Source: Gemmatimonadota bacterium (GTDB taxonomy: Bacteria; Gemmatimonadota; Gemmatimonadetes; Longimicrobiales; Gaopeijiaceae). From it: a DNA stretch of 64,000 nucleotides. Within the stretch, counting starts at the first letter, position 1. Every line of letters starts with the position of its first letter. The stretch covers positions 1 through 64,000 of the forward strand of contig JAJDXG010000049.1 of NCBI GenBank assembly GCA_022823365.1, given 5' to 3'. Below, piece after piece: positions 1 to 64,000 of this stretch. Below the pieces are notes generated by a model. It had not been told where the DNA came from, ran no database searches, and saw only the letters and a program-made list of their open reading frames with translations. The position numbers and the translations under genes are program-made.

Positions 1-124
1 CGAGCGCCGACAGCCATCCCGGCGCGATGAGGGAGCCCGTGACGGCAACCCCGACGCCGTTGACGAAGTCGCGCCGGGTGATGTCCCGGTGCATGCCGAG
101 ATCGCAATCCTCACTCGTGGACAT
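1..124 (-). CDS. Tat-exported oxidoreductase, N-terminus only
   Basis: The first 41 codons of a protein that runs off the left edge. The ATG lies at 122-124 on the minus strand. The visible part has a twin-arginine motif (ITRRDF) followed by a small-residue hydrophobic stretch (NGVGVAVTGSLIAPGWL), which is a Tat signal. In related bacteria this type of N-terminus often starts GMC- or spermidine-dehydrogenase-like FAD oxidoreductases, but the catalytic part is outside the window, so the family is inference. It is divergent from the PQQ dehydrogenase at 233, a possible periplasmic redox partner. Confidence 0.6.
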   Translation of the reverse strand, partial: MSTSEDCDLGMHRDITRRDFVNGVGVAVTGSLIAPGWLSAL

Positions 125-232
125 GGCCTCTCCGGTTGCTCAGGTCGCGCGGCATGGCGTGGGATGTCAGTTTTCATGCAAACTCCCCCCGCCCACCGGT
201 GTCAGGCAAGACCAGAACCCGAGGAAGCGCTC

Positions 233-2179
233 ATGCCATGTCGTCCGCGTTGGATGGGAGCGGGCTGGCTCGCTCTCGTCGTGTGGCTCGGGGCCTGCGA
301 GCCCCCCTTCGGCGGCGGGGACGCCGACTCGGTCGACTGGGCCTACTTCGGAGGCGACAAGGCGTTCACGAGGTATGCCCCGCTCGATCAGATCACGCGC
401 GACAATGTCGGGGACCTGGAGATCCTGTGGCGCCGCCCCGCGGTCGATCCCGCCCTGACAGCGTCGTTCCCGGACCTGGGCATCTCGGGCTACCTGAGAG
501 CGACGCCGGTCCTCATCGACGGCGTGCTCTACGCTCCCAACGGGGTCGGTCTTGCGGAAGCCTTCGATCCGGCGACCGGAGAGACGCTCTGGATCCAGCA
601 GCCGTTCCCGCGGACGATCGAGGAGGCCCGGGGCCGGTCCTCACGGGGGATGGACTACTGGACCGACGGCTCCGACCGGCGCCTGATCCACGTGCGTGGC
701 GGCTACCTCTACGCTCTCGACCCGGAGACCGGCCGCGCCCATCCCGATTTCGGCGACGGCGGGCGGGTCGACCTGGTCCCGGCCTCGGCCGAGCGATTCA
801 GCTGGAGCTCCGGTCCCATCGTCGTGAACGATGTCATCGTGGTCGCGGGCGTGCTGGACGGAGCAGGCGACTCGGGGATGCGCTGGAAGGGAAACGCGCC
901 CGAGAACCTGCGCGGATACGACGTGCGGAGCGGCGAGCTGCTCTGGACCTTCAACGTCGTGCCGCGGGAGGGCGAGTTCGGCGTCGACACCTGGGGCAAC
1001 GATTCATGGAAGGAATCGGGCGACCTCGGCGCATGGTGCTGCCTGAGCGCGGACGAGGAACTCGGCTTCGTGTTCGTGCCCTTCTCGGCCCCGACCGCCG
1101 CCTACTACGGGGGCCATCGTCCGGGTGACAACCTGTTCTCCAACAGCCTGGTGGCGATCGACGCCGCGACCGGGGAGCGGGTATGGCACTTCCAGATGGT
1201 GCATCACGACGTGTGGGAGTACGACACCGTGGGTCCGCCGACGCTGGGCGAGATCGTGGTGGACGGGCGCCGCATCCGGGCGGTCATGCAGCCGAGCAAG
1301 ACGGGTTTCCTGTACGTCTTCGACCGTGTCACCGGCGAGCCGGTATGGCCCATCGAGGAGCGTCCCGTGCCACAGTCCACGGTTCCGGGCGAGCACACCT
1401 CCGCGACACAGCCATTTCCGACCAGGCCGCCGCCGTTCGCGAGGCACGGCCTGACCCTCGACGACCTCATCGACTTCCCCGGTCTCCGGGACCGCGCGCG
1501 CGCCGTCGCCGATTCGTTCGTCATCGGCCCGATCTTCACCCCGCCCTCGCTCGTGAGCGAAGAGCCGGGCGGCAAGAAGGGAACACTGATGGTGCCGGGC
1601 TCCTGGGGGGCGGGAAACTGGAACACGGGCGCGTTCGATCCCGAAACCGGCCTGTACTTCGCGTTCGCCCACACGATCCCGCGCGTCTACCGTCTCGTGA
1701 AGGCCACCGCCCCGACATCGGAGATGGAATACTGGAGCCCGAATCGGGACGCGCCCTACATCGACGGGCTGCCGATCACCAAGCCGCCATGGGGCCGGAT
1801 CACGGCGATCGACATGAACCGGGGCGAGCACGTCTGGATGAAGGCGAACGGGGATGGCCCGAGGGATCACCCCGGCCTTCAGGGTGTGGACGTCCCGCCG
1901 CTCGGCGTCGCCAGCCGGCCCGTGGCGCTCGTCACTAAGACGCTCCTGTTCATGGGCGAGGGAGGCCAGGGAGTGTTCGGGGGCGTCCAGCCCAACATGT
2001 GGGGCAGGAGCTTCCGCGCATACGACAAGGCCACGGGAGAGGTGCTCTGGGATACGGAGCTGGACGCGGGCACGACGGGAGGCCCCATGTCGTACATGCA
2101 CGGCGGGAAGCAGTTCATCGTCGTGGCCATCGGCGGCAGGGAGCATCCGCCGGAATTCGTCGCGCTCGGGCTTCGGTGA
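233..2179 (+). CDS. PQQ-dependent dehydrogenase lipoprotein
   Basis: A quinoprotein dehydrogenase of about 648 residues, expected to oxidise an alcohol, aldose or similar substrate in the periplasm. The chosen ATG has GAGGAAG seven bases upstream and opens a lipoprotein signal (hydrophobic stretch, lipobox LGAC). The mature start (WAYFGGDKAFTRYAPLDQI) is the typical first blade of the PQQ propeller, with repeated blade motifs such as FDPATGETLW, AIDAATGERVWHF and AYDKATGEVLWDT. The C-terminus has GGKQFIVVAIGG, usual for this family. No haem-binding CXXCH is visible, so electrons must go to a separate acceptor. The substrate cannot be told from sequence. Confidence 0.85.
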   Translation: MPCRPRWMGAGWLALVVWLGACEPPFGGGDADSVDWAYFGGDKAFTRYAPLDQITRDNVGDLEILWRRPAVDPALTASFPDLGISGYLRATPVLIDGVLYAPNGVGLAEAFDPATGETLWIQQPFPRTIEEARGRSSRGMDYWTDGSDRRLIHVRGGYLYALDPETGRAHPDFGDGGRVDLVPASAERFSWSSGPIVVNDVIVVAGVLDGAGDSGMRWKGNAPENLRGYDVRSGELLWTFNVVPREGEFGVDTWGNDSWKESGDLGAWCCLSADEELGFVFVPFSAPTAAYYGGHRPGDNLFSNSLVAIDAATGERVWHFQMVHHDVWEYDTVGPPTLGEIVVDGRRIRAVMQPSKTGFLYVFDRVTGEPVWPIEERPVPQSTVPGEHTSATQPFPTRPPPFARHGLTLDDLIDFPGLRDRARAVADSFVIGPIFTPPSLVSEEPGGKKGTLMVPGSWGAGNWNTGAFDPETGLYFAFAHTIPRVYRLVKATAPTSEMEYWSPNRDAPYIDGLPITKPPWGRITAIDMNRGEHVWMKANGDGPRDHPGLQGVDVPPLGVASRPVALVTKTLLFMGEGGQGVFGGVQPNMWGRSFRAYDKATGEVLWDTELDAGTTGGPMSYMHGGKQFIVVAIGGREHPPEFVALGLR

Positions 2180-2224
2180 GCCGGGCCGGCGCGGTACTGA
2201 CGGGCCCTGACGGGGCTTGTCGGG

Positions 2225-3115
2225 TCACGAACCAGTCAGCGGCTCCACTTCTCCACCTCGTCCCGTGGCCGATACGATCAGCACACTCCCTCGCAGGGCG
2301 GTTATTCGCTCACTCAGTTCGTTCAGGAACTCGGATAGCGTCAACCCGAAGGCACACGCGAACCTGGTCGCCGCCTCGACCGTAAGACGCACTTCCTCCT
2401 TCTCCAGTCGCCGGACATGCCTTTCCGACAACCCCGGGATCTCTCTCTGCTTCAGTCGCCGATCATTCCTCATGTCCAGGAGGGCCTGCGACACGTTCTC
2501 CATCTGGTACCGGCGGATTTCCACGTCAGCCAGGTACATGGGATCGACTGCCTGCAGCATCTGGGACGGGCCCATGTGGACATCGCGGTCGGGCCAGTAC
2601 AAGTAGGAACCGGCTGAGTCGATAACGAAGTTGCGGAGCGCTGGTGGCTCAAACCGGCCTACCCGGGGCAGTTTTCTGATCGGGAACTGCCTTGCGCTCA
2701 TGTCCCCAAGGACTACGACGAGAGAGTCCTCAAGGATATAGGCATCAAGGATGCCCTCCCACGGGGCCGGTCGCTTGAGCGCGATGACCAGACGCTTCAC
2801 AACCGTGGGGTCGCGGCACACCTGCAGCCGCTGATCCGGCTTGTGAAGTCGAAGCATCGAAGCGAGACGAAGTACTGCCTGCTCCGGCACATCCAGGACA
2901 ACCAGGTAGCGTGTCTCCGTATCCACCCACGTCGGCAACCTGAGCCGGTTCGGACCGATAAGCTCGCTTGCCAGAGCCACGACCAGGCTCGGCTCCGGTC
3001 CAGTGTGGGCGGTAGCGGCCAGCTGTCTTGCCAGAGAGCGAAGCTCAACGTCCGGCAAGCAATCTTCCACTGTCCCACAAAAGGCCATGTGGCTGAAAGG
3101 TCTTGCGCCACTCAT
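2225..3115 (-). CDS. DUF2442-like protein with C-terminal HTH (XRE type)
   Basis: A 296-residue protein, probably the regulatory or antitoxin-like member of its operon. About 115 unassigned N-terminal residues are followed by a DUF2442-like segment (EDSLVVVLGD ... FEPPALRNFVIDSAGSYLYW). The C-terminal helix-turn-helix includes LKQREIPGLSERHVRRLEK and an amphipathic tail (AFGLTLSEFLNEL). The ATG overlaps the TGA of the 26-codon frame upstream (ATGA), so translation is probably coupled. Gene order matches DUF4160-DUF2442 modules, but the DUF4160 gene is reduced to a stub. The HTH may bind the inverted repeat at 3421-3461. Domain calls are by eye. Confidence 0.65.
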   Translation of the reverse strand: MSGARPFSHMAFCGTVEDCLPDVELRSLARQLAATAHTGPEPSLVVALASELIGPNRLRLPTWVDTETRYLVVLDVPEQAVLRLASMLRLHKPDQRLQVCRDPTVVKRLVIALKRPAPWEGILDAYILEDSLVVVLGDMSARQFPIRKLPRVGRFEPPALRNFVIDSAGSYLYWPDRDVHMGPSQMLQAVDPMYLADVEIRRYQMENVSQALLDMRNDRRLKQREIPGLSERHVRRLEKEEVRLTVEAATRFACAFGLTLSEFLNELSERITALRGSVLIVSATGRGGEVEPLTGS

Positions 3116-3192
3116 CCGTTCTGACTCCGCTCCCATTCTTCGAACAACTCCGCGCGATGCGCGGCAGCGAGGGCCAGGATTTCCCTCACCAT
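3112..3192 (-). pseudogene. 26-codon remnant resembling a DUF4160 C-terminus
   Basis: A 26-residue frame whose ATG overlaps the DUF2188 stop (ATGGTGA) and whose TGA overlaps the start of the HTH protein (ATGA). The peptide (REILALAAAHRAELFEEW at its core) resembles the last helix of DUF4160 proteins, where a long helix with HRxEL and an E/W-rich end precedes the stop. The rest of the DUF4160 domain is absent. I read it as the tail of a deleted first gene of a DUF4160-DUF2442 pair, retained perhaps because it keeps the translational coupling. A genuine microprotein is the alternative. Confidence 0.45.
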
Positions 3193-3398
3193 CCTCGCGG
3201 AGACGTGCTTTTCTCCCGAATCCTCCCATCACGTCCATGGATCAACAGCTCAGACCGTTGATTCCTTGCGATTTCACGCCCCCTCTCGATGGCTTCCTGC
3301 TGCGTCTGAAACACCTTCGTTGCTTTAGAGCTACCTGCCCGCTTGACTGCCCATCCGCCCTCCGTTGGGACAACGTGCTGGTTACGCTTCCTCGTCAT
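3186..3398 (-). CDS. DUF2188 domain protein
   Basis: A 70-residue protein with the DUF2188 pattern: QHVVPTEGGWAVKRAGSSKA, then an acidic/basic helix (TQQEAIERGREIARN) and a final strand segment (SELLIHGRDGRIREK). The family has no established function and is common in mobile and stress-related contexts. The ATG at 3398 has GGAGGT upstream. It is the first gene after the promoter and inverted repeat at 3421-3464, and its stop overlaps the next frame. The three frames form one operon. Confidence 0.75.
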   Translation of the reverse strand: MTRKRNQHVVPTEGGWAVKRAGSSKATKVFQTQQEAIERGREIARNQRSELLIHGRDGRIREKSTSPRGW

Positions 3399-3420
3399 GA
3401 AGTGTACCTCCTCTCTTATT

Positions 3421-3464
3421 ACCGGACATGATAAAATCATAAATCTATTTCCATGTCCGGTCAA
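3421..3464 (-). promoter_or_regulatory. Promoter with inverted-repeat operator
   Basis: On the minus strand, TTGACC (3464-3459) and TATGAT (3441-3436) are separated by exactly 17 bases, a good sigma-70-type promoter in an AT-rich patch. A perfect 10-bp inverted repeat, ACCGGACATG (3421-3430) and CATGTCCGGT (3452-3461), overlaps the -35 box and flanks the -10 box. It is well placed for repression by the HTH protein of the same operon. Confidence 0.65.
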
Positions 3465-3522
3465 GGCTCGAAGCTCGGAGAGGACGACGCCAATTCAGAC
3501 CGAATCGTCGTCCATCATCGCG

Positions 3523-4734
3523 TCAGCCACCGCTTCGCCGCGTCGTGTTCCACCAACCGGACGGTTTCAGCCGTTCGCCGCGCCCGCTGACGCGGTCCAG
3601 CCAGAGCGCGAGTCGCCTGAGGCGCGTGCCCGCCAGCCATCGCCACACTCGACTCCACCTGTCGCGATAGTCGCGGTTGTAGGGGCAGACGCGCACGCAG
3701 ATCGAGCAGTCGGTGTTCTGGTTGGCCCAGAAACGGAAGCACTTCTCGGCGTCCGTGGTCCATTTGCGGATGCCCTGGATGTTCGACCGGTTGTGGACCA
3801 CGGTGGACGGTTCGCCGTCGTCGATGGCCTTCGCGGGGCAGCCGTTCGTGCACGCGCGGCAGATGTCGCACGTCTCCTTCACGCCGAACCGGACGGGCCG
3901 GTCGTGGGCGAGCGGCATGTCGGTGAAGACCTTGCCGAGCCGTACCCGGGGACCGTACTCGCGGGTGATGAGGAGGCCGTGGCGCCCGTACTCGCCCAGC
4001 CCTGCCTTGATGGCGAGGGGGATGGCCAGCGCCGAGTCGTTCATGCTCGCCACGGCCCGGTAGCCGAGATTGGTGATGTACTGCGCGATGGCCAGCAGCA
4101 CGATGGTGTCGCGGGAGTAGGTGGCTCCCGTCGCGGTGCCGCTCAGTGCGGAGGGCGCCGTGCTCAGGACTTCGCGGTCCATGGACTGCGCGATCACGAT
4201 CACGTTTCCGAGATCGGTGGAGATCTCCTGCGGCTTCTCGTGTTCGTTCTCGCGGCTGTAGGCGTGCGTGTAGAGCCACCGCTTGTCGTTGCCGGTGATC
4301 CCCACCAGATCGGCGCCCAGCGTCTTTGCGGCGTGCTTGATCTCGCGCGCCGCCTCCTCGGGAGATTCCACCGCCAGCGTGCTGCCCGGGCCCTCGCGAA
4401 CGGCCGTGTACGGATCCAGGAACCCTTCGCGGCGGTCATCGTCCCCACGCAGCTCGGCAAAGATGTCGGTCACATGCCAGGACGCGTTGCGCAGCGCGTA
4501 GTCACGCTGGGTGAAGCCGTCGGCGGACCGCCAGGTCAGCTTCGGCGTGCGGTAGGTCTCGTAGAACATGTCCGAGCGGTGCGTGCGCACCTCCGGATCC
4601 CAGAACGAGCGGCAGAAGATGTCGTCCCTCTGCGAGAAGCGCCGAAAATCGTCCAGGATATCGAAGCCGGCTTCCTCGTCGGAGGCGGCGGATCCGGTAT
4701 CGCGTGCGCGACCCGGGTCGGTTGAGTCGTCCAT
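3523..4734 (-). CDS. Reductive-dehalogenase-like (RdhA/QueG-fold) Fe-S protein
   Basis: A 403-residue cytoplasmic protein with no Tat signal or membrane segment. The central part (about 115-250) looks like the cobalamin-binding nitroreductase fold of reductive dehalogenases and epoxyqueuosine reductase (GADLVGITG; GYRAVASMNDSALAIPLAIKAGLGEYGRHG). Two [4Fe-4S] motifs follow: CDICRACTNGCP, and a second set with a distant Cys before CSICVRVCP. The first 110 residues resemble the N-terminal part of RdhA proteins rather than QueG. The substrate is unknown: organohalide or another reductive reaction. It is divergent from a CDGSH Fe-S protein at 4829. Confidence 0.7.
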   Translation of the reverse strand: MDDSTDPGRARDTGSAASDEEAGFDILDDFRRFSQRDDIFCRSFWDPEVRTHRSDMFYETYRTPKLTWRSADGFTQRDYALRNASWHVTDIFAELRGDDDRREGFLDPYTAVREGPGSTLAVESPEEAAREIKHAAKTLGADLVGITGNDKRWLYTHAYSRENEHEKPQEISTDLGNVIVIAQSMDREVLSTAPSALSGTATGATYSRDTIVLLAIAQYITNLGYRAVASMNDSALAIPLAIKAGLGEYGRHGLLITREYGPRVRLGKVFTDMPLAHDRPVRFGVKETCDICRACTNGCPAKAIDDGEPSTVVHNRSNIQGIRKWTTDAEKCFRFWANQNTDCSICVRVCPYNRDYRDRWSRVWRWLAGTRLRRLALWLDRVSGRGERLKPSGWWNTTRRSGG

Positions 4735-4828
4735 CTGGTTCGGCGCTCCAGCTATTCTGGCGCGATGGGACCTGTTGGCCCGGAGTCACGTAGAAAGATG
4801 GTCACAACTGCGCGAGAGGGCCAAACCG

Positions 4829-5254
4829 ATGAAATCGAAGACTCTGCACTACTCCGGCGAGAAAGCGGCCGTGAGTTACGACGTGAGGAGATGCATCCAC
4901 GCCGCCGAGTGCGTTCACGGCCTGCCCGATGTGTTCGACCCGGGCCGCAAGCCCTGGATCGATCCCGACCGCGCCGAGGCGGAACAACTCCTCCAGGTCA
5001 TCATGAGGTGTCCGACCGGTGCTCTGCATCTGGAGCGAAGCGACGGCGAACGGGCGGAGCCCACGCCCGAGCGGAATACCGCGATCGTAGAGCGGAACGG
5101 TCCTGTCTACTTTCGCGGTGACCTGGAGATCGTCACGCGCGAGGGCGAGATCCTGCTCAAGGACACACGTATCGCGCTCTGTCGCTGTGGGGCTTCGGAG
5201 AACAAGCCCTTCTGCGATGGAAGTCATGTCCGGGTCGGGTTTGCAGGGGACTGA
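4829..5254 (+). CDS. CDGSH iron-sulfur protein with divergent 4Fe-4S domain
   Basis: A 141-residue protein. The N-terminal half (VSYDVRRCIHAAECVHGLPDVF ... MRCPTGAL) is a Fer4_19-type mono-cluster ferredoxin domain. The C-terminal half has the CDGSH zinc-finger-like [2Fe-2S] motif, CRCGASENKPFCDGSH, the 3Cys-1His cluster of mitoNEET-type proteins. It probably works as a small electron-transfer or redox-sensing protein. The ATG at 4829 was chosen because GAGAGGG precedes it and the conserved domain begins shortly after. It stands divergent to the reductive-dehalogenase-like gene, which may be a partner. Confidence 0.85.
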   Translation: MKSKTLHYSGEKAAVSYDVRRCIHAAECVHGLPDVFDPGRKPWIDPDRAEAEQLLQVIMRCPTGALHLERSDGERAEPTPERNTAIVERNGPVYFRGDLEIVTREGEILLKDTRIALCRCGASENKPFCDGSHVRVGFAGD

Positions 5255-5278
5255 AGCGCCGAAGAAGCGTCGGCGCCT

Positions 5279-6817
5279 CTACCAGAACACGACGTAGAGC
5301 CCCACCGTCAGCATCACCACGACCGCGCCCGCCCACCTCGCCGACGGCGCGGGTGCGAGGTCGACGGCATCGGACTGCGGCAGGGGCCGGGCCTCCTCCA
5401 GCGGGCGCACGCGCGACCCGACAGCCATGGCCAGGCTCGAAAGGACGAACGCCCCGGCCGCGGCGTTCAGGTACGCCTGCGAGTCGAAGAACACATCGAG
5501 GACCACCGTCAGCAGCCCGTACGCCACCGGGCCGATCAGGAGCGCCACGGTCGCCGCACGCGTGGGGGCCCTGGGCAGGATCATCCCCATGAGGAAGACG
5601 GCGAGGATGCCCGGCCAGATGAAGTTCCAGACGCGCTGCATGTACTCGTAGATCCCCCCGACCGATGCGAGCTGGGGGGCCAGCAGGCAGCCGATAACGA
5701 CGAAGACGCCGGTCGCGACCCTGCCGATGCGAATCGCCCTGCGGGGCTCGAGCTCCTCCTTCACGACGTGGCGCGAGTAGATGTCCAGCGTGAAGATGGT
5801 GGACGCCGAGTTCAGCATGGAGTCGAGCGAACTCATCACCGCCCCGAAGAGTGCCGCGAACATGACGCCGCGAAGGCCCGTAGGCAGCAGATCGGCCATG
5901 AGCGTGGGATATGCCTGATCTCCGATCGCGATCCGGTCCGCATAGAGCTGATAGGCCGCGATCCCCGGCATCACGATCAGGAACGGGATCAGCAGCTTGA
6001 GGAACGCCGCGAAGATCACGCCCTTCTGGCCCTCGGCGAGGCTCCTCGCGGCCAGCGCCCGCTGGGAGATGAACTGGTTCAGTCCCCAGTAGGCGATGTT
6101 CGGGACCCAGATGCCCATGAGGTAGATCGTCCACGGGAGCGTCGGATGATCGGCGGGCAGCATCAGGTGGAGCCTGTCCTCGTTCGTGGACAGGAAGGCG
6201 CCGAATCCGCCCACCGCCTCCATGGCCAGGAAGAACAGCACCGCCCCTCCCCCGAGCAGCGCGACGCCCTGGAGCATGTCGGACCAGACGACCGCCTTCA
6301 GCCCGCCGTAGATCGTGTAGCCGCCCGCGAGCAGGCCGATGGCCCAGACCCCGGCCGTCAGGTCGAGGCCGAAGATGCTCGTCAGGGCCAGGCTTCCCGC
6401 ATAGAGGATTCCGGCCAGGCCGACAACGACGTAGACGATCATCAAATATGCGGCCATGATGACGCGCGGCGTCGGTCCGAAACGGAATTCGAGGTATTCG
6501 GGGAGCGTGTAGATGCCGGCCCGGAGGAACCTGGGCAGGAGCACGAGCGCCACGAAGACGAGCGCGATGGCCGCGATCCACTCGAAGGCGGCGATGGCCA
6601 GTCCCGTCTGAAACCCCTCGCCGGACATGCCGATGAAGTGCTCGGAGGAGATGTTGGACGCGATCAGCGAGATGCCGATGAGCCACCAGGGCAGGTTGCG
6701 GCCGGCCAGGAAGTAGTCGGCCGTCGTGTCCTCCCTGCGACCCGCGTAGAGGGACACGCCCACCACGATGCCGAGGAAGATGAGGAACGCGGCGAGATCG
6801 ATCCGGTCTAGCGCCAT
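5279..6817 (-). CDS. Sodium:solute symporter (SSS/SLC5 family)
   Basis: A 512-residue inner-membrane transporter with about 13-14 hydrophobic segments. Family marks are DYFLAGRNLPWW after the first helix, SNISSEHFIGMSGEGF in the second, and GLKAVVWSDMLQGV near the middle, together with a central Na+-site helix region (ALFGAVMSSLDSMLNSAS). It uses the sodium gradient to import a small solute. The substrate (sugar, amino or organic acid) cannot be deduced. The gene ends 24 bases from the CDGSH gene, which is convergent. Confidence 0.88.
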   Translation of the reverse strand: MALDRIDLAAFLIFLGIVVGVSLYAGRREDTTADYFLAGRNLPWWLIGISLIASNISSEHFIGMSGEGFQTGLAIAAFEWIAAIALVFVALVLLPRFLRAGIYTLPEYLEFRFGPTPRVIMAAYLMIVYVVVGLAGILYAGSLALTSIFGLDLTAGVWAIGLLAGGYTIYGGLKAVVWSDMLQGVALLGGGAVLFFLAMEAVGGFGAFLSTNEDRLHLMLPADHPTLPWTIYLMGIWVPNIAYWGLNQFISQRALAARSLAEGQKGVIFAAFLKLLIPFLIVMPGIAAYQLYADRIAIGDQAYPTLMADLLPTGLRGVMFAALFGAVMSSLDSMLNSASTIFTLDIYSRHVVKEELEPRRAIRIGRVATGVFVVIGCLLAPQLASVGGIYEYMQRVWNFIWPGILAVFLMGMILPRAPTRAATVALLIGPVAYGLLTVVLDVFFDSQAYLNAAAGAFVLSSLAMAVGSRVRPLEEARPLPQSDAVDLAPAPSARWAGAVVVMLTVGLYVVFW

Positions 6818-6876
6818 CCGTCAACGTACGTGACTTCCTTATCGGTTGTCACCGGCGAACAGGGGAGCGAGCATCC

Positions 6877-7227
6877 CTACCTGGGATCCAGGAGCTGGTC
6901 GCAGTGCATCCAGAGGACTCGCGAGTAGCGGAACAACAGCGGAACCAGCAGAGGAAGCATCACCGCCATCGTCAGGATGGACTGATTCGCCGAGAAGCCC
7001 GCGAATACCATCAGGACCACACCCAGCGGCGCGCACACGGCCAGACCCAAGCCGTAGCTGAAGTACATGGCCCCGGTGAAGTAGCCCGGCTCTCTCTCGT
7101 ATTGCAGCCCGCAGGAGGGGCAAGAGGGATGCATCTTCCAGAGGCTTTCGAAGACCGCGCCGTCCAGACAGCGCGGACACCGGAGCCGGACCATGGCTCG
7201 GAGGCGCCCCGGCAGCCCCTCTCTCAT
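6877..7227 (-). CDS. DUF983 family zinc-ribbon membrane protein
   Basis: A 116-residue protein with two zinc-knuckle pairs near the N-terminus (CPRC and CPSCG) followed by two transmembrane helices (SYGLGLAVCAPLGVVLMVFA and LTMAVMLPLLVPLLF). This is the DUF983 architecture, of unknown function. An internal methionine just before the first CPRC (MVRLRCPRC) could be the real start. The gene lies between the SSS symporter and an SDR on the same strand, with no sign of tight coupling. Confidence 0.75.
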   Translation of the reverse strand: MREGLPGRLRAMVRLRCPRCLDGAVFESLWKMHPSCPSCGLQYEREPGYFTGAMYFSYGLGLAVCAPLGVVLMVFAGFSANQSILTMAVMLPLLVPLLFRYSRVLWMHCDQLLDPR

Positions 7228-7273
7228 TGACGCGGCACGCGATCGTTGGGGGCTCGCACCGCGGCCACGGGCC

Positions 7274-8068
7274 TCAGGGTCGGCCCGAAGGCGGCGTGTA
7301 CCTCCCGTCGATGGCCGTCCAGCCGCCGTCCGCGAAAAGGACCGACCCGGTCACGTAGCTGGCGGCGTCGGACGCGAGGAAGACCGTCGGGCCGGCCATC
7401 TCCCGGGCGCTGCCCCAGCGGTTCAGGATGTTGCGCGCGGCGTAGGCGCCGTACCAGTCCGGGTGGTCCTTGATGGGCGCCGTGAGCGGGGTGTCGATCA
7501 CGCCCGGCGCGACGGCATTCACCCTCACCCCACTGGGCCCGAGTTCGGCCGCGGCGACCCGCACCATCTGCACGATCCCCGCCTTGGTGGCGGCGTACAT
7601 GCTCTGGCCCGGCTCGACCACCACGGACCGGATCGAGCTGAAGAGGATGATGGAACCCGAGCCCTGCGCGCTCATGATCCGGCCCGCGGCCTGGATGACG
7701 TGCGCCCCGCCCTTCAGGTTGAGGCCGAGAACCCGGTCGATCTCCTCGTCGGTGTAGTCGAGGAGGGGCTTGCGCACGTTTACGCCGGGGGTGCAGACCA
7801 CGACGTCGAGGGATCCGCGGGCAGCCGTGATGTCCTCGAACGCGCGGGTGACGGCCGCGCCGTCGAGGATGTCCAGGGGGGCGGAGACGGCCTCGCCCCC
7901 GGCCGCTCGGATGGTCGCCGTGGTGCGGGCGGCCGCGGCCGCGTCGATGTCGAGGCAGGACACGTGTGCGCCCGCCTCCGCGCATCCGACGGCGACGGCC
8001 TCGCCGATGCCGGAACCGCCTCCGACGATCGCGGCCGCGCGTCCCTTCAGGCTGAACATGGTGGTCAT
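7274..8068 (-). CDS. SDR family oxidoreductase
   Basis: A 264-residue classical short-chain dehydrogenase/reductase. The NAD(P)-binding motif is GGGSGIG at residues 17-23, followed by an acidic residue at the end of strand 2 (CLDID), which favours NAD. The catalytic set is Ser (SSIRS) with YAATK. The C-terminal pattern ASYVTGSVLFADGGW is typical of glucose-1-dehydrogenase or FabG-like members. The substrate is unknown. It is divergent from the M20 hydrolase at 8212. Confidence 0.88.
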   Translation of the reverse strand: MTTMFSLKGRAAAIVGGGSGIGEAVAVGCAEAGAHVSCLDIDAAAAARTTATIRAAGGEAVSAPLDILDGAAVTRAFEDITAARGSLDVVVCTPGVNVRKPLLDYTDEEIDRVLGLNLKGGAHVIQAAGRIMSAQGSGSIILFSSIRSVVVEPGQSMYAATKAGIVQMVRVAAAELGPSGVRVNAVAPGVIDTPLTAPIKDHPDWYGAYAARNILNRWGSAREMAGPTVFLASDAASYVTGSVLFADGGWTAIDGRYTPPSGRP

Positions 8069-8211
8069 GACGGGTCTCCCGCGGGGTTTCGTGTGGTGAA
8101 GGAGCGGGGCACAATGTAAGGGTCACGCCCGCCGGGCAACCCGGCTTGCGGCCGCCCACACGCCCCGTCTCCGTTTCCTCCAGCCTCCGGTCTCCAGCCT
8201 CCTGAACCTGC

Positions 8212-9507
8212 ATGAACCACGCCAGCCCACCGCCTCGCGTCCGCCGGGAAGACCGCGTCCTCGCCGAAGTCGAGGCGGCGCGGGACGAGATCGTGGCCTT
8301 CACGGCTGAAATGATCCGGATCCCCTCGGTGAACCCTCCCGGAGCTTGCTACCGGGACTGCGCGGAGCTGATCGGGCGGCGTTTGCAGGCAACCGGCCTG
8401 GCCGTCGAGTACGTGGAGGCCGAGGGGCGCCCCGAGCACACCGCCGAGTATCCCAGGGTGAACGTGGTCGGGCGCGGGCCGGCCGTTCGGGGACGCCCGC
8501 GCCTCCACCTGAACGGCCACTTCGACGTGGTTCCGCCCGGTGAGGGCTGGACGGTCGACCCCTTCTCGGGCCTGGTGCGCGACGGGCGCATCTACGGGAG
8601 GGGTGCGTCGGACATGAAGTCGGGGATCGCCGCCGCGGTCTTCGCGGTCGAGGCACTGCGGCGGGCGGGCGTCGAGCTCGCGGGAGCCGTGGACATCAGC
8701 GCCACCGTCGACGAAGAGAGCGGCGGCTTCGCGGGGGTCGCGCACCTCTGCGAAACCGGGATCATCTCAAGCGACCAAACCCGGTACGCAATCATCCCCG
8801 AGCCGTTCGGACCCACCCGCGTGTGCCTGGGACACCGGGGCGTCTACTGGTTCGATGTGGTCGCGCACGGCCACACCGCCCACGGCAGCATGAGCCATCT
8901 GGGCCGTAGCGCCATCGAGGACATGGGAGCGCTTCTGGAAGCCTTCCGAACCCGGCTCGCCCCCGAACTCGCGACGCGCATTTCCGCCCTGCCCATCGTG
9001 CCGGAGCCTTCCCGGCGCCCCTCCCTGAACGTCAACGCGATCACCGGCGGGCAGGCCGACGAAGGGACCCAGTCGCCCTGCGTGGCCGACCGCTGTGTGG
9101 CCACCGTCGACCGCCGTTTCATCCCCGAGGAATCCCTCGACGAGGTCCGCGGCGACATCGCTCGCCTGGTCAGATCGGTGGAAGACGACGACCCAGAACG
9201 GCGTTTCACCATCGAGGAGCGCATGGTGGTCCACCCGACCGCCGCACCGCCCGGGTCTCCGCTCGTGGCCGCCCTGTCCCGCGCGGTGGAAGCGGTGCGC
9301 GGCCGTCCTGCGGAACTCGTGGCCAGTCCCGGCACCTACGACCAGAAGCACTTCGCCCGCATCGCCGGCATCGAGCACTGCGTGGCCTACGGTCCCGGGC
9401 CCCTCGAGGAGGCACACCAGCCGGACGAGTCCTGCGCGGTGGACGACCTCGTCGCGAGCACGCAGGTGCTGGCGCTGGCGGCGCTGGAACTGGTGGGTCC
9501 CGTGTAG
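8212..9507 (+). CDS. M20 family deacylase/peptidase (ArgE/DapE type)
   Basis: A 431-residue dinuclear zinc amidohydrolase expected to cleave an N-acyl amino acid or a small peptide in the cytoplasm. The start of the fold is typical (EMIRIPSVNPPG). The first metal ligand is in LNGHFDVVPPG, the bridging Asp in GRGASDMKSG, the catalytic Glu pair in VDEESGG, further ligands in IPEP, and the late His in YGPG-LEEAHQPDE. A lid/dimerisation domain (GVYWFDVVAHGHTAHGS) separates the two catalytic halves. The exact substrate is undetermined. Confidence 0.87.
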   Translation: MNHASPPPRVRREDRVLAEVEAARDEIVAFTAEMIRIPSVNPPGACYRDCAELIGRRLQATGLAVEYVEAEGRPEHTAEYPRVNVVGRGPAVRGRPRLHLNGHFDVVPPGEGWTVDPFSGLVRDGRIYGRGASDMKSGIAAAVFAVEALRRAGVELAGAVDISATVDEESGGFAGVAHLCETGIISSDQTRYAIIPEPFGPTRVCLGHRGVYWFDVVAHGHTAHGSMSHLGRSAIEDMGALLEAFRTRLAPELATRISALPIVPEPSRRPSLNVNAITGGQADEGTQSPCVADRCVATVDRRFIPEESLDEVRGDIARLVRSVEDDDPERRFTIEERMVVHPTAAPPGSPLVAALSRAVEAVRGRPAELVASPGTYDQKHFARIAGIEHCVAYGPGPLEEAHQPDESCAVDDLVASTQVLALAALELVGPV

Positions 9508-9559
9508 AGAGGCTCGACAGGATTCCGGCGCGCGGGTCTTTGCGGGCCGGAGCCAGGTC

Positions 9560-9736
9560 GCCCGAATTCACATTGGCGCGTCCGATTCCGTCATTTGCCG
9601 GCTCCGAGGGCATGGCTCCCTCCGGGCCAGAGCGCGGCGGCCCGAATTCACATTCGCTGTCCCATTCTGCCATTGAAAGGATCTCAGTGCGCAGTTTCCC
9701 TGCGGGCAGGACCGAGGTGCCCGAATTCACATTCGC
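9560..9736. repeat. Three tandem ~80-bp degenerate repeats
   Basis: The motif GCCCGAATTCACATTCGC (one mismatch in the first copy) begins at 9560, 9640 and 9719, so the period is 80 then 79 bases. The sequence between copies is partly conserved too: a GCAGGG- or GCGGG-rich stretch recurs at the same place. The third copy sits exactly where the homology to DUF222 proteins begins, so the repeats may have replaced the 5' half of that gene. Confidence 0.75.
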
Positions 9737-10606
9737 GTGCTCGAGCCGGAAGTCGGGGCGGTGCTCACGCGCGCGATGAGGCGGCATCGGATGCGCTGTT
9801 CCGGCGCGAGGGCGATGCCCGAGACGGAGCAGGAAGTGGAAGGGGTGTCGGCCGCGAGGCCGGCGACGCGCGCCCTGAGCCGAAGCAGCGGCGGGCGGAT
9901 GCCGTGGGACTGCTCGCAGAGCGGGCGCTGGCGGCGGGGTTCGGGGGGGACGAATCCGGCACCCGGGCGGAGCGCTACCAGGTCATGGTCCATTGCGATG
10001 CGGCAACCCTCGCGGCGGACCGTGAGCCCGGACGCTCGGATCTGGACGGGATCCGCGTTTCCCCGGAAACGTCGCGGCGCATGGCCTGCGACGCGGCGGT
10101 AGTCGCGATGGTCCACGCGAAGGATGGCTCGGTGCTGAACGTCGGTCGCCGGACGCGCACGATTCCTCCGCACATCCGACGGGCGCTGGCGGAGCGTGAC
10201 CGCGGCTGCCGCTTCCCCGGGTGTGGGTGCAGGTTCACCGAGGCGCATCACGTGAAGCACTGCGCCGATGGGGGTGAGACGGGCCTCGGGAACCCGCTGC
10301 TGCTCTGTCGGCGGCACCATCGCGCCGTTCACGAGGGACGGATCAAGGTGTCCGTGAACGGTGACGGGACGGTGCTGTTCTTCACGCGGAAGGGGAGGAT
10401 GCTGGCGGACGCGCCGAAGCGGGTTGAGCGGGCCGATGCGCCGAAGCTGCGCCCGGACCCAGACTCGCCGCCGGTCCCATCGGTTCACGCCGGCGCGCGG
10501 TCGATGGGCGAACGCACCATCCTGTCAAATGGGGCTTCGCGACTCCGACATTCCTTGGGCGATCGAGGCCGCAGCGCGGGAAGCCCTGGAGGAGTTCCTC
10601 GGATGA
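9737..10606 (+). pseudogene. DUF222-HNH endonuclease (13E12 family), truncated and frameshifted
   Basis: Homology starts at LEPEVGAVLTRA, in the middle of the usual DUF222 domain, without any N-terminal half. Near 9777 the reading frame shifts (DEAASDALFRREGDA continues in another frame). It then runs through the rest of DUF222 to an apparently intact HNH site, CRFPGCGCRFTEAHHVKHC ... NPLLLCRRHHRAVHEG. A second shift near 10490-10530 leads to a plausible natural C-terminus (IPWAIEAAAREALEEF) ending at 10606. With the 5' half missing and two shifts, it is very likely a dead copy. These genes are often repeated and associated with mobile or repetitive DNA. Confidence 0.75.
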
Positions 10607-10672
10607 AGCACGGCGACCAGCGGGAGCCCGGCGACTTGCGTTGCGCGGAAGTCCCACCGGCGGCGGACCATC

Positions 10673-11068
10673 TCATCCCCCTGCTTGGACGATCTCGACG
10701 GTTGTCGTGCGGGTCGCCAACCTGCCGGTCGCGGACCAGCCCCGGTCGAAGGGGGGACCGTAGACGTAGGAATGCGTGGCCATCAGGCTGACCCGGGCGC
10801 TCCCAGGCGCGAGACCGTGGACCTTGAGGGTCTGGCCCCTCTCGCTGTTCATCCTGGCCCTCGCTACGGTCGTGTCGCCCGAGGCGACCATGTACCTGAG
10901 CGCCCCCTCGCCCCAGAACAGCGGTCCTACGTCCACCACGACGGAATCGCCGGCGGTGATCGCGGGGATCTCGAAGGGAACATCAGACGCCAAGGGCCCC
11001 GGAAAATCGTAGTCGATCCCCGCCGGGTCGCAGCCGCAGGCCACCAGGGCTATCAAGAGCAGCCTCAT
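10673..11068 (-). CDS. Small putative lipoprotein
   Basis: A 131-residue protein starting at the ATG preceded by GAGGATGA. The signal peptide is short (MRLLLIALVACGC) with a lipobox-like VACGC. The rest looks all-beta (AGDSVVVDVGPLFWG; KVHGLAPGSARVSL; RTTTVEIVQ), resembling an Ig-like or BIG-type adhesion or scaffold domain. I do not recognise a specific family. The gene stands alone between the broken HNH gene and a coiled-coil gene. Confidence 0.55.
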   Translation of the reverse strand: MRLLLIALVACGCDPAGIDYDFPGPLASDVPFEIPAITAGDSVVVDVGPLFWGEGALRYMVASGDTTVARARMNSERGQTLKVHGLAPGSARVSLMATHSYVYGPPFDRGWSATGRLATRTTTVEIVQAGG

Positions 11069-11204
11069 GGCTTCATCCTCTGCTGGGGGATGCGCCTCCG
11101 GCCAGCCGTGTCGGCATGATGTCGTCTCCTGAGCGGCCGGAACCGTTCCGATGCTTCGACGGTCAGACCGATATTCCAATAGGACCCAGCGCCCTGGACG
11201 AGCG

Positions 11205-11708
11205 TCAGTCGTCCGGGTGTGCGGTCAGCCGGCCCTTTATGAACGCCACGTCGTCGCTGGTCCGGGCCAGCCTGACCTCCAACCCCTCGATCCGCCCGCC
11301 GAGCTCGGTGCGAACACTGTCGATCCGCCCGCCGAGCTCGGTGCGAACTCCGTCGATCCGTCCGCCGAGTTCTTTGCGAACACTGTCGATCCGTCCGCCG
11401 AGTTCGATGCTAACGCCGTCGATCCGTCCGCCGAGTTCGGTGCTAACGCCGTCGATCCGTCCGCCGAGTTCGGTGCCAACGCCGTCGATCCGTCCGCCGA
11501 GTTCGGTGCTAACGCCGTCAATCCGCAGGCCGATGGCATCGTGCGCCAGTTGATTGGCGTCGAGCCTGTTGTCCATATGGCTCCGCAGACTGTCGAGCCT
11601 CTCGTCCATATGGCGCTGTAGATTCCCGATGGTCCGCGACACCAGCGCCACGACAGCAATCGTGGTGCCCGCGGCGGTCGCCAGCATGCCGATGATCGTC
11701 GTGTCCAT
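11205..11708 (-). CDS. Coiled-coil protein of 11-residue repeats with N-terminal membrane helix
   Basis: A 167-residue protein. The ATG at 11708 follows GGAGGAGA. An N-terminal transmembrane helix (TIIGMLATAAGTTIAVVALV) is followed by a predicted long helix. Its core is seven near-identical 11-residue repeats with consensus RIDGVSTELGG and a diverged eighth. An 11-residue (hendecad) period implies a right-handed coiled coil. The tail (ARTSDDVAFIKGRL) is common in small proteins of this type. It is probably an inner-membrane-anchored oligomeric coiled coil, of unknown function. Confidence 0.6.
   Translation of the reverse strand: MDTTIIGMLATAAGTTIAVVALVSRTIGNLQRHMDERLDSLRSHMDNRLDANQLAHDAIGLRIDGVSTELGGRIDGVGTELGGRIDGVSTELGGRIDGVSIELGGRIDSVRKELGGRIDGVRTELGGRIDSVRTELGGRIEGLEVRLARTSDDVAFIKGRLTAHPDD
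11285..11525 (-). repeat. Seven 33-bp tandem repeats inside a coiled-coil gene
   Basis: The 33-base unit, on the plus strand built around CCGTCGATCCGTCCGCCGAG, is repeated about seven times with few changes. It encodes the 11-residue coiled-coil repeat. High nucleotide identity between units means copy number can change by slippage or recombination, so the protein length is probably variable between strains. Confidence 0.8.
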
Positions 11709-11825
11709 CTCGCGTCTCCTCCGGGAACGAAAACATGCTGGCACAGGGTCCAGGTGGCAAGCGGACGAAGCGTAAGTCCGGATCGCGGGCGCGGCCATGG
11801 CTGGATGGGCCGGTCTTCCGGGTCT

Positions 11826-11918
11826 TCAGCCCCCGCGTCGTAGCTCGCAGGTAGTTGGACCAGTCGCCCCGGTCCACCGCCTCGATGGGACGTTTCAGCT
11901 GAAACGCGAAGGGCGGGA
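11826..11918 (-). pseudogene. galK remnant, segment B
   Basis: On the minus strand this stretch reads FQLKRPIEAVDRGDWSNYLR and then ATTRGL, which matches FRLKRPIEAS-QGDWSNYVRAAARGL of the intact galactokinase at 13359-14543. There is no start or remaining domain. Together with the segment at 13285-13348 it is a piece of a second galK copy. The 338 bases between the coiled-coil gene and the propeller gene hold nothing else that I recognise. Confidence 0.7.
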
Positions 11919-12046
11919 AGCTGAGCCCCTCCGCGGATCGCCTGGCAGGAGGGCGATGACGCGCTCGAGGACCGTCTCATGGCTCCTATTGCGGTGGGTC
12001 GCATATTGAGACGGGACGACAATCGAAAACGGGAAGTGATAAAGCG

Positions 12047-13273
12047 ATGAAGCGAAGACTGGATCTCGGCGCATTCCGGCGAGAGCGGCGGCGGTACGTC
12101 CGGGGCGCGATCCTGGCAATGGCCGCGACGGCGGCTGGCGGCTGCGAGGCCGCCCCCGTCTCCACGAACACGTCGCGCGACAGCCTCGGGGTAACGATCG
12201 TCGAATCGGCTGCGCCTTTGTGGGGCGCGCGTGATGCATGGCGGGTCGAGGAGCAACCGATCCTCGACCTGGCCGAGGCCGGCTCGGGCGAAATGCACGC
12301 CTTCTTTCGCGTAAGGGATGTGTTGCGCGCGGGATCCGGCGATCTGGCCGTTGCCGACGGCGCGTCCCAGCAGGTCCGGATCTACGATGCAACGGGGCGA
12401 TTCGTCCGTGCCCTCGGTGGGCCGGGCGAAGGGCCGGGCGAGTTTCGCTCTCTCTGGACCGTCGTCCCGAGGCCCGACGGGCGGCTCGTGGCACTGGACC
12501 GCGCACCGGGGGGAAGCGGCGCGGAGTTCGACCTGGGATCGGGGCTCGTCTCCTCGTTTCGGATGCCGGAGGGGGTCTCTCCGCTTCGGCACCCGGTGCC
12601 CTCGGACGTGGTCTGGGGACTGGATCTGGCGCCCGGCACGGATGAGGAGAGGCGAAGCGCGGGCCTGCGGCGCCCTCCGGTCACCATCGTTCGATTGTCG
12701 GAGGACCGGATGTCGAGTGACTCGGTCACGAGCCTTCCCGGTTATGAGAACTTCACCGTTACCGAGGGGGACGACATCCCGATCATGGGTCGGTTGCCCC
12801 ACGCAGTGCCGGACGGCGAGGGAAGAATCGCCATGGGCACGGCCGAAGCGCTGGAGTACTCGATCGTCGACGGCCGGACCGGAGAACTGCGCCTGATCGC
12901 GCGCATTCCCGGAGTTTCGCTGACCGTGTCCAGCGCGGAGATAGACCGTGAAAGGGAGGAATGGCTGGGATCCGATCCCAGTCCCTTCATCCGGGAGATG
13001 ATGGCTCGCTTGCCCGTGCCCAGCGAGAAGCCGGGCTATCAACGCATGATCATGGATGACGGGAATGTGTGGGCGGGCGAGTATCTTGGACTCGCCCGGC
13101 GCGACGAACCGCAGAAGTGGTACGTGCTGGACTTGTCGGGAGTGTGGCTCGGAGTCGTCGTCACACCGGCGCGCTTCGAGCTGATGCGGGTGGGCGCCGA
13201 CGAAGTGTTCGGGGTGTGGCGTGACGTCAACGATGTCGAGCATCCGCAGGTTCTGCGGCTGGTGAAGCCCTGA
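12047..13273 (+). CDS. Six-bladed beta-propeller lipoprotein
   Basis: A 408-residue exported protein. After a basic start comes a hydrophobic stretch ending in a lipobox-like AAGGC. The propeller has the usual features of NHL/six-bladed proteins of this group: an entry strand (GVTIVESAAPLWG), blades such as DLAVADGASQQVRIYDATGRF and the signature LGGPGEGPGEFRS, and a C-terminal velcro strand (HPQVLRLVK). It has no enzymatic motif, so binding or a structural role is likely. The gene is inserted between two galK fragments, each carrying a 21-bp direct repeat. Confidence 0.75.
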   Translation: MKRRLDLGAFRRERRRYVRGAILAMAATAAGGCEAAPVSTNTSRDSLGVTIVESAAPLWGARDAWRVEEQPILDLAEAGSGEMHAFFRVRDVLRAGSGDLAVADGASQQVRIYDATGRFVRALGGPGEGPGEFRSLWTVVPRPDGRLVALDRAPGGSGAEFDLGSGLVSSFRMPEGVSPLRHPVPSDVVWGLDLAPGTDEERRSAGLRRPPVTIVRLSEDRMSSDSVTSLPGYENFTVTEGDDIPIMGRLPHAVPDGEGRIAMGTAEALEYSIVDGRTGELRLIARIPGVSLTVSSAEIDREREEWLGSDPSPFIREMMARLPVPSEKPGYQRMIMDDGNVWAGEYLGLARRDEPQKWYVLDLSGVWLGVVVTPARFELMRVGADEVFGVWRDVNDVEHPQVLRLVKP

Positions 13274-13284
13274 CAGGCGCCGGT

Positions 13285-13348
13285 CGGACGCTTCTGCTGA
13301 AACGCGAGGCCCGCGAACACGCCACGGGCTGTCCAGTCGCACCACCGG
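13285..13348 (-). pseudogene. galK remnant, segment A
   Basis: Minus-strand translation begins VRLDSPWRV and then degenerates. It matches VVRLDSPSARFAPFAFRLKR of intact galK at the nucleotide level (GGGCTGTCCAG and CGCACCACCGG are shared). It lies immediately beyond the stop of the intact galK. Its end, GGACGCTTCTGCTGAAACGC, repeats almost exactly at 11888-11908, the start of segment B. Confidence 0.6.
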
Positions 13349-13358
13349 AGGTGCGAGG

Positions 13359-14543
13359 CTACCTCTCCTGGACCCCTGCCCCTCCGCTTGGCTTCGCGAC
13401 GAACAGCATGTCGGTGGTGGGTGGCCCGCCCAGGCGTGGCTTGTAGAACCGCGCGGTTAGCGCCTCCATAACCGGTTCGACGGTGCTGTCGTCGCAGAGC
13501 GCCACGGCGCAGCCCCCGAAACCGGCGCCGGTCAGCCGTGCGCCCGCTGCCCCCGCCTCGCGTGCGACTCCCACAATCGCGTCGAGCTCATCTGTGCTCA
13601 CCTCGTAGTCGTCGCGGAGGCTCTCGTGCGAGCGCACCATGAGGCGGCCGAAGCGGTGCAGGTCGCCGTCGCTCATGGCCTGCTCGGCGAGCGCCACCCG
13701 GCTGCCCTCCGTGACCACGTGGCGGAAGCGGCGAAACAGCACGGGGGAGAGGATGCGGCGGGCATCGCGGAGAAGGCCGTCGGGGTCGTCCGCTGAGACC
13801 AGGTCGCGGTAGGTAGTCGCGGTGCTCGCTGCTCGGTTGCGCGACTTGGCCGCCCCGCCTCCCGACGCGGCACCGACAGAGGCTGCCAGCGCCTCGCGGC
13901 ACTGCCGCGCCCTCTCGTTATACATCTCCCGCGCGCCCGCGGACTTCTCCGCCCGGACCAGCGACGACGCCACCACCCACCGCCACCCGTCGGGCACGGG
14001 TACCGGGGTCACCCGCAACGGGTCGAACTCGATGCGGAGGGCGTGTCCGGCGATGCCGTGAAGACACGCGGCCTGGTCCATCCCGCCCCCTTCGAGGCCG
14101 ACGAAGCGCTCGGCGCGCGCCATGAGGGCGGCGAGTTGGAGGCGTGGAAGCGTCACCCCATTCGCCTTCAGCAACGCCAGCGCCGAGGCCACCACGAGCG
14201 CCGACGACGACGACAGCCCCGACGCGATGGGAACATCGCCGGACACGGTCCCTTCGATTCCTCGGTCCAGCGATATCCCGTGCTCGAGCAGGCCCCGAGC
14301 CGCGGCTCGCACGTAGTTGGACCAGTCTCCCTGGGCCGATGCCTCGATGGGACGTTTCAGCCGAAACGCGAACGGCGCGAAACGGGCCGACGGGCTGTCC
14401 AGCCGCACCACCGGATCGTCCAGCACCCGGAAGTCGACACGGATGTCCCGGTCAATGGCGATCGGGAAGACCGGCAGGCCGTTGTAGTCGGTATGTTCGC
14501 CGATCAGGTTGACGCGGCCGGGGGCGGTGACGCGCCAGCTCAA
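13359..14543 (-). CDS. galK: Galactokinase
   Basis: Phosphorylates galactose, or a related sugar, at C1 with ATP. The protein of about 394 residues belongs to the GHMP kinases: APGRVNLIGEHTDYNGLPV is the sugar-binding signature at the N-terminus, GDVPIASGLSSSSALV the ATP-binding loop, and LTGAGFGGCAVAL motif 3. The catalytic Asp is in GGGMDQAACLHG. No ATG precedes the conserved start. A TTG at 14543 overlaps the symporter stop (TTGA), giving a normal length and translational coupling. It forms an operon with the Na+/sugar symporter and the nucleotidyltransferase. Confidence 0.9.
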   Translation of the reverse strand: MSWRVTAPGRVNLIGEHTDYNGLPVFPIAIDRDIRVDFRVLDDPVVRLDSPSARFAPFAFRLKRPIEASAQGDWSNYVRAAARGLLEHGISLDRGIEGTVSGDVPIASGLSSSSALVVASALALLKANGVTLPRLQLAALMARAERFVGLEGGGMDQAACLHGIAGHALRIEFDPLRVTPVPVPDGWRWVVASSLVRAEKSAGAREMYNERARQCREALAASVGAASGGGAAKSRNRAASTATTYRDLVSADDPDGLLRDARRILSPVLFRRFRHVVTEGSRVALAEQAMSDGDLHRFGRLMVRSHESLRDDYEVSTDELDAIVGVAREAGAAGARLTGAGFGGCAVALCDDSTVEPVMEALTARFYKPRLGGPPTTDMLFVAKPSGGAGVQER

Positions 14544-16312
14544 TCCGAATAGCCCAACTTCGGCAACAGCCGGAAGAGCCACACTCCGGCTCCCGCCGAG
14601 ATCGCCAGCGCTACCACCGCCGCCAGGCCCTGCCCGTACAGCAGATATCCCGTCCCGAAGAGCGCCGCGTAGACCAGCACGCACCCGAGGAACCAGGCGA
14701 GGAAGGCCGCCGTGACGGACCCCGACTCGCGCGGCCCGTCGCCCACGTCGACGACCCGCCGCCATCCAGCGCCCATCGGCCGGATCTTGTCGTAGAAGCC
14801 CTGCAGTGTCTCCGAATCGGCGGGCGCCGTAAGGAAGGTCACCCCGAGCCAGCCGACCGTCGTTACCGCCACCCCGATCACGAGCTGCGTCCAGGCCGGC
14901 AGCGGCGCCAGTCCCAGCGCCCCGTGCACCCAGGCGAAGTAGACGGCCACCAGGAAGGAGATCGTCATTCCGGCCAGTTCACTCCACACGTTCACGCGGT
15001 ACCAGAACCAGCGCAGCAGGAAGATGAGCCCGGTTCCGGCCCCGATCTGGAGCAGGATCTGGAACCCCTGCCCCGCGGTGTCGAGCTGGAGCGCGATGAA
15101 GGCGCCCAGGACCATCAGCCCGACGGTCGACAGGCGTCCCACCGCCACCAGCCGCCGCTGGCTCGCGTGCGGGTTCACGAAGCGGCGATAGAAGTCGCTC
15201 ACGACGTAGGATGAGCCCCAGTTGAGCTGGGTGCTGATCGTGGACATGTACGCCGCCGCGAGCGACGCCACCACCAGCCCGAGCAGCCCGGCGGGCAGGA
15301 ACACCAGCATGGCCGGATAGGCCAGGTCATTGCCCACCAGCCCGGGATCGAGGTCCGGGAAGCGGGCCTGGATGTCGGAGAGCTCCGGGTACACGAGCAT
15401 CGAGCACAGCGCCACGATGATCCACGGCCAGGGGCGGAGCCCGTAGTGCGCGACGTTGAACCAGAGCGTCGCCTTCATCGATTCCTTCTCGTTCTTCGCG
15501 GCAAGCATCCGCTGCGCGACGTAGCCTCCGCCCCCCGGCTCGGCCCCCGGATACCACGCGCTCCACCACTGCACCGCGATGGGGATGATGAAGATTCCCG
15601 CGGCGACGCTCCAGTCGGAGAAGTCGGGAAAGAAGTTCATCGCCGACTGCAGCTCCGGGTGCGAGACGAGCCCCGCGAGCCCCCCGACCTCGGGCTGGCG
15701 CAACGCGAACACGGCGGCCGCCACGGATCCGATCATCGCCACGACGAAGAGCACGAGGTCGGTCACGACGACTCCCCAGAGCCCCGAAGTCGCGGAGTAG
15801 ATCATGGTCACGGTGCCCGCGATCAGGACCGTGGTCAGCGGATCGAGCCCCAGGAGCACGCCGCCGATCTTGGTCGCCGCGAGCGTCACCGTCGCGATGA
15901 TCATCACGTTGTAGAAGACGCCCAGGTACAGTGCCCGGAACCCTCGCAGAAACGCCGCAGCGCGCCCCGAATAGCGCAGTTCGTAGAACTCGATGTCGGT
16001 CAGCGCGCCCGACCGCCGCCACAGGCGCGCGTAGAAGAAGACGGTGCACATCCCGGTGATCAGGAAGGCCCACCACGCCCAGTTCTGCGCGACCCCGCCC
16101 CCGCGCACGAAGTCGGCGATCAGGTTGGGCGTGTCGGTCGAGAAGGTCGTCGCGACCATCGACGTGCCCAGCAGCCACCACGGCAGCTTCCGCCCCGAAA
16201 GGAAGAACTCGTCGGCCCCTGACCCCGCGCGCCGGGCGAAGCGGAGGCCGATGGCAAGGGCGGTCAGCCCGTAGAGCGCGATGACGATCCAGTCGAGCGT
16301 GGTGAGTTGCAT
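14540..16312 (-). CDS. Na+/sugar symporter (SSS family, SGLT-like)
   Basis: A 590-residue inner-membrane protein with about 14-15 transmembrane helices. Motifs are DEFFLSGRKLPWWLLGTSMV after helix 1 and STDTPNLIADFVR in helix 2. There are large periplasmic loops, and a substrate-region segment GAEPGGGGYVAQRMLAAKNE typical of the sugar-transporting SSS branch. It overlaps the galactokinase start by four bases, so the cargo is probably galactose or a galactoside-derived hexose. It also lies six bases from the nucleotidyltransferase upstream. Confidence 0.9.
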   Translation of the reverse strand: MQLTTLDWIVIALYGLTALAIGLRFARRAGSGADEFFLSGRKLPWWLLGTSMVATTFSTDTPNLIADFVRGGGVAQNWAWWAFLITGMCTVFFYARLWRRSGALTDIEFYELRYSGRAAAFLRGFRALYLGVFYNVMIIATVTLAATKIGGVLLGLDPLTTVLIAGTVTMIYSATSGLWGVVVTDLVLFVVAMIGSVAAAVFALRQPEVGGLAGLVSHPELQSAMNFFPDFSDWSVAAGIFIIPIAVQWWSAWYPGAEPGGGGYVAQRMLAAKNEKESMKATLWFNVAHYGLRPWPWIIVALCSMLVYPELSDIQARFPDLDPGLVGNDLAYPAMLVFLPAGLLGLVVASLAAAYMSTISTQLNWGSSYVVSDFYRRFVNPHASQRRLVAVGRLSTVGLMVLGAFIALQLDTAGQGFQILLQIGAGTGLIFLLRWFWYRVNVWSELAGMTISFLVAVYFAWVHGALGLAPLPAWTQLVIGVAVTTVGWLGVTFLTAPADSETLQGFYDKIRPMGAGWRRVVDVGDGPRESGSVTAAFLAWFLGCVLVYAALFGTGYLLYGQGLAAVVALAISAGAGVWLFRLLPKLGYSD

Positions 16313-16318
16313 TCGCTT

Positions 16319-17365
16319 TCAGTCGCGGGAGGGGGAGGATGACGACGCGTCCCGGCGGATGGGCCGGGCGTCGCGGGAGGAAGGGGATGGCCGGGCGTCC
16401 CAAAGGCTCGGCCCGCCGTCCCAGAGGCGCATCGGGTAGACCCCCGAGTCTACCAGCCCCCGCAGCGATCGGGCCACTCCCGCATGATCGCCCGGGAAGG
16501 TGACGCCGAGCCACAGCTCGCGGGTGGACAGCACGGTACAGCTAGCGCGGCCCGCCGCGATCAGGTCGTTCACGGCCTCCGAGAGGTAGAACTCGCGGTC
16601 GAGCCCGGGTCTCGAAGCGAGGAATGCGGCGAACAGGTCGCGCAGGGGCGGAAGGATGTCCGGCTGGAACCCCCAGAGGTTGGTGCAGACGGGGGTTTGC
16701 AGGGACACGTCGAGCGGCCGGCCGGCCACGTCCCGGCCCACGGCGCGGTCTCCTTCGCGGTTTCCGGCGCGGCGGAGCTCCAGCCCCTCGGTCAGCCGCC
16801 GGAGCGCGCCCGATTCGTCGATTTCGCAGAGGCCGCGGGAGACGCCCCCGCTCTCCGACAGGGTGACTTCGAGGGGGTAGCCGATGGTGATGGCGTGAGT
16901 GGGCGAGGTCCTGCGGCGGGCAGGCGAGCCGGCGCCGGACGGACCCGGGCCGCGCATCGCCGCAGCCAACGCCGCGTACGCCCCCCGCCCATAGAAGTCG
17001 TCCGCATTGCAGACCGCGAAGGGGCCATCAACCTGTTCGGCCGCGGTCAGGACCGCGAATCCGGTACCCCAGGGGCGGATCCGGCCGGTTGGAGGATCAT
17101 CCACGAGTCCCGGATGGGCCATCCGCTGGTACGCGTAGCGGATGTCGAGATGGGGTCCCGCCTCGCGAAGATGCTCGTCGAAGTCCGGGCGCAACGTCTC
17201 CTGGATGACGAGGAGGAAGCGCGTGAAGCCGGTCAGGGCGGCATCGTAGAGGGCGTAGTCGAGGAGGGCCTCGCCGCCCGGGCCGATGGGCGCGAGCTGC
17301 TTGAGGCGGCCGAACCGCGTGGAGCTGCCGGCCGCGAGGATGACGAGGGTGAGGGGTGGATTCAG
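16319..17365 (-). CDS. Sugar-phosphate nucleotidyltransferase
   Basis: A protein of about 348 residues with an N-terminal Rossmann-like nucleotidyltransferase domain. The signature is LAAGSSTRFGRLKQLAPIG, followed by the metal-binding pair in VCNADDFYG. No ATG exists between the upstream in-frame stop and this motif. The CTG at 17365, four bases after GGAGG, is the only sensible start, and TTG 17194 would remove the catalytic loop. The last 40 residues are low-complexity (DARPSPSSRDARPIRRD). As first gene of the transporter-galactokinase operon it probably activates the sugar 1-phosphate, taking the place of GalT. The nucleotide is unknown. Confidence 0.72.
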   Translation of the reverse strand: MNPPLTLVILAAGSSTRFGRLKQLAPIGPGGEALLDYALYDAALTGFTRFLLVIQETLRPDFDEHLREAGPHLDIRYAYQRMAHPGLVDDPPTGRIRPWGTGFAVLTAAEQVDGPFAVCNADDFYGRGAYAALAAAMRGPGPSGAGSPARRRTSPTHAITIGYPLEVTLSESGGVSRGLCEIDESGALRRLTEGLELRRAGNREGDRAVGRDVAGRPLDVSLQTPVCTNLWGFQPDILPPLRDLFAAFLASRPGLDREFYLSEAVNDLIAAGRASCTVLSTRELWLGVTFPGDHAGVARSLRGLVDSGVYPMRLWDGGPSLWDARPSPSSRDARPIRRDASSSSPSRD

Positions 17366-17432
17366 GACCCCTCCGGCCGCGCCTCCGAGGTCCGCCCGTG
17401 CATGGGATATGTTCGGCTACCCTCCGTGGAGC

Positions 17433-17481
17433 GTTGCAAATGGACTTATGCAACAAAATGTTGCCTTTTGAGTTTTGCAAC
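17433..17481. promoter_or_regulatory. Divergent operator region with repeated TTGCAAC sites
   Basis: The AT-rich gap between the divergent nucleotidyltransferase and epimerase genes holds GTTGCA at 17433, TGCAAC at 17449, the perfect inverted repeat GCAACAAAATGTTGC at 17450-17464 and TTGCAAC at 17475. Four half-sites in 50 bases between divergent sugar genes suggest an operator for a sugar-responsive repressor. The regulator gene is not adjacent. Confidence 0.6.
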
Positions 17482-17557
17482 ACTTGGCAGAGGGGGCTTC
17501 GCCGACGAGGCCATCGCCCGCAGCCAGACGCCACCATCAGCACTGGAGTTATCGCGC

Positions 17558-18526
17558 GTGAGCCGGAAGGTCCTGATCACCGGCGGCGCCGGATTCATCG
17601 GTAGCCACGTCGCGCGCGCCCACATCGCGCGCGGCGATCGGGTGTCCATCATGGACGACCTCTCTTCGGGGCAATCCGCGAACGTTCCCTCCCGCGCCGA
17701 GTTCGTAGAGATGGACATCGGCGACCCCCGCGCCCGGGAACTCATCTGCGATGGCGGCTTCGACCTGATCAATCACCACGCGGCGCAGATCGACGTTCGC
17801 GCCTCGGTCGCCGATCCGATTGCCGACGCAAGGGTCAACATCGCCGGCCTCATCAACATCCTCGAGGCGGCGCGCGCGGCGGGGACCCGGCGCGTGGTCT
17901 TCGTGTCCAGCGGAGGCGTGGTCTACGGGGAGCCCGAGGTGTATCCCACCCCCGAAGGCGCTCCCAAGCGCCCGGCCTCTCCCTACGGGGTGTCGAAACT
18001 CGCGGGCGAGTACTACCTCGACTACTACCGCGAGGTGCACGGCCTCGACTGCGTGGCGCTCAGGTACGGCAACGTCTACGGCCCCGGGCAGGACCCTGCG
18101 GGGGAGGCGGGCGTGGTGGCCATCTTCTGCAGTCGCCTGCTCGCGGGCGAGCCCCTGGTGATCTACGGAGACGGTGAACAGACCCGGGACTACGTTTACG
18201 CGGCCGACGTGGCGTCTGCCAACCTGATCGCCGCCGACATGCCGCTCGAGGACGGCGCCGGCATCGACGCGAGAGCCTTCAACGTGGGCACCGGGGAGGC
18301 GACGAGCGTGAACACGCTGGCGACCCTCCTGGAAGAGATCGCGGGCGTCCGCCCCGGCCGGATCCACAGGGACGCCCGTCCCGGCGAGCTTCGGCGCAGC
18401 GTGCTCTCGACGGCGCGCATCCGCGCGATGGGCTGGTCGCCCGCGCATACCCTGCGCGAGGGGCTGGCGCGCACGTTCCGGCACATCGCGTCCGAGAGGG
18501 CGGCAACTCCTCCGCGTTCGGCCTGA
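17558..18526 (+). CDS. NAD-dependent UDP-sugar 4-epimerase
   Basis: Extended SDR of 322 residues. The NAD motif is VLITGGAGFIGSH at the N-terminus, catalytic Ser/Tyr/Lys are in VSSGGVVYG and SPYGVSKLAGEYY, and substrate-region motifs include ALRYGNVYGPGQ and YGDGEQTRDYVY. It most likely interconverts UDP-glucose and UDP-galactose or the corresponding uronic or N-acetyl forms. The start is the GTG at 17558, with GGAG upstream. It is divergent from the galactokinase operon across the TTGCAAC operator, so the two are probably co-regulated. Confidence 0.85.
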   Translation: MSRKVLITGGAGFIGSHVARAHIARGDRVSIMDDLSSGQSANVPSRAEFVEMDIGDPRARELICDGGFDLINHHAAQIDVRASVADPIADARVNIAGLINILEAARAAGTRRVVFVSSGGVVYGEPEVYPTPEGAPKRPASPYGVSKLAGEYYLDYYREVHGLDCVALRYGNVYGPGQDPAGEAGVVAIFCSRLLAGEPLVIYGDGEQTRDYVYAADVASANLIAADMPLEDGAGIDARAFNVGTGEATSVNTLATLLEEIAGVRPGRIHRDARPGELRRSVLSTARIRAMGWSPAHTLREGLARTFRHIASERAATPPRSA

Positions 18527-18537
18527 TCTCTCGACGG

Positions 18538-18603
18538 TGCAATCGACCCACGAGGTGGGTGATTATCACCCATCAGGTGGTTGATTTGCACCCGTTGAGG
18601 GAT
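18538..18603. repeat. Three 22-bp direct repeats
   Basis: Units begin at 18538, 18560 and 18582, exactly 22 bases (two helical turns) apart. The shared pattern is TGATT-x-x-CACCC-x4-AGGTGG with variations. The junction of units 1 and 2 makes the perfect palindrome TGGGTGATTATCACCCA (18556-18572). The array ends at a short frame at 18602. It looks like a cooperative protein-binding site. Confidence 0.7.
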
Positions 18604-18661
18604 GACGCGCATGTCGTACGTGGAGTGGATGGCGCGGCGCGTCGCCCAGGCGGGAGGGTGA
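18602..18661 (+). other. 19-codon frame after the 22-bp repeats
   Basis: ATG at 18602 preceded by GAGG, encoding MTRMSYVEWMARRVAQAGG and then TGA. It could be a leader peptide or the surviving 5' end of a deleted gene once controlled by the 22-bp repeats. Too short to identify. Confidence 0.25.
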
Positions 18662-18662
18662 C

Positions 18663-19811
18663 CTACCTGCTTGAGTCGAAGCCGAGCCGCCAGACCACCA
18701 ACTGGGGGTAGGCCCGTTCGTTCTCCACCGTCTCGATGACCAGCCCGTCCCCGACGAAGGCCTCGAGCAGCGCATCGTGACGGCGGGTGGCGATGAACGA
18801 GCCGCTGTTGAGGTCGATCAGGTCGATGCGACTCTCGAAAACGTAACCCCAGTCATCGTCGGTCGGCACATGGGCGATCCCCCCATTGGGCATGACCCGC
18901 TCCTCCAGGTGATCCAGCCAGTCATCCCTGCGGACGTGAGCGAGCACCCAGAGCCGGTGTTCGCCGTCGACCTGCATCGCGAAGATCCGGCTGTATGGCG
19001 GATTGTCGGGAGACCAGGCCCCGCGTGAGGCCTCCCTCTCGTTCAGCCTGGGTCCTCTGAGCCCCAGGATCCTGGCGCCACTCTCGCTCCATACCCGGAT
19101 GAGATAGTCGCCTACTTCTCGAGCGCTGTAGATGCGCGCCTCCCGGTCGACGGCCAATACCCGAGGTGCAAAGCCGGGACCCTCAATGCCTTCCATCTGG
19201 TCGAACGAATGAAGGATGTCCAACCCCTCGACGATGTGGAGCGGCACGCCCTCCGACCCAGCCGTCGTCCTGCTTGTGTTCACCAGGTATCTCCCGTCCG
19301 CCCTGAGCGGTACGGCGACCTGGTAGGACCCCGGGAAGAGAGACCTGTCCGAATGATACGAGAAGTCGGCGTTCACAACGGTTTCCCGTCCGTTAGCGAG
19401 GTCGACGACACGCATCCGTCCCTCGCCGTCGGTGCCGACCGGGGCTGGACGCCGGAATTCCATGGGTCCGTCTCCCCTGCGACCAACCTGCCTCAGGAAA
19501 CTCCCTTCCGCATCCCAGACCTTCACCACGGATTCCCTCGGCATTCCCACCCAGTAGTTGCCCAAGTCATCAACCGCCGCGTAAATCGACCAGTCGATGT
19601 ACCCCGGCTCTATCGTGTCGCCCAGGGTCACGACGCGGTCGACGGTGATGCAGCTACCGCACGTTGCCGCACTCTCGAGGATGTTGACGATGGCGGTGCT
19701 GTCCTGCAGCGTGGTGAGATCCCTCGGGGAATCGGGGGATCCGCAGCCGCCAAGCCAGCTGGCGAGGGCAACCGTCAGCGGCAGAGTTGCCGTGGTGGAC
19801 TTTCCGAACAT
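18663..19811 (-). CDS. Six-bladed beta-propeller lipoprotein
   Basis: A 382-residue exported protein. The N-terminus (LPLTVALASWLGGCGS) is a lipoprotein signal with lipobox LGGC. Propeller blades include NYWVGMPRESVVKVWDAEGSF followed by VGRRGDGPMEFRRP, and VLAVDREARIYSAREVGDYLIRVW. The CGSC near residue 60 may form a disulfide. The start is taken at the ATG at 19811, though a GTG three codons earlier is possible. It is similar in type but not close in sequence to the propeller at 12047. A binding or scaffold role is likely; no catalytic motif is visible. Confidence 0.72.
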   Translation of the reverse strand: MFGKSTTATLPLTVALASWLGGCGSPDSPRDLTTLQDSTAIVNILESAATCGSCITVDRVVTLGDTIEPGYIDWSIYAAVDDLGNYWVGMPRESVVKVWDAEGSFLRQVGRRGDGPMEFRRPAPVGTDGEGRMRVVDLANGRETVVNADFSYHSDRSLFPGSYQVAVPLRADGRYLVNTSRTTAGSEGVPLHIVEGLDILHSFDQMEGIEGPGFAPRVLAVDREARIYSAREVGDYLIRVWSESGARILGLRGPRLNEREASRGAWSPDNPPYSRIFAMQVDGEHRLWVLAHVRRDDWLDHLEERVMPNGGIAHVPTDDDWGYVFESRIDLIDLNSGSFIATRRHDALLEAFVGDGLVIETVENERAYPQLVVWRLGFDSSR

Positions 19812-19940
19812 TTGATCCACCCCCGTGGCGGGCCGCCGGAACGAGCAAGCGGCGAACTCCTTTCCTTCCGACCTCGTTCTACCCCCGCCTGGCGAAAAAT
19901 GCTCTCGGTCACATCCAAGTCAGTCCCGTCCCGAACATCC

Positions 19941-20498
19941 TCACTCGTCCCCTTTGACATTCTCCGCGTACGTCAAAGACTTCTCCAGCATCGGATTCGC
20001 GTTGTAGGCCTCGGATTGCCCGGGTGGGATGCTGAGGTATTCCCAGTCGTCGCCGCGGAAGGACTTGGCCAGGTAGACGATCTGGCCCACGTGATAGGCG
20101 GCGTGGGCCAGCGAGCGGAAGAGGGCCTCGTCCACGCGATGGGGAACGCGGCGGATGGTCACGCCGGAGGCCATGTCGTCGTCGGTCAACTCCGCGAGCG
20201 TGTCGAAGAGCACGCCCCAGCCCCGGTCCCACTTCCCGGCTACCTCGGCCGGCGAAACGTCGCGCGCCTCGAACTCCGACTCGCGGTCGCGCCACGGCTT
20301 CTCCCCATCCGTGGTCAGGAAGTCGGTGAACCGGGATTCAAGGTTGCCCGCGACGTGCCAGACGATGGTCGCGATCGAGATGGCGTGCTCGGAACCGGCG
20401 ACGAGTTGCTCGGCGTCCAGTTGGCGGAACGCGCGCTCCCCGAGGATCCTGTAGCGCTGGTATTCCGCTTCGATGAGAGCGACGACGGTGCGGTTCAT
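19941..20498 (-). CDS. DinB/DUF1572 family protein
   Basis: A 185-residue four-helix-bundle protein. Conserved His ligands for a divalent metal are visible in TIVWHVAGNLESRF (helix 2) and LAHAAYHVGQIVYLAKSF (helix 4), the DinB/YfiT arrangement. Members include thiol-dependent transferases, but this one has no assigned reaction. Transcription would come from the AT-rich gap at 20499-20609. Confidence 0.8.
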   Translation of the reverse strand: MNRTVVALIEAEYQRYRILGERAFRQLDAEQLVAGSEHAISIATIVWHVAGNLESRFTDFLTTDGEKPWRDRESEFEARDVSPAEVAGKWDRGWGVLFDTLAELTDDDMASGVTIRRVPHRVDEALFRSLAHAAYHVGQIVYLAKSFRGDDWEYLSIPPGQSEAYNANPMLEKSLTYAENVKGDE

Positions 20499-20609
20499 CT
20501 TGTTGCCTCATATTCTATTGTTACGGCCAAATAATATCATTGGAGTATATATACAACATCTATATATAGATATATAATGATATATACAATATAATACAGG
20601 ATCCCGGGA
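20499..20609. promoter_or_regulatory. Very AT-rich intergenic region
   Basis: A 111-base stretch dominated by TA steps, in sharp contrast with the GC-rich surroundings. It includes the perfect palindrome ATCTATATATAGAT at 20558-20571. It lies upstream of the DinB gene and downstream of the ATPase, so it may contain the DinB promoter or be an easily melted, foreign stretch. Confidence 0.45.
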
Positions 20610-21776
20610 CTACCAACCCTTCGGGGTGATGCCGCCCGCCCGCGTCCCGACCTCCGCCACCGGGATTACCGAGATCCGGTCGTCGAGCGCGTACTCCTCA
20701 TCGCCCGGATACACGACCCACAGATGCTCCAACCCGAGATCCTCCAGCGCCACCCGCATCGACCGCGTGGTGCCGGGGGCGTCCGCGAACTTGCACTCGA
20801 AACCGTATCGCTTCCCTCCCCGGAGAACGAGAAGATCGAGTTCGGCGCCGGCGTGGGTAGCCCAGTAGTACGCGTCGCGCGTCTCCAGCGCGCCAACCAG
20901 CTGCTCGACCACGAATCCCTCGAACGAGGCCCCGACTTTGGGGTGACCCAGCAACTGATCTTCTCCCGGAATGCCGAGCAGGGTGTGCAGAAGGCCCGTG
21001 TCGCGGACGTACACTTTCGGCGCTTTCACCTGGCGCTTCTTCAGATTCTCGAACCAGGGCGGCAGCACGCGCAGCATGAAGGCGCCCGCCAGGATGTCGA
21101 GATAGCGCCGGGCGGTGCCTTCGCTCGATCCGAGGGCCCGTGCGAACTCCGCGGCGTTCCAGGTCTGCCCGTGGTAGTGCGCGATCATCGTCCAGAAGCG
21201 GCGCAGGCTCTCGGCCGGAATGGTGATGCCAAGCTGCGGGATGTCCCGCTCCAGAAACGTGCGCACGAAGTTGCGCCTCCAGAGCGATGATGCCCGGGTG
21301 CTGCGCGCGAGGAACGCGCGCGGGAAGCCGCCACGGCCCCAAAGAGTTCGCCAGGCATCGGTTCCCGTTTCATTCAGGCCGAAACCGCCCAGGTCGACGA
21401 GCCCGACGCGCCCGGCGAGAGACTCCGACACGCCCTTCACCAGTTCCGGGGATGCGCTGCCCAACAGGAGAAAGCGCGCATCGTTGTCCGGGCGGTCGAC
21501 CAGCACCCGCAGGGTTTCGAAGAGAGCGGGCATCCGCTGGACTTCGTCGATGACTACGAGCCCACGCAGTCGCCCCAGAGTCTGTTCAGGCGTGACCAGG
21601 CGCTGCCGGTCGACGGCGGCTTCCAGATCGAACCAGGTGCTTCCCCGGGCGTCGGCGGCGATTTGCCGGGCAAGCGTCGTTTTGCCACACTGGCGGGGAC
21701 CGGTCAGCGCGGCGCAGGGATGCACTTCCAGGGCTTCGTGGATGTGCTTGGCGGGTGTGGGGCGGTCGATCAGCAT
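20610..21776 (-). CDS. AAA_14/DUF4143 family ATPase
   Basis: A 388-residue ATPase. Walker A is GPRQCGKTTLA near residue 27 and Walker B is GLVVIDEVQ, followed by sensor-like FLLLGSASP. The C-terminal DUF4143 half contains a winged-helix part (WNAAEFARALGSSEGTARRYL) and a PD-(D/E)XK-like core (GAELDLLVLRGGKRYGFECKF). The family is widespread, mobile, usually in single copies with its own repeats upstream, and has no settled function. An inverted repeat sits 12 bases before the start (21788-21828). A second member is encoded at 37235-38485. Confidence 0.85.
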   Translation of the reverse strand: MLIDRPTPAKHIHEALEVHPCAALTGPRQCGKTTLARQIAADARGSTWFDLEAAVDRQRLVTPEQTLGRLRGLVVIDEVQRMPALFETLRVLVDRPDNDARFLLLGSASPELVKGVSESLAGRVGLVDLGGFGLNETGTDAWRTLWGRGGFPRAFLARSTRASSLWRRNFVRTFLERDIPQLGITIPAESLRRFWTMIAHYHGQTWNAAEFARALGSSEGTARRYLDILAGAFMLRVLPPWFENLKKRQVKAPKVYVRDTGLLHTLLGIPGEDQLLGHPKVGASFEGFVVEQLVGALETRDAYYWATHAGAELDLLVLRGGKRYGFECKFADAPGTTRSMRVALEDLGLEHLWVVYPGDEEYALDDRISVIPVAEVGTRAGGITPKGW

Positions 21777-21787
21777 CGCCTACAATA

Positions 21788-21828
21788 TTCCTTGTAAATC
21801 CGCAGTGCAAGTGAGGATTTTCAAGGAA
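21788..21828 (-). promoter_or_regulatory. 14-bp inverted repeat before the AAA_14 ATPase
   Basis: TTCCTTGTAAATCC (21788-21801) and GGATTTTCAAGGAA (21815-21828) are inverted copies with one mismatch and a 13-base spacer, immediately upstream of the ATPase start. Its position suggests autoregulation by the ATPase, whose C-terminal half includes a winged helix. Confidence 0.6.
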
Positions 21829-21845
21829 TGCGGGAGCGGAGTCGC

Positions 21846-23150
21846 CTATCCCTCGTCCGGCGGTCTCCGCAGCACGCCCGCGAACAGGATCGCGCCCGAC
21901 TCGCGCTCCCGGATCAGGTAGGCGAACGGGCGGTCGGCGATGACCGACGGGGGAAGGCTCGTGACCCCGATCCCCACCGAGGTGGAGCCGGCCGCCTCCG
22001 CGCCCTCCTCCGACACCTCGACGAAAGTCTTCTGCTTCACTTCGGAGATGTAGAGCGGAGGGGGAGTCGCGGAGATGCCCGTGAAGTCGGCCACATTTGG
22101 CATGAAGGCGTCCGTCATGCCGAGCGACTGGAGCGTCTCCTTCAGGCTCTTGTCGTATTCGACGCGGAACCTGGGGAGCATCACCTGCACCCTTCCCGTG
22201 GTCAGGCTTTCGAGGATGCTCTCCCAGCGCATCTCATCCATCGAGGCGATCTCGTCGTCGATGTTGCTCCCGCCTACGGGGACCAGGACCGTCATCGCGA
22301 AAGCCCCCTGGCCGAATGGCAGGTCCACGATCTGCAGGCTGTCGTCCCGGCCGTGGGGGAATTCGCGGGTCTGGTCCATCATCGGGATCGACTCGGACTC
22401 GCCTTCAGCGATGTGGAAAGGAGCATCGTTCGTCCTCTCGGGATCGAACGCGTGCCGCCATGGACCCTTGAAGTAGACCGCGTTGATGAGGAAGAGCACC
22501 GTGCGGCTGTCGATGGGCGGCTCGATGATGCTCTCGATGCGTCCGTTGGTCTTCTCCGAGACCCATTGGTTCATGGTGTCGGCCGCCGAGGCGCTGGAGA
22601 AGTCGAGCCCGGCGACCGTGGCATCGAAGAACGCGCGCACCGTGTTCAGGAAGGCCGGCTCGACCTCGAATCCGTCCCGATACCACGCGGAGTTGGCGAT
22701 CTGCGTGTTCACGGTTGAGTCCGCCGCCGGCAGGCTCGTCATCAGGCCGCGATAGCCGTTGTTGATGGTGTCCGGCGCGACATCCGCGAATCCGAGCGTG
22801 GCCTGCATCTGATCGTACGTGGCGCCGCGGGCTCCGTTGAGCGCCATCCCGAGGGCCATGGAGGCGCTGAGCGGCGAGACGAGGACGTTCTCTTCCGGAT
22901 CGGCGGCCATCGCGGCGGCGAGCAGATCCCAGGCGAAGACGTTGCTCTTCTCCACGACGGCGGCCTCCGCCGAGGCCGAGCGCGGCGGGACGATGATCGA
23001 GTCGCCCGGGCCGGGGTCCGGGGGCTCGGGGATCGCGGCCTCGGCGGGACCGGGGTCGAGCGGGTCATCCGAGCAGGCCGGTGCCAGGATGACCGTCAGC
23101 CCGATCGCAAGGGCCAGCGCGGTGCGCGCCATCGACGGAACGCGGGTCAT
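21846..23150 (-). CDS. Serpin family lipoprotein
   Basis: A 434-residue secreted serpin, a suicide inhibitor of serine or cysteine proteases. The signal peptide ends near LAPACSD (lipobox-like). A proline-rich linker precedes the serpin fold: NVLVSPLSASMALGMALNGA, IANSAWYRDG, LFLINAVYFKGPWRHAFD and the C-terminal RPFAYLIRERESGAILFAG. The reactive-loop hinge, SEEGAEAAGSTSVGIG, has the small residues needed for loop insertion, so it should be inhibitory. The scissile bond is probably near VTSLPPS. It may protect the cell or its own exported peptidases. An ATG at 23168 is also possible. Confidence 0.88.
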   Translation of the reverse strand: MTRVPSMARTALALAIGLTVILAPACSDDPLDPGPAEAAIPEPPDPGPGDSIIVPPRSASAEAAVVEKSNVFAWDLLAAAMAADPEENVLVSPLSASMALGMALNGARGATYDQMQATLGFADVAPDTINNGYRGLMTSLPAADSTVNTQIANSAWYRDGFEVEPAFLNTVRAFFDATVAGLDFSSASAADTMNQWVSEKTNGRIESIIEPPIDSRTVLFLINAVYFKGPWRHAFDPERTNDAPFHIAEGESESIPMMDQTREFPHGRDDSLQIVDLPFGQGAFAMTVLVPVGGSNIDDEIASMDEMRWESILESLTTGRVQVMLPRFRVEYDKSLKETLQSLGMTDAFMPNVADFTGISATPPPLYISEVKQKTFVEVSEEGAEAAGSTSVGIGVTSLPPSVIADRPFAYLIRERESGAILFAGVLRRPPDEG

Positions 23151-23168
23151 GAAGGTAGCCGACTCCAT

Positions 23169-23448
23169 CCAGAGGTGTTGCTGTCACTGTCCGCGAGAAC
23201 GAATGGGCTGGCGAGAATGTGACGCCTGATCTGCGATCCGGTCCAGTCACGCAGCCAGCCAGCCGTGGTTCTCCCCGCGCAACCCGGCCGAGCGCCAGGA
23301 GGAGAAGCAGCGGCTTGTTGGCTGCCCGCTTCCCTCGCGTATGGGCGAGGTGGGCGGCGGGGCGTTAAGCTCGACTATCTCCAGGCCGGTCCCGCGGCGC
23401 GTTCTGCGGCTGGCGGGAGAAGCGACTCCATGAGCATGAGGAACTCCG
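23169..23448. other. Intergenic region without recognisable gene
   Basis: About 280 bases between the divergent serpin and S9 peptidase genes. I see GC-rich, non-coding-looking sequence with no clear promoter, repeat or remnant. Confidence 0.4.
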
Positions 23449-25836
23449 ATGAACACCATCGTCCGCCTTGCGTTCGTGGCCGCAATGGTTTTCCCGACCG
23501 CGGCCACTGCGATTCCCCAGCAGTCTCCGGCTGACGATCCCCCCGGAGCCCTTCCCTACGATCTCGCCTTCGGGATGGCGGCTTTCCTCTGGGACACGCA
23601 GTTCGCGGTCTCGGCGGACGGGGGCTTCGTCGCATACGAGGTGCGGGTTCCTCCCGCCGACACCACGGCCAACCTGGACGAGCGCTACCAGCCCAACGGG
23701 ACGCCGAGTTCAATGGTGGGGGCGACGATCCGCTACACGGAGATGGCCACGAGACGCACGGTCGAGGTATGCCCGGGTGGGGCCTGCTGGCGGCCGGTGT
23801 GGTCGCCCGCCGGCACGGCGATCGCGTTCTTCTCGGACGCCGACGGGCTGCCGCAGCTGTGGGTTCACGACGTTGCGGCGGGCATCTCGCGCAAGCTCTC
23901 CGATGAACCGGTCAAGCCGAAATTGTGGCACGGCGACGAGCCCCGCTGGAGTCCGGACGGTTCGACGCTGTATGTGGGGTTTGCTCCCGAGGGGCGGTTC
24001 CGCAACCCCGTAAGGCCGGCCGAGGCTCGGGCGGATAACCCGGCGGGGGTGGTCGTGCTCCGCAGCGGGAGCGAGACGGCGGCGGCCCCGGAGGCGGAAG
24101 CACCGCCGCCCACGCCCATGACCGACCACTATGCGCGCGAGCACCTCGTGGCGGTGAAGGCCATCGATGCCGCCAGCGGAGAGACGCGCGTGCTCGTCCC
24201 GCAGGACGCGGAGATCCCGGCGGGAACCCTGCGCCTCTCGGCTTCCGGCAGATGGCTGGGATACCTGTCGACCTTCCGGCCGGAGAGCGACACCACCCAG
24301 TCCACGGTGATGGATGTGGCGGTGGTTCCCACGGCGGGGGGCGAACCGATTCCGGTCGTGCGCAATGTGCCGCTCACCCGCAACGACTACTTCGGCGTCA
24401 GCTACGCCTGGCACCCGTCGGACGACCGCCTGGTGTACCTGGACGGCAAGCGCTTGCACCTGCTCGATCTGCGTTCGGGGTCGCCCGCCGCCCCCGTGCC
24501 CCTTGCCCCCGAACTGGGCGACGTCGCCCCGACCGTCTTCGCATTCACGCGCGAAGGCCGGGCGGCCGTGATGGGTGTCGACGTCATCGACGACCAGGGG
24601 TACGGCGACCCGCGCCCGCGCGCGATCGCCGTGGTTCCATTGGACGGCGGCCCGCCCACGACCTTCGCCCTCGACGACGATCGCTGGACCTACGACCAGG
24701 TCCTCAAGGCCGACGAGCGCACCGCGTGGCAGCCGGACGACGAGTCGATTTCGGTGCTCGTGACGGAACGCGCCACCGGCGACAAGGCCATCCTCCGCTA
24801 CGATCCGGCCACGGACGACAGCCGCGTGCTCTGGAAGGCGCGGGCGCGGCTCGTCAACCTGACGTCCGGCGGCAGCCACGACTTCATCGTCGGACAGTAC
24901 GAGGACATGCGCACGCCGTCGAACATCTTCCGCTTCGACGCGGACTTCTCGGCCCGCGAGCGCATCTCGCACATCGATCCGCGCCTGGACGATGTGGAGG
25001 TGGGAACCGCAGAGGTCTTCGAGACCACGGTGCCGCTTCACGACGGCACGCTCGCCACCGTCAAGACCGCCGTGCTGCTCCCTCCCGGAGCAACGCGGGG
25101 CGACCGCCTCCCCGCCCTGGTCACCATGTACCCGGGCAGCGACATCACCCGCCGGGCCGCCGACTTCGGGGGCGGAAGCGTGTTCACGGTGCCGAACCTG
25201 GTCTTCACCAGCCGCGGCTATGCGGTGGTGCTCTGCGACCTGACCCTCGGCCCCAACGAGCAGGCCGGCAACCCGATCCGCGACATGGTCGACGTGCTCC
25301 TGCCCCAGGTCTACCGCGCCGCCGAACTCGGCTACGTCGACCTGAACCGCCTCGCGATCACCGGCCAGTCGTTCGGCGGCTACGGAACCGGCTCGATCAT
25401 CACGCGCACCAACATCTTCCGCGCGGCGGTGCCCATCTCCGGCATCTTCGACCTGTTCGGGACCTACGGGCGCATCGACGTCGACGGCGGCGGCTTCTTC
25501 CTGGCCTGGAGCGAGGGCGGGCAGGCGCGCATGGGCACCCATCCCTGGGCCGACGTGCGTCGCTATCTCGACAATTCGCCGTACTACAATGCGGACAAGA
25601 TCGCGACACCGGTCCTGATCGTGCACGGAACCGAGGACATGGCCTATCACGACGCCGGCAAGCTCTTCAGCGCGCTCCGGCGGCTGGGCAAGCCCGCGCA
25701 GCTGGCGTCGTATCTGGATCAGGGCCACGTCATCTCGTCATGGCGGAGGTCGAGCGCGATCGACGCGGCCCGGCGCATGGTTGAGTTCTACAGGCGCCAC
25801 CTCGGGGATCCGGCGTCGAGGCCGATCATCCCCTGA
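23449..25836 (+). CDS. S9 family prolyl oligopeptidase-like peptidase, exported
   Basis: A 795-residue secreted serine peptidase. The signal peptide ends around ATAIPQQ. The N-terminal part (to about residue 530) is a WD/PD40-type propeller ([34 protein letters not shown]). The C-terminal alpha/beta-hydrolase domain has the nucleophile in [12 protein letters not shown], the Asp in [13 protein letters not shown] and the His in YLDQGHVIS. It should cleave oligopeptides (DPP-IV or acylaminoacyl type) in the periplasm. Confidence 0.88.
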
Positions 25837-25898
25837 CGCGACGGGGACCGCATCCTCTTTCCGAACACGACCATCCTACTCCACTCCAGGACCCTCCC

Positions 25899-26291
25899 AT
25901 GCAACTCGGCGCCTTCTCAATCAGCCTTTCCGTCAAGGACCTCGAAGCCTCGAAATCCTTCTATGAAAAACTGGGCTTCCGGCAGACCGGCGGGGACGGC
26001 ACCGGATACCTGATCATGGTCAACGACAGCACCATCATCGGCCTCTTCCACGGGATGTTCGAGGGCAACATCCTTACCTTCAACCCCGGATTGGCCCAGG
26101 ACATGTCGCGGCCGGAGATCTTCACGGACGTGAGGGAGATCCGTGCGTCGCTGGTGGCGGACGGCGTGGAGATGTCGACGGATACGGATCCGGATGGCAC
26201 GGGGCCGGCGCACATCGTGGTCGTCGATCCGGACGGGAACCCGGTGCTGATCGACCAGTTCTTCCCGAGACCGGGGAGCGAGGGGAAATGA
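25899..26291 (+). CDS. VOC family (glyoxalase-fold) protein
   Basis: A 130-residue protein with two beta-alpha-beta-beta-beta modules of the vicinal-oxygen-chelate fold ([38 protein letters not shown]). The metal-ligand positions are only partly canonical, so it could be a glyoxalase-like enzyme or a resistance/binding protein. It precedes the SRPBCC gene by 16 bases and is likely cotranscribed with it. Confidence 0.82.
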
Positions 26292-26307
26292 AACCGAGGG
26301 AAGAGCC

Positions 26308-26760
26308 TTGAGCCACACAGAGATACAGCGCACGATCGCCGCGCCCGCCGACAAGGTCTTCGCAGCGGTCGCCGACGTGAGACAGTTCTCGCGCGCCGTC
26401 GAGAACATCGAGCGCGTCGAGTTCGTGTCCGACACCCGGACCGGCCTGGGCACCCGCTTCCGCGAAACCCGCATCATGCGCGGGCGGGAGGCTACGGTCG
26501 AGCTCGAGATCACGGAGTTCGCAGCGCCCGAGCGGGTGCGGTTTCTGTCGGAGGCCGGTGGGGTGAAGTGGGACACGGTCTTCACGGTTGCGGCAGCCCG
26601 AGACGGCAACACGCGCCTGACGTTGGTCATGGAGGCTACGCCTCTGACCTTCGCCGCCCGACTCATGGTGCCGCTGATGAAGGGCATGGTCCGCAAGGCC
26701 ATTGCCGCGGACATGGACGCGGTCAAGGCGTACTGCGAGGGATCTTCGGGAGGTTCGTAG
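26308..26760 (+). CDS. SRPBCC (START-like) family protein
   Basis: A 150-residue helix-grip protein (EIQRTIAAPADKVFAAVADV ... TGLGTRFRETRIMRGREA ... MDAVKAYCE). Members bind hydrophobic ligands or act as cyclases/dehydratases; no specific reaction can be assigned. The start is a TTG with GGAAG upstream, since no ATG precedes the conserved first strand. It follows the VOC gene closely. Confidence 0.72.
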   Translation: MSHTEIQRTIAAPADKVFAAVADVRQFSRAVENIERVEFVSDTRTGLGTRFRETRIMRGREATVELEITEFAAPERVRFLSEAGGVKWDTVFTVAAARDGNTRLTLVMEATPLTFAARLMVPLMKGMVRKAIAADMDAVKAYCEGSSGGS

Positions 26761-26948
26761 CCTCGCTGGCGGCCGAACCGGGCGGCGCCTGCTCCGTAAC
26801 GATCCCGTCGCGATTACGCCCCATCCGCTGCTTCGCCCCTCGACGCGCCAGCCCCGGGGTTTGCATCGTTGTTCGAGCGCATCCAGCTTTGGGCGCTTAA
26901 TGTTCCGAAACCCTGATCTACATCGATACAACTCAGAGACGCATACAT

Positions 26949-29216
<2,268 letters not shown>

Positions 29217-29220
29217 AGCC

Positions 29221-30624
29221 ATGACATTCGATGCACGCGCGCGCTGCCGCTCCGGCGGGGCGTTGCTCTTCCTGCTTGCGCTCGCCCCCGCCCTTGCGGC
29301 CGATGTGGCCGCGCAGAAGCCGGTCCATGTCCCGGAAGACATCCCGGCCCGCGTTCAGCCCCTGCCCTCCCTGCGCGAACAGGCGGCGGAGCAGCAGGAG
29401 TGGCTGGAGCTGCGCATCGGGCGCATTCTGCCGGCGCTGATGGCGGAATACGACGTGCGCATGTGGATCCTGTCGATGCGCGAGTACGCCGAGGATCCTG
29501 TCTTCTGGTCGATCACATCGCCGACCACCTTCGCCGCCCGCCGGCGCTCCATCTACGTATTCACGCGTCAGGACGACGGCGCGGTGGAGCGGCTGGCGCT
29601 CGGCGGGACCGACCAGGGCGGCGTCTTCCAGGCGTATCGCTCCACGCGGCCGGCGCCCACGCAGCCCACCGCGGAGCTGGTCGGCAACGAGCAGTGGCGG
29701 CTCCTGCGCGAGCTGGTGGAGGACCGCGATCCGGAGAACATCGTCCTCAACATCGACCCCGACTGGGCCTTCTCCGACGGCCTGCACGCCGGGGAGCGCG
29801 AGGAGCTGGAGGAGGCGCTGGGTCCGGAGCTGATGGGCCGCGTGAAGCGCGAGCCCCGCCTGGCCATGAACTACATCGCGCTGCGCCTGCCGGAGATGAT
29901 GCCCCGATACCGGAAGATCGAGGAGACGGTGCACGCGGTCATCTCCGAGGCCTTCTCGAACGCCGTGATCACCCCCGGCGAGACCACCATCGAGGACGTG
30001 GAGTGGTGGATGCGCCAGCGGGTGCGCGACCTGGGCTACACGGTCTGGTTCCAGGCCAACGTGGACGTGCAGCGGGCGGGCGAGGTGCCTTCGGACGGCC
30101 CGGCCGTGATCGAGCGGGGCGACCTGCTCTGGACCGACTTCGGGGTGGTTGCGCAGAACCTCCACACCGACACCCAGCACCTGGGCTACGTCCTGCGCGA
30201 GGGCGAAACCGAGGCGCCGGCGGGGCTCCGGCAGTGCATCGCCAACTCGAACCGCCTGCAGGACATCCTGCTCGAGCACATGGAGCCGGGGCTGACCGGC
30301 AACGTGATCCTCGCCAACACGCTGGCGCAGATGCGGGAGGAGGGCATCAACGGGACCGTCTACACGCACCCCATCGGCGACCACGGGCATGGCGCGGGGC
30401 CGCTGATCGGGCGCTGGGACGGACAGGAGGGGGTGCCGGTGCGCGGCGACGCGGTGCTGCTGCCCTCGACCTGGCACTCGATCGAACTGCAGGCCACGAC
30501 TCCGATTCCGGAGTGGGACGGCAAGCCGGCCAGCTGCCGTCAGGAGGAGGAGGCCTACCTGGACGCCGAAGGCGCGCGGCACTGGGTGTTCCGCAGGCAG
30601 AGCAGGTTCCACATCGTTTGGTAG
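29221..30624 (+). CDS. M24 family metallopeptidase (Xaa-Pro aminopeptidase-like), exported
   Basis: A 467-residue exported protein with a signal peptide (LLFLLALAPALAADVAAQ). The N-terminal domain (to about 220) resembles the creatinase-type N-domain. The C-terminal pita-bread fold has metal ligands in LLWTDFGVVAQNLHTD (two Asp), THPIGDHGHGAG (His), WHSIELQ (Glu) and a final Glu. It should remove N-terminal residues, usually before proline, in the periplasm. GGAGGATGA, which also contains the maeB stop, is the ribosome-binding site. Confidence 0.85.
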   Translation: MTFDARARCRSGGALLFLLALAPALAADVAAQKPVHVPEDIPARVQPLPSLREQAAEQQEWLELRIGRILPALMAEYDVRMWILSMREYAEDPVFWSITSPTTFAARRRSIYVFTRQDDGAVERLALGGTDQGGVFQAYRSTRPAPTQPTAELVGNEQWRLLRELVEDRDPENIVLNIDPDWAFSDGLHAGEREELEEALGPELMGRVKREPRLAMNYIALRLPEMMPRYRKIEETVHAVISEAFSNAVITPGETTIEDVEWWMRQRVRDLGYTVWFQANVDVQRAGEVPSDGPAVIERGDLLWTDFGVVAQNLHTDTQHLGYVLREGETEAPAGLRQCIANSNRLQDILLEHMEPGLTGNVILANTLAQMREEGINGTVYTHPIGDHGHGAGPLIGRWDGQEGVPVRGDAVLLPSTWHSIELQATTPIPEWDGKPASCRQEEEAYLDAEGARHWVFRRQSRFHIVW

Positions 30625-30686
30625 AGGTCGCCGGGTACGGCGGAGACGGCCGAAGACGGCTGGTGGACAGCAAAGGGATGATTGAC

Positions 30687-32297
30687 ATGAAGACGATGCG
30701 AATCACGATGCGGGGATGGGGCGTGGGGATGCTCCTGGGCTCGGCCGCGGCGCTGGCAAGTCCGGCGCAGGCAGCCTCGGCCCAGGGACTCGCCGTCCCC
30801 GATCCGGTGCTCGAGGGCATCTGGGCCGAGGCGATGGACAACTCGCAGATCGAGCCCATGGGGCAGGTGCTGCTGGACGCCATCGGCCCCCGGCTGACCG
30901 GCTCGCCGCACATGGAACGGGCCCAGGAATGGGCGGTGTCGATGCTCTCCGGCTGGGGAGTGGAGGCCCGCACCGAGGAGTACGGCACCTGGGAGGGATG
31001 GGACCGCGGGGCCAGCCACGTGGACCTGGTGTCGCCGCGGGTGCGCTCGCTGGAGGGGCGCATCCTAGCGTGGAGCCCCGGGACCGGGGGCGAGCCGGTG
31101 GAGGGCGAGGTCGCAGTCCTCCCGGAAATGCGCTCGCCGGCGGACTGGCAGGCCTTCCTGGGCACGGTGAGCGGCAAGTGGGTGATGCTGTCCTTGCCGC
31201 AGCCGACCTGCCGCGCGGACGAACAGTGGCGCGAGTTCGCCCAGGAGGGTTCGTACGAAGCCATGGCCGAGGCACGCACGGCGGGCAACCGGGCGTTCAA
31301 CCAGAGCCTCGCCGCTACCGGCTCGCGAGACCCGCGCCGCCGCGACCTGCACGCACAGATCGAAGAGGCGGGCGCGCTCGGAATCGTGACTTCGCTCTGG
31401 CCGGGTTCGTACGGCACGACCCGCGTCTTCAACGCCTATAACCGCGAAACCCCGACCTTCGAGCTGGGGTGCGAGGACTACGGGCTCGTCCACCGCCTGG
31501 CCGCCAACGGACAGGAGCCGATGCTGCGGCTGACCGCGGAGGCCGAGAACCTCGGGGAGGTGCCGGTCTCCAACGTCATCGGCACCATCCCGGGGACCGA
31601 GCTTCCGGACGAGTACGTCATGCTCTCGGCCCACTTCGACTCGTGGGAAGGCGGATCGGGCGCCACCGACAACGCGACCGGCTCGCTGCTCATGCTCGAG
31701 ACCATGCGCATCCTGTCCGCCGTGTATCCCAACCCGAAGCGCACCATCCTCATCGGGCTCTGGAACGGGGAGGAACAGGGGCTGAACGGCTCGCGCGCCT
31801 TCAGCGAGGACCATCCCGAGGTGGTGGAGGGGCTGCAGGTGCTCTTCAACCAGGACAACGGCACCGGACGGGTGGTGAACATCTCCGCGCAGGGGTTCAC
31901 GGAGGTGGGATCGTCGCTCGCGCGATGGCTGACGCGGGTACCGGTCGAGGTCTCCGGTCACGTTAGCCTGAGGCTTCCGGGCAACCCCGGCGGAGGCGGC
32001 TCGGACTACGCCTCCTTCGTCTGCCACGGCGCGCCCGGCATCAACCTGAGCGCGCTGTCATGGGACTACGGGTCGCACACCTGGCACACCCACCGCGACA
32101 CCTTCGACAAGCTCGTCTTTGACGACCTGAAGAACAACGCGGTGCTGGCGGCTTCGCTCGTCTACCTGGCTTCGGAGGATGATCAGCGGGTGAGCCGCGA
32201 GCGCCGCGAGCTGATCATGGGGCTCGGAGGAACCGGTGGGCGCTGGCCGGAATGCACGCCGGCGGTGCGGAGTTCGCGGGCTAGCCAGAGGATGTAG
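30687..32297 (+). CDS. M28 family zinc peptidase, exported
   Basis: A 536-residue secreted aminopeptidase or carboxypeptidase. Signal peptide: MLLGSAAALASPAQAASAQ. A PA-domain-like insert lies around residues 120-260. The two-zinc site is complete: His in LSAHFDSWEG, bridging Asp in GATDNATGS, catalytic Glu-Glu in WNGEEQGLNGS, Asp in NQDNGTG, and the final His in HTWHTHRDT. The start is placed at the ATG after GGGATGA. It follows the M24 gene by about 60 bases, so the pair may be one peptide-degrading unit. Confidence 0.87.
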   Translation: MKTMRITMRGWGVGMLLGSAAALASPAQAASAQGLAVPDPVLEGIWAEAMDNSQIEPMGQVLLDAIGPRLTGSPHMERAQEWAVSMLSGWGVEARTEEYGTWEGWDRGASHVDLVSPRVRSLEGRILAWSPGTGGEPVEGEVAVLPEMRSPADWQAFLGTVSGKWVMLSLPQPTCRADEQWREFAQEGSYEAMAEARTAGNRAFNQSLAATGSRDPRRRDLHAQIEEAGALGIVTSLWPGSYGTTRVFNAYNRETPTFELGCEDYGLVHRLAANGQEPMLRLTAEAENLGEVPVSNVIGTIPGTELPDEYVMLSAHFDSWEGGSGATDNATGSLLMLETMRILSAVYPNPKRTILIGLWNGEEQGLNGSRAFSEDHPEVVEGLQVLFNQDNGTGRVVNISAQGFTEVGSSLARWLTRVPVEVSGHVSLRLPGNPGGGGSDYASFVCHGAPGINLSALSWDYGSHTWHTHRDTFDKLVFDDLKNNAVLAASLVYLASEDDQRVSRERRELIMGLGGTGGRWPECTPAVRSSRASQRM

Positions 32298-32313
32298 GGG
32301 GGGGCTGGAGGCC

Positions 32314-32440
32314 AATCGCAAGACGTCTTACAACCGAACCCGGATGCGTCTTACAGTATTCCGTTCGATCCGTAGGTCATCTTGCAATCTTGCGATCAAA
32401 CGGATAACCGTCTTGCGCCCTTGCGATCGTTCGCCGAATC
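32314..32440. repeat. Imperfect ~31-bp direct repeats with CGTCTTGC motif
   Basis: Copies of a motif related to CGTCTTGC start at 32324, 32347, 32378 and 32409, the last three exactly 31 bases apart. CTTGCGATC recurs within units 3 and 4. The array is bracketed by AATCGCAAGACG at 32314 and again near 32437, which is the motif in the opposite orientation. It fills the gap between the M28 gene and the convergent DAACS transporter. Confidence 0.5.
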
Positions 32441-32477
32441 GCAAGACGCTCGCGGGCAGGCGGCTGTCCGCGAACCG

Positions 32478-33704
32478 TCAGTCGTCCGCAGGCGGCCCGT
32501 CTCCTCCCCCCACCCAGCGGTCGACCAGGACCGACGTGGTGATCTGACCCCACAGGTTGGTCACCGTGCGGAACATGTCGGGGATGCGGTCGATGCCGAG
32601 CAGGATGCCCAGCCCGCCGAGCGGGACCCCCGCGACGTCGAGGGCGGGCGCCATGGTGAAGATGCTCGCCGAGGGCACCGGCGCGATGGTGAGCGCGACC
32701 AGGAACACCGCGAGCACCGCCCCGCCGGCCGCGGCGAGCGGGAACGGCACCTCGAACAGGTGCGCCAGGAAGACCACCGCGGCCCCCTGGAAGAGCGCGC
32801 TGCCGGGCCGGTAGAGCGACGCGCCCAGCGGCAGCACCAGGTCGGCGACATTGTCGGACACGCCCAGCTTCCCGCTCGCCTCCTGGAGCGACGCCGGGAG
32901 GGCGGCCACCGTGCTGGTGCTCGCGAAGGCGATGGAGGTGGCCCCGAACACACCGGTCACGAAGCGCCCCGGCCCGATACCGCCCACCCATCGCAGCAGC
33001 ACCAGGAACACCCCGCCGGTGAACAGGACGAGCCCCGCGAGCACGGCCGCGACGAAGATCGCCAGGCTCTGCACCAGGTCCCACCCGAGCTGCGCGGTCA
33101 CCGGGGCGGCCAGCCCGAACACCCCCAGCGGCGCGCACCAGAGCACCCACCAGACCAGCTTGACCAGGGTCGCGGAGACCGCCTCGGCAAAGGCGAGCAA
33201 CTGCTCCTTGTGCTTCCCGCCGAGCGCGGCCGCGGCCGCCCCGAAGAGCGCCGTGAACACGATCAGCGGGAGCAGGCTTCCCGCCGAGGCGGCCGCGAAG
33301 GGGTTGGGCGGCACCAAGGTAACCAGGAAGTCGACAACCCCGGGGATTTCGGGGGCCGCCTGTTCGCCCGCCGCGGGCATCGCGATGTCGGGCGCGAAAC
33401 GCAGGAAGAAGGCCATGCTGGCCATCCCCAGCACGATCGCCGGCGGGGTGGTGATCCAGTAGAAGCCGAGGGTGGTACCGCCCAGCCGCCCGAGTTTGCG
33501 GAGGTCGCCCAGCCTGGCCACCCCGATGAAGATCACCGCCATCACCAGCGGGATCACCACCATGCGGATGGCGTTCATGAAGACGGTGCCGATGGGCGCG
33601 GACGCCAGCGCGACCGCCATGAGCGCGTCCGAACCGGTGGCGGCGGCGAGCAGCCCGACCGCGAAGCCCAGCACGAGCCCCGCGGCGATGAGGATGTGCA
33701 GCAT
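32478..33704 (-). CDS. Dicarboxylate/amino acid:cation symporter (DAACS)
   Basis: A 408-residue member of the GltPh/DctA fold, with eight hydrophobic segments and two re-entrant hairpins. The signatures are the first hairpin IAFASTSTVAALPAS, the second helix region ADLVLPLGASLYRPG and the last substrate segment GGLGILLGIDRIPDMFRTVTN. It imports glutamate, aspartate or C4-dicarboxylates with Na+ or H+. The start is the ATG at 33704 just before the first helix, preceded by CGGAG. It is divergent from the resolvase-like gene at 33844. Confidence 0.88.
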   Translation of the reverse strand: MLHILIAAGLVLGFAVGLLAAATGSDALMAVALASAPIGTVFMNAIRMVVIPLVMAVIFIGVARLGDLRKLGRLGGTTLGFYWITTPPAIVLGMASMAFFLRFAPDIAMPAAGEQAAPEIPGVVDFLVTLVPPNPFAAASAGSLLPLIVFTALFGAAAAALGGKHKEQLLAFAEAVSATLVKLVWWVLWCAPLGVFGLAAPVTAQLGWDLVQSLAIFVAAVLAGLVLFTGGVFLVLLRWVGGIGPGRFVTGVFGATSIAFASTSTVAALPASLQEASGKLGVSDNVADLVLPLGASLYRPGSALFQGAAVVFLAHLFEVPFPLAAAGGAVLAVFLVALTIAPVPSASIFTMAPALDVAGVPLGGLGILLGIDRIPDMFRTVTNLWGQITTSVLVDRWVGGGDGPPADD

Positions 33705-33843
33705 GGGAGTACTCCGGGCTGGAGTTCGGGCGCCGGCGGCTGGACCGCGCCGGCGGGGCTGCACCGATGCTACGCCCCGGCCTTTCCGCCCGGCAACCCC
33801 GCAATCCTGGTATCTTCCTCCGCCCCCAACCCGGAGACCTCCC

Positions 33844-34254
33844 GTGAACGACCCCTACCTCCTCGCGATCGCCATCCTGGGCGGCCTTCTCGCCCTCGCC
33901 GCCCTCGTCCTCGCGATCGTGCTGCGGCGCTACACCCGGCTGCGCCTGGAGCTGCCGGCCAGGCTGCGGGAGGCGCGCGAGGACGCGGTGGCGCGCAGCA
34001 CGGCGGTCACGCGCGGGCAGGCTTTCGAGCACCTTGCCCCCTTCATGGACGACTTCGGATACCATCCCCGGGACGCCCGCTTCCTGGGGAGCCCCATCGA
34101 CTTCGTCGTCTTCGACGGCCTCGGCGAGACGGATGTGCGCGAGATCGTCTTCGTGGAGGTCAAGACCGGCCGGTCTCGCCTGAGCGCGCGTGAGCGGGCG
34201 GTGCGGAACGCCGTACTCGAGGGGCGGGTGAGGTGGCGGGAGCTGCGGGGCTGA
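33844..34254 (+). CDS. Membrane-anchored Holliday-junction-resolvase-related nuclease-fold protein
   Basis: A 136-residue protein with a GTG start behind GGAGACC. One N-terminal transmembrane helix (LAIAILGGLLALAALVLAIVL) is followed by a charged helix. A PD-(D/E)XK-like core then has Asp in SPIDFVVFDG and the E-x-K pair in IVFVEVKTGRSRLS. This matches the endonuclease-related Holliday junction resolvase family. Its role is unproven; it probably acts on DNA near the membrane. Small and single-gene, with its own promoter region. Confidence 0.75.
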   Translation: MNDPYLLAIAILGGLLALAALVLAIVLRRYTRLRLELPARLREAREDAVARSTAVTRGQAFEHLAPFMDDFGYHPRDARFLGSPIDFVVFDGLGETDVREIVFVEVKTGRSRLSARERAVRNAVLEGRVRWRELRG

Positions 34255-34363
34255 CCGCGTCGGCGCGCCGGCGAAACCCGATCCGCGCGACAACCTCGGC
34301 CAGAAACACTCCAGGGACCGGGCCGGAGTGTGCCCCGGAGACTCTCGGGGCTAGAATACTCGC

Positions 34364-36142
34364 ATGACATACGAAATCGTTTTCGTGCTTGTGGTTGCGG
34401 CGGCGGCCCTGGTGCTCTTCGCCATGGACCGCATCCGGCTCGATCAGCTCTCCATGTCGGTACCCGTGGTGCTCCTGCTGGGCGGAATCATCGGGCCGCT
34501 GGAAGCGCTCTCCGGCCTCTCCAGCGAGGCCACCGTAACCGTGGCGGCGATGCTGGTGCTGGGGCTGGGGCTGCGCAAGACGGGGCTGGTGGCGGCGATC
34601 GGCATCTGGGCGCGCACGGCCCCGCTGGGCGGCAAGACCCTGCGCATGTTCATCCTCTGCCTGCTGGTGGCCTTCCTTTCGCCGTTCCTGAACAACACCG
34701 CGGTGGTGATCGTGTTCATCCCGGTGTTCGCGGCGCTCGCCGAGCAGGCCGACGAGCCGGTCTCGCTTTACCTCATGCCGCTTTCCTTCGTGGCCATCAT
34801 GGGGGGAACGGTGACCCTCATCGGCACCGCCACCAACCTGGTCGTGCACGGGGAGGCGGTCGCGCGCGGATACGACGACCTGACCATGTTCTCCATCGCG
34901 CCGGTGGGGCTGATCTGCCTGGCGGTGGGGATGCTCTACCTCTTCACCATCGGGCGCCACCAGATGCCCCGCCGCAAGCGGCCGCCGGACCTGTCCAGCC
35001 GTTACGGCGTGCGCCGGTTTACGACCGAGCTGCGCGTGGCGCGGGACTCGCCCGCGGCCGGGCGCTCGCTGGCCGAGTTGCGCTGGGGCGAGCGCTTCGA
35101 TGTCGTGGTCGTGGGAATCGAACGGGATGGAAGGGTCATCTCGCTCCCCGCGGGCGAGCGCGTGATCGAGGCCGGAGACAGGCTCTACGCCCAGGGCGCG
35201 GCCGACAACCTGCTGCGTCTCGCCCAGGCGCAGCGCCTTGACACGCCCGAGGGGAAGCCGCCGCAGGAGGCTAGCGAGACCCTGGTCGGGGGGCGCATGG
35301 TCGAGGTCATCATGGGGCCGGGTTCGGCTCTGGTGGGGCGGACGCTCAAGGACCTCTCCTTCGCCCAGCGCTACGACGTGACCGTGCTCGGGGTCCAGAG
35401 CCACGGCGCCGCGGTCACAGACCGGATCGCGCAGATGGAGTTCTCGGTGGGCGACATCCTCCTGGTGCGCGGGGAGGCGGGTGCGCTCGACCGCCTGGCC
35501 GACGAACCCGGCTTCATCCTGATGGCCGAGGTGGACCACCCGGTGGGCAGCCGGCCGCGCGCCGCCTTCGCGGCCGCCATCATGGCCGCGGTGGTGCTGG
35601 CCGCGAGCGTAGGCCTCTTCCCCATCTCCACGTCGGCCATGGCGGGGGTGGCGCTCATGGTGTTCACCGGGTGCGTTCGCGTCGACGAGATCTACGCGGA
35701 ACTGGACTGGCTGGTTGTGTTCGTGATGGCCGGGCTCATCCCGCTGGGGCTGGCGATGGAATCGACGGGCGCGGCCGCCTGGATCGCCTCGGGGGTGGTG
35801 GGCGCGACCTCCGGGCTTGGCGAGACCGGGATGATCGCGGCGTTCTACCTGCTGACGGCGGTCATGACTGCCGTGGTGGCGAACACTGCCACGGCCGTGA
35901 TGCTCACCCCGGTCGCCATCCTGGTGGCTCAGGACGCCGGGCTGAACCCCTACGCCCTCCTGGTGACCGTGATGTTCGGGGCCTCGGCCTCCTTCGTCAC
36001 CCCGTTCGGCTACAAGACCAACGTCATGATCTACTCGCCGGGCGGATACCGCTTCATGGACTTCGTGAAGGTGGGCGGGCCGCTCAACCTGCTGCTCGCG
36101 ATCGTGGCCTCGATCTGCATCCCGTTCTTCTGGCCGAGCTGA
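34364..36142 (+). CDS. SLC13-family permease with two TrkA-C domains
   Basis: A 592-residue transporter of the divalent-anion:Na+ superfamily. Two sets of transmembrane helices flank a cytoplasmic insert with two RCK/TrkA-C domains (FDVVVVGIERDGRVI ... AGDRLYAQG; YDVTVLGVQSHGAAV ... VGDILLVRG). Each half has the typical substrate hairpin: SPFLNNTAVVIVFIPV in the first, VVANTATAVMLTPVA in the second, plus GTATNLVVHG. Substrates of such proteins include sulfate, dicarboxylates and sodium/proton couples. Confidence 0.85.
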   Translation: MTYEIVFVLVVAAAALVLFAMDRIRLDQLSMSVPVVLLLGGIIGPLEALSGLSSEATVTVAAMLVLGLGLRKTGLVAAIGIWARTAPLGGKTLRMFILCLLVAFLSPFLNNTAVVIVFIPVFAALAEQADEPVSLYLMPLSFVAIMGGTVTLIGTATNLVVHGEAVARGYDDLTMFSIAPVGLICLAVGMLYLFTIGRHQMPRRKRPPDLSSRYGVRRFTTELRVARDSPAAGRSLAELRWGERFDVVVVGIERDGRVISLPAGERVIEAGDRLYAQGAADNLLRLAQAQRLDTPEGKPPQEASETLVGGRMVEVIMGPGSALVGRTLKDLSFAQRYDVTVLGVQSHGAAVTDRIAQMEFSVGDILLVRGEAGALDRLADEPGFILMAEVDHPVGSRPRAAFAAAIMAAVVLAASVGLFPISTSAMAGVALMVFTGCVRVDEIYAELDWLVVFVMAGLIPLGLAMESTGAAAWIASGVVGATSGLGETGMIAAFYLLTAVMTAVVANTATAVMLTPVAILVAQDAGLNPYALLVTVMFGASASFVTPFGYKTNVMIYSPGGYRFMDFVKVGGPLNLLLAIVASICIPFFWPS

Positions 36143-36286
36143 AGACTCATTCTCCCGCCGGGCAGCGCATCCGCAGCGGGCAACCTCCGCACCACGAGGC
36201 GAGTCACATCGTTACCGAACGCGTGAGGCAGTCGGTTCGGTCTCGGGCCTCGTGCGAGCATCGTTCCCGAGGACGAGCGACATGCA

Positions 36287-37198
36287 GTGACGCCAGGGAA
36301 ACCGGATCGCGCGGGAGCTACCCGCGCCTCGCGCACATGGGCGGCCGCAACGGCAGATGCCCGGCGCAGGGAGAGCCGCCGGATCCTCGTGGCCTCCATG
36401 GCGGCCTCCATCGCGATCCATGCGCTGGTCTTCTCCCTCGGGATCGCCCCACCCGCAGCAACCAGCCCGAATGCAGGGACGGCCCCCGACCTCCCCGGCT
36501 CCCGCACGCCATTCAACGTCCCTCCCGGCATCCGGATCACGAGAATCATCTCCGGCGAACCGGCCACGCGGGCTGAATCAACCCAGGCTGCAACCGAGGA
36601 GCCCGTGCCGGAACCGGCCGAAGCCGAGATGCAGGACTCGCCGGCACCCGAGCCGGACGATCCACGACCCGCTCCCGGCGTCGAGGCGCGAGTACCGTCG
36701 CCCACGGGCGGACCTGTGCTCCCGCGAGCCTCGGGATCGACACCCGCCGCCCGGTTCAAGCCCCGGTTCACGAACCCCGCGCTTTGGCGGCGAATCGGGG
36801 ACATCCGTGCCGATTCGGAGCCGCCGAGCGTTAATCGCCTTCGCGGCCGCGTGGACGCTGAAGGAGCGCGATACGCGCCGAGCGACACCTGGGCGTTCGA
36901 CACGTGGGCGACTCAAGACGCCGCCGGACGGCTCTGGGGCGCCGCGCCGGGGGTGATCTACCTCGGCGGGCTCAGCGTACAGACCTGCCAAGGGCGCTTC
37001 GATGCGTCAAACTGCGGGTTCGGTGTGCCCGGCTGGCGGCGAATGGAATACCAGCGCTTCCTTCAAGCCGCAATGGAAATCGAGGAACAACAGCGGTGGG
37101 GAGACATCCTGGAACGCGGTAAGGCGATCGGTGAACGGCGGAGCGCGCAACGCCATCCTCATGGAGATTCAATCCCCGGTATTCGCGAACGCGATTGA
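36287..37198 (+). CDS. TonB-like N-terminal membrane-anchored protein, unrecognised
   Basis: A 303-residue protein. A basic cytoplasmic start, one transmembrane helix (ILVASMAASIAIHALVFSLG) and a proline- and acid-rich linker (EEPVPEPAEAEMQD) resemble TonB. The C-terminal 120 residues have no TonB fold that I recognise (WAFDTWATQDAAGRLWGAAP; two Cys in QTCQGRFDASNCGFG, probably a periplasmic disulfide). The GTG start overlaps a two-codon ATG frame. Its function is unknown, perhaps an envelope protein. Confidence 0.55.
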   Translation: MTPGKPDRAGATRASRTWAAATADARRRESRRILVASMAASIAIHALVFSLGIAPPAATSPNAGTAPDLPGSRTPFNVPPGIRITRIISGEPATRAESTQAATEEPVPEPAEAEMQDSPAPEPDDPRPAPGVEARVPSPTGGPVLPRASGSTPAARFKPRFTNPALWRRIGDIRADSEPPSVNRLRGRVDAEGARYAPSDTWAFDTWATQDAAGRLWGAAPGVIYLGGLSVQTCQGRFDASNCGFGVPGWRRMEYQRFLQAAMEIEEQQRWGDILERGKAIGERRSAQRHPHGDSIPGIRERD

Positions 37199-37234
37199 CA
37201 TGAACCAGCCAGCCGGCACCACGCGCCGCCTCTC

Positions 37235-38485
37235 TTACGGCCCCAGCGCCCCGATCGGAATCACGCTCACCCCATCCTCCCGCGTGTAGCCGTAGCCGCT
37301 GCTCACGATCACGCCGAGCGCTGCCGGCTCGCCCATGTGCTTCGGGTCCACCCGTTGCGTCAGTCGCAGCAGGTTGGCGGCGCCCGCGTCCGCTCGGCCC
37401 TCGCCGAGCTTGACCTCGAAGGCCGCCCAGCGACCGTCGTTGGCCTGTACGATCGCGTCGACCTCCAGACCGCCCTTCTCGCGGTAGTGGAACACCTCGG
37501 CGTCTGCGGCCTGGGCGTAGACACGCAGATCCCGGACCACCATCGACTCGAAGAGGAGCCCCAGGAAGTCAAGATCGCGGAGCAGCCGGGCAGGCGTGGC
37601 GCGGACGGCGGCCACGGCGAGAGCCGGATCCGCGAGGTGCCGGATCGGCTTGTTCCTCAGAACCGATCTCGATCTCAGATGCGTGGGCCATGCCTGCTGG
37701 TTCTCCACGATCATGATGCGCTCCAGCGCCCGAACATAGTCGGCCGCGGTGTGCTCCCTGATTGCGGACACGCCTTCGCCGGTGTCCGAGGCGAGGGTCG
37801 CTGTCGCCACGGGCGTCGCGACGTTCCTCGCCAGAGACCGAAGGAGCATGCTCACCCGCACAGGGTCTCGCTTTCTGCCGTCGCCATTGACGATGTCGAG
37901 GCGCCGGATCTCGTCGAGGTGATCCCTGTTGGCGCGGAGCGCCGTTTGCGTGCTGCGCCCAAGGTTGACGGGCCAGCCGCCTACGCAGATCAGCTCCGCC
38001 AGGTCATCGAGGAGGATTACGGATCTGCCTGCTCTGGCGGGCGTCCCCTCCAGGAGACCCGCCAGCGAGACTTCGCCGGACGAATGACCCAGTTCGAACA
38101 GCGAGAGCGGTCGCATGCGGAGACGCGTCAAGCGTCCGGCGCCGGTGTGTCGGGTGGCGTCGTCGGCCGGCACCGCCGACCCGGTAAGGATGAACTGACC
38201 CGGCTGGCGCCGATCGTCCACCGCCCTGCGCACGTGGTTCCAGATCGCCGGCTCCAGCTGCCATTCGTCGATCAACCGCGGGACGTTGCCGACCAGCACG
38301 CGGGCCGGTTCGAGGCTGGCCAGGCGTCGCGCCACATCGTCCACGTCGAGCCGCACTTCGCTGGCGGCGATCTGCTGCGCCGTGGTGGTCTTTCCGCAGG
38401 CCCGGGGGCCCTCAATCACGACTGCGCCGGTGGCCTGCAGGCGCTCGGCGAGTTCGCGGTCGACGATTCTGGGCTGGTAGGTCAT
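37235..38485 (-). CDS. AAA_14/DUF4143 family ATPase (second copy)
   Basis: A 416-residue ATPase with Walker A (GPRACGKTTTA), a Walker-B-like region (RVLVGNVPRLIDEWQ) and a sensor segment FILTGSAVPADD. The C-terminal DUF4143 part includes FLGLLFESMVVRDLRVY and the PD-(D/E)XK-like core VFHYREKGGLEVDAIV-ANDGRWAAFEVKLG. It is only distantly like the ATPase at 20610. Four exact-period 23-bp repeats lie upstream (38566-38657). Function unknown; possibly a DNA-associated or toxin-antitoxin-like element. Confidence 0.83.
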   Translation of the reverse strand: MTYQPRIVDRELAERLQATGAVVIEGPRACGKTTTAQQIAASEVRLDVDDVARRLASLEPARVLVGNVPRLIDEWQLEPAIWNHVRRAVDDRRQPGQFILTGSAVPADDATRHTGAGRLTRLRMRPLSLFELGHSSGEVSLAGLLEGTPARAGRSVILLDDLAELICVGGWPVNLGRSTQTALRANRDHLDEIRRLDIVNGDGRKRDPVRVSMLLRSLARNVATPVATATLASDTGEGVSAIREHTAADYVRALERIMIVENQQAWPTHLRSRSVLRNKPIRHLADPALAVAAVRATPARLLRDLDFLGLLFESMVVRDLRVYAQAADAEVFHYREKGGLEVDAIVQANDGRWAAFEVKLGEGRADAGAANLLRLTQRVDPKHMGEPAALGVIVSSGYGYTREDGVSVIPIGALGP

Positions 38486-38565
38486 GTTGGTACGGGCATT
38501 GGGGGTTGTCGGGCGCAGCCGCACGAGGACGGTAACCGTCGGGAGAGCTTCGGAAAAGATGTCAG

Positions 38566-38657
38566 CGTCAGATTCGGCATCGTATCAGCGTCAGAAATGG
38601 CGCACTACTGATGACAGCTTTGGCGCATCTTCAACGTCAGAAATGGCGCAGGCGGGC
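38566..38657 (-). repeat. Four 23-bp direct repeats upstream of the ATPase
   Basis: Units start at 38566, 38589, 38612 and 38635, exactly 23 bases apart. The conserved part is CGTCAGAAATGGCGCA (units 2 and 4 identical, unit 1 CGTCAGATTCGGCATC, unit 3 TGACAGCTTTGGCGCA). They lie 80-170 bases ahead of the ATPase start and resemble iterons or a cooperative operator. Confidence 0.75.
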
Positions 38658-38692
38658 GGGCGAGTTTCAACAGAAAACTCGCCTGCGTTTTT
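38658..38692 (+). terminator. Rho-independent terminator-like hairpin
   Basis: GGCGAGTTT and AAACTCGCC pair around a seven-base loop, followed by TGCGTTTTT, on the plus strand. No plus-strand gene lies immediately upstream, so it would end only a short transcript across the 23-bp repeats, or be fortuitous. Confidence 0.45.
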
Positions 38693-38745
38693 CGATCCCG
38701 GCGCCAATCAGGGCCCGGCAGGCGGCCACCCGCTGCGCGGTCCGC

Positions 38746-39342
38746 TCAGGAACGCTCCCCCGGCGCCAGGCTGAACGGTTCTCGCGCGAACACCCGGCGC
38801 ACCATCGGCTCGAAGAACTCGAGCGGCAGGGTGTCGTAGTCGGGGTCGAACGCGCACTGGTCCCAGCGGTGACAGAAGTCCACGGCGTCCTGATACCAGG
38901 GATGGTCGCGGTACCTGTCGCGTGCGCTGCGGTCGCCGCCGACGTGGTGGGCGTAGTAGTAGTACTGGAACAGGCCGTGGTGTCGGACGATCCAGTGGGT
39001 TCGCTCGGTCACGTAGGGGCGCAGCAGCAGCGCGGACAGTTCGCCGTGGCTGTGCGGGGCCAGCAGGTCGTCGATGTCGTGCAGGAGCGCCGCCACGACC
39101 ATCTCCTCTTCCGCGCCGTCGCGATGGGCGCGGGTGGCGGTCTGCAGAGAGTGCTCCAGCCGGTCGACCTGGTAGCCGGAGAGCGAACCCGACAGCTCGC
39201 GGAGGTGTGCCAGCACCCGGTCGGCGGTGCCGGCGGCGAACTCCTCCTCGAGATGGTCGAGCAGCTCGTAGTCCTCGCGGGTGCCGTCCGCCATGCGGGT
39301 GAAGCCCACCACTGGGCCGCCCGGCTTTGCCATATCGTCCAT
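38746..39342 (-). CDS. HD-domain oxygenase, TmpB/PhnZ-like
   Basis: A 198-residue HD-fold protein. The motif LEHSLQTATRAH, AALLHDIDD, a third His in APHSHGE and VRHHGLFQ give the metal ligands of mixed-valence diiron oxygenases of the PhnZ/TmpB type, which break the C-P bond of an alpha-hydroxyphosphonate. The GYQVDRLEHSLQ stretch is characteristic of that group rather than of HD phosphohydrolases. It is divergent from a TmpA-like hydroxylase 188 bases away, the classic partner. It may also be a general HD phosphatase; the pairing makes the oxygenase role more likely. Confidence 0.72.
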   Translation of the reverse strand: MDDMAKPGGPVVGFTRMADGTREDYELLDHLEEEFAAGTADRVLAHLRELSGSLSGYQVDRLEHSLQTATRAHRDGAEEEMVVAALLHDIDDLLAPHSHGELSALLLRPYVTERTHWIVRHHGLFQYYYYAHHVGGDRSARDRYRDHPWYQDAVDFCHRWDQCAFDPDYDTLPLEFFEPMVRRVFAREPFSLAPGERS

Positions 39343-39530
39343 TGCGCGTCACTCCCGCGATGAGGGCTCCTGGCCACGCAGCGTGCGCCGAAGCGGAGAG
39401 ATGTGTCAAGCGGGCGCCGGGCATCCCCCTCGGGCTCGGTGCTTGACTCGCGCAGCATCGGCGCACTCTGATAATCGATGGTGGCCGGGTGTGCTCCGCC
39501 GCGCTCACGACGGACCTGAGGAGGTCGACC

Positions 39531-40646
39531 ATGCATCACTCGATCAGCAGCCTCACTCGGAATGGCGACGCCCTGTCCGCAGTCTGGGCCGGCGGCGAAC
39601 GGACCGATCTTCCCTACCTCTGGCTGCGCGACAATTGCGGGTGCGCCGAGTGCCGGGTCGTGCAGACCACCGAGAAGCGATTCCACCTCTTCCGGGTCGA
39701 CAACGACCTGAAGCCAACGCAGGCCACCCTCGAATGCGCCGGATCCGCCGACGAGGCGATCTCGATCGCCTGGCCGGACGGGCACCGCACCCGCTACCTC
39801 TCGAGCGAGATCCACGGCCTGCTGAACCGGCCTGGTTTCGACCTGCGTTACTGGGGTGGCGGGTTCCAGCCGCGGAGGTTCGACTACCAGCGGTTCCTGG
39901 CGAGCGACCGTGCCGCCGCCGAGCTGATCGAGGAGTTTCTCCAGACCGGGGTTTGCGTGCTCGTCGACGCTCCAACCGAACCGGATTCGTCGGAGCAGCT
40001 CGCTGCCCGTCTGGGCCCGGTCCGCGAGGTGCTGTTCGAGCGCATCCACAACGTCATGGTCGACCCGAAGGGGTACAACATCGCTCACACGGGCCTGGCC
40101 GTCGCGCCGCACAACGACTTCACCAGCTACACCTGGCCACCGAGCGTGCAGGCGCTGCACATGCTGGTGAACGAGTGTGAAGGGGGCGAATCCATCGTCG
40201 TGGACGGCTTCGGCCTGCTCGACGGGCTGCACAGCGAGTCCCCCGACAAGTTCGATGCGCTGTGCGCGGTACCGGTGCCGTTCCGCATCTTCAGCGAGCG
40301 ATACGAAGTCTACGCCGCCAACCCCATGGTCGAGCTGGACAGCGCGGGCGAGGTCAGGCTGATGCGCTTCAACACCGCGCAGATGCAGGCCGTCCCCCTC
40401 TCGGAGCCGCGGCTAAGCGACTTCTACGACGCCTATCACGAGCTGTCCAGCCGCGTCAATGACGTTAGCGCGCAGGTGACCTTCCGGTTGGAGGGCGGGC
40501 AGGTCCTGCTGTGCGCGGGACACCGCGTGCTGCACGGCCGCACCGCGCTCCGTTCGAATGGACGGCGGCACCTCCAGGACGCCTACTTCGAGCACGACAA
40601 CGTGCGCACCCACCTCAGGTGGCTGCACCTCAGCGGCCGGATCTGA
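39531..40646 (+). CDS. Fe(II)/2-oxoglutarate hydroxylase, TmpA/gamma-butyrobetaine-hydroxylase-like
   Basis: A 371-residue dioxygenase. The N-terminal zinc-binding domain is present (LWLRDNCGCAECRVVQ with a following His), as in gamma-butyrobetaine hydroxylase. The C-terminal TauD-like domain has the H-x-D pair in VAPHNDFTSY and the distal His with the 2-oxoglutarate Arg in CAGHRVLHGRTAL. TmpA hydroxylates the alpha carbon of trimethylaminoethylphosphonate, and TmpB then releases phosphate and glycine betaine. The ATG has GAGGAGGT upstream. A carnitine-type substrate cannot be excluded. Confidence 0.8.
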   Translation: MHHSISSLTRNGDALSAVWAGGERTDLPYLWLRDNCGCAECRVVQTTEKRFHLFRVDNDLKPTQATLECAGSADEAISIAWPDGHRTRYLSSEIHGLLNRPGFDLRYWGGGFQPRRFDYQRFLASDRAAAELIEEFLQTGVCVLVDAPTEPDSSEQLAARLGPVREVLFERIHNVMVDPKGYNIAHTGLAVAPHNDFTSYTWPPSVQALHMLVNECEGGESIVVDGFGLLDGLHSESPDKFDALCAVPVPFRIFSERYEVYAANPMVELDSAGEVRLMRFNTAQMQAVPLSEPRLSDFYDAYHELSSRVNDVSAQVTFRLEGGQVLLCAGHRVLHGRTALRSNGRRHLQDAYFEHDNVRTHLRWLHLSGRI

Positions 40647-41521
40647 AGATCCAGGCCGCGCTCCGCGACCTGGCCCTCCGCGCATCGGTGGAGATCCTGC
40701 CCGGTCAGCTACCGTCTCCGGAGGTCCTCGCCGGCCATCTCCCGCGCGCGACCTCCGTCTACATACCGTACCCTCCGAAGGGCCGGTGGCCGGACACGAT
40801 CGCCGCCTGCGAACAGGCGCTGGCGGCGGGCATGAAGCCGGTGCCGCACCTGCCGGCGCGATCGGTGCGCAGCGCGCGCGCTCTCGACGACTGGCTGGCC
40901 AGCGTGGTGGAGACGGGAGTGGACTCCCTGATGCTGATGGCCGGCGACCGCGCCACGCCCGCCGGCCCATACCCCGATACGCCGGCCCTGCTCGACTCCG
41001 GGCTCCTGGCCGAGCACGGTCTGCGGCGGCTCGGCGTCACCTCGTATCCGGAGGGGCACCCGCTCATCGGCCAGGCCGATCTCGATGAAGCACTCCGGCG
41101 CAAGAGGGAATACGCGCGGGCAACGGGTTCGGAGCTGTGGATCGTGACCCAGTTCGTGTTCTCGCCCTCCCCGGTGCTCGCCTGGCTGGCGCGGATGCGG
41201 GACGCGGGTTGCACGCTGCCGGTTCGCATCGGGCTGCCCGGGCCGGTCGCACTGGGCGCTCTGATCGGCTACGCGGTCCGCTCCGGCGTCGTGGCGTCCG
41301 CGCGGGCGTTGAAACGCAAGCCCGGCATCGCGCGGCTGGCGGGCAGATGGTCGCCGACTCCCATCGCGCTTGCGCTGGCCCGGCACCTGGCCGCCCGCGA
41401 GAATACGCCTGCCCTCGACATCCATCTGTTCACCTTCGGGGGACTTGCGGATGCCGCCGAATGGCTGTCGAAGCTGCGGAAATCCGACGGATTGGCGGCT
41501 TGTCCGCCAGGAACCAGCTGA
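40643..41521 (+). CDS. Methylenetetrahydrofolate reductase-like protein
   Basis: A protein of about 292 residues with the MetF-type TIM-barrel pattern: first strand ASVEILPGQ, then SVYIPYPPKG, VDSLMLMAGDR, LRRLGVTSYPEGHPL, ELWIVTQFVFSP and LPVRIGLPGP. It probably handles folate one-carbon units. No ATG fits: a CTG overlapping the TGA of the hydroxylase (CTGA) gives the full first strand; GTG 40688 would cut it. Tight coupling to the TmpA-like gene suggests a role in using methyl groups from its product glycine betaine. Confidence 0.7.
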   Translation: MKIQAALRDLALRASVEILPGQLPSPEVLAGHLPRATSVYIPYPPKGRWPDTIAACEQALAAGMKPVPHLPARSVRSARALDDWLASVVETGVDSLMLMAGDRATPAGPYPDTPALLDSGLLAEHGLRRLGVTSYPEGHPLIGQADLDEALRRKREYARATGSELWIVTQFVFSPSPVLAWLARMRDAGCTLPVRIGLPGPVALGALIGYAVRSGVVASARALKRKPGIARLAGRWSPTPIALALARHLAARENTPALDIHLFTFGGLADAAEWLSKLRKSDGLAACPPGTS

Positions 41522-41557
41522 ATTGGCACACAACAGAGGGCTGACAGGAGGTATTCC

Positions 41558-43057
41558 ATGCGGCGTCGGACAAACACCCTTCTGATCGGTGCGGCCCTCG
41601 CCACCACGCTCGCGGGCTGCGCTCCCACCGGCGCGCCGCCCACCGGAGGCGACGGGACGCCAGCCCGCATCGACGCCATCTTCGCCGACTACGCCAGCGC
41701 CTCCGGGCCCGGCTGCTCCCTGGGCGTCATCCGGGACGGCCGCCTGATCCACGCCCCCGGCTACGGCACCGCCAACCTCGACCACGGCATCCCCAACGGG
41801 CCCGCGACCGTCTTCCGCACCGGCTCCGTCTCCAAGCAGTTCACCGCCGGCGCGATCGCCCTCCTGGCCATCCGGGGAGAGTTGGAGCTCGATGCTCCGG
41901 TCCAACGCTACATCCCCGAGTTTCCGGACTACCCCGACCCCCCCACGGTCCGGCACCTGATTCATCACACCTCGGGGGTGCGCGACTACCTCGTGCTCAT
42001 GTCGCTGGCAGGCAACCGGAGCGAGGACTTCTACACCAACCAGGAGGTCCTCGACGCGATCAACCGGCAGCGCGAACTCACCCCTGGGGCCGAGTACCTC
42101 TACAGCAACGCCGGCTATTCCCTGCTCGGCGAGATCGTGGCCAGGGTTTCCGGACAGAGCCTGCGCGAGTTTGCCGAGGCCGAGTTCTTCGGCCCCCTGG
42201 GCATGACCCATACCCACTTCCACGACGACCACAACGAGATCGTGCCCAACCGGGCCATCGGCTACGCCCCCACGGACGACGGCTTCCGCATCAACGTGAC
42301 CACGCTTGACATGGTGGGCGACGGCGGCATCTTCACCTCGGTGGAGGAATGGGTCGCGTGGGACCGCAACCTGTCGGAGGGCACCGTCGGCGGGCCCGAG
42401 TGGGTGGCGCTCATGCACGAGCGCGGGGTGCTCAACTCGGGCGACACCATTCCCTATGCGTTCGGCATCTCGCACGGCGAGCACCGCGGGCTGGCGACGG
42501 TGGGCCATACCGGCTCGTGGGTCGGCTACCGGGCGGCGATGTCGCGCTATCCGGAGGCCGGCTATTCGTTCGTGGCGTTCTGCAACCGGTCGGCGATCGC
42601 CCCCGCGACGCTCATCGCGAGCACGGCCGAGATCTACCTGGAAGACGGGATGGAGCCGGTGGAGGAGGCCGTGGACGACGAGGCCACAGAGGACGAGACA
42701 GCTGACGAGATGACGGCCGAGGCCGCGGAAGCGGATGCGTCGGAGGACGCCTCGGCAGACCGTGCCCCGCAGGATCGCTCCGACCCCGATGTGCCCAACC
42801 GCGCGCGCTACGCCGGCTCGTTCTACAGCGCCGAGTTGGATACCACCTATCGGATTGTGGAGGAGGGTGGTGCCGGGCTCACACTCCATGTGGGCCGCCT
42901 GGATCCGACCGCGCTGCGGGGTGAGTCGGACGGGGTGCTTGCGAGTGAGCGCGGGATGACCTTCCGGTTCTCGGAACTCGCCGGCGGCCGCTACCAGGCG
43001 ATGATGGTCGACGCAGGCCGGGTCAGGAACCTGCGGTTCGGGCGGGTGGAAGGGTAG
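41558..43057 (+). CDS. Class C beta-lactamase-fold serine hydrolase lipoprotein
   Basis: A 499-residue exported hydrolase. Signal peptide with lipobox LAGC. The SxxK nucleophile motif is in RTGSVSKQFTAGA, the second motif is YSNAGYSLLGEIV, and HTGSWVG replaces the KTG triad. Together they suit an esterase or D-aminopeptidase more than a lactamase. A long acidic linker (about 365-410) joins a small C-terminal beta-domain (YAGSFYSAELDTTYRIVEE). The substrate is unknown. Confidence 0.83.
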   Translation: MRRRTNTLLIGAALATTLAGCAPTGAPPTGGDGTPARIDAIFADYASASGPGCSLGVIRDGRLIHAPGYGTANLDHGIPNGPATVFRTGSVSKQFTAGAIALLAIRGELELDAPVQRYIPEFPDYPDPPTVRHLIHHTSGVRDYLVLMSLAGNRSEDFYTNQEVLDAINRQRELTPGAEYLYSNAGYSLLGEIVARVSGQSLREFAEAEFFGPLGMTHTHFHDDHNEIVPNRAIGYAPTDDGFRINVTTLDMVGDGGIFTSVEEWVAWDRNLSEGTVGGPEWVALMHERGVLNSGDTIPYAFGISHGEHRGLATVGHTGSWVGYRAAMSRYPEAGYSFVAFCNRSAIAPATLIASTAEIYLEDGMEPVEEAVDDEATEDETADEMTAEAAEADASEDASADRAPQDRSDPDVPNRARYAGSFYSAELDTTYRIVEEGGAGLTLHVGRLDPTALRGESDGVLASERGMTFRFSELAGGRYQAMMVDAGRVRNLRFGRVEG

Positions 43058-43064
43058 GGTAGGA

Positions 43065-43322
43065 TCACGCCACGTCGTGTTCCTTGATCCAGTCCCGCAG
43101 GGCGTGGTCTATCCGCGTCTGCCACCCCCGGCCTCCGGCCCGAAAATGGTCGATGACGTCCTGCGACAACCGGATGGTGGTAGATACTTTCGGCCGCGCC
43201 TTCGGGGGGCGGCCTCGACGTACGGACGCCTTGGCGAATTTCTGCGGCCAGCGACCGCTGGACAGGTCGGGTGCCGTGTCGGGGTCAAAACCTCCAGCCG
43301 TAGAGCCGTCGTTCTCTTTCAT
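43065..43322 (-). CDS. brnA: BrnA family antitoxin (toxin gene deleted)
   Basis: An 85-residue protein with a disordered N-terminus and the C-terminal ribbon-helix-helix of BrnA: KVSTTIRLSQDVIDHFRAGG and RGWQTRIDHALRDWIKEH. BrnA binds the BrnT RNase and represses the brnTA promoter. Here the overlapping upstream brnT is reduced to a 39-codon stub, so this is an orphan antitoxin that may still act as a DNA-binding repressor or in trans. Confidence 0.82.
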   Translation of the reverse strand: MKENDGSTAGGFDPDTAPDLSSGRWPQKFAKASVRRGRPPKARPKVSTTIRLSQDVIDHFRAGGRGWQTRIDHALRDWIKEHDVA

Positions 43323-43404
43323 TGGCCTTCCTCATGCTGATGATCCTGCGTGCACTGCCCCGGGCCGTCCTTGTGCGTTTCGCCTGGTCAAACTCGATCT
43401 GCAA
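43285..43404 (-). pseudogene. brnT remnant with large internal deletion
   Basis: The frame reads LQIEFDQAKRTR (first residue a TTG start codon), the start of BrnT, and jumps within a few codons to RRIISMRKANERERR, the conserved BrnT end, in the same frame. It continues over the brnA start as native brnTA genes do (overlap). The RNase core of about 55 residues is missing, so the toxin cannot be active. An in-frame deletion is the simplest explanation. Confidence 0.75.
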
Positions 43405-43433
43405 TTAATGTTACTACAAAAAAGGGTTGTCAA
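43405..43433 (-). promoter_or_regulatory. Likely brn promoter
   Basis: Minus-strand TTGACA (43433-43428) and CATTAA (43410-43405) with a 17-base spacer in a locally AT-rich stretch. If the -10 is right, transcription begins at about the brnT remnant start, so the promoter would mainly serve brnA. The distance from the start is unusually short, so this is tentative. Confidence 0.4.
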
Positions 43434-43668
43434 TAACGTTCCGCCCGCTGGGCTCTCAGCCCCCTCCAACCTGGGCGAAGAGCAGGGGCGACCGAATGGC
43501 TGAATGGGAGCACCCCTGACAGACAGGCGAGAGTACAATTCCCGCGCGCATCCGCGTACTCTTGTGGCGCAGTTCGTGCAGGATCCGGGGGGCGATGCCA
43601 AGTCCGCCGGTGCGGCGGAGCCGGGCTCGCCAGGCCTGTCAGTGGCAACCGGGAGGGACGTGGACACG

Positions 43669-46005
43669 ATGTGCGCGCGATTCGCGACGGGGACGGCGAT
43701 CCTGCTTTCGCTCCTCGCCTTCACTGCACCCGTACCCGCCTTTGCCCAGGCGAGTCAGCTCAGCGGCCGGATTCGGTCGGAGGACGGCCGACCCGTCGAA
43801 GGCGCGCTGGCGGAGGTCAACCCGGTTTCGGACTCGACGCGGGTCGAATACACCCTCGCGGATGAGCTGGGCTTCTTCGCCTTCCGCGATCTGGAGCCGG
43901 GCGCGTACATGCTCAGGGTGACCCGAATCGGCTTCCAGGAATACCGGGAGCAGGTGAGCGTCGAGGCGGACGGGACCGAGGTCGAGGTAGCAATGACTTC
44001 GCAGGCGATCGTGATCGCGGGCATCACGGTGGAGGCCGAGCGCAGCCGCGCCAAGACCCGCTTCGAGGAATCGGCCGGGATCACCGTGCAGGAGATCGAG
44101 GCCGCCGCGCTGAAGTCGCTCCCCATCATCGCCGAGTCGGATCCCCTGCGCGCCATCGAGGTGCTCCCGGGCGTGACCACGGTGTCGGACTTCTCGGCCG
44201 CGTTCAACGTCCGCGGCGGCTCCGCCGACCAGAACCTCATCCTCCTCGACGAAGTGCCCATCTTCAATCCGTTCCACCTGGGGGGCATCTTCTCCGTCTT
44301 CAACGCGGACATGGTGGACCGGGTCGAGCTGCAGTCCGGAGGCTTCGCGGCCGAGTACGGGGGCCGGGTCTCCTCGGTGCTGACCGTCGAGAGCGATCCC
44401 GGAGACGGAACGTTCGGGGTCGACGCGGGCATCAGCGTCCTGGCATCGCGCCTGGCGGTCAACGGCACGATTCCCCGGGGCGCCACCGAGAAGCTGGGGT
44501 TCCAGACGACCCGCTGGCGCGTGTCGGGGCGGCGCTCCTACCTGGATGTGCTCTTCAAGCCCTGGGTCGACTTCCCGTACCACCTGTCGGACCTGCAGGG
44601 GGTCTTCGAGGCGTGGACGGGGCGCGGTAGCCGGCTCCGTTTCGTCGGGTACACGGGGCGGGACGTCGTGGATCTCTCGGGAGTGGATGACACGCCGCTC
44701 CCGATCCGATGGTGGTGGGGAAACGATGCGATCGGCGGTTCGTGGACGCAGTCCATGAGCGGGGGCGCTTCGATGGCGGTTCGCGCCTCCCTGTCCCGTT
44801 TCGAATCCGATCTGTCCTTTCCGGAGGCCGACGCCGAGTTCAGGACCGGGGTCGAGCAGGCAAGCGCGGGCGCCGATTTCGAGGTGCTCCCCTCCTGGGC
44901 GACGCGCTGGAAGTCGGGGGTGAGCGCCAAGCAGGTCTCGTACGACAACGGCCTGCTCGGGGGCGGCTCGACCTTCCTGGACCAGGAGGGGAGCGGCGTC
45001 GAAATCGCGGGATACAGCCAGGTGCACTGGGACCCCAGTCCGAACTGGCTGGTGGAGGGTGGCGTGCGTGCGGACTACTGGCGGCCGAACGCAGGTGAAA
45101 CCGAGGCGACGCTGTCGCCCCGCTTCGCCGTTCGGCGCTTCCTGCGGGACAGGAATTCGGCGGTGCGCCTGGCCGCGGGCCGGTACAGTCAGTTCATCCA
45201 CTCGACGAGGGACGAGGAGTTCCCCTTCGGGATCGACACCTGGGTGCTGGCGGGCGCGGAGGCGCCGCGCGTCGTGTCCGACCAGGTGCAGGTGGGGGCC
45301 GAGACCTTCTTCGGCGAGGACGACGACTGGTTCGCGTCACTCGAAGGCTACTTCCGCACCTTCGACGGGGTCGCGGCGGTGAACGCGGTCGACGATCCCA
45401 ACGACGACTCGGACGCGCTGGTGGCCGGAGATGGCGATGCCTACGGCGTGGACCTCTACGTGAAGCGGGACCGGGGCACGACCACCGGCTGGATCTCGGT
45501 CTCGTTCCTCAAGACCCTCCGGTCGTTCCCGGACACCCGCGTCGGCATCGAGCCCAAGCCCCTGATCACCTTTCCGCCGGTCTTCGACCGCCGCTTCGAA
45601 GTCGATCTCGCCTTGCGCAGGCCCCTCAACTGGTGGGGGCTCGAGCTGGGCGTCAGGGCCAATTTCGGGACCGGACTGCCGTTCACCCGGCCGGTCGGGA
45701 TCTACCACGTGTACCGAAGCCATCTGACCAGCGCTGTCGCGGATGTCGACGACGGCAACGCGGTTCTGCTCGGGCCGCGAAACGACGCTCGCTATCCGTC
45801 CAGGCACCGGCTGGACCTGTCGTTGCGCAAGACCATCACGAAGGGCTGGGGCACGATGACGCCTTACCTGAGCGTAATCAACGTCACCAACAAGAAGAAC
45901 CCGCTGTTCTACTTCTACAACTACGACGCGTCGCCACCTATCCGGGAGGGCGTATCGATGATCCCGCTGCTTCCCACGCTGGGCCTCGAGGCCTCGTTCC
46001 GATGA
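43669..46005 (+). CDS. TonB-dependent receptor with carboxypeptidase-like domain
   Basis: A 778-residue outer-membrane receptor. Signal peptide: LLAFTAPVPAFAQA. An Ig-like regulatory domain follows (LSGRIRSEDGRPVEGALAEV ... AYMLRVTRIGF). Next is the plug (PLRAIEVLPGVTTVSDFSAA-FNVRGGSADQNLILLDEVPI) and a beta-barrel ending in aromatic LGLEASFR. It imports an unknown large nutrient. Its stop overlaps the start of the DUF4249-like gene (ATGA), so the two are translationally coupled. The ATG after GGGAGGGAC was chosen as the start of the signal. Confidence 0.88.
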   Translation: MCARFATGTAILLSLLAFTAPVPAFAQASQLSGRIRSEDGRPVEGALAEVNPVSDSTRVEYTLADELGFFAFRDLEPGAYMLRVTRIGFQEYREQVSVEADGTEVEVAMTSQAIVIAGITVEAERSRAKTRFEESAGITVQEIEAAALKSLPIIAESDPLRAIEVLPGVTTVSDFSAAFNVRGGSADQNLILLDEVPIFNPFHLGGIFSVFNADMVDRVELQSGGFAAEYGGRVSSVLTVESDPGDGTFGVDAGISVLASRLAVNGTIPRGATEKLGFQTTRWRVSGRRSYLDVLFKPWVDFPYHLSDLQGVFEAWTGRGSRLRFVGYTGRDVVDLSGVDDTPLPIRWWWGNDAIGGSWTQSMSGGASMAVRASLSRFESDLSFPEADAEFRTGVEQASAGADFEVLPSWATRWKSGVSAKQVSYDNGLLGGGSTFLDQEGSGVEIAGYSQVHWDPSPNWLVEGGVRADYWRPNAGETEATLSPRFAVRRFLRDRNSAVRLAAGRYSQFIHSTRDEEFPFGIDTWVLAGAEAPRVVSDQVQVGAETFFGEDDDWFASLEGYFRTFDGVAAVNAVDDPNDDSDALVAGDGDAYGVDLYVKRDRGTTTGWISVSFLKTLRSFPDTRVGIEPKPLITFPPVFDRRFEVDLALRRPLNWWGLELGVRANFGTGLPFTRPVGIYHVYRSHLTSAVADVDDGNAVLLGPRNDARYPSRHRLDLSLRKTITKGWGTMTPYLSVINVTNKKNPLFYFYNYDASPPIREGVSMIPLLPTLGLEASFR

Positions 46006-46991
46006 TGGGCGCGAGATCATTGCGCGTGTGTGCGACGCTGAGCGCCGTGACCGCCGCGGCAGTGCTGGCTGGTTGCGAGCTCACCGAGGTGACCCTCACG
46101 GAATCGGACGACGTGGTAATCGCCGAGACGCGGCTGGTCCTCCATCTCGAGGGCGAGGACGGGGCAGCGTCCCTGAATGTGTACACGTACCTGCACCGTA
46201 CCCTCAGCGCCGCGCGCGCGGACGAGGTGGAGGGCGCCATCGTGCGCCTGTCGGGCGCCTCGGGCGGGGTTGTTCATCTCGACCCGACGGACGACGGCAA
46301 CGCCTGCCTCAGTCAGGACCCGGAGGAACCAAACGAGGATGTCGGCTCCTGCTACCGGGCTGTCGTCTCCCCCTCCCCATTCGCTCCCCGGGAAGTCGTC
46401 GAGCTCGAGGTGATCCTGGCCGACGGCGGCAAGCTCACCGCATCCAGCCGCATCCCCGGCGCCTTCGACTTTGTGGGGCTCACCCAGGAAAACGGGCACT
46501 GCCGCATCGAGCCCGACACCAACTACCGGTTCACCTGGACCGAGGCGGCGGGCACGTGGTCGTACCTCTCCGACACCTGGCTCCGGGGATTGCCCGAGGC
46601 GCTTGCCGGACAGGACATCGAGGTGCCTGACTCGCTCTACCTCACCGGATTCGGGATCGGGCAGGACGACACGGATGTTCTTTTCCCCGGGGAATACGGG
46701 CTGTTCGATGTAGGGGACGGCATCGAGACCGATCTGCTGCGCATTCTCGACGATGGCCTACCGGGCGGCGCCTGGGGGAGGATCGCGTTCGCGGCCACCG
46801 ACCGGAACTGGGTGAACTGGATCCGGGGCGGCAACTTCAACCCCTCGGGGATCATCCGCATTCCTTCCGTATTCGGGGATGGGACCGGCTTCTTCGGCAC
46901 CGCGACGCAGCGGGTGCTCCACGTCCGGGCAGGCGCGGCGGGCGAGGGAATGCCACCGCTGTGCGGGCCTGCCGCGCCTCCGGGGTCCTGA
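46002..46991 (+). CDS. DUF4249-like lipoprotein coupled to the TonB receptor
   Basis: A 329-residue lipoprotein (signal with lipobox VLAGC). An N-terminal beta-rich half (ADEVEGAIVRLSGASGGVV ... PREVVELEVILADGGKLTASS) resembles DUF4249, the partner gene of TonB receptors in this type of bacteria. The C-terminal half has acidic and aromatic loops and two or more Cys. Probably surface-exposed and helps the receptor bind its ligand. Overlaps the receptor by four bases. Confidence 0.7.
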   Translation: MMGARSLRVCATLSAVTAAAVLAGCELTEVTLTESDDVVIAETRLVLHLEGEDGAASLNVYTYLHRTLSAARADEVEGAIVRLSGASGGVVHLDPTDDGNACLSQDPEEPNEDVGSCYRAVVSPSPFAPREVVELEVILADGGKLTASSRIPGAFDFVGLTQENGHCRIEPDTNYRFTWTEAAGTWSYLSDTWLRGLPEALAGQDIEVPDSLYLTGFGIGQDDTDVLFPGEYGLFDVGDGIETDLLRILDDGLPGGAWGRIAFAATDRNWVNWIRGGNFNPSGIIRIPSVFGDGTGFFGTATQRVLHVRAGAAGEGMPPLCGPAAPPGS

Positions 46992-47000
46992 GAGACCCCC

Positions 47001-49151
47001 TTACCGCGCCAGCGGGTCGGGCCGCAACTGGAACTGAAGCACTTTGCTGGGCGTGCCCCTCCCGCCTTCCATATGGAACGGCGCCCGGGTGCTCACGGTC
47101 GCCCACAGCCCCCGCCCCTTCCAGCCGCCGTCGGGATCGTCGATGCGGCCGTCCAGCCACTTGGTGTAGAAGCCGAGCGGATAGGGGACGCGCAGCACGA
47201 CCCACTCGTCTTCCACGAGGGCCAGCAGCCCTTCGGAGGCGTTGCCGGTGTTGATGGGCACGTTCTCGCCGAGCCCGAAGACGTTGAACTGATCCACCCA
47301 GGTGTAGTAACTCGCCTCGGCGCTGCCGGGCGCGGTCACGCCCCGGATCTGCGGGAGCGGCTCGCGATGGAAGGTCCAGCCCTCCGGGCAGTGCTGCCCG
47401 GTGGCCTCCGGGCCGTTGAGCGGCCCAGTGCACTTCGTGCGGTCGAAGCTGGCCATGTGCCCGCTGGCGAGCGCAACCCACATCACCCCGTTCCGGTCGA
47501 TGTCCCCGCCCCGTGGCGAGAACCCATTGATAGGCGCGCCGGTCTCGTCGAGCGGCAGCTCGTACAGCTCCGCGAGGGCGGTCGCCGGCGGATCACGGCC
47601 CGGATCCAGCCGCACGATCGCGCCCGGATAGCCCAGCGACGTCGCCCAGACTGACCCGTCCGGCGCGGGCGCAACGGAGTAGAAGCCGGCCACGACCCTC
47701 TTGTCCATGGTGGGATCGACCGGCTCGCCCGGCTCGACGTAGTCGTCGCGCCGGCCGTTGCCGTTGGTGTCGAGGATGAGCGCGGTCCAGCCCTGGGAAG
47801 CCTCCTCGTCCCCGGTCTCCTCGAACATTCTCGTGTTCAGCCAGCCCACGACCTGTCCGCCGCCGCTGGTCCAGAGCGTGTTGTCCTCATCCTCGGCGAA
47901 CATGAGGTGGTGCGTGCTGAAGCAGGTGCGAATGTGCGTGAGCTCCTCCGTCTCCGGATCCCACAACTGCAGGTGGCGCCGGGCGCTGGTGGTCGGGAAG
48001 AGTCGTGCCGACGGGTGGTCGGATCCCTCGCGGCAGAAGTCGGGATTCTCCGGGGGAGCCACCGTGGACGTGAGCCAGAGCCGGCCCCGCTCGTCCAGCA
48101 TCGGGTTGTGGACGTTGTTCCTGCTCGTCCAGATGACCTCGTCACCCCAGTAGGGCGACGGCTCGGGCATGCCCGGACCCGACGCGGGCTGCGTGCTCGG
48201 ATCGCGGACCGTCAGGGGGATCTGGCTCGCCGCGTGACTCACCGGATCCAGCACCGGCACGTAGTCCGCGCTGGCCTCCAGCGCGCCGTAGATGGGCCCG
48301 TAGGCATTGACCGTGGGATCGCGCCGGTCGGTGGACACCTCGTCGTGGAGGTAGGCCCTGGGATCGGCCCAGTCCCACAGCGTGACGACCACGTTGCGCT
48401 CGATGCCCTCGGGCCGCGGAGGCGCCGCCGCCGGCACCTCGCCCGCCGCGATGCGGTCGGTCCAGTCGGCGAACATCTCGAGCATCCGCTGCCGGCCCAT
48501 GCGGTCGAAGCCGCCGCTCATCCCCCCTCCGGCCTGCCCCGACTTGATGCGCCGGTCCCACGCATCCACGGAGGAGGCGAACTCGCCCAGTTCGGCCGGG
48601 ATGTTGCGGGTGCCGAGGCCGCCCATCTGATGGCACGCCGTGCAGTTGCCCGACTTCAGAAGCCGCATCAACTGGGCCTGGTGCTCGAGGTTCGGCGAGA
48701 TGCCGTTCCCTTCGTCACCGGTTCCCGGGAACTCGTGCTCCTCCGGCACCTGGAGCAGCGACAGCCAGTACCCCGCGGGGTAGTACTCCGCCGCTGTCCG
48801 CACGTCGGGCGCCGCCACCGCCGTCAGGTCCAGGTCCGCGCCGGGCGAGGCGCGCTGCTTGTCCGAATCGACCAGGCCGTAGCCGCGCACCCACACGTCG
48901 TAGCTCGCCGCGGGCAGGTCGGGGATCAGGTACCGGCCCTCGTCGTCGGTCACGACGATCCGGGCGAAGCGGGTGGGAAGGTCGAGCGTCTCGGCGATGA
49001 CCCAGACGCCGGCTTCGGGCCCGTTCGCCCCGGTCACGACGCCGCTGATGTCGTCGGCGTCGGTGGAAGGGGCGTCCGTGGCTGGTTCACAAGCGGTTAG
49101 TGCGGCCAGGGCTGCGACTGCGCCCGCGCACCAAATACGCCAATTCCTCAT
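47001..49151 (-). CDS. Lipoprotein with carboxypeptidase-like domain, haem c motif and beta-propeller
   Basis: A 716-residue exported protein. Signal peptide with lipobox LTAC. Domains in order: a carboxypeptidase-regulatory-like Ig fold (DDISGVVTGANGPEAGVWVI ... GRYLIPDLPAASYDVWVRGY); a region with one c-type haem motif, GNCTACHQMGG; and a large propeller (RLWLTSTVAPPENPDF; LQLWDPETEELTHI; GHMASFDRTKCTGP). The propeller has features of the Vgb/lyase-like group. A role in periplasmic electron transfer or oxidation is plausible; substrate unknown. The ATG six bases after GGGAGG was chosen. Confidence 0.75.
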   Translation of the reverse strand: MRNWRIWCAGAVAALAALTACEPATDAPSTDADDISGVVTGANGPEAGVWVIAETLDLPTRFARIVVTDDEGRYLIPDLPAASYDVWVRGYGLVDSDKQRASPGADLDLTAVAAPDVRTAAEYYPAGYWLSLLQVPEEHEFPGTGDEGNGISPNLEHQAQLMRLLKSGNCTACHQMGGLGTRNIPAELGEFASSVDAWDRRIKSGQAGGGMSGGFDRMGRQRMLEMFADWTDRIAAGEVPAAAPPRPEGIERNVVVTLWDWADPRAYLHDEVSTDRRDPTVNAYGPIYGALEASADYVPVLDPVSHAASQIPLTVRDPSTQPASGPGMPEPSPYWGDEVIWTSRNNVHNPMLDERGRLWLTSTVAPPENPDFCREGSDHPSARLFPTTSARRHLQLWDPETEELTHIRTCFSTHHLMFAEDEDNTLWTSGGGQVVGWLNTRMFEETGDEEASQGWTALILDTNGNGRRDDYVEPGEPVDPTMDKRVVAGFYSVAPAPDGSVWATSLGYPGAIVRLDPGRDPPATALAELYELPLDETGAPINGFSPRGGDIDRNGVMWVALASGHMASFDRTKCTGPLNGPEATGQHCPEGWTFHREPLPQIRGVTAPGSAEASYYTWVDQFNVFGLGENVPINTGNASEGLLALVEDEWVVLRVPYPLGFYTKWLDGRIDDPDGGWKGRGLWATVSTRAPFHMEGGRGTPSKVLQFQLRPDPLAR

Positions 49152-49256
49152 GTCCATCCTCCCGCTCAAGCCTTCCCGAGACAGATAACCCGGGTACCCT
49201 GATTGATAGGCGCGGGTGTGATGGCGGGCCAGCGACGAGGAGTCGACCTGGTACCT

Positions 49257-49760
49257 CTACCTGTGCTCTCCCGCGCGATGTCGGGTCTCCCCCGGCGGAC
49301 CAACTCGGTAGGAACGACCGGGCTCCGGCCTGTCGGTCAGGACTTCGGGCAGCGCGTGCTCCGACTGGCGCTGGACATAGCTGAGCGCCGCACGAACCAG
49401 CAACCCGGATCGTGACTGTCGTTCCCGAACGGCCGCCTGATCCACGATGGCCAACACTCGCTCCGGCAACGTGATGTTGATGCGCCGGCTCTTGCTGGAG
49501 AGCTTCGCGATGTCCACGTGGACGATTGCCCACACCCCGTCCCGGTGCTCGTCATCAGCCTGGTGTTCTTCGAGCGAGGCGCGTGCCGGGATCGGCTCAC
49601 CGTCCATCAGCAACCCCTCGATATGGCAGGCAATCGCCTCTCGGGCGGACTCCATCGCCTCGTCGAGGGTGTCCCCGGCCGAGAAGCAGCCGGGAAGATC
49701 CGGCACCGTTACGCCATAGCCACTGCAGGCGTCCTTGTGAATCACGATCGGAAAGCGCAT
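49257..49760 (-). CDS. hicB: HicB family antitoxin with ribbon-helix-helix domain
   Basis: A 167-residue protein. The N-terminal partial-RNase-H-like HicB fold starts MRFPIVIHKDACSGYGVTV, followed by PDLPGCFSAGDTLDEAMESA. A C-terminal helix-turn-helix or ribbon-helix-helix part follows (RINITLPERVLAIVDQAA ... SGLLVRAALSYV). HicB normally neutralises HicA and represses the operon. Here the overlapping upstream hicA is broken, leaving the antitoxin alone. Its ATG overlaps the remnant stop (TGATG). Confidence 0.85.
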   Translation of the reverse strand: MRFPIVIHKDACSGYGVTVPDLPGCFSAGDTLDEAMESAREAIACHIEGLLMDGEPIPARASLEEHQADDEHRDGVWAIVHVDIAKLSSKSRRINITLPERVLAIVDQAAVRERQSRSGLLVRAALSYVQRQSEHALPEVLTDRPEPGRSYRVGPPGETRHRAGEHR

Positions 49761-49890
49761 CAGCGATCCTCCCACTTCCAGTCGGCCTGGCGATAGATGC
49801 TGCTAAGCGTACCGATCGGGTGGCGTGCAGCCCATCCGCGCCCAGCTTGAGAACGATCTCCTTGACGGAGTGTGTATCATACACATCCAT
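49760..49890 (-). pseudogene. hicA remnant with internal deletion and frameshift
   Basis: The first 25 codons (VKEIVLKLGADGLHATR region) match the HicA start, and the last 16 codons (TLSSIYRQADWKWEDR) match its end, but they are in different frames. The core between them, with the catalytic His of the GSH motif, is missing, about 90 bases. Reading begins at the ATG at 49890. This cannot encode an active mRNA interferase. Confidence 0.78.
49871..49885. promoter_or_regulatory. Palindrome inside the hicA remnant start
   Basis: TGTGTATCATACACA is a perfect 7-1-7 inverted repeat within the first codons of the remnant. It could be a HicB operator, or just an accident of the coding sequence. Confidence 0.35.
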
Positions 49891-49917
49891 GCTTCTCAAC
49901 GACAGGGAGTCGTAAGT

Positions 49918-49929
49918 TGTCAATTGACA
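49918..49929. promoter_or_regulatory. Palindrome before higBA
   Basis: TGTCAATTGACA, a perfect 12-bp palindrome, lies 22 bases before the higB ATG and overlaps a TTGACA box. A site for HigA autoregulation is plausible. It sits in the short divergent gap between the hic and hig loci. Confidence 0.45.
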
Positions 49930-49951
49930 GGCGACAGGCTAGATTCTCACG

Positions 49952-50230
49952 ATGATCGCGTCGTTCCGCCACCGGGGGCTGAAGGCGCTCTATGAGGGCA
50001 GGACGGCACGGCGAGTCACGCCGGAACACCTGGGCAAGTTGCGGGACATCCTGGCGGCACTTGATGCCAGCCGGCGGCCGGAGGGCATGAATCTGCCGGG
50101 GTTCCGGTTGCACGCACTGTCAGGCCCGCTGAAGGGGCATTACGCGGTATCGGTGTCCGGCAACTGGCGGGTGACCTTCCGCTTCGAGGAAGGCGAGGAG
50201 GTCGAAGTGGACTACGTGGATTACCACTAA
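49952..50230 (+). CDS. higB: HigB/RelE-type toxin
   Basis: A 92-residue ribosome-dependent mRNA interferase of the RelE/ParE fold: FRHRGLKALYEGRTARRVTP at the start, then LHALSGPLKGHYAVSVSGNW and RVTFRFEEGEEVEVDYVDYH at the end. All parts of the fold are present, so it is probably active. Toxin first, antitoxin second, 13 bases apart: the higBA order. Confidence 0.85.
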   Translation: MIASFRHRGLKALYEGRTARRVTPEHLGKLRDILAALDASRRPEGMNLPGFRLHALSGPLKGHYAVSVSGNWRVTFRFEEGEEVEVDYVDYH

Positions 50231-50243
50231 GGAGAAGCGGACG

Positions 50244-50531
50244 ATGGCCATGCACAACCCACCGCACCCGGGCGGCATCGTGAAGCGGCAGTGTCTCGAA
50301 CCGCTGGGATTGACCGTGACCCGGGCCGCCAGGGGTCTGGGCGTTACCCGGCAGGCGCTCTCGGAGTTGGTGAACGAGCGAACAGGGGTCTCGGTGGAGA
50401 TGGCCATCAGGCTGTCGAAGGCTTTCGGCTCGACGCCCGAGACCTGGCTGAAGATGCAGACGGCCTACGATCTATGGCAGGCCCGCGACCGCGCCCAAGA
50501 GATCGCTGTCGAGCGCTTCGTGGCGGCGTGA
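50244..50531 (+). CDS. higA: HigA-type XRE antitoxin
   Basis: A 95-residue helix-turn-helix protein of the VapI/HigA type (HPGGIVKRQCLEPLGLTVTR; RQALSELVNERTGVSVEMAI; STPETWLKMQTAYDLW). It should neutralise HigB and repress the operon through the palindrome at 49918-49929. Its stop overlaps the GTG start of the DUF1801 gene. Confidence 0.87.
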   Translation: MAMHNPPHPGGIVKRQCLEPLGLTVTRAARGLGVTRQALSELVNERTGVSVEMAIRLSKAFGSTPETWLKMQTAYDLWQARDRAQEIAVERFVAA

Positions 50532-50935
50532 AACCCAAACTCCTCTCGGGCGGCAACCCCCAGATTCCAAAGGCCGATGGCGATGCGCCCGTGCAGGCCT
50601 ACATCGCCGCCATGCCGGGCTGGAAGCACGATGTCGGCCGCTACCTCGACGCCCTCGTCGAACGGTGCGCCCCCGGTGTCCGCAAGGCCGTCCGATGGAA
50701 CACGCCCTTCTACGGCATCGAGGACCAGGGCTGGTTTCTCGCCTACCACTGCTTCACGAAGTACGTGAAGGTGACTTTCCTGAACGGCGGGTCGCTGCGT
50801 CCGCTTCCACCGGTGACTTCCAGGTACGAGCACGTGCGCTACTTCCACATCCACGAGGACGATGAGCCGGACGAGGAACTCCTGGTGAGCTGGATCAGGC
50901 AGGCGGCGGCGCTGCCCGGAGAGCAGACCTTCTAG
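50528..50935 (+). CDS. DUF1801 domain protein
   Basis: A 135-residue protein of the DUF1801 (YdhG-like) fold: VQAYIAAMPGWKHDVGRYLD, RKAVRWNTPFYGIEDQGWF and HCFTKYVKVTFLNGGSL are the conserved parts. The function is unknown. The GTG start overlaps the higA stop (GTGA), so it is translated with the toxin-antitoxin pair and may be a third component or just a passenger. Confidence 0.8.
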   Translation: MKPKLLSGGNPQIPKADGDAPVQAYIAAMPGWKHDVGRYLDALVERCAPGVRKAVRWNTPFYGIEDQGWFLAYHCFTKYVKVTFLNGGSLRPLPPVTSRYEHVRYFHIHEDDEPDEELLVSWIRQAAALPGEQTF

Positions 50936-52071
50936 TCCCTTCCGGCCGCCACGTTTGCCAAGAGACCGTTCGGCGCCCCGGAATTCGCGGTCACGATATC
51001 CGGAAACCCGTCGCCGTTCAGATCCCCCACGCCCAGCCCGTAGGTTGAGCAGTCCGCGCACCCGAAACGGAACTCGTCGAAAGCCGGGGGCTCGCCGCCC
51101 CGGTTGAAGTAGACGGCGTTCCGCGCGCTCACGTTCGCAACGACGATGTCGGGATCCCCGTCGAGGTCCAGGTCCGCGAGGTAGACCGCGTAGCTCTCGT
51201 CGTCGTCCCGCCCGAACGACATGCTGCGGTCGAACCCTCCCGACCCGTCACCGAAGTACACGCCGTTCGGCTCGCCGATGTTCGCCGTCACGATGTCCGG
51301 GACACCGTCGCCGTCCACGTCGCCCACCGCCACTCCGCGCGTCTCGTCGCTCCCGGTTCCGTACCCGCTCACCCGTTCGAAGCTGCCACCATCGTTCCAG
51401 TGGATGGTGTTCGCTCCACCGTCGCGGTTGGCGAGCACGAGGTCCGGGTCCCCGTCGCCGTCGAGGTCTGCGGCGACGACGTCGATGGTCGAGTCGTCCC
51501 CGGCCCCGAACGGCGTCCCCTCACCGAAGGCCCCCGAGCCGTCTCCATGGAAGATGAAGTTCTGGCGGGCCCGGTTTACCACGAGGATGTCCGCGTGTCC
51601 ATCCCCGTCCAGATCGGCCAGCGTCAGGCTTCGCGTGGAGCTTGGCGTGCCGAAGGTGGCTCCGGCCTCGAATCGTCCCGTTCCGTCGTTGAAGAAGATG
51701 AGGCTCCGCGTGCGGTCGTTCCCCACCGCGACATCCAGGTCTCCGTCGCCATCGAAGTCGGCGAGCGGGACGGCATAGCTGCCGGCCTCTTCCTCACCCA
51801 GCCGCCGCGCCAGCGTGAAGGCAGCGTCCCCGTCGTTCAGGTAGACCCGGTTCTGCTCGGGCCAGTGGCGGCCGTTGGCGACGACCACGTCCAGCGTCCC
51901 GTCGCCGTTCACGTCTCCGAGGCTCACCGAAGCGGTCAGCTCGCTGCCTCCGCCGAGCGACCGGAGTGGGCGGAAGGTGCGCTCCTGGCTAATCAGTGGG
52001 GCCACGGCGCCCGCGTGTGCGAGGAGAATCAGCAGTACGCCGCAGATTCGCCGCCTCGTCCAACTCCTCAT
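50932..52071 (-). CDS. FG-GAP/VCBS repeat secreted protein
   Basis: A 379-residue exported protein with a signal peptide (ICGVLLILLAHAGAVAPLI). It consists of about seven repeats with calcium-binding loops such as GDVNGDGTLDVVVAN, ADFDGDGDLDVAVGN and ADLDGDGDPDLVLAN. This is a seven-bladed integrin-alpha-like propeller. It has a Cys pair in GCADCSTYG in the last blade. Probably a surface or periplasmic binding protein. Its 3' end overlaps the DUF1801 end by four bases. Confidence 0.83.
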   Translation of the reverse strand: MRSWTRRRICGVLLILLAHAGAVAPLISQERTFRPLRSLGGGSELTASVSLGDVNGDGTLDVVVANGRHWPEQNRVYLNDGDAAFTLARRLGEEEAGSYAVPLADFDGDGDLDVAVGNDRTRSLIFFNDGTGRFEAGATFGTPSSTRSLTLADLDGDGHADILVVNRARQNFIFHGDGSGAFGEGTPFGAGDDSTIDVVAADLDGDGDPDLVLANRDGGANTIHWNDGGSFERVSGYGTGSDETRGVAVGDVDGDGVPDIVTANIGEPNGVYFGDGSGGFDRSMSFGRDDDESYAVYLADLDLDGDPDIVVANVSARNAVYFNRGGEPPAFDEFRFGCADCSTYGLGVGDLNGDGFPDIVTANSGAPNGLLANVAAGRD

Positions 52072-52085
52072 CTGCCTTCTCCCGC

Positions 52086-53636
52086 CTACCTGTTCTCGAT
52101 CCCTTGATGCCGCCTTGCCATCACACCGGGCCTCAACATGAGTGCGCTGACGATGGCGAGGGCCGCAACCACCCCTCCGACGACAAAGGCATCATCGAGC
52201 GCACCGCCCAGGGCCGTTGTGAAGTACCGACGCACGCTCTCAGCGGTCTGCGCGCCGCCCGGCAGTTCAAGCGCCGTCGAGTCGAGAGCCGCTCCTGCCA
52301 GCGCCATCGACTCCATCCAGCCGTCGGGAAGCTGGACGCGCAGCGACTCGGGGAGGACGTCCCGGAACCGCGAGGACGTGCGCTGCGCAACCACCGCGCC
52401 CATGACGGCCACCCCCACCGTGCCTCCCACCGATCTCTGGAACTGCACTGCCGCCGTGGCGGCACCGATGTTCGCATGCGCAACCGTGTTCTGTACCGCA
52501 ACCGTGAATACCGAGGTCACGCCGCCGATCCCGATGCCCATCACCAGGATGAACGCGAGGGCGACGGCAACGCCGGTGTCGGGTGTCAGGGTGGAAAGCG
52601 CCAACATCCCGGCCGCTGCGAGCGCCGTGCCGGACAAGGCCAGCGCGCGGTGGCTCACCCCTGAACGAGATAGAAGCTGTCCCGACGCTGCGGCACCGAG
52701 GACGATACCCACCATGATCGGGGCAAGAAAGGCGCCGCTTTGCGCGGCGGACGTCCCCTGCATCGCCTGAAAGAAGAGCGGTATGAAGAGGATGCCTCCG
52801 AACATCATGAACCCGACCAGGAACATGGCCGACACGGACACGAGCACGGTTCGGTTTCGGTAGATGTCCAGGGGCACGATCGGCCACGCCGCCCTGGACT
52901 CGATGGCGATGAAGAGACCGGTGACCGCCAGCCCGAAGCTTAGGAGCCCGACGACCTGCCAGGAACCCCACGGATACAGGACGCCTCCCGCCGAGAGGGC
53001 CACGAGCACGGACGTGGTGGCTACGACCAGCGCCACGATTCCGGCATGGTCGATCGCCGGGCGATCGCCGGGCGGACCGGCGGGACGGGGATAGGATCGC
53101 GCGAGCCGGGCCAACACCGCCAGCCCGACGGGCACGTTGACGAGGAACGCCCAGCCCCAGTGCACGCGGTCGACGATTACCCCGCCCACCAACGGTCCCG
53201 CGACGGCCGCCAGGCCGAACACGGCGCCCGCGAGGCCGTGGTACCTGCCGCGATCCTCCGGGGGAGCCAGGTCCCCCGCGGCGGCGATGGCGTTGACCAG
53301 TATCACACCGCCCCCAATGCCCTGCAGGGCGCGGAAGGCGATGAGCTGGTTCATCGACTGGCTCAACCCGACCGAGATCGAAGCGAGGGTGAAGGCCACG
53401 ACGCCGACCAGAAACATGAGCCGGCGACCGAAGAGGTCGGCGAGCCTGCCCGCAATCGGCATGACCGTCGTCGACGTGACCATGTACGACGTGGACGCCC
53501 AGGCGTACCTGTCGAAACCTCCCAGGTCGGCGATGGCGGCAGGCAGCACGGTGCTCACGACCGTGTTCCCCATGGCGGCCAGAAAGAGCGCCGCCATCGC
53601 GCCCTGGAGCGCGCGCCGGTGTTGGTCGAGGCTCAC
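52086..53636 (-). CDS. MFS drug-exporter-type transporter (DHA2, 14 TM)
   Basis: A 516-residue permease with 14 hydrophobic segments, of the EmrB/QacA group. Motifs: VLPAAIADLGGFDRYAWAST in helix 1-2, GRLADLFGRRLMFLVG (motif A) after helix 2, and FRALQGIGGGVILVN (motif B). It pumps out a drug or metabolite using protons. The GTG at 53636 was chosen. It overlaps a TGA belonging to the dctM-end repeat (GTGA), as if the gene once followed dctM directly. Upstream GTGs lie inside the repeat. Confidence 0.85.
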   Translation of the reverse strand: MSLDQHRRALQGAMAALFLAAMGNTVVSTVLPAAIADLGGFDRYAWASTSYMVTSTTVMPIAGRLADLFGRRLMFLVGVVAFTLASISVGLSQSMNQLIAFRALQGIGGGVILVNAIAAAGDLAPPEDRGRYHGLAGAVFGLAAVAGPLVGGVIVDRVHWGWAFLVNVPVGLAVLARLARSYPRPAGPPGDRPAIDHAGIVALVVATTSVLVALSAGGVLYPWGSWQVVGLLSFGLAVTGLFIAIESRAAWPIVPLDIYRNRTVLVSVSAMFLVGFMMFGGILFIPLFFQAMQGTSAAQSGAFLAPIMVGIVLGAAASGQLLSRSGVSHRALALSGTALAAAGMLALSTLTPDTGVAVALAFILVMGIGIGGVTSVFTVAVQNTVAHANIGAATAAVQFQRSVGGTVGVAVMGAVVAQRTSSRFRDVLPESLRVQLPDGWMESMALAGAALDSTALELPGGAQTAESVRRYFTTALGGALDDAFVVGGVVAALAIVSALMLRPGVMARRHQGIENR

Positions 53637-53679
53637 CACCCCAACACCCCCGGCAGCCACAACACCACTCCCGGCACCA
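53632..53679 (-). repeat. 48-bp direct repeat, left copy: displaced dctM 3' end
   Basis: On the minus strand it encodes LVPGVVLWLPGVLGW and TGA, the last residues of DctM. It matches 57896-57943 at 44 of 48 positions, in the same orientation. The differences keep the encoded residues. Together the copies bracket the restriction-modification and three-gene operon segment. Confidence 0.78.
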
Positions 53680-53684
53680 GGCCT

Positions 53685-54677
53685 CTAGCGACCATCGACC
53701 GCCAGTCGCGCCCTCCCGAACAAGCCAGTGGTCTCATCCAGGAACCTGCGGCGGGCCAGGTCCAGGTATTCCGGGTCCACCTCCACTCCGACACTGTTCC
53801 TTCCAGCCCGAGCCGCAGCCACCGAAGTCGTCCCGGTTCCCAGAAAAGGATCGAGCACGGTGTCGCCGACGAAGGAGAACATCCGGACCAGCCGAGTGGC
53901 CAGTGCCACTGGATAGGGTGCGGGATGGTCCCGCGTGGACGCGCCCGGAATCGTCCAGATCTGACGGAACCATTCGCGGTGTTCGGCTGCGGAGATCAGG
54001 CTCAGCACCCGCGCGGCGGGTGACGGGCTCCGGTAGCCGCCGGGCTTCCTTTGCATGAGGATGAACTCGATGTCGTTCTTGATGACGGCGTTGGGCTCGT
54101 AGGGCTTCCCCAGAAAGCCGCCCGCACCGCGCATCTCGAAGCGTGCGTTGGCGATCTTGTGCCAGATGATCGGCGCCAGGTTGTCGAACCCGAGCCTCCG
54201 GCACGACTCCTGGATGCTCGCGTGGAGCGGAACCACGACGTGGCGGCCATGCCGGCGCCGAGACAGGCAGACATCGCCGACGACGATGACGAGCCTCCCG
54301 CCGGGAACCAGGACCCTGTGGCATTCGCTCCACGCCCGTGCGAGTTCCGCGACGAATCGATCGTAGTCGCCGACCGCTCCGAGTTGGTCTTCTCCGTCGT
54401 TGTACTCCTTGAGGGTCCAATACGGCGGAGACGTGACGACCAGATGGACGGACCCGTCAGCAAGCGCCGACAGGTCGCGGGCGTCGCCCCGGAGGATGCG
54501 ATGATCGGACGGCACTTCCTCAACGGCCGCTGCCACCCTCGCCGAGTCCGCGGCGTCCCTCGCCATGCCTGGGAGCGTCGTCTTCAGCGACTCATCGGAC
54601 AGGGTCAGGTCGGGCAGATGTCGCTCCACGAGGGCCTCGAGCTCCGGGCCGCGGACGACCGTGTTCGCCGGCGTCAT
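53685..54677 (-). CDS. Site-specific DNA methyltransferase (beta-class, N4-C or N6-A)
   Basis: A 330-residue modification enzyme. The catalytic motif IV is VTSPPYWTLKEYND in the middle. The AdoMet-binding FxGxG-type motif is at the end (DTVLDPFLGTGTTSVAAARA), giving the beta order. It protects DNA from the endonuclease encoded immediately upstream, whose stop overlaps its ATG (ATGA). The target sequence is unknown. It is the last gene of the pair and ends five bases before the left repeat. Confidence 0.87.
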   Translation of the reverse strand: MTPANTVVRGPELEALVERHLPDLTLSDESLKTTLPGMARDAADSARVAAAVEEVPSDHRILRGDARDLSALADGSVHLVVTSPPYWTLKEYNDGEDQLGAVGDYDRFVAELARAWSECHRVLVPGGRLVIVVGDVCLSRRRHGRHVVVPLHASIQESCRRLGFDNLAPIIWHKIANARFEMRGAGGFLGKPYEPNAVIKNDIEFILMQRKPGGYRSPSPAARVLSLISAAEHREWFRQIWTIPGASTRDHPAPYPVALATRLVRMFSFVGDTVLDPFLGTGTTSVAAARAGRNSVGVEVDPEYLDLARRRFLDETTGLFGRARLAVDGR

Positions 54678-55276
54678 GGGCGGCGTTCCAGGATCGGGTT
54701 CCGCTCCCGGACATGAGCGACAAGCCGATCGAAGAACGGGGCCGCATCGACAACGCCCGAGACGATAAGGGGGCCATCGGAAAAATCGACCTCAAGAAAG
54801 AGCGATGCCTCGATCATCCCGATGCTCCACGACGGTGGCTTTCGGTCAGAGAGCCGTGTGATGCGACGCTTGAGCAGCTCCCCCCAGGTGGTGCCGTGAA
54901 GCCTGCTGTGGGCGTCCTCGGCGACGTTGAACAGCATAACGTAACCCGTCACGATCTCCGGCGAGTACATCTGCAAGTTCGTCACCTCGCCCATCATGTC
55001 GTCGAGCCGATTCGGGACGGTTCCCCCTAGGTTCCGCAAGAGAGATTTCAGGGAGATGGCGAGACGGGGCTTGTCGTCCAGCGTCCACGCCACGTCCCAG
55101 GACTTCTCGCGGCCTCCTCCAGGCAGCTTGGCCTCCGCAACCGCCCCTTCCAGTCCGCGCTTCGCCAACTCCTCGATGCAGAACCGGGCTAAGCTGTCGA
55201 GTCGCTTGGTCGATGTCGACTTGCCCTCCGTAACGGCGATCTGGTAGAGGGAGTTGACGGCGTCCTGGATGGTCAT
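54674..55276 (-). CDS. Probable restriction endonuclease partner
   Basis: A 200-residue protein, coupled by overlap to the methyltransferase. A PD-(D/E)XK-type core is likely (Glu in VAEAKLPGG, Asp in KSWDVAWTLDD, Lys in RLAISLKSLLRNLGG). The rest contains LDDMMGEVTNLQMY, then a core strand (PEIVTGYVMLFNV). Identification rests on position and fold pattern, not on a recognised family. It cleaves DNA lacking the cognate methyl mark. Confidence 0.65.
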   Translation of the reverse strand: MTIQDAVNSLYQIAVTEGKSTSTKRLDSLARFCIEELAKRGLEGAVAEAKLPGGGREKSWDVAWTLDDKPRLAISLKSLLRNLGGTVPNRLDDMMGEVTNLQMYSPEIVTGYVMLFNVAEDAHSRLHGTTWGELLKRRITRLSDRKPPSWSIGMIEASLFLEVDFSDGPLIVSGVVDAAPFFDRLVAHVRERNPILERRP

Positions 55277-55457
55277 GGCGAGCGGGTGAGGAGGAGCGTT
55301 GCTGGAAGATATGCGGGAGTCGGGGGCGCGGACATGGCTCCGCGCGACTGTGTCGACTCGGTCGCAATGGGTCCTGGTCGATGCCGCGGGTCATCGACCG
55401 CCCGATCTGAGCTTGGAGGCTAACCCCTCGGCGTTCGAGAGCTCCGAGCAGGCGCGG

Positions 55458-55496
55458 AACGGTCACGACGCCGAAATGCACCGGGTCAATCCCGTG
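55458..55496 (-). pseudogene. Possible second dctM fragment
   Basis: The minus strand encodes HGIDPVHFGVVTV, which resembles the near-universal G-IDPVHFGV segment of TRAP DctM proteins (LGIDPVHYGAV in the intact dctM). No other DctM parts surround it in the 250 bases between the endonuclease and the unknown operon. It may be the rest of a decayed second dctM copy, or coincidence. Confidence 0.3.
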
Positions 55497-55524
55497 GCGC
55501 GCAACTTCATGCCAATCCTGGTGG

Positions 55525-56031
55525 TCAGCGGTCGTCGACAAGGCCCCTCTGCACGCTCTGCCTATGACCCTCCGGCAGAGAATACGAGTTGTCAGAGTAT
55601 TGACTGAGGCGACCCTCCTTGAGGAGCCGTCCGAGGTAGCTCGTGAGGTTACTGCTGATGGACTTCTTGTAGTAGCCATCCGCCGACTTGGCATTCTCAA
55701 GGATATCGGCGCGCGAGAAACGGCTCCTCCCTTGGCAAACAGCCAAGTGTGCGGCCGCCATGAAAAGGACATCGGCGCCCGTCTTGGCGCCAAGCCGAGA
55801 GATCATCGTGGCCAGCGAGATGTCGGTTTCCACTTGCCGCTGGAATGACTCGTCACCTCGGTCGGCAGTATGCTCTGGCGTCTGTCCAACAGGCTTGGCT
55901 TGGAAGTCCCGGTAGCTGAGTGCCTTTTCAAACAGCTCCATGAGGCCATTTTCGATGAAGGACGAAGACCCCTGATACTCTAGCTCCAGATCACCGACTT
56001 TGAATCTGATGCTTGCTTCATCAACGCTCAT
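55525..56031 (-). CDS. Unknown protein with C-terminal winged helix (gene 3 of an operon)
   Basis: A 168-residue protein I do not recognise. The first 40 residues form a small beta domain (IRFKVGDLELEYQGSSSFIE). A polar linker follows. The C-terminal 90 residues look like a helical/winged-helix domain (SRADILENAKSADGYYKK ... LGRLLKEGRLSQYSDNSYSL). Lower GC than the neighbourhood. It follows the HEPN-like gene by 31 bases in the same direction, next to the restriction-modification pair. Confidence 0.6.
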   Translation of the reverse strand: MSVDEASIRFKVGDLELEYQGSSSFIENGLMELFEKALSYRDFQAKPVGQTPEHTADRGDESFQRQVETDISLATMISRLGAKTGADVLFMAAAHLAVCQGRSRFSRADILENAKSADGYYKKSISSNLTSYLGRLLKEGRLSQYSDNSYSLPEGHRQSVQRGLVDDR

Positions 56032-56062
56032 TGGCCAACTCCTAGGATGAAACCGGATCGGG

Positions 56063-56842
56063 TTAGGCGAGGAGGCGTCTCGTCTCGACCTCGCGTTGTC
56101 CGGCAGTGGTGATTCGATACTTTCCGTTGTCGCGGTGAATTAGGGCTAGGGTATGCTCCAAGCGACCGAGTGTCCTCCGTAGGTGGCCGCGCATGGTGGG
56201 ACGGGCCCATTCTTTGAGTTCCTCGTAGGTGGCACCCAAGCGATCCCGCTGGTAGAGGAGCACGAGGCAGTGGTCGCCGGCTCGAAGCTGGGGATTCAGA
56301 ACCTTCAAGAAACCATCGAAGTCTTCAATGATCGGGGCACGGCGGCTCACGAGCCCCGTGATCAACTCAAGCGCTTCCGCAGGCTCGGCGCCGTGGTAGA
56401 TTCGCACGAATTCGGCCATGATCCAGTCGAGGATGGCCACCACCAACGTCGAGTCCTGAATGTTGGGGTCGATCCCGTCCGCCAGGTGTGCAGCGTCTCG
56501 GTTGTTTCGGACGTCGTAGATCACGCGTAGGGCTCGCGGGATGTGCAGCCGAATCGAATCTGCGAACGATCCCACGGCATTCGCAGCAAGTTGGCGGGCT
56601 ATCTTATCAGCATTCAGAGGCCTGCCCAGCGGCGTGAACGAGCCAGTAGTGACATCCTGAAGAATGCGATACGCAGCCTCACAAAAACGCCCCCCTTCGA
56701 CCGCACTGAGCCGGTGTCCCCCCAGGTAATGGTTCCTCTTGGCCTCCTCATACGCGGCCAGCAACTCATCCACCAACCCGTCGTTGAGCGAGATGCTGAG
56801 CCAGTCGCGCACCGAGTCGATCGAGGATCTTGCCCCGCTCAA
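56063..56842 (-). CDS. Unknown protein, HEPN-like motif plus C-terminal winged helix (gene 2)
   Basis: A 259-residue protein. The central helical region carries IPRALRVIYDVRNNRDAAH, in which RNNRDAAH fits the RX4-6H pattern of HEPN RNases. The C-terminal part (GATYEELKEWARPTMRGHLR ... LALIHRDNGKYRITTAGQRE) resembles a winged helix. If the HEPN reading is right it could be the effector of a defence or toxin system. Its start overlaps the preceding gene's stop by four bases. I know no described family with this set. Confidence 0.6.
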   Translation of the reverse strand: MSGARSSIDSVRDWLSISLNDGLVDELLAAYEEAKRNHYLGGHRLSAVEGGRFCEAAYRILQDVTTGSFTPLGRPLNADKIARQLAANAVGSFADSIRLHIPRALRVIYDVRNNRDAAHLADGIDPNIQDSTLVVAILDWIMAEFVRIYHGAEPAEALELITGLVSRRAPIIEDFDGFLKVLNPQLRAGDHCLVLLYQRDRLGATYEELKEWARPTMRGHLRRTLGRLEHTLALIHRDNGKYRITTAGQREVETRRLLA

Positions 56843-57360
56843 TTCTCTGATTCCCGCTCAGCCTGCAACATGTGCCTTACCGCCTCATGGCCGGCTCGCG
56901 TGAGCTTGTACCGTTTCCGAGCTTGGCGACTAGTCCCTGTCTTCGCCGTCTGCATTGCCAACGCGGGCTTCCGCCTCATGAGGCTTGAGAACGCAGAGGT
57001 GATGTTGGTCACTCCATAGCCGAGGTTCTTCAGCTCTGAGTTGACGCTCCTTGATGTGAAGTCGCCCTTCCCTTCGCGTACCGTCAGCCAGTAGCCGACG
57101 ACCAGTGCCCGATCTGCGTCCGTTTGTGGTCCAGCTGCATCGAAGAGGTCGGCAAGATCATCGAAGCCTTCCTCCTCTTCAGATCTCTGCGCTTCGGGAG
57201 AGGTTGGGACACCTACGGGAGGAGCGTCACCAATAGATCCAACTCCGTACAGTTCCGCGGCCCATCGGAGTACTCTCGCTCGAGCCTCGCTGTCGTCCCC
57301 GAAATCACCGAGCACGCCCGCAATCTTCCTCATCGCGTCGAGTTCCTTTTCTGCGTCCAC
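56839..57360 (-). CDS. Unknown protein with winged-helix C-terminus (gene 1)
   Basis: A 173-residue protein. An N-terminal helical part (KIAGVLGDFGDDSEARARVL) is followed by an acidic stretch. A conserved-looking C-terminal domain (LADLFDAAGPQTDADRALVV; SVNSELKNLGYGVTNITSAF; ARKRYKLTRAGHEAV) has winged-helix character. GTG start with GAGGGGG upstream. First gene of the three-gene unit, with a long AT-richer upstream region. Lower GC suggests horizontal acquisition. Function unknown. Confidence 0.62.
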   Translation of the reverse strand: MDAEKELDAMRKIAGVLGDFGDDSEARARVLRWAAELYGVGSIGDAPPVGVPTSPEAQRSEEEEGFDDLADLFDAAGPQTDADRALVVGYWLTVREGKGDFTSRSVNSELKNLGYGVTNITSAFSSLMRRKPALAMQTAKTGTSRQARKRYKLTRAGHEAVRHMLQAERESEN

Positions 57361-57895
57361 TTCCGCACCCCCTCGTTCCTGATGTTAACGCCTACGATAG
57401 CCTAGGGTGAAAGCGTCATCAGCGCAAGTGATGCCAATGCATCCCCCTATCACACGCGCGTATCTACACCATAAAGGCACCATGGGTTCCCAGTACGCTC
57501 AAAGCGATGAGCCGGTTTGCGCGGATCTTGGTTGTGACCTCTCCGGATTGCTTAGGTTGTCGGCCTCACAAACCGCACTTCTGGCCTTTTCGCCTTGAAA
57601 TCCAAGGCTTAACGCTTGTGATAGCATAAAGGCGATGGTGTGGAATAGCAAGACATGATGTGTATACTAGCGGAGATACGCTCGTTAACAGGCATAACAC
57701 TGCGGATATCGGTCTTTGTGGAACTACCGGTGAGAGTGTCATAAGTTATTGTAATACCGTAGTTTAAAACAACTCTTGGTGTGGGCATCTGCGGCGGACA
57801 TCATATCGGTATTCATGTACCGCATGTTAATCGGCATATTCAATCGTCCACACTAGATCGTGCTCGTGTCAACGTATTCTGCCATCCGATACGGC
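57361..57895. other. AT-richer intergenic region upstream of the unknown operon
   Basis: 535 bases without a recognisable gene, clearly lower in GC than the rest of the window. It contains a 17-base direct repeat with a few mismatches (TTAACGCCTACGATAGC at 57385-57401, TTAACGCTTGTGATAGC at 57609-57625). The promoter of the three-gene operon should be here. No tRNA or integrase is seen. Confidence 0.45.
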
Positions 57896-57943
57896 CTCAC
57901 CACCCGAGCACCCCCGGCAGCCACAGCACCACCCCCGGCACCA
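57896..57943 (-). repeat. 48-bp direct repeat, right copy: 3' end of intact dctM
   Basis: The last 15 codons and stop of dctM plus one base. It matches the left copy at 53632-53679 at 44 of 48 positions. In an integration model this would be the restored gene end. Confidence 0.78.
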
Positions 57944-59171
57944 CCGCAATCACGACCGTAAGGCCCAACATCAACGCCAGATACGGCCACAGCGGCCGCG
58001 CCACCTCCGCCGGCTCGACCCCTCCCACCGAGCAGGCCACCAGCAGGCTCACGCCCACCGGCGGCAGGAACACGGAGATCCCCTGGGTCGCCACGATGAC
58101 GGCGCCGTAGTGCACGGGATCGATCCCGAGTTGCAACGCGAGGGGCAGCAGGATGGGCGTGAGCAGGACCACCGCAGGCACGCCCTCCAGGATGGCGCCG
58201 AGCGGAAGGAAGACGAGGATGGTGAGGATCATGAAGCCCACCTGCCCGCCCCCCATCCCCACCACCGATGCCGCCAGCGTCTGCGGCACCTGCATCACGG
58301 CCAGCACCCAGCCCAGCAGACGCGCGGCGCCCACCACGAACAGCACCATCCCCGACACCATGGCGGTCTGGACGATCTTCTTCCACAGCTCCGCGAGGGT
58401 GAGGGACCGGTACACCGCCCCGGCCAGCAGCAGCGCGTAGGCGACCGCGACCGCCGCAGCCTCCGTAGGCGTGAAGAGCCCGAAGCGGATGCCGCCGAGG
58501 ATGACCACGATCATGAACAGCGGGAGCAGTGCATCTCCCGCCGCGCGCCGGAGTTCCGCGAGGGACGCACGCTCCCCGGCGGGCCATCCCTGCCTCCGCG
58601 CCTGCCACCCGATCTGCGTCATCAGGCCCACGGCGATGAGTAGCGCGGGAACGATCGAGGCCACGAACAGGGCTCCGATCGAGACGTTGCCGATGACGCC
58701 GTAGACGACCATCACGATCGCCGGCGGAATGAGTATCCCCATCCCGCACGCGGCCGACACGATCGCGGTGGCGCGCGCGCGGCCGTATCCGTTCGCGGTC
58801 AATTGGGGCACCATGATGCCCCCGATGGCGGCCGCGTCGGCGGAAGTGGAGCCCGACACCCCCGAGAAGAACATCTCGGCCATGATGACCACCTGCCCGA
58901 GACCCCCGGGGAGGTGTCCCACGAGCGCCCGCGCCAGCGTCACCAGGCGGCGGCTGATCCCCCCCACGTCCATCAGGAAGCCGGCCAGGATGAAGAGGGG
59001 GACGGCGAGCATTGGGAAGGAGTCCATCCCCGCGACGATCTGCTGCGGGATGATGACGAGCGGCAGGTCCGCCACCACGATGGCCAGCACGGCCGCAATC
59101 GCGAGCGCGAAGCCGATGGGCACGGCGGCCAGCACCAGGAGGCCGAAGATCCCGAGGAGAAACGCACCCAT
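57897..59171 (-). CDS. dctM: TRAP transporter large permease DctM
   Basis: A 424-residue inner-membrane permease with about 12 helices. DctM marks: FSGVSGSTSADAAAIGGIMV, ACGMGILIPPAIVMVVYGVI, FTPTEAAAVAVAYALL and GIDPVHYGAVIV. With DctQ and the binding protein DctP it imports a carboxylate using Na+. The ATG overlaps the dctQ stop (TGATG). The 3' end is duplicated at 53632-53679. Confidence 0.92.
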   Translation of the reverse strand: MGAFLLGIFGLLVLAAVPIGFALAIAAVLAIVVADLPLVIIPQQIVAGMDSFPMLAVPLFILAGFLMDVGGISRRLVTLARALVGHLPGGLGQVVIMAEMFFSGVSGSTSADAAAIGGIMVPQLTANGYGRARATAIVSAACGMGILIPPAIVMVVYGVIGNVSIGALFVASIVPALLIAVGLMTQIGWQARRQGWPAGERASLAELRRAAGDALLPLFMIVVILGGIRFGLFTPTEAAAVAVAYALLLAGAVYRSLTLAELWKKIVQTAMVSGMVLFVVGAARLLGWVLAVMQVPQTLAASVVGMGGGQVGFMILTILVFLPLGAILEGVPAVVLLTPILLPLALQLGIDPVHYGAVIVATQGISVFLPPVGVSLLVACSVGGVEPAEVARPLWPYLALMLGLTVVIAVVPGVVLWLPGVLGW

Positions 59172-59710
59172 CAGTGCGAGTCCTCGCCGCCATGGACCTG
59201 GGTCGGCCCTGAATGCCCCGGTTTCGCTGGCGATAATGTCCCAGCGCCATCCCCGGCCCACCCCGCCACCATGTGCACCACCATCAGCACCCCGGACACC
59301 GGAGCCGCGGCATAGACCAGCGCGACAGGCAGGTTGAGCGCCGGCGACCGCTCTCCCATGGTGAGGTCCATGAGCGCGATGCCGGTGCCGATGAGGAGGA
59401 GCGAGAACAGCAGCACGACCGCCCCGGCGAATACCTCCACGACCCTCTTCGCGCGCGGCGCGAGCGCCCTCGTGACCTGGTCGAACCCGAAGTGAGCCCG
59501 GTGCTCCACCGCCAGCGACGCCCCCAGCAGCGACAGCCAGATGAAGCAAAAACGCGACACCTCCTCGCTCCACGGATTCGGGTACGCGAAGAGGTAGCGC
59601 ATCAGGACCTGGAGGAGGACCACGACGCAGACGGCGACCACGAGCGCACCCACCGCGCACGTCTCGAACGTGACGAGAGCCCGGTTGGCCGCGTGAAGCC
59701 GTTTACGCAT
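59171..59710 (-). CDS. dctQ: TRAP transporter small permease DctQ
   Basis: A 179-residue membrane protein with four helices (VGALVVAVCVVVLLQVLMRY; WSEEVSRFCFIWLSLLGASL is the conserved loop region), typical of DctQ. The C-terminal tail (SPAKPGHSGPTQVHGGEDSH) is polar. It overlaps dctM by one base and works as its partner. Gene alkD separates it from dctP, which is unusual. Confidence 0.9.
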   Translation of the reverse strand: MRKRLHAANRALVTFETCAVGALVVAVCVVVLLQVLMRYLFAYPNPWSEEVSRFCFIWLSLLGASLAVEHRAHFGFDQVTRALAPRAKRVVEVFAGAVVLLFSLLLIGTGIALMDLTMGERSPALNLPVALVYAAAPVSGVLMVVHMVAGWAGDGAGTLSPAKPGHSGPTQVHGGEDSH

Positions 59711-59740
59711 TTTACGGTACCCGCTCCGCCTCGGCCCGCG

Positions 59741-60499
59741 TCACCTGATCGCCCCCCTCCGCTTCCTCGCCTTGTACCGCTCGTGATCGGGCAGGTATCG
59801 CGTATGCCGCCGGATCACCTCGGCCGAGAGGTCGTCGAAGTGCCGCTCCACCAGACCCGCCGCGACATGCGGGTGCACCTTGGACATGTCGCTCAAGACC
59901 CACCCGATCCCCGTCTGGATGAATCGCTCGCGTTCGCCCACCAGCGCCGCGACCGTTGTATCGATGAACGGGTGGTACGACTGGTCGCGCACCACCGCCC
60001 TGAACGGCACGATTGCCGCGCGACGCTGCCAGAGGTTCTCGGCGGTGCGCCATCCGGCGATCCGTTCGGCCGTCCCGGTCCGGCCAAGGCGGAGCAGCGG
60101 GGCCAGCACCCGCACGCTGAACCAGTCGCTCGTCGACCAGTCGAAGAAGGCACCCTTCGCAAAGAGCTCTTCGGCCACCGCCAGAAGCCGATCCGGCTGC
60201 ACCCGCCGCACCAGGTACTTCTGCATGTACAGAATCCCGGCGAACTTGTCCTCGGCCAGGCGTTCTTCGATCAGCGATCGGGCCAAGGCGAGCTGATCGT
60301 CGTCCGGCAGCCGCTCGAGCCCGTGCTCGCGTCGCCACTCCGCGACGATTCGCGTGACCACCGGCGTCTTCACCCCACGGTAGCCGATCACGTGCTTCAG
60401 GTAGTTCTCGAACCATGCCTTCGTGGCGGGATCCGCGACCGCGTTCAGTCGCCCCTGCAGGTCCGCGATCACGCCGGCGGCTCCCGGATCGAAACTCAT
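59741..60499 (-). CDS. AlkD-like DNA alkylation repair protein
   Basis: A 252-residue protein of ARM/HEAT-like helical repeats in the AlkD DNA glycosylase family. Recognisable segments are YLKHVIGYRGVKTPVVTRIV near the N-terminus, then FDWSTSDWFSVRVLAPLL. A catalytic-Asp-type segment also occurs (DWSTSDW), and ERFIQTGIGWVLSDM lies in a later repeat. It should remove alkylated bases. The start is the ATG at 60499, one base after the dctP stop. Its place inside a TRAP operon is odd. Confidence 0.82.
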   Translation of the reverse strand: MSFDPGAAGVIADLQGRLNAVADPATKAWFENYLKHVIGYRGVKTPVVTRIVAEWRREHGLERLPDDDQLALARSLIEERLAEDKFAGILYMQKYLVRRVQPDRLLAVAEELFAKGAFFDWSTSDWFSVRVLAPLLRLGRTGTAERIAGWRTAENLWQRRAAIVPFRAVVRDQSYHPFIDTTVAALVGERERFIQTGIGWVLSDMSKVHPHVAAGLVERHFDDLSAEVIRRHTRYLPDHERYKARKRRGAIR

Positions 60500-60500
60500 C

Positions 60501-61580
60501 TCATCGTGGCCGGACCAGGCCGTCCACGGCGCCGGAAGAGAGGGCCTCACGCTCCGCCTCCTCCACCAGCCTTGCGATCAGGGCTTCACCATCCGGGAGC
60601 CGAGCGGCCAACTCGTTCCAGATGCGCGGCCGCACGGCCGGGGCGAACGGCGCCAGGTCCGGACGCGACATCTCCACGCCCGCGGCCTGCATCTGGTCGA
60701 TGGCCTCCGCCTCCATCCGGCGGGCGACTTCACTCTGGTAGGCGAGCGCATCCGCCGCGGACCGGTCGACCGCCTCCCGGACATCCTCGGGCAGGGCCCG
60801 ATAGAACGGCTCGTTCACCAATAGCGTGATCGGGTTGTAGGTGATGGACGTGAAGCTGTAGAACCGGGCCACCTCGTAGAGCCTGCTGCTCACGAATCCG
60901 ATGGCGTTCGCCTCCCCGCCGTCGATCACGCCCTGCTGCAGCGCGGAGTAGACCTCGCCGTAGTTCATCGGGGTCGCCTGGACGCCGAGTGTCGAATAGG
61001 CCGCCAGGTACGTCGCGTTCTGCAGGACCCGGAGCTTCAGTCCGGCGAGATCCCCGGGCGTCTCGACGGGCCGGCGCCGGTTGTATACGTGGCGGAACCC
61101 GTAGTCGAGGAAGCCCAGCGAGCGGACCCCCGTGCGCTCCAGCAACAGCTCGCGCCACAAGTCCCCGACGGGGCCGTTCATCACCGCGAGCCCGTGATCC
61201 CGGTTCTCGAAGAGAAACGGAAGGTCGAAGATCTGCGCCTCGGGCACCCAGCCCGAGAGCACGGGGGTGCCCGTGATGGCCATGTGCACCGCGCCGACCT
61301 GGATCTGCTCGAAGGCCACGCGCTCTCCCCCGAGCTGCCCCGACGGATAAATGACGACCCGGAAGCGCCCGCCGGTGCGCTCGAGCATCAGGTCCCGGAA
61401 GCGCTCCGCCAGGAGGTGGAACTCCGAGTTGGTCGAGAGCACGTGGGAGAAGCGGACCTCCCAGGTGGACGAGTCGCCCAGGGTTGCGCTGTCGGAATCG
61501 CCGGGCGCGGGGCCACGGCAGGACGGCAACAGGAGGGTCGCCAGCAACGCCAGGATTCCCGCCGCGCGCCCCCTGCGCAC
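60501..61580 (-). CDS. dctP: TRAP transporter substrate-binding lipoprotein DctP
   Basis: A 359-residue exported binding protein with a lipobox (LLLPSC). DctP family marks: EVRFSHVLSTNSEFHLLAERF, GGRFRVVIYPSGQLG, DLPFLFENRDHGLAVMNGPV, and GEVYSALQQGVIDGGEANAI. The GTG at 61580 was chosen because the signal peptide follows it. It captures a carboxylate for the DctQM permease. It lies two bases from the SDR stop. Confidence 0.9.
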   Translation of the reverse strand: MRRGRAAGILALLATLLLPSCRGPAPGDSDSATLGDSSTWEVRFSHVLSTNSEFHLLAERFRDLMLERTGGRFRVVIYPSGQLGGERVAFEQIQVGAVHMAITGTPVLSGWVPEAQIFDLPFLFENRDHGLAVMNGPVGDLWRELLLERTGVRSLGFLDYGFRHVYNRRRPVETPGDLAGLKLRVLQNATYLAAYSTLGVQATPMNYGEVYSALQQGVIDGGEANAIGFVSSRLYEVARFYSFTSITYNPITLLVNEPFYRALPEDVREAVDRSAADALAYQSEVARRMEAEAIDQMQAAGVEMSRPDLAPFAPAVRPRIWNELAARLPDGEALIARLVEEAEREALSSGAVDGLVRPR

Positions 61581-61582
61581 CC

Positions 61583-62338
61583 TCAGATCAACTGCCCGGC
61601 ATCGACGAACAGGCTGGTCCCGGTCACCAGGCGCGCTTCGTCGCCCGACGCGAGGAACACGACCGCCCCCACCACGTCCTCCGGAGTGCCGATCACCCCG
61701 AGCGGAATGCGCGCGAGGCGCCCCTCCCGGAATTCGTCCCGCGCGATGTCGGCCCGATTCAGGTCCGTCTCGATGAGCCCAGGCGCGATGGCGTTCACCC
61801 GGATTGCGTGCGGAGCGAGTTCGAGCGCCATCTGCTTCGTCAGCATCCCGACCCCCGCCTTCGACACGCAGTAGTGGGTGAGGTTCGGACCGGCTGCCGC
61901 CTGCCCGGCGGAGGACACATTGACGATGGCGCCCGGCGTCCCGGCCTCGACCATGCGGCGCGCCACCGCCTGCCCGACCAGGAAGTACCCCTTCAGGTTG
62001 ACGTCCAGGATGGCGTCCCATTCCTCCTCGCCGATCTCGAGGAGGGGCGTGCGCTTCAGGATGCCGGCGTTGTTGACGAGGATGTCGATGCCGCCCAGGA
62101 AGTCGTGCGCCCCGGCGACGAAGCGCGCGACATTCGAACTCGAAGCCGTGGATCCCTGCACGGCAACCGCGCGCCGCCCCATGCGCTCGATCTCGCGGAC
62201 GGCGCTCTCCGCGTCCGCATGACTCCGCCGATAGTTGACCGCTACATCCGCGCCCTCGCGCGCCAGTCCGAGGGCGATGGCCCGGCCGATGCCCCGCGAC
62301 CCGCCGGTGACCAGAGCACGCCTGCCTTCAAGACGCAT
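61583..62338 (-). CDS. SDR family oxidoreductase (FabG-like)
   Basis: A 251-residue short-chain dehydrogenase. NAD(P) motif VTGGSRGIGRA, NNAG, Ser in NVSSAGQ, and catalytic YCVSK. The end, VTGTSLFVDAGQ, is as in FabG. As the first gene of the TRAP operon it probably acts on the imported hydroxy acid or sugar acid. The ATG at 62338 directly precedes the fold; an upstream ATG at 62383 would add a non-conserved tail. Confidence 0.88.
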   Translation of the reverse strand: MRLEGRRALVTGGSRGIGRAIALGLAREGADVAVNYRRSHADAESAVREIERMGRRAVAVQGSTASSSNVARFVAGAHDFLGGIDILVNNAGILKRTPLLEIGEEEWDAILDVNLKGYFLVGQAVARRMVEAGTPGAIVNVSSAGQAAAGPNLTHYCVSKAGVGMLTKQMALELAPHAIRVNAIAPGLIETDLNRADIARDEFREGRLARIPLGVIGTPEDVVGAVVFLASGDEARLVTGTSLFVDAGQLI

Positions 62339-62383
62339 GGAGAGTCCGGGCTCGGGCGAGCCCCCGGCCCCGCCTGTCAACAA

Positions 62384-64000
<1,617 letters not shown>

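Follow-up and report, generated by a model that had tools for sequence, protein, structure and literature searches.

The window, the 64-kb stretch of DNA analyzed here (64,000 nucleotides), belongs to a genome (G000) of the uncultured, sponge-associated genus Ca. Palauibacter, and was compared with 10 other genomes of the genus and with a further named relative, Candidatus Palauibacter rhopaloidicola (L196); the named relatives are metagenome assemblies. The locus consists of an intact galactokinase gene, galK, a 6-bladed β-propeller gene whose product has, by eye, a lipoprotein-like N-terminus, and two galK-derived relics, L and R, that lie on either side of the propeller gene. Coordinates are collected in Table 1.

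Table 1. Features at the propeller-galK locus, in window coordinates
Feature	Position	Strand	Description
Genome-specific 2.5-kb segment	9508..12021		Between M20 peptidase gene and propeller; not found in the compared relatives' loci
galK relic L	11827..11919	-	Matches galK 14289-14381, codons FQLKRPIEA..GDWSNYLR
Perfect 16-bp palindrome CGTTTCAGCTGAAACG	11891..11906		Inside L
abiEii 3'-end relic (toxin gene)	11924..11983	-	Directly adjoins L; 86.9% to AbiEii 3' end of G004 spacer, E 2.9e-15
SAP-gene end, short stretch (probable)	12022..12046	+	Common to relatives with a SAP-domain gene just upstream of propeller
6-bladed β-propeller gene	12047..13273	+	Convergent to galK; weak Pfam DUF5128 match, below curated cut-off
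galK relic R	13286..13349	-	Matches galK 14350-14415, VRLDSP side; in propeller-galK spacer
Intact galactokinase galK	13359..14540	-	TIGR00131, E 4.3e-79; source-type sequence of both relics

Comparison of positions 11000-13354 with the intact galK region by BLASTN shows that both fragments are real, lie on the minus strand and keep the order that they have in galK. L aligns over 93 bp with 83.9% identity (101 bits, E 1.7e-24) and R over 66 columns with 81.8% identity (59 bits, E 5e-12), far above the top score of 37.4 bits from 500 dinucleotide shuffles. The first-pass annotation had described galK-derived pieces on both sides of the propeller, and the 82–84% nucleotide identity to the neighboring galactokinase ORF (TIGR00131, 4e-79), measured against galK only among the GHMP kinases, bears this out. 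L is in frame (LSFPPFAFQLKRPIEAVDRGDWSNYLRATTRGL) and has no start or stop of its own, R is frameshifted, and with lengths of 93 and 64 bp the two combine galK similarity with apparent loss of function, as expected of galactokinase pseudogenes. The pieces had also been taken for consecutive parts of GalK; instead they overlap by 32 bp, as galK 14350-14381 is contained in both. The short direct repeat reported at 11888 and 13286 is present, GGACGTTTCAGCTGAAACGCGA at the first position being identical to GGACGCTTCTGCTGAAACGCGA at the second in 20 of 22 positions. This 21-bp repeat exists because both relics contain galK 14350-14381, and is a stretch of galK common to L and R rather than a sequence placed exactly at a break.

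A whole-genome search with the L stretch at E≤0.001 matched L itself and galK only. Self-BLAST of the window returned six repeat pairs, two of which are the galK scraps; the sole other dispersed repeat in the 64 kb is a 48-bp direct repeat at 53632-53679 and 57896-57943 (91.7% identity). L is most similar to the galK of L196 (88.6%), with 87.1% for that of G006 and 83.9% for the window's own galK, which rules out a recent copy of the latter as its source; since it is equally close or closer to the galK of several other species, L has little of the look of a copy newly made on the spot. A scan of 11700-14600 found no promoter or terminator, leaving a terminator role for R unsupported.

The propeller ortholog lies beside galK, in convergent orientation, in 9 of the 10 other genomes of the genus and in L196, at 84–89% amino acid identity (85–89% in the nine). 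The exception, G007, is 67% complete and has no match to either protein. The galK gene runs off the contig in G009 and is cut at the contig end in G002, and G001 has no M20 gene upstream of the propeller. A search of the genus genomes revealed no intact galK in tandem. The propeller is thus an old resident of the locus and not a recent arrival, its recent insertion being ruled out by the pairing with galK across the genus, with or without scraps. In the sister-genus genome G034 the 16-kb galK locus contains no galK scrap, and different genes lie on the 3' side of galK. By eye, these 3' neighbors (L094 2155-7574) are an ATPase-like ORF and a 1387-aa NTPase-like ORF, perhaps defense-related cargo, and galK is separated from the symporter gene by another propeller-like sequence.

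An R-like galK scrap is present in the propeller-galK spacer at 9 of 11 loci (10 loci including that of G000, plus L196), where G004 and G010 are near identical and count as one lineage. In G000, G001, G002, G003, G004 and G010 the scrap lies around galK 14341-14415 or part thereof; in G008 and G009 it comprises only 23–26 bp, the right end of that stretch; and in L196 it corresponds to galK 14278-14353, an L-type left part at 76% identity that begins right after the propeller stop. The L196 spacer also holds a weak match of 32 bp to the galK 3' end (81%, E 0.004). The spacers of G005 and G006 contain no galK scrap, and in all other relatives the only scrap found is the one in the propeller-galK spacer, with none across the propeller from it. 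Its left edge, right after the propeller stop, is common to G001, G002, G003 and G004/G010, and its right edge to R of G000, G003, G008 and G009. Because these edges are common among relatives, the scraps, which at 23–93 bp are too short to be placed in a tree by themselves, point to a single relic inherited from an ancestor rather than to copying on several occasions. This bears on the possibility of templated insertion, in which double-strand breaks in the spacer would have been filled by copying short galK stretches with no cargo transfer. The small size of the scraps, their direct orientation and their origin in a single neighboring gene fit this; however, all derive from the same galK stretch with common edges, which indicates a single ancestral event, and the galK of its own genome is not the one nearest to L, making this explanation unlikely.

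Intact cargo is found in 4 of the 11 spacers and consists in every case of toxin-antitoxin modules, never of the propeller. The G004/G010 spacer contains, in order, the scrap, AbiEii-AbiEi and a 38-bp stretch with 82% identity to the RelB gene of G002, and this RelB-like stretch beside AbiE appears to record successive cargo. Its AbiEii and AbiEi agree with the Pfam (E 1.9e-36 and 5e-44) and PADLOC models of the AbiE type IV toxin-antitoxin system, whereas the window keeps only a 60-bp 3' relic. RelB-YafQ occupies the spacer of G002, and in that of L196 the scrap is accompanied by an AbiEi relic of 198 bp (89%), two proteins that match no Pfam family and an XRE-ImmA/IrrE protein. Between the same two conserved genes there is accordingly AbiE, RelB-YafQ, XRE-ImmA/IrrE or no cargo. 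Among seven spacer proteins scanned against Pfam, a subset of the spacer ORFs, there was no recombinase or transposase, and two of the seven had no Pfam match. AbiE also occurs at two other loci of the genus, whole in G005:C266 and partly deleted in G008:C111, with no galK scrap beside it at either. The scrap therefore belongs to the propeller-galK locus and not to AbiE, and scraps travelling with AbiE can be ruled out. The propeller-galK spacer is best read as a turnover site that gains and loses small toxin-antitoxin modules.

On the other side of the propeller, the genome-specific segment contains, in order, 80-bp repeats, a DUF222-HNH gene, small ORFs, a coiled-coil ORF with 33-bp repeats, L and the AbiEii relic, and of all this BLASTN against the relatives' loci matched L alone. 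The repeats of ~80 bp (9543-9736), which carry GCCCGAATTCACATTCGC, overlap the start of the DUF222-HNH ORF (9595-10791), whose DUF222 match is limited to the C-terminal third of the model; the ORF at 11205-11798 on the minus strand has eight 33-bp repeats and a weak apolipoprotein-type match below the curated cut-off. A DNA search with 11905-12021 in 13 genomes gave only weak matches outside the window and missed the AbiEii match, which was revealed by direct alignment to the G004 spacer; the relic also matches the AbiE loci G005:C266 and G008:C111. Homology upstream of the propeller begins at 12022 for G002, G004, G010 and L196, at 12012 for G009 and at 12029 for G008, and only at 12105-12106 for G003, G005 and G006; the 12022-12046 stretch, a weak item, is probably the relic of the end of a SAP-domain gene. 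The AbiEii relic sits between L and the propeller, so that L is not joined directly to the propeller gene. Since L is joined to the AbiEii 3' relic as in the G004 spacer, it looks like a second relic spacer: L with the AbiEii relic is similar to the spacers of G004 and L196, and R represents the G003 type of spacer.

The first-pass annotation had proposed that the propeller entered a duplicate of galK, possibly through the 21-bp repeat, which would then be a target duplication or a site of recombination. In favor of this, the extents of L and R complement each other, and their 32-bp overlap around the palindrome is what a target duplication would give. However, the propeller stands without a scrap in G005 and G006 and with a scrap on one side only in other relatives, the AbiEii relic intervenes between L and the propeller, and an insertion would have to predate the genus, with the L-type upstream sequence lost everywhere except in G000. 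The presence of the propeller beside galK across the genus, with or without scraps, is not the pattern of an insertion with target-site duplication, and we regard this origin as distinctly improbable. What remains of the split-duplicate reading is the presence of decayed extra-galK pieces on both sides; the propeller insertion falls away.

The palindrome inside L is degenerate in R (13289-13304) and has one mismatch in galK (14353-14368). GTTTCAGCTGAAAC occurs at 48 sites, 1–8 per genome, in 11/11 genomes of the genus and at none in 13 genomes outside it, and the reversed control gave none. Eleven of the sites are at the galK locus; inspection of the other 37 assigned 13 to loci that have a DUF222-HNH match, the remainder being scattered over various genes, intergenic sites and positions near gene starts. 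Pairs of GTTTCCCGTGAAAC spaced 47–50 bp apart, as at G000:C30:41368 and 41415 and similarly in G001, G002, G005, G006 and G008, resemble chromosomal parS sites. GTTTCAGCTGAAAC is a real genus-level oddity and a testable side lead, and nothing here links the palindrome to cargo movement. Were CGTTTCAGCTGAAACG a site-specific recombination or attachment site, the scraps would be att-site remnants around exchanged cargo. The confinement of GTTTCAGCTGAAAC to the genus, the occurrence of AGCT as the center of 48 of the 104 GTTTCNNNNGAAAC sites, and several scrap edges within about 40 bp of the palindrome are consistent with this. Yet most palindrome copies are not beside toxin-antitoxin cargo, AbiE at its two other loci has no galK-type site beside it, no recombinase is among the spacer proteins scanned, and the G008/G009 spacer scrap does not contain the palindrome, all of which makes an att site very improbable. 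There is a very small chance that CGTTTCAGCTGAAACG, common to galK, the scraps and DUF222-HNH genes, is a recognized DNA site (a nuclease target or ParB-like binding site) for cutting or exchange that would make galK the entry point for Palauibacter toxin-antitoxin modules.

Gene trees give conflicting positions for G000 along the locus. The propeller tree places it with G003 (96/96; 99/98 for the 3' half) and rejects its placement with the G004/G008 group (AU p 0.007), whereas in the symporter tree it joins G004/G008/G010 (100/100) and a position with the G003 group is rejected (p 0.0013). As these two trees disagree on G000, recombination probably crossed the locus. The epimerase gene, further on, again groups G000 with G003 (100/100). 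In the galK 3' subtree neither placement of G000 is rejected (AU p 0.33 and 0.28), and in the M20 tree G000 falls between these groups, both splits being supported. A breakpoint likely lies between 13.27 and 14.54 kb, which does not confine it to the spacer.

On balance, we favor the interpretation that L and R are scars of homology-anchored exchange of toxin-antitoxin cargo at a turnover site, with two relic spacers in the window genome. What the analysis shows are the scraps and the cargo, an AbiEii relic adjoining L, a propeller of long standing and gene trees in conflict; from these we infer the following route and order of events. L and R would be decayed copies of one internal galK stretch (union about 14278-14415) that lodged in the propeller-galK spacer before most of the genus diverged; no intermediate for the origin of the first scrap was observed among the loci compared. 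Incoming DNA would have been anchored by homology in the flanking genes and non-homologous cargo joined illegitimately, after which the redundant galK sequence would have been trimmed to scraps and the cargo lost later. In the window genome, the second spacer relic, L with the AbiEii 3' end, would have come to lie upstream of the propeller. The simplest way for L to reach its place would be the addition of a foreign or duplicated propeller-spacer block beside the resident one, a tandem intermediate from which the extra propeller and galK were then deleted; no second propeller trace was seen left of L.

The term minimal mobile elements is used for Neisseria (PMC1538595). In such elements the small cargo between a given pair of conserved genes varies from strain to strain, without mobility genes. 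Like them, the locus has varying small cargo between two conserved genes and no mobility genes among the spacer proteins scanned; it differs in holding flanking-gene scraps and relics of previous cargo, and the likeness is one of sequence. For the T6SS effector-immunity modules of Vibrio cholerae, sequential displacement is described and a process akin to homology-facilitated illegitimate recombination proposed (PMC5361080). In both cases a new toxin-type module appears at a fixed locus, with remnants of earlier residents beside it and, presumably here too, one homologous anchor. In contrast to the V. cholerae modules, the cargo here consists of toxin-antitoxin modules between galactokinase and propeller genes, the scraps derive from galK, which is itself the anchor gene, and there is no orphan immunity array. 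The propeller-galK pattern therefore resembles both V. cholerae displacement and minimal mobile elements, a resemblance by analogy in which membership is not provable, the events being old. A literature search of limited reach for the propeller-galK locus found nothing resembling it, and the best reading is a process of a known kind acting at a new locus.

A site where toxin-antitoxin modules came and went can thus be marked by short scraps of a housekeeping gene, and the look of a split gene can arise from two relic spacers with no insertion into the gene needed. The propeller-galK spacer is a concrete place at which the turnover of cargo can be followed in a genus that lives with sponges and is uncultured.
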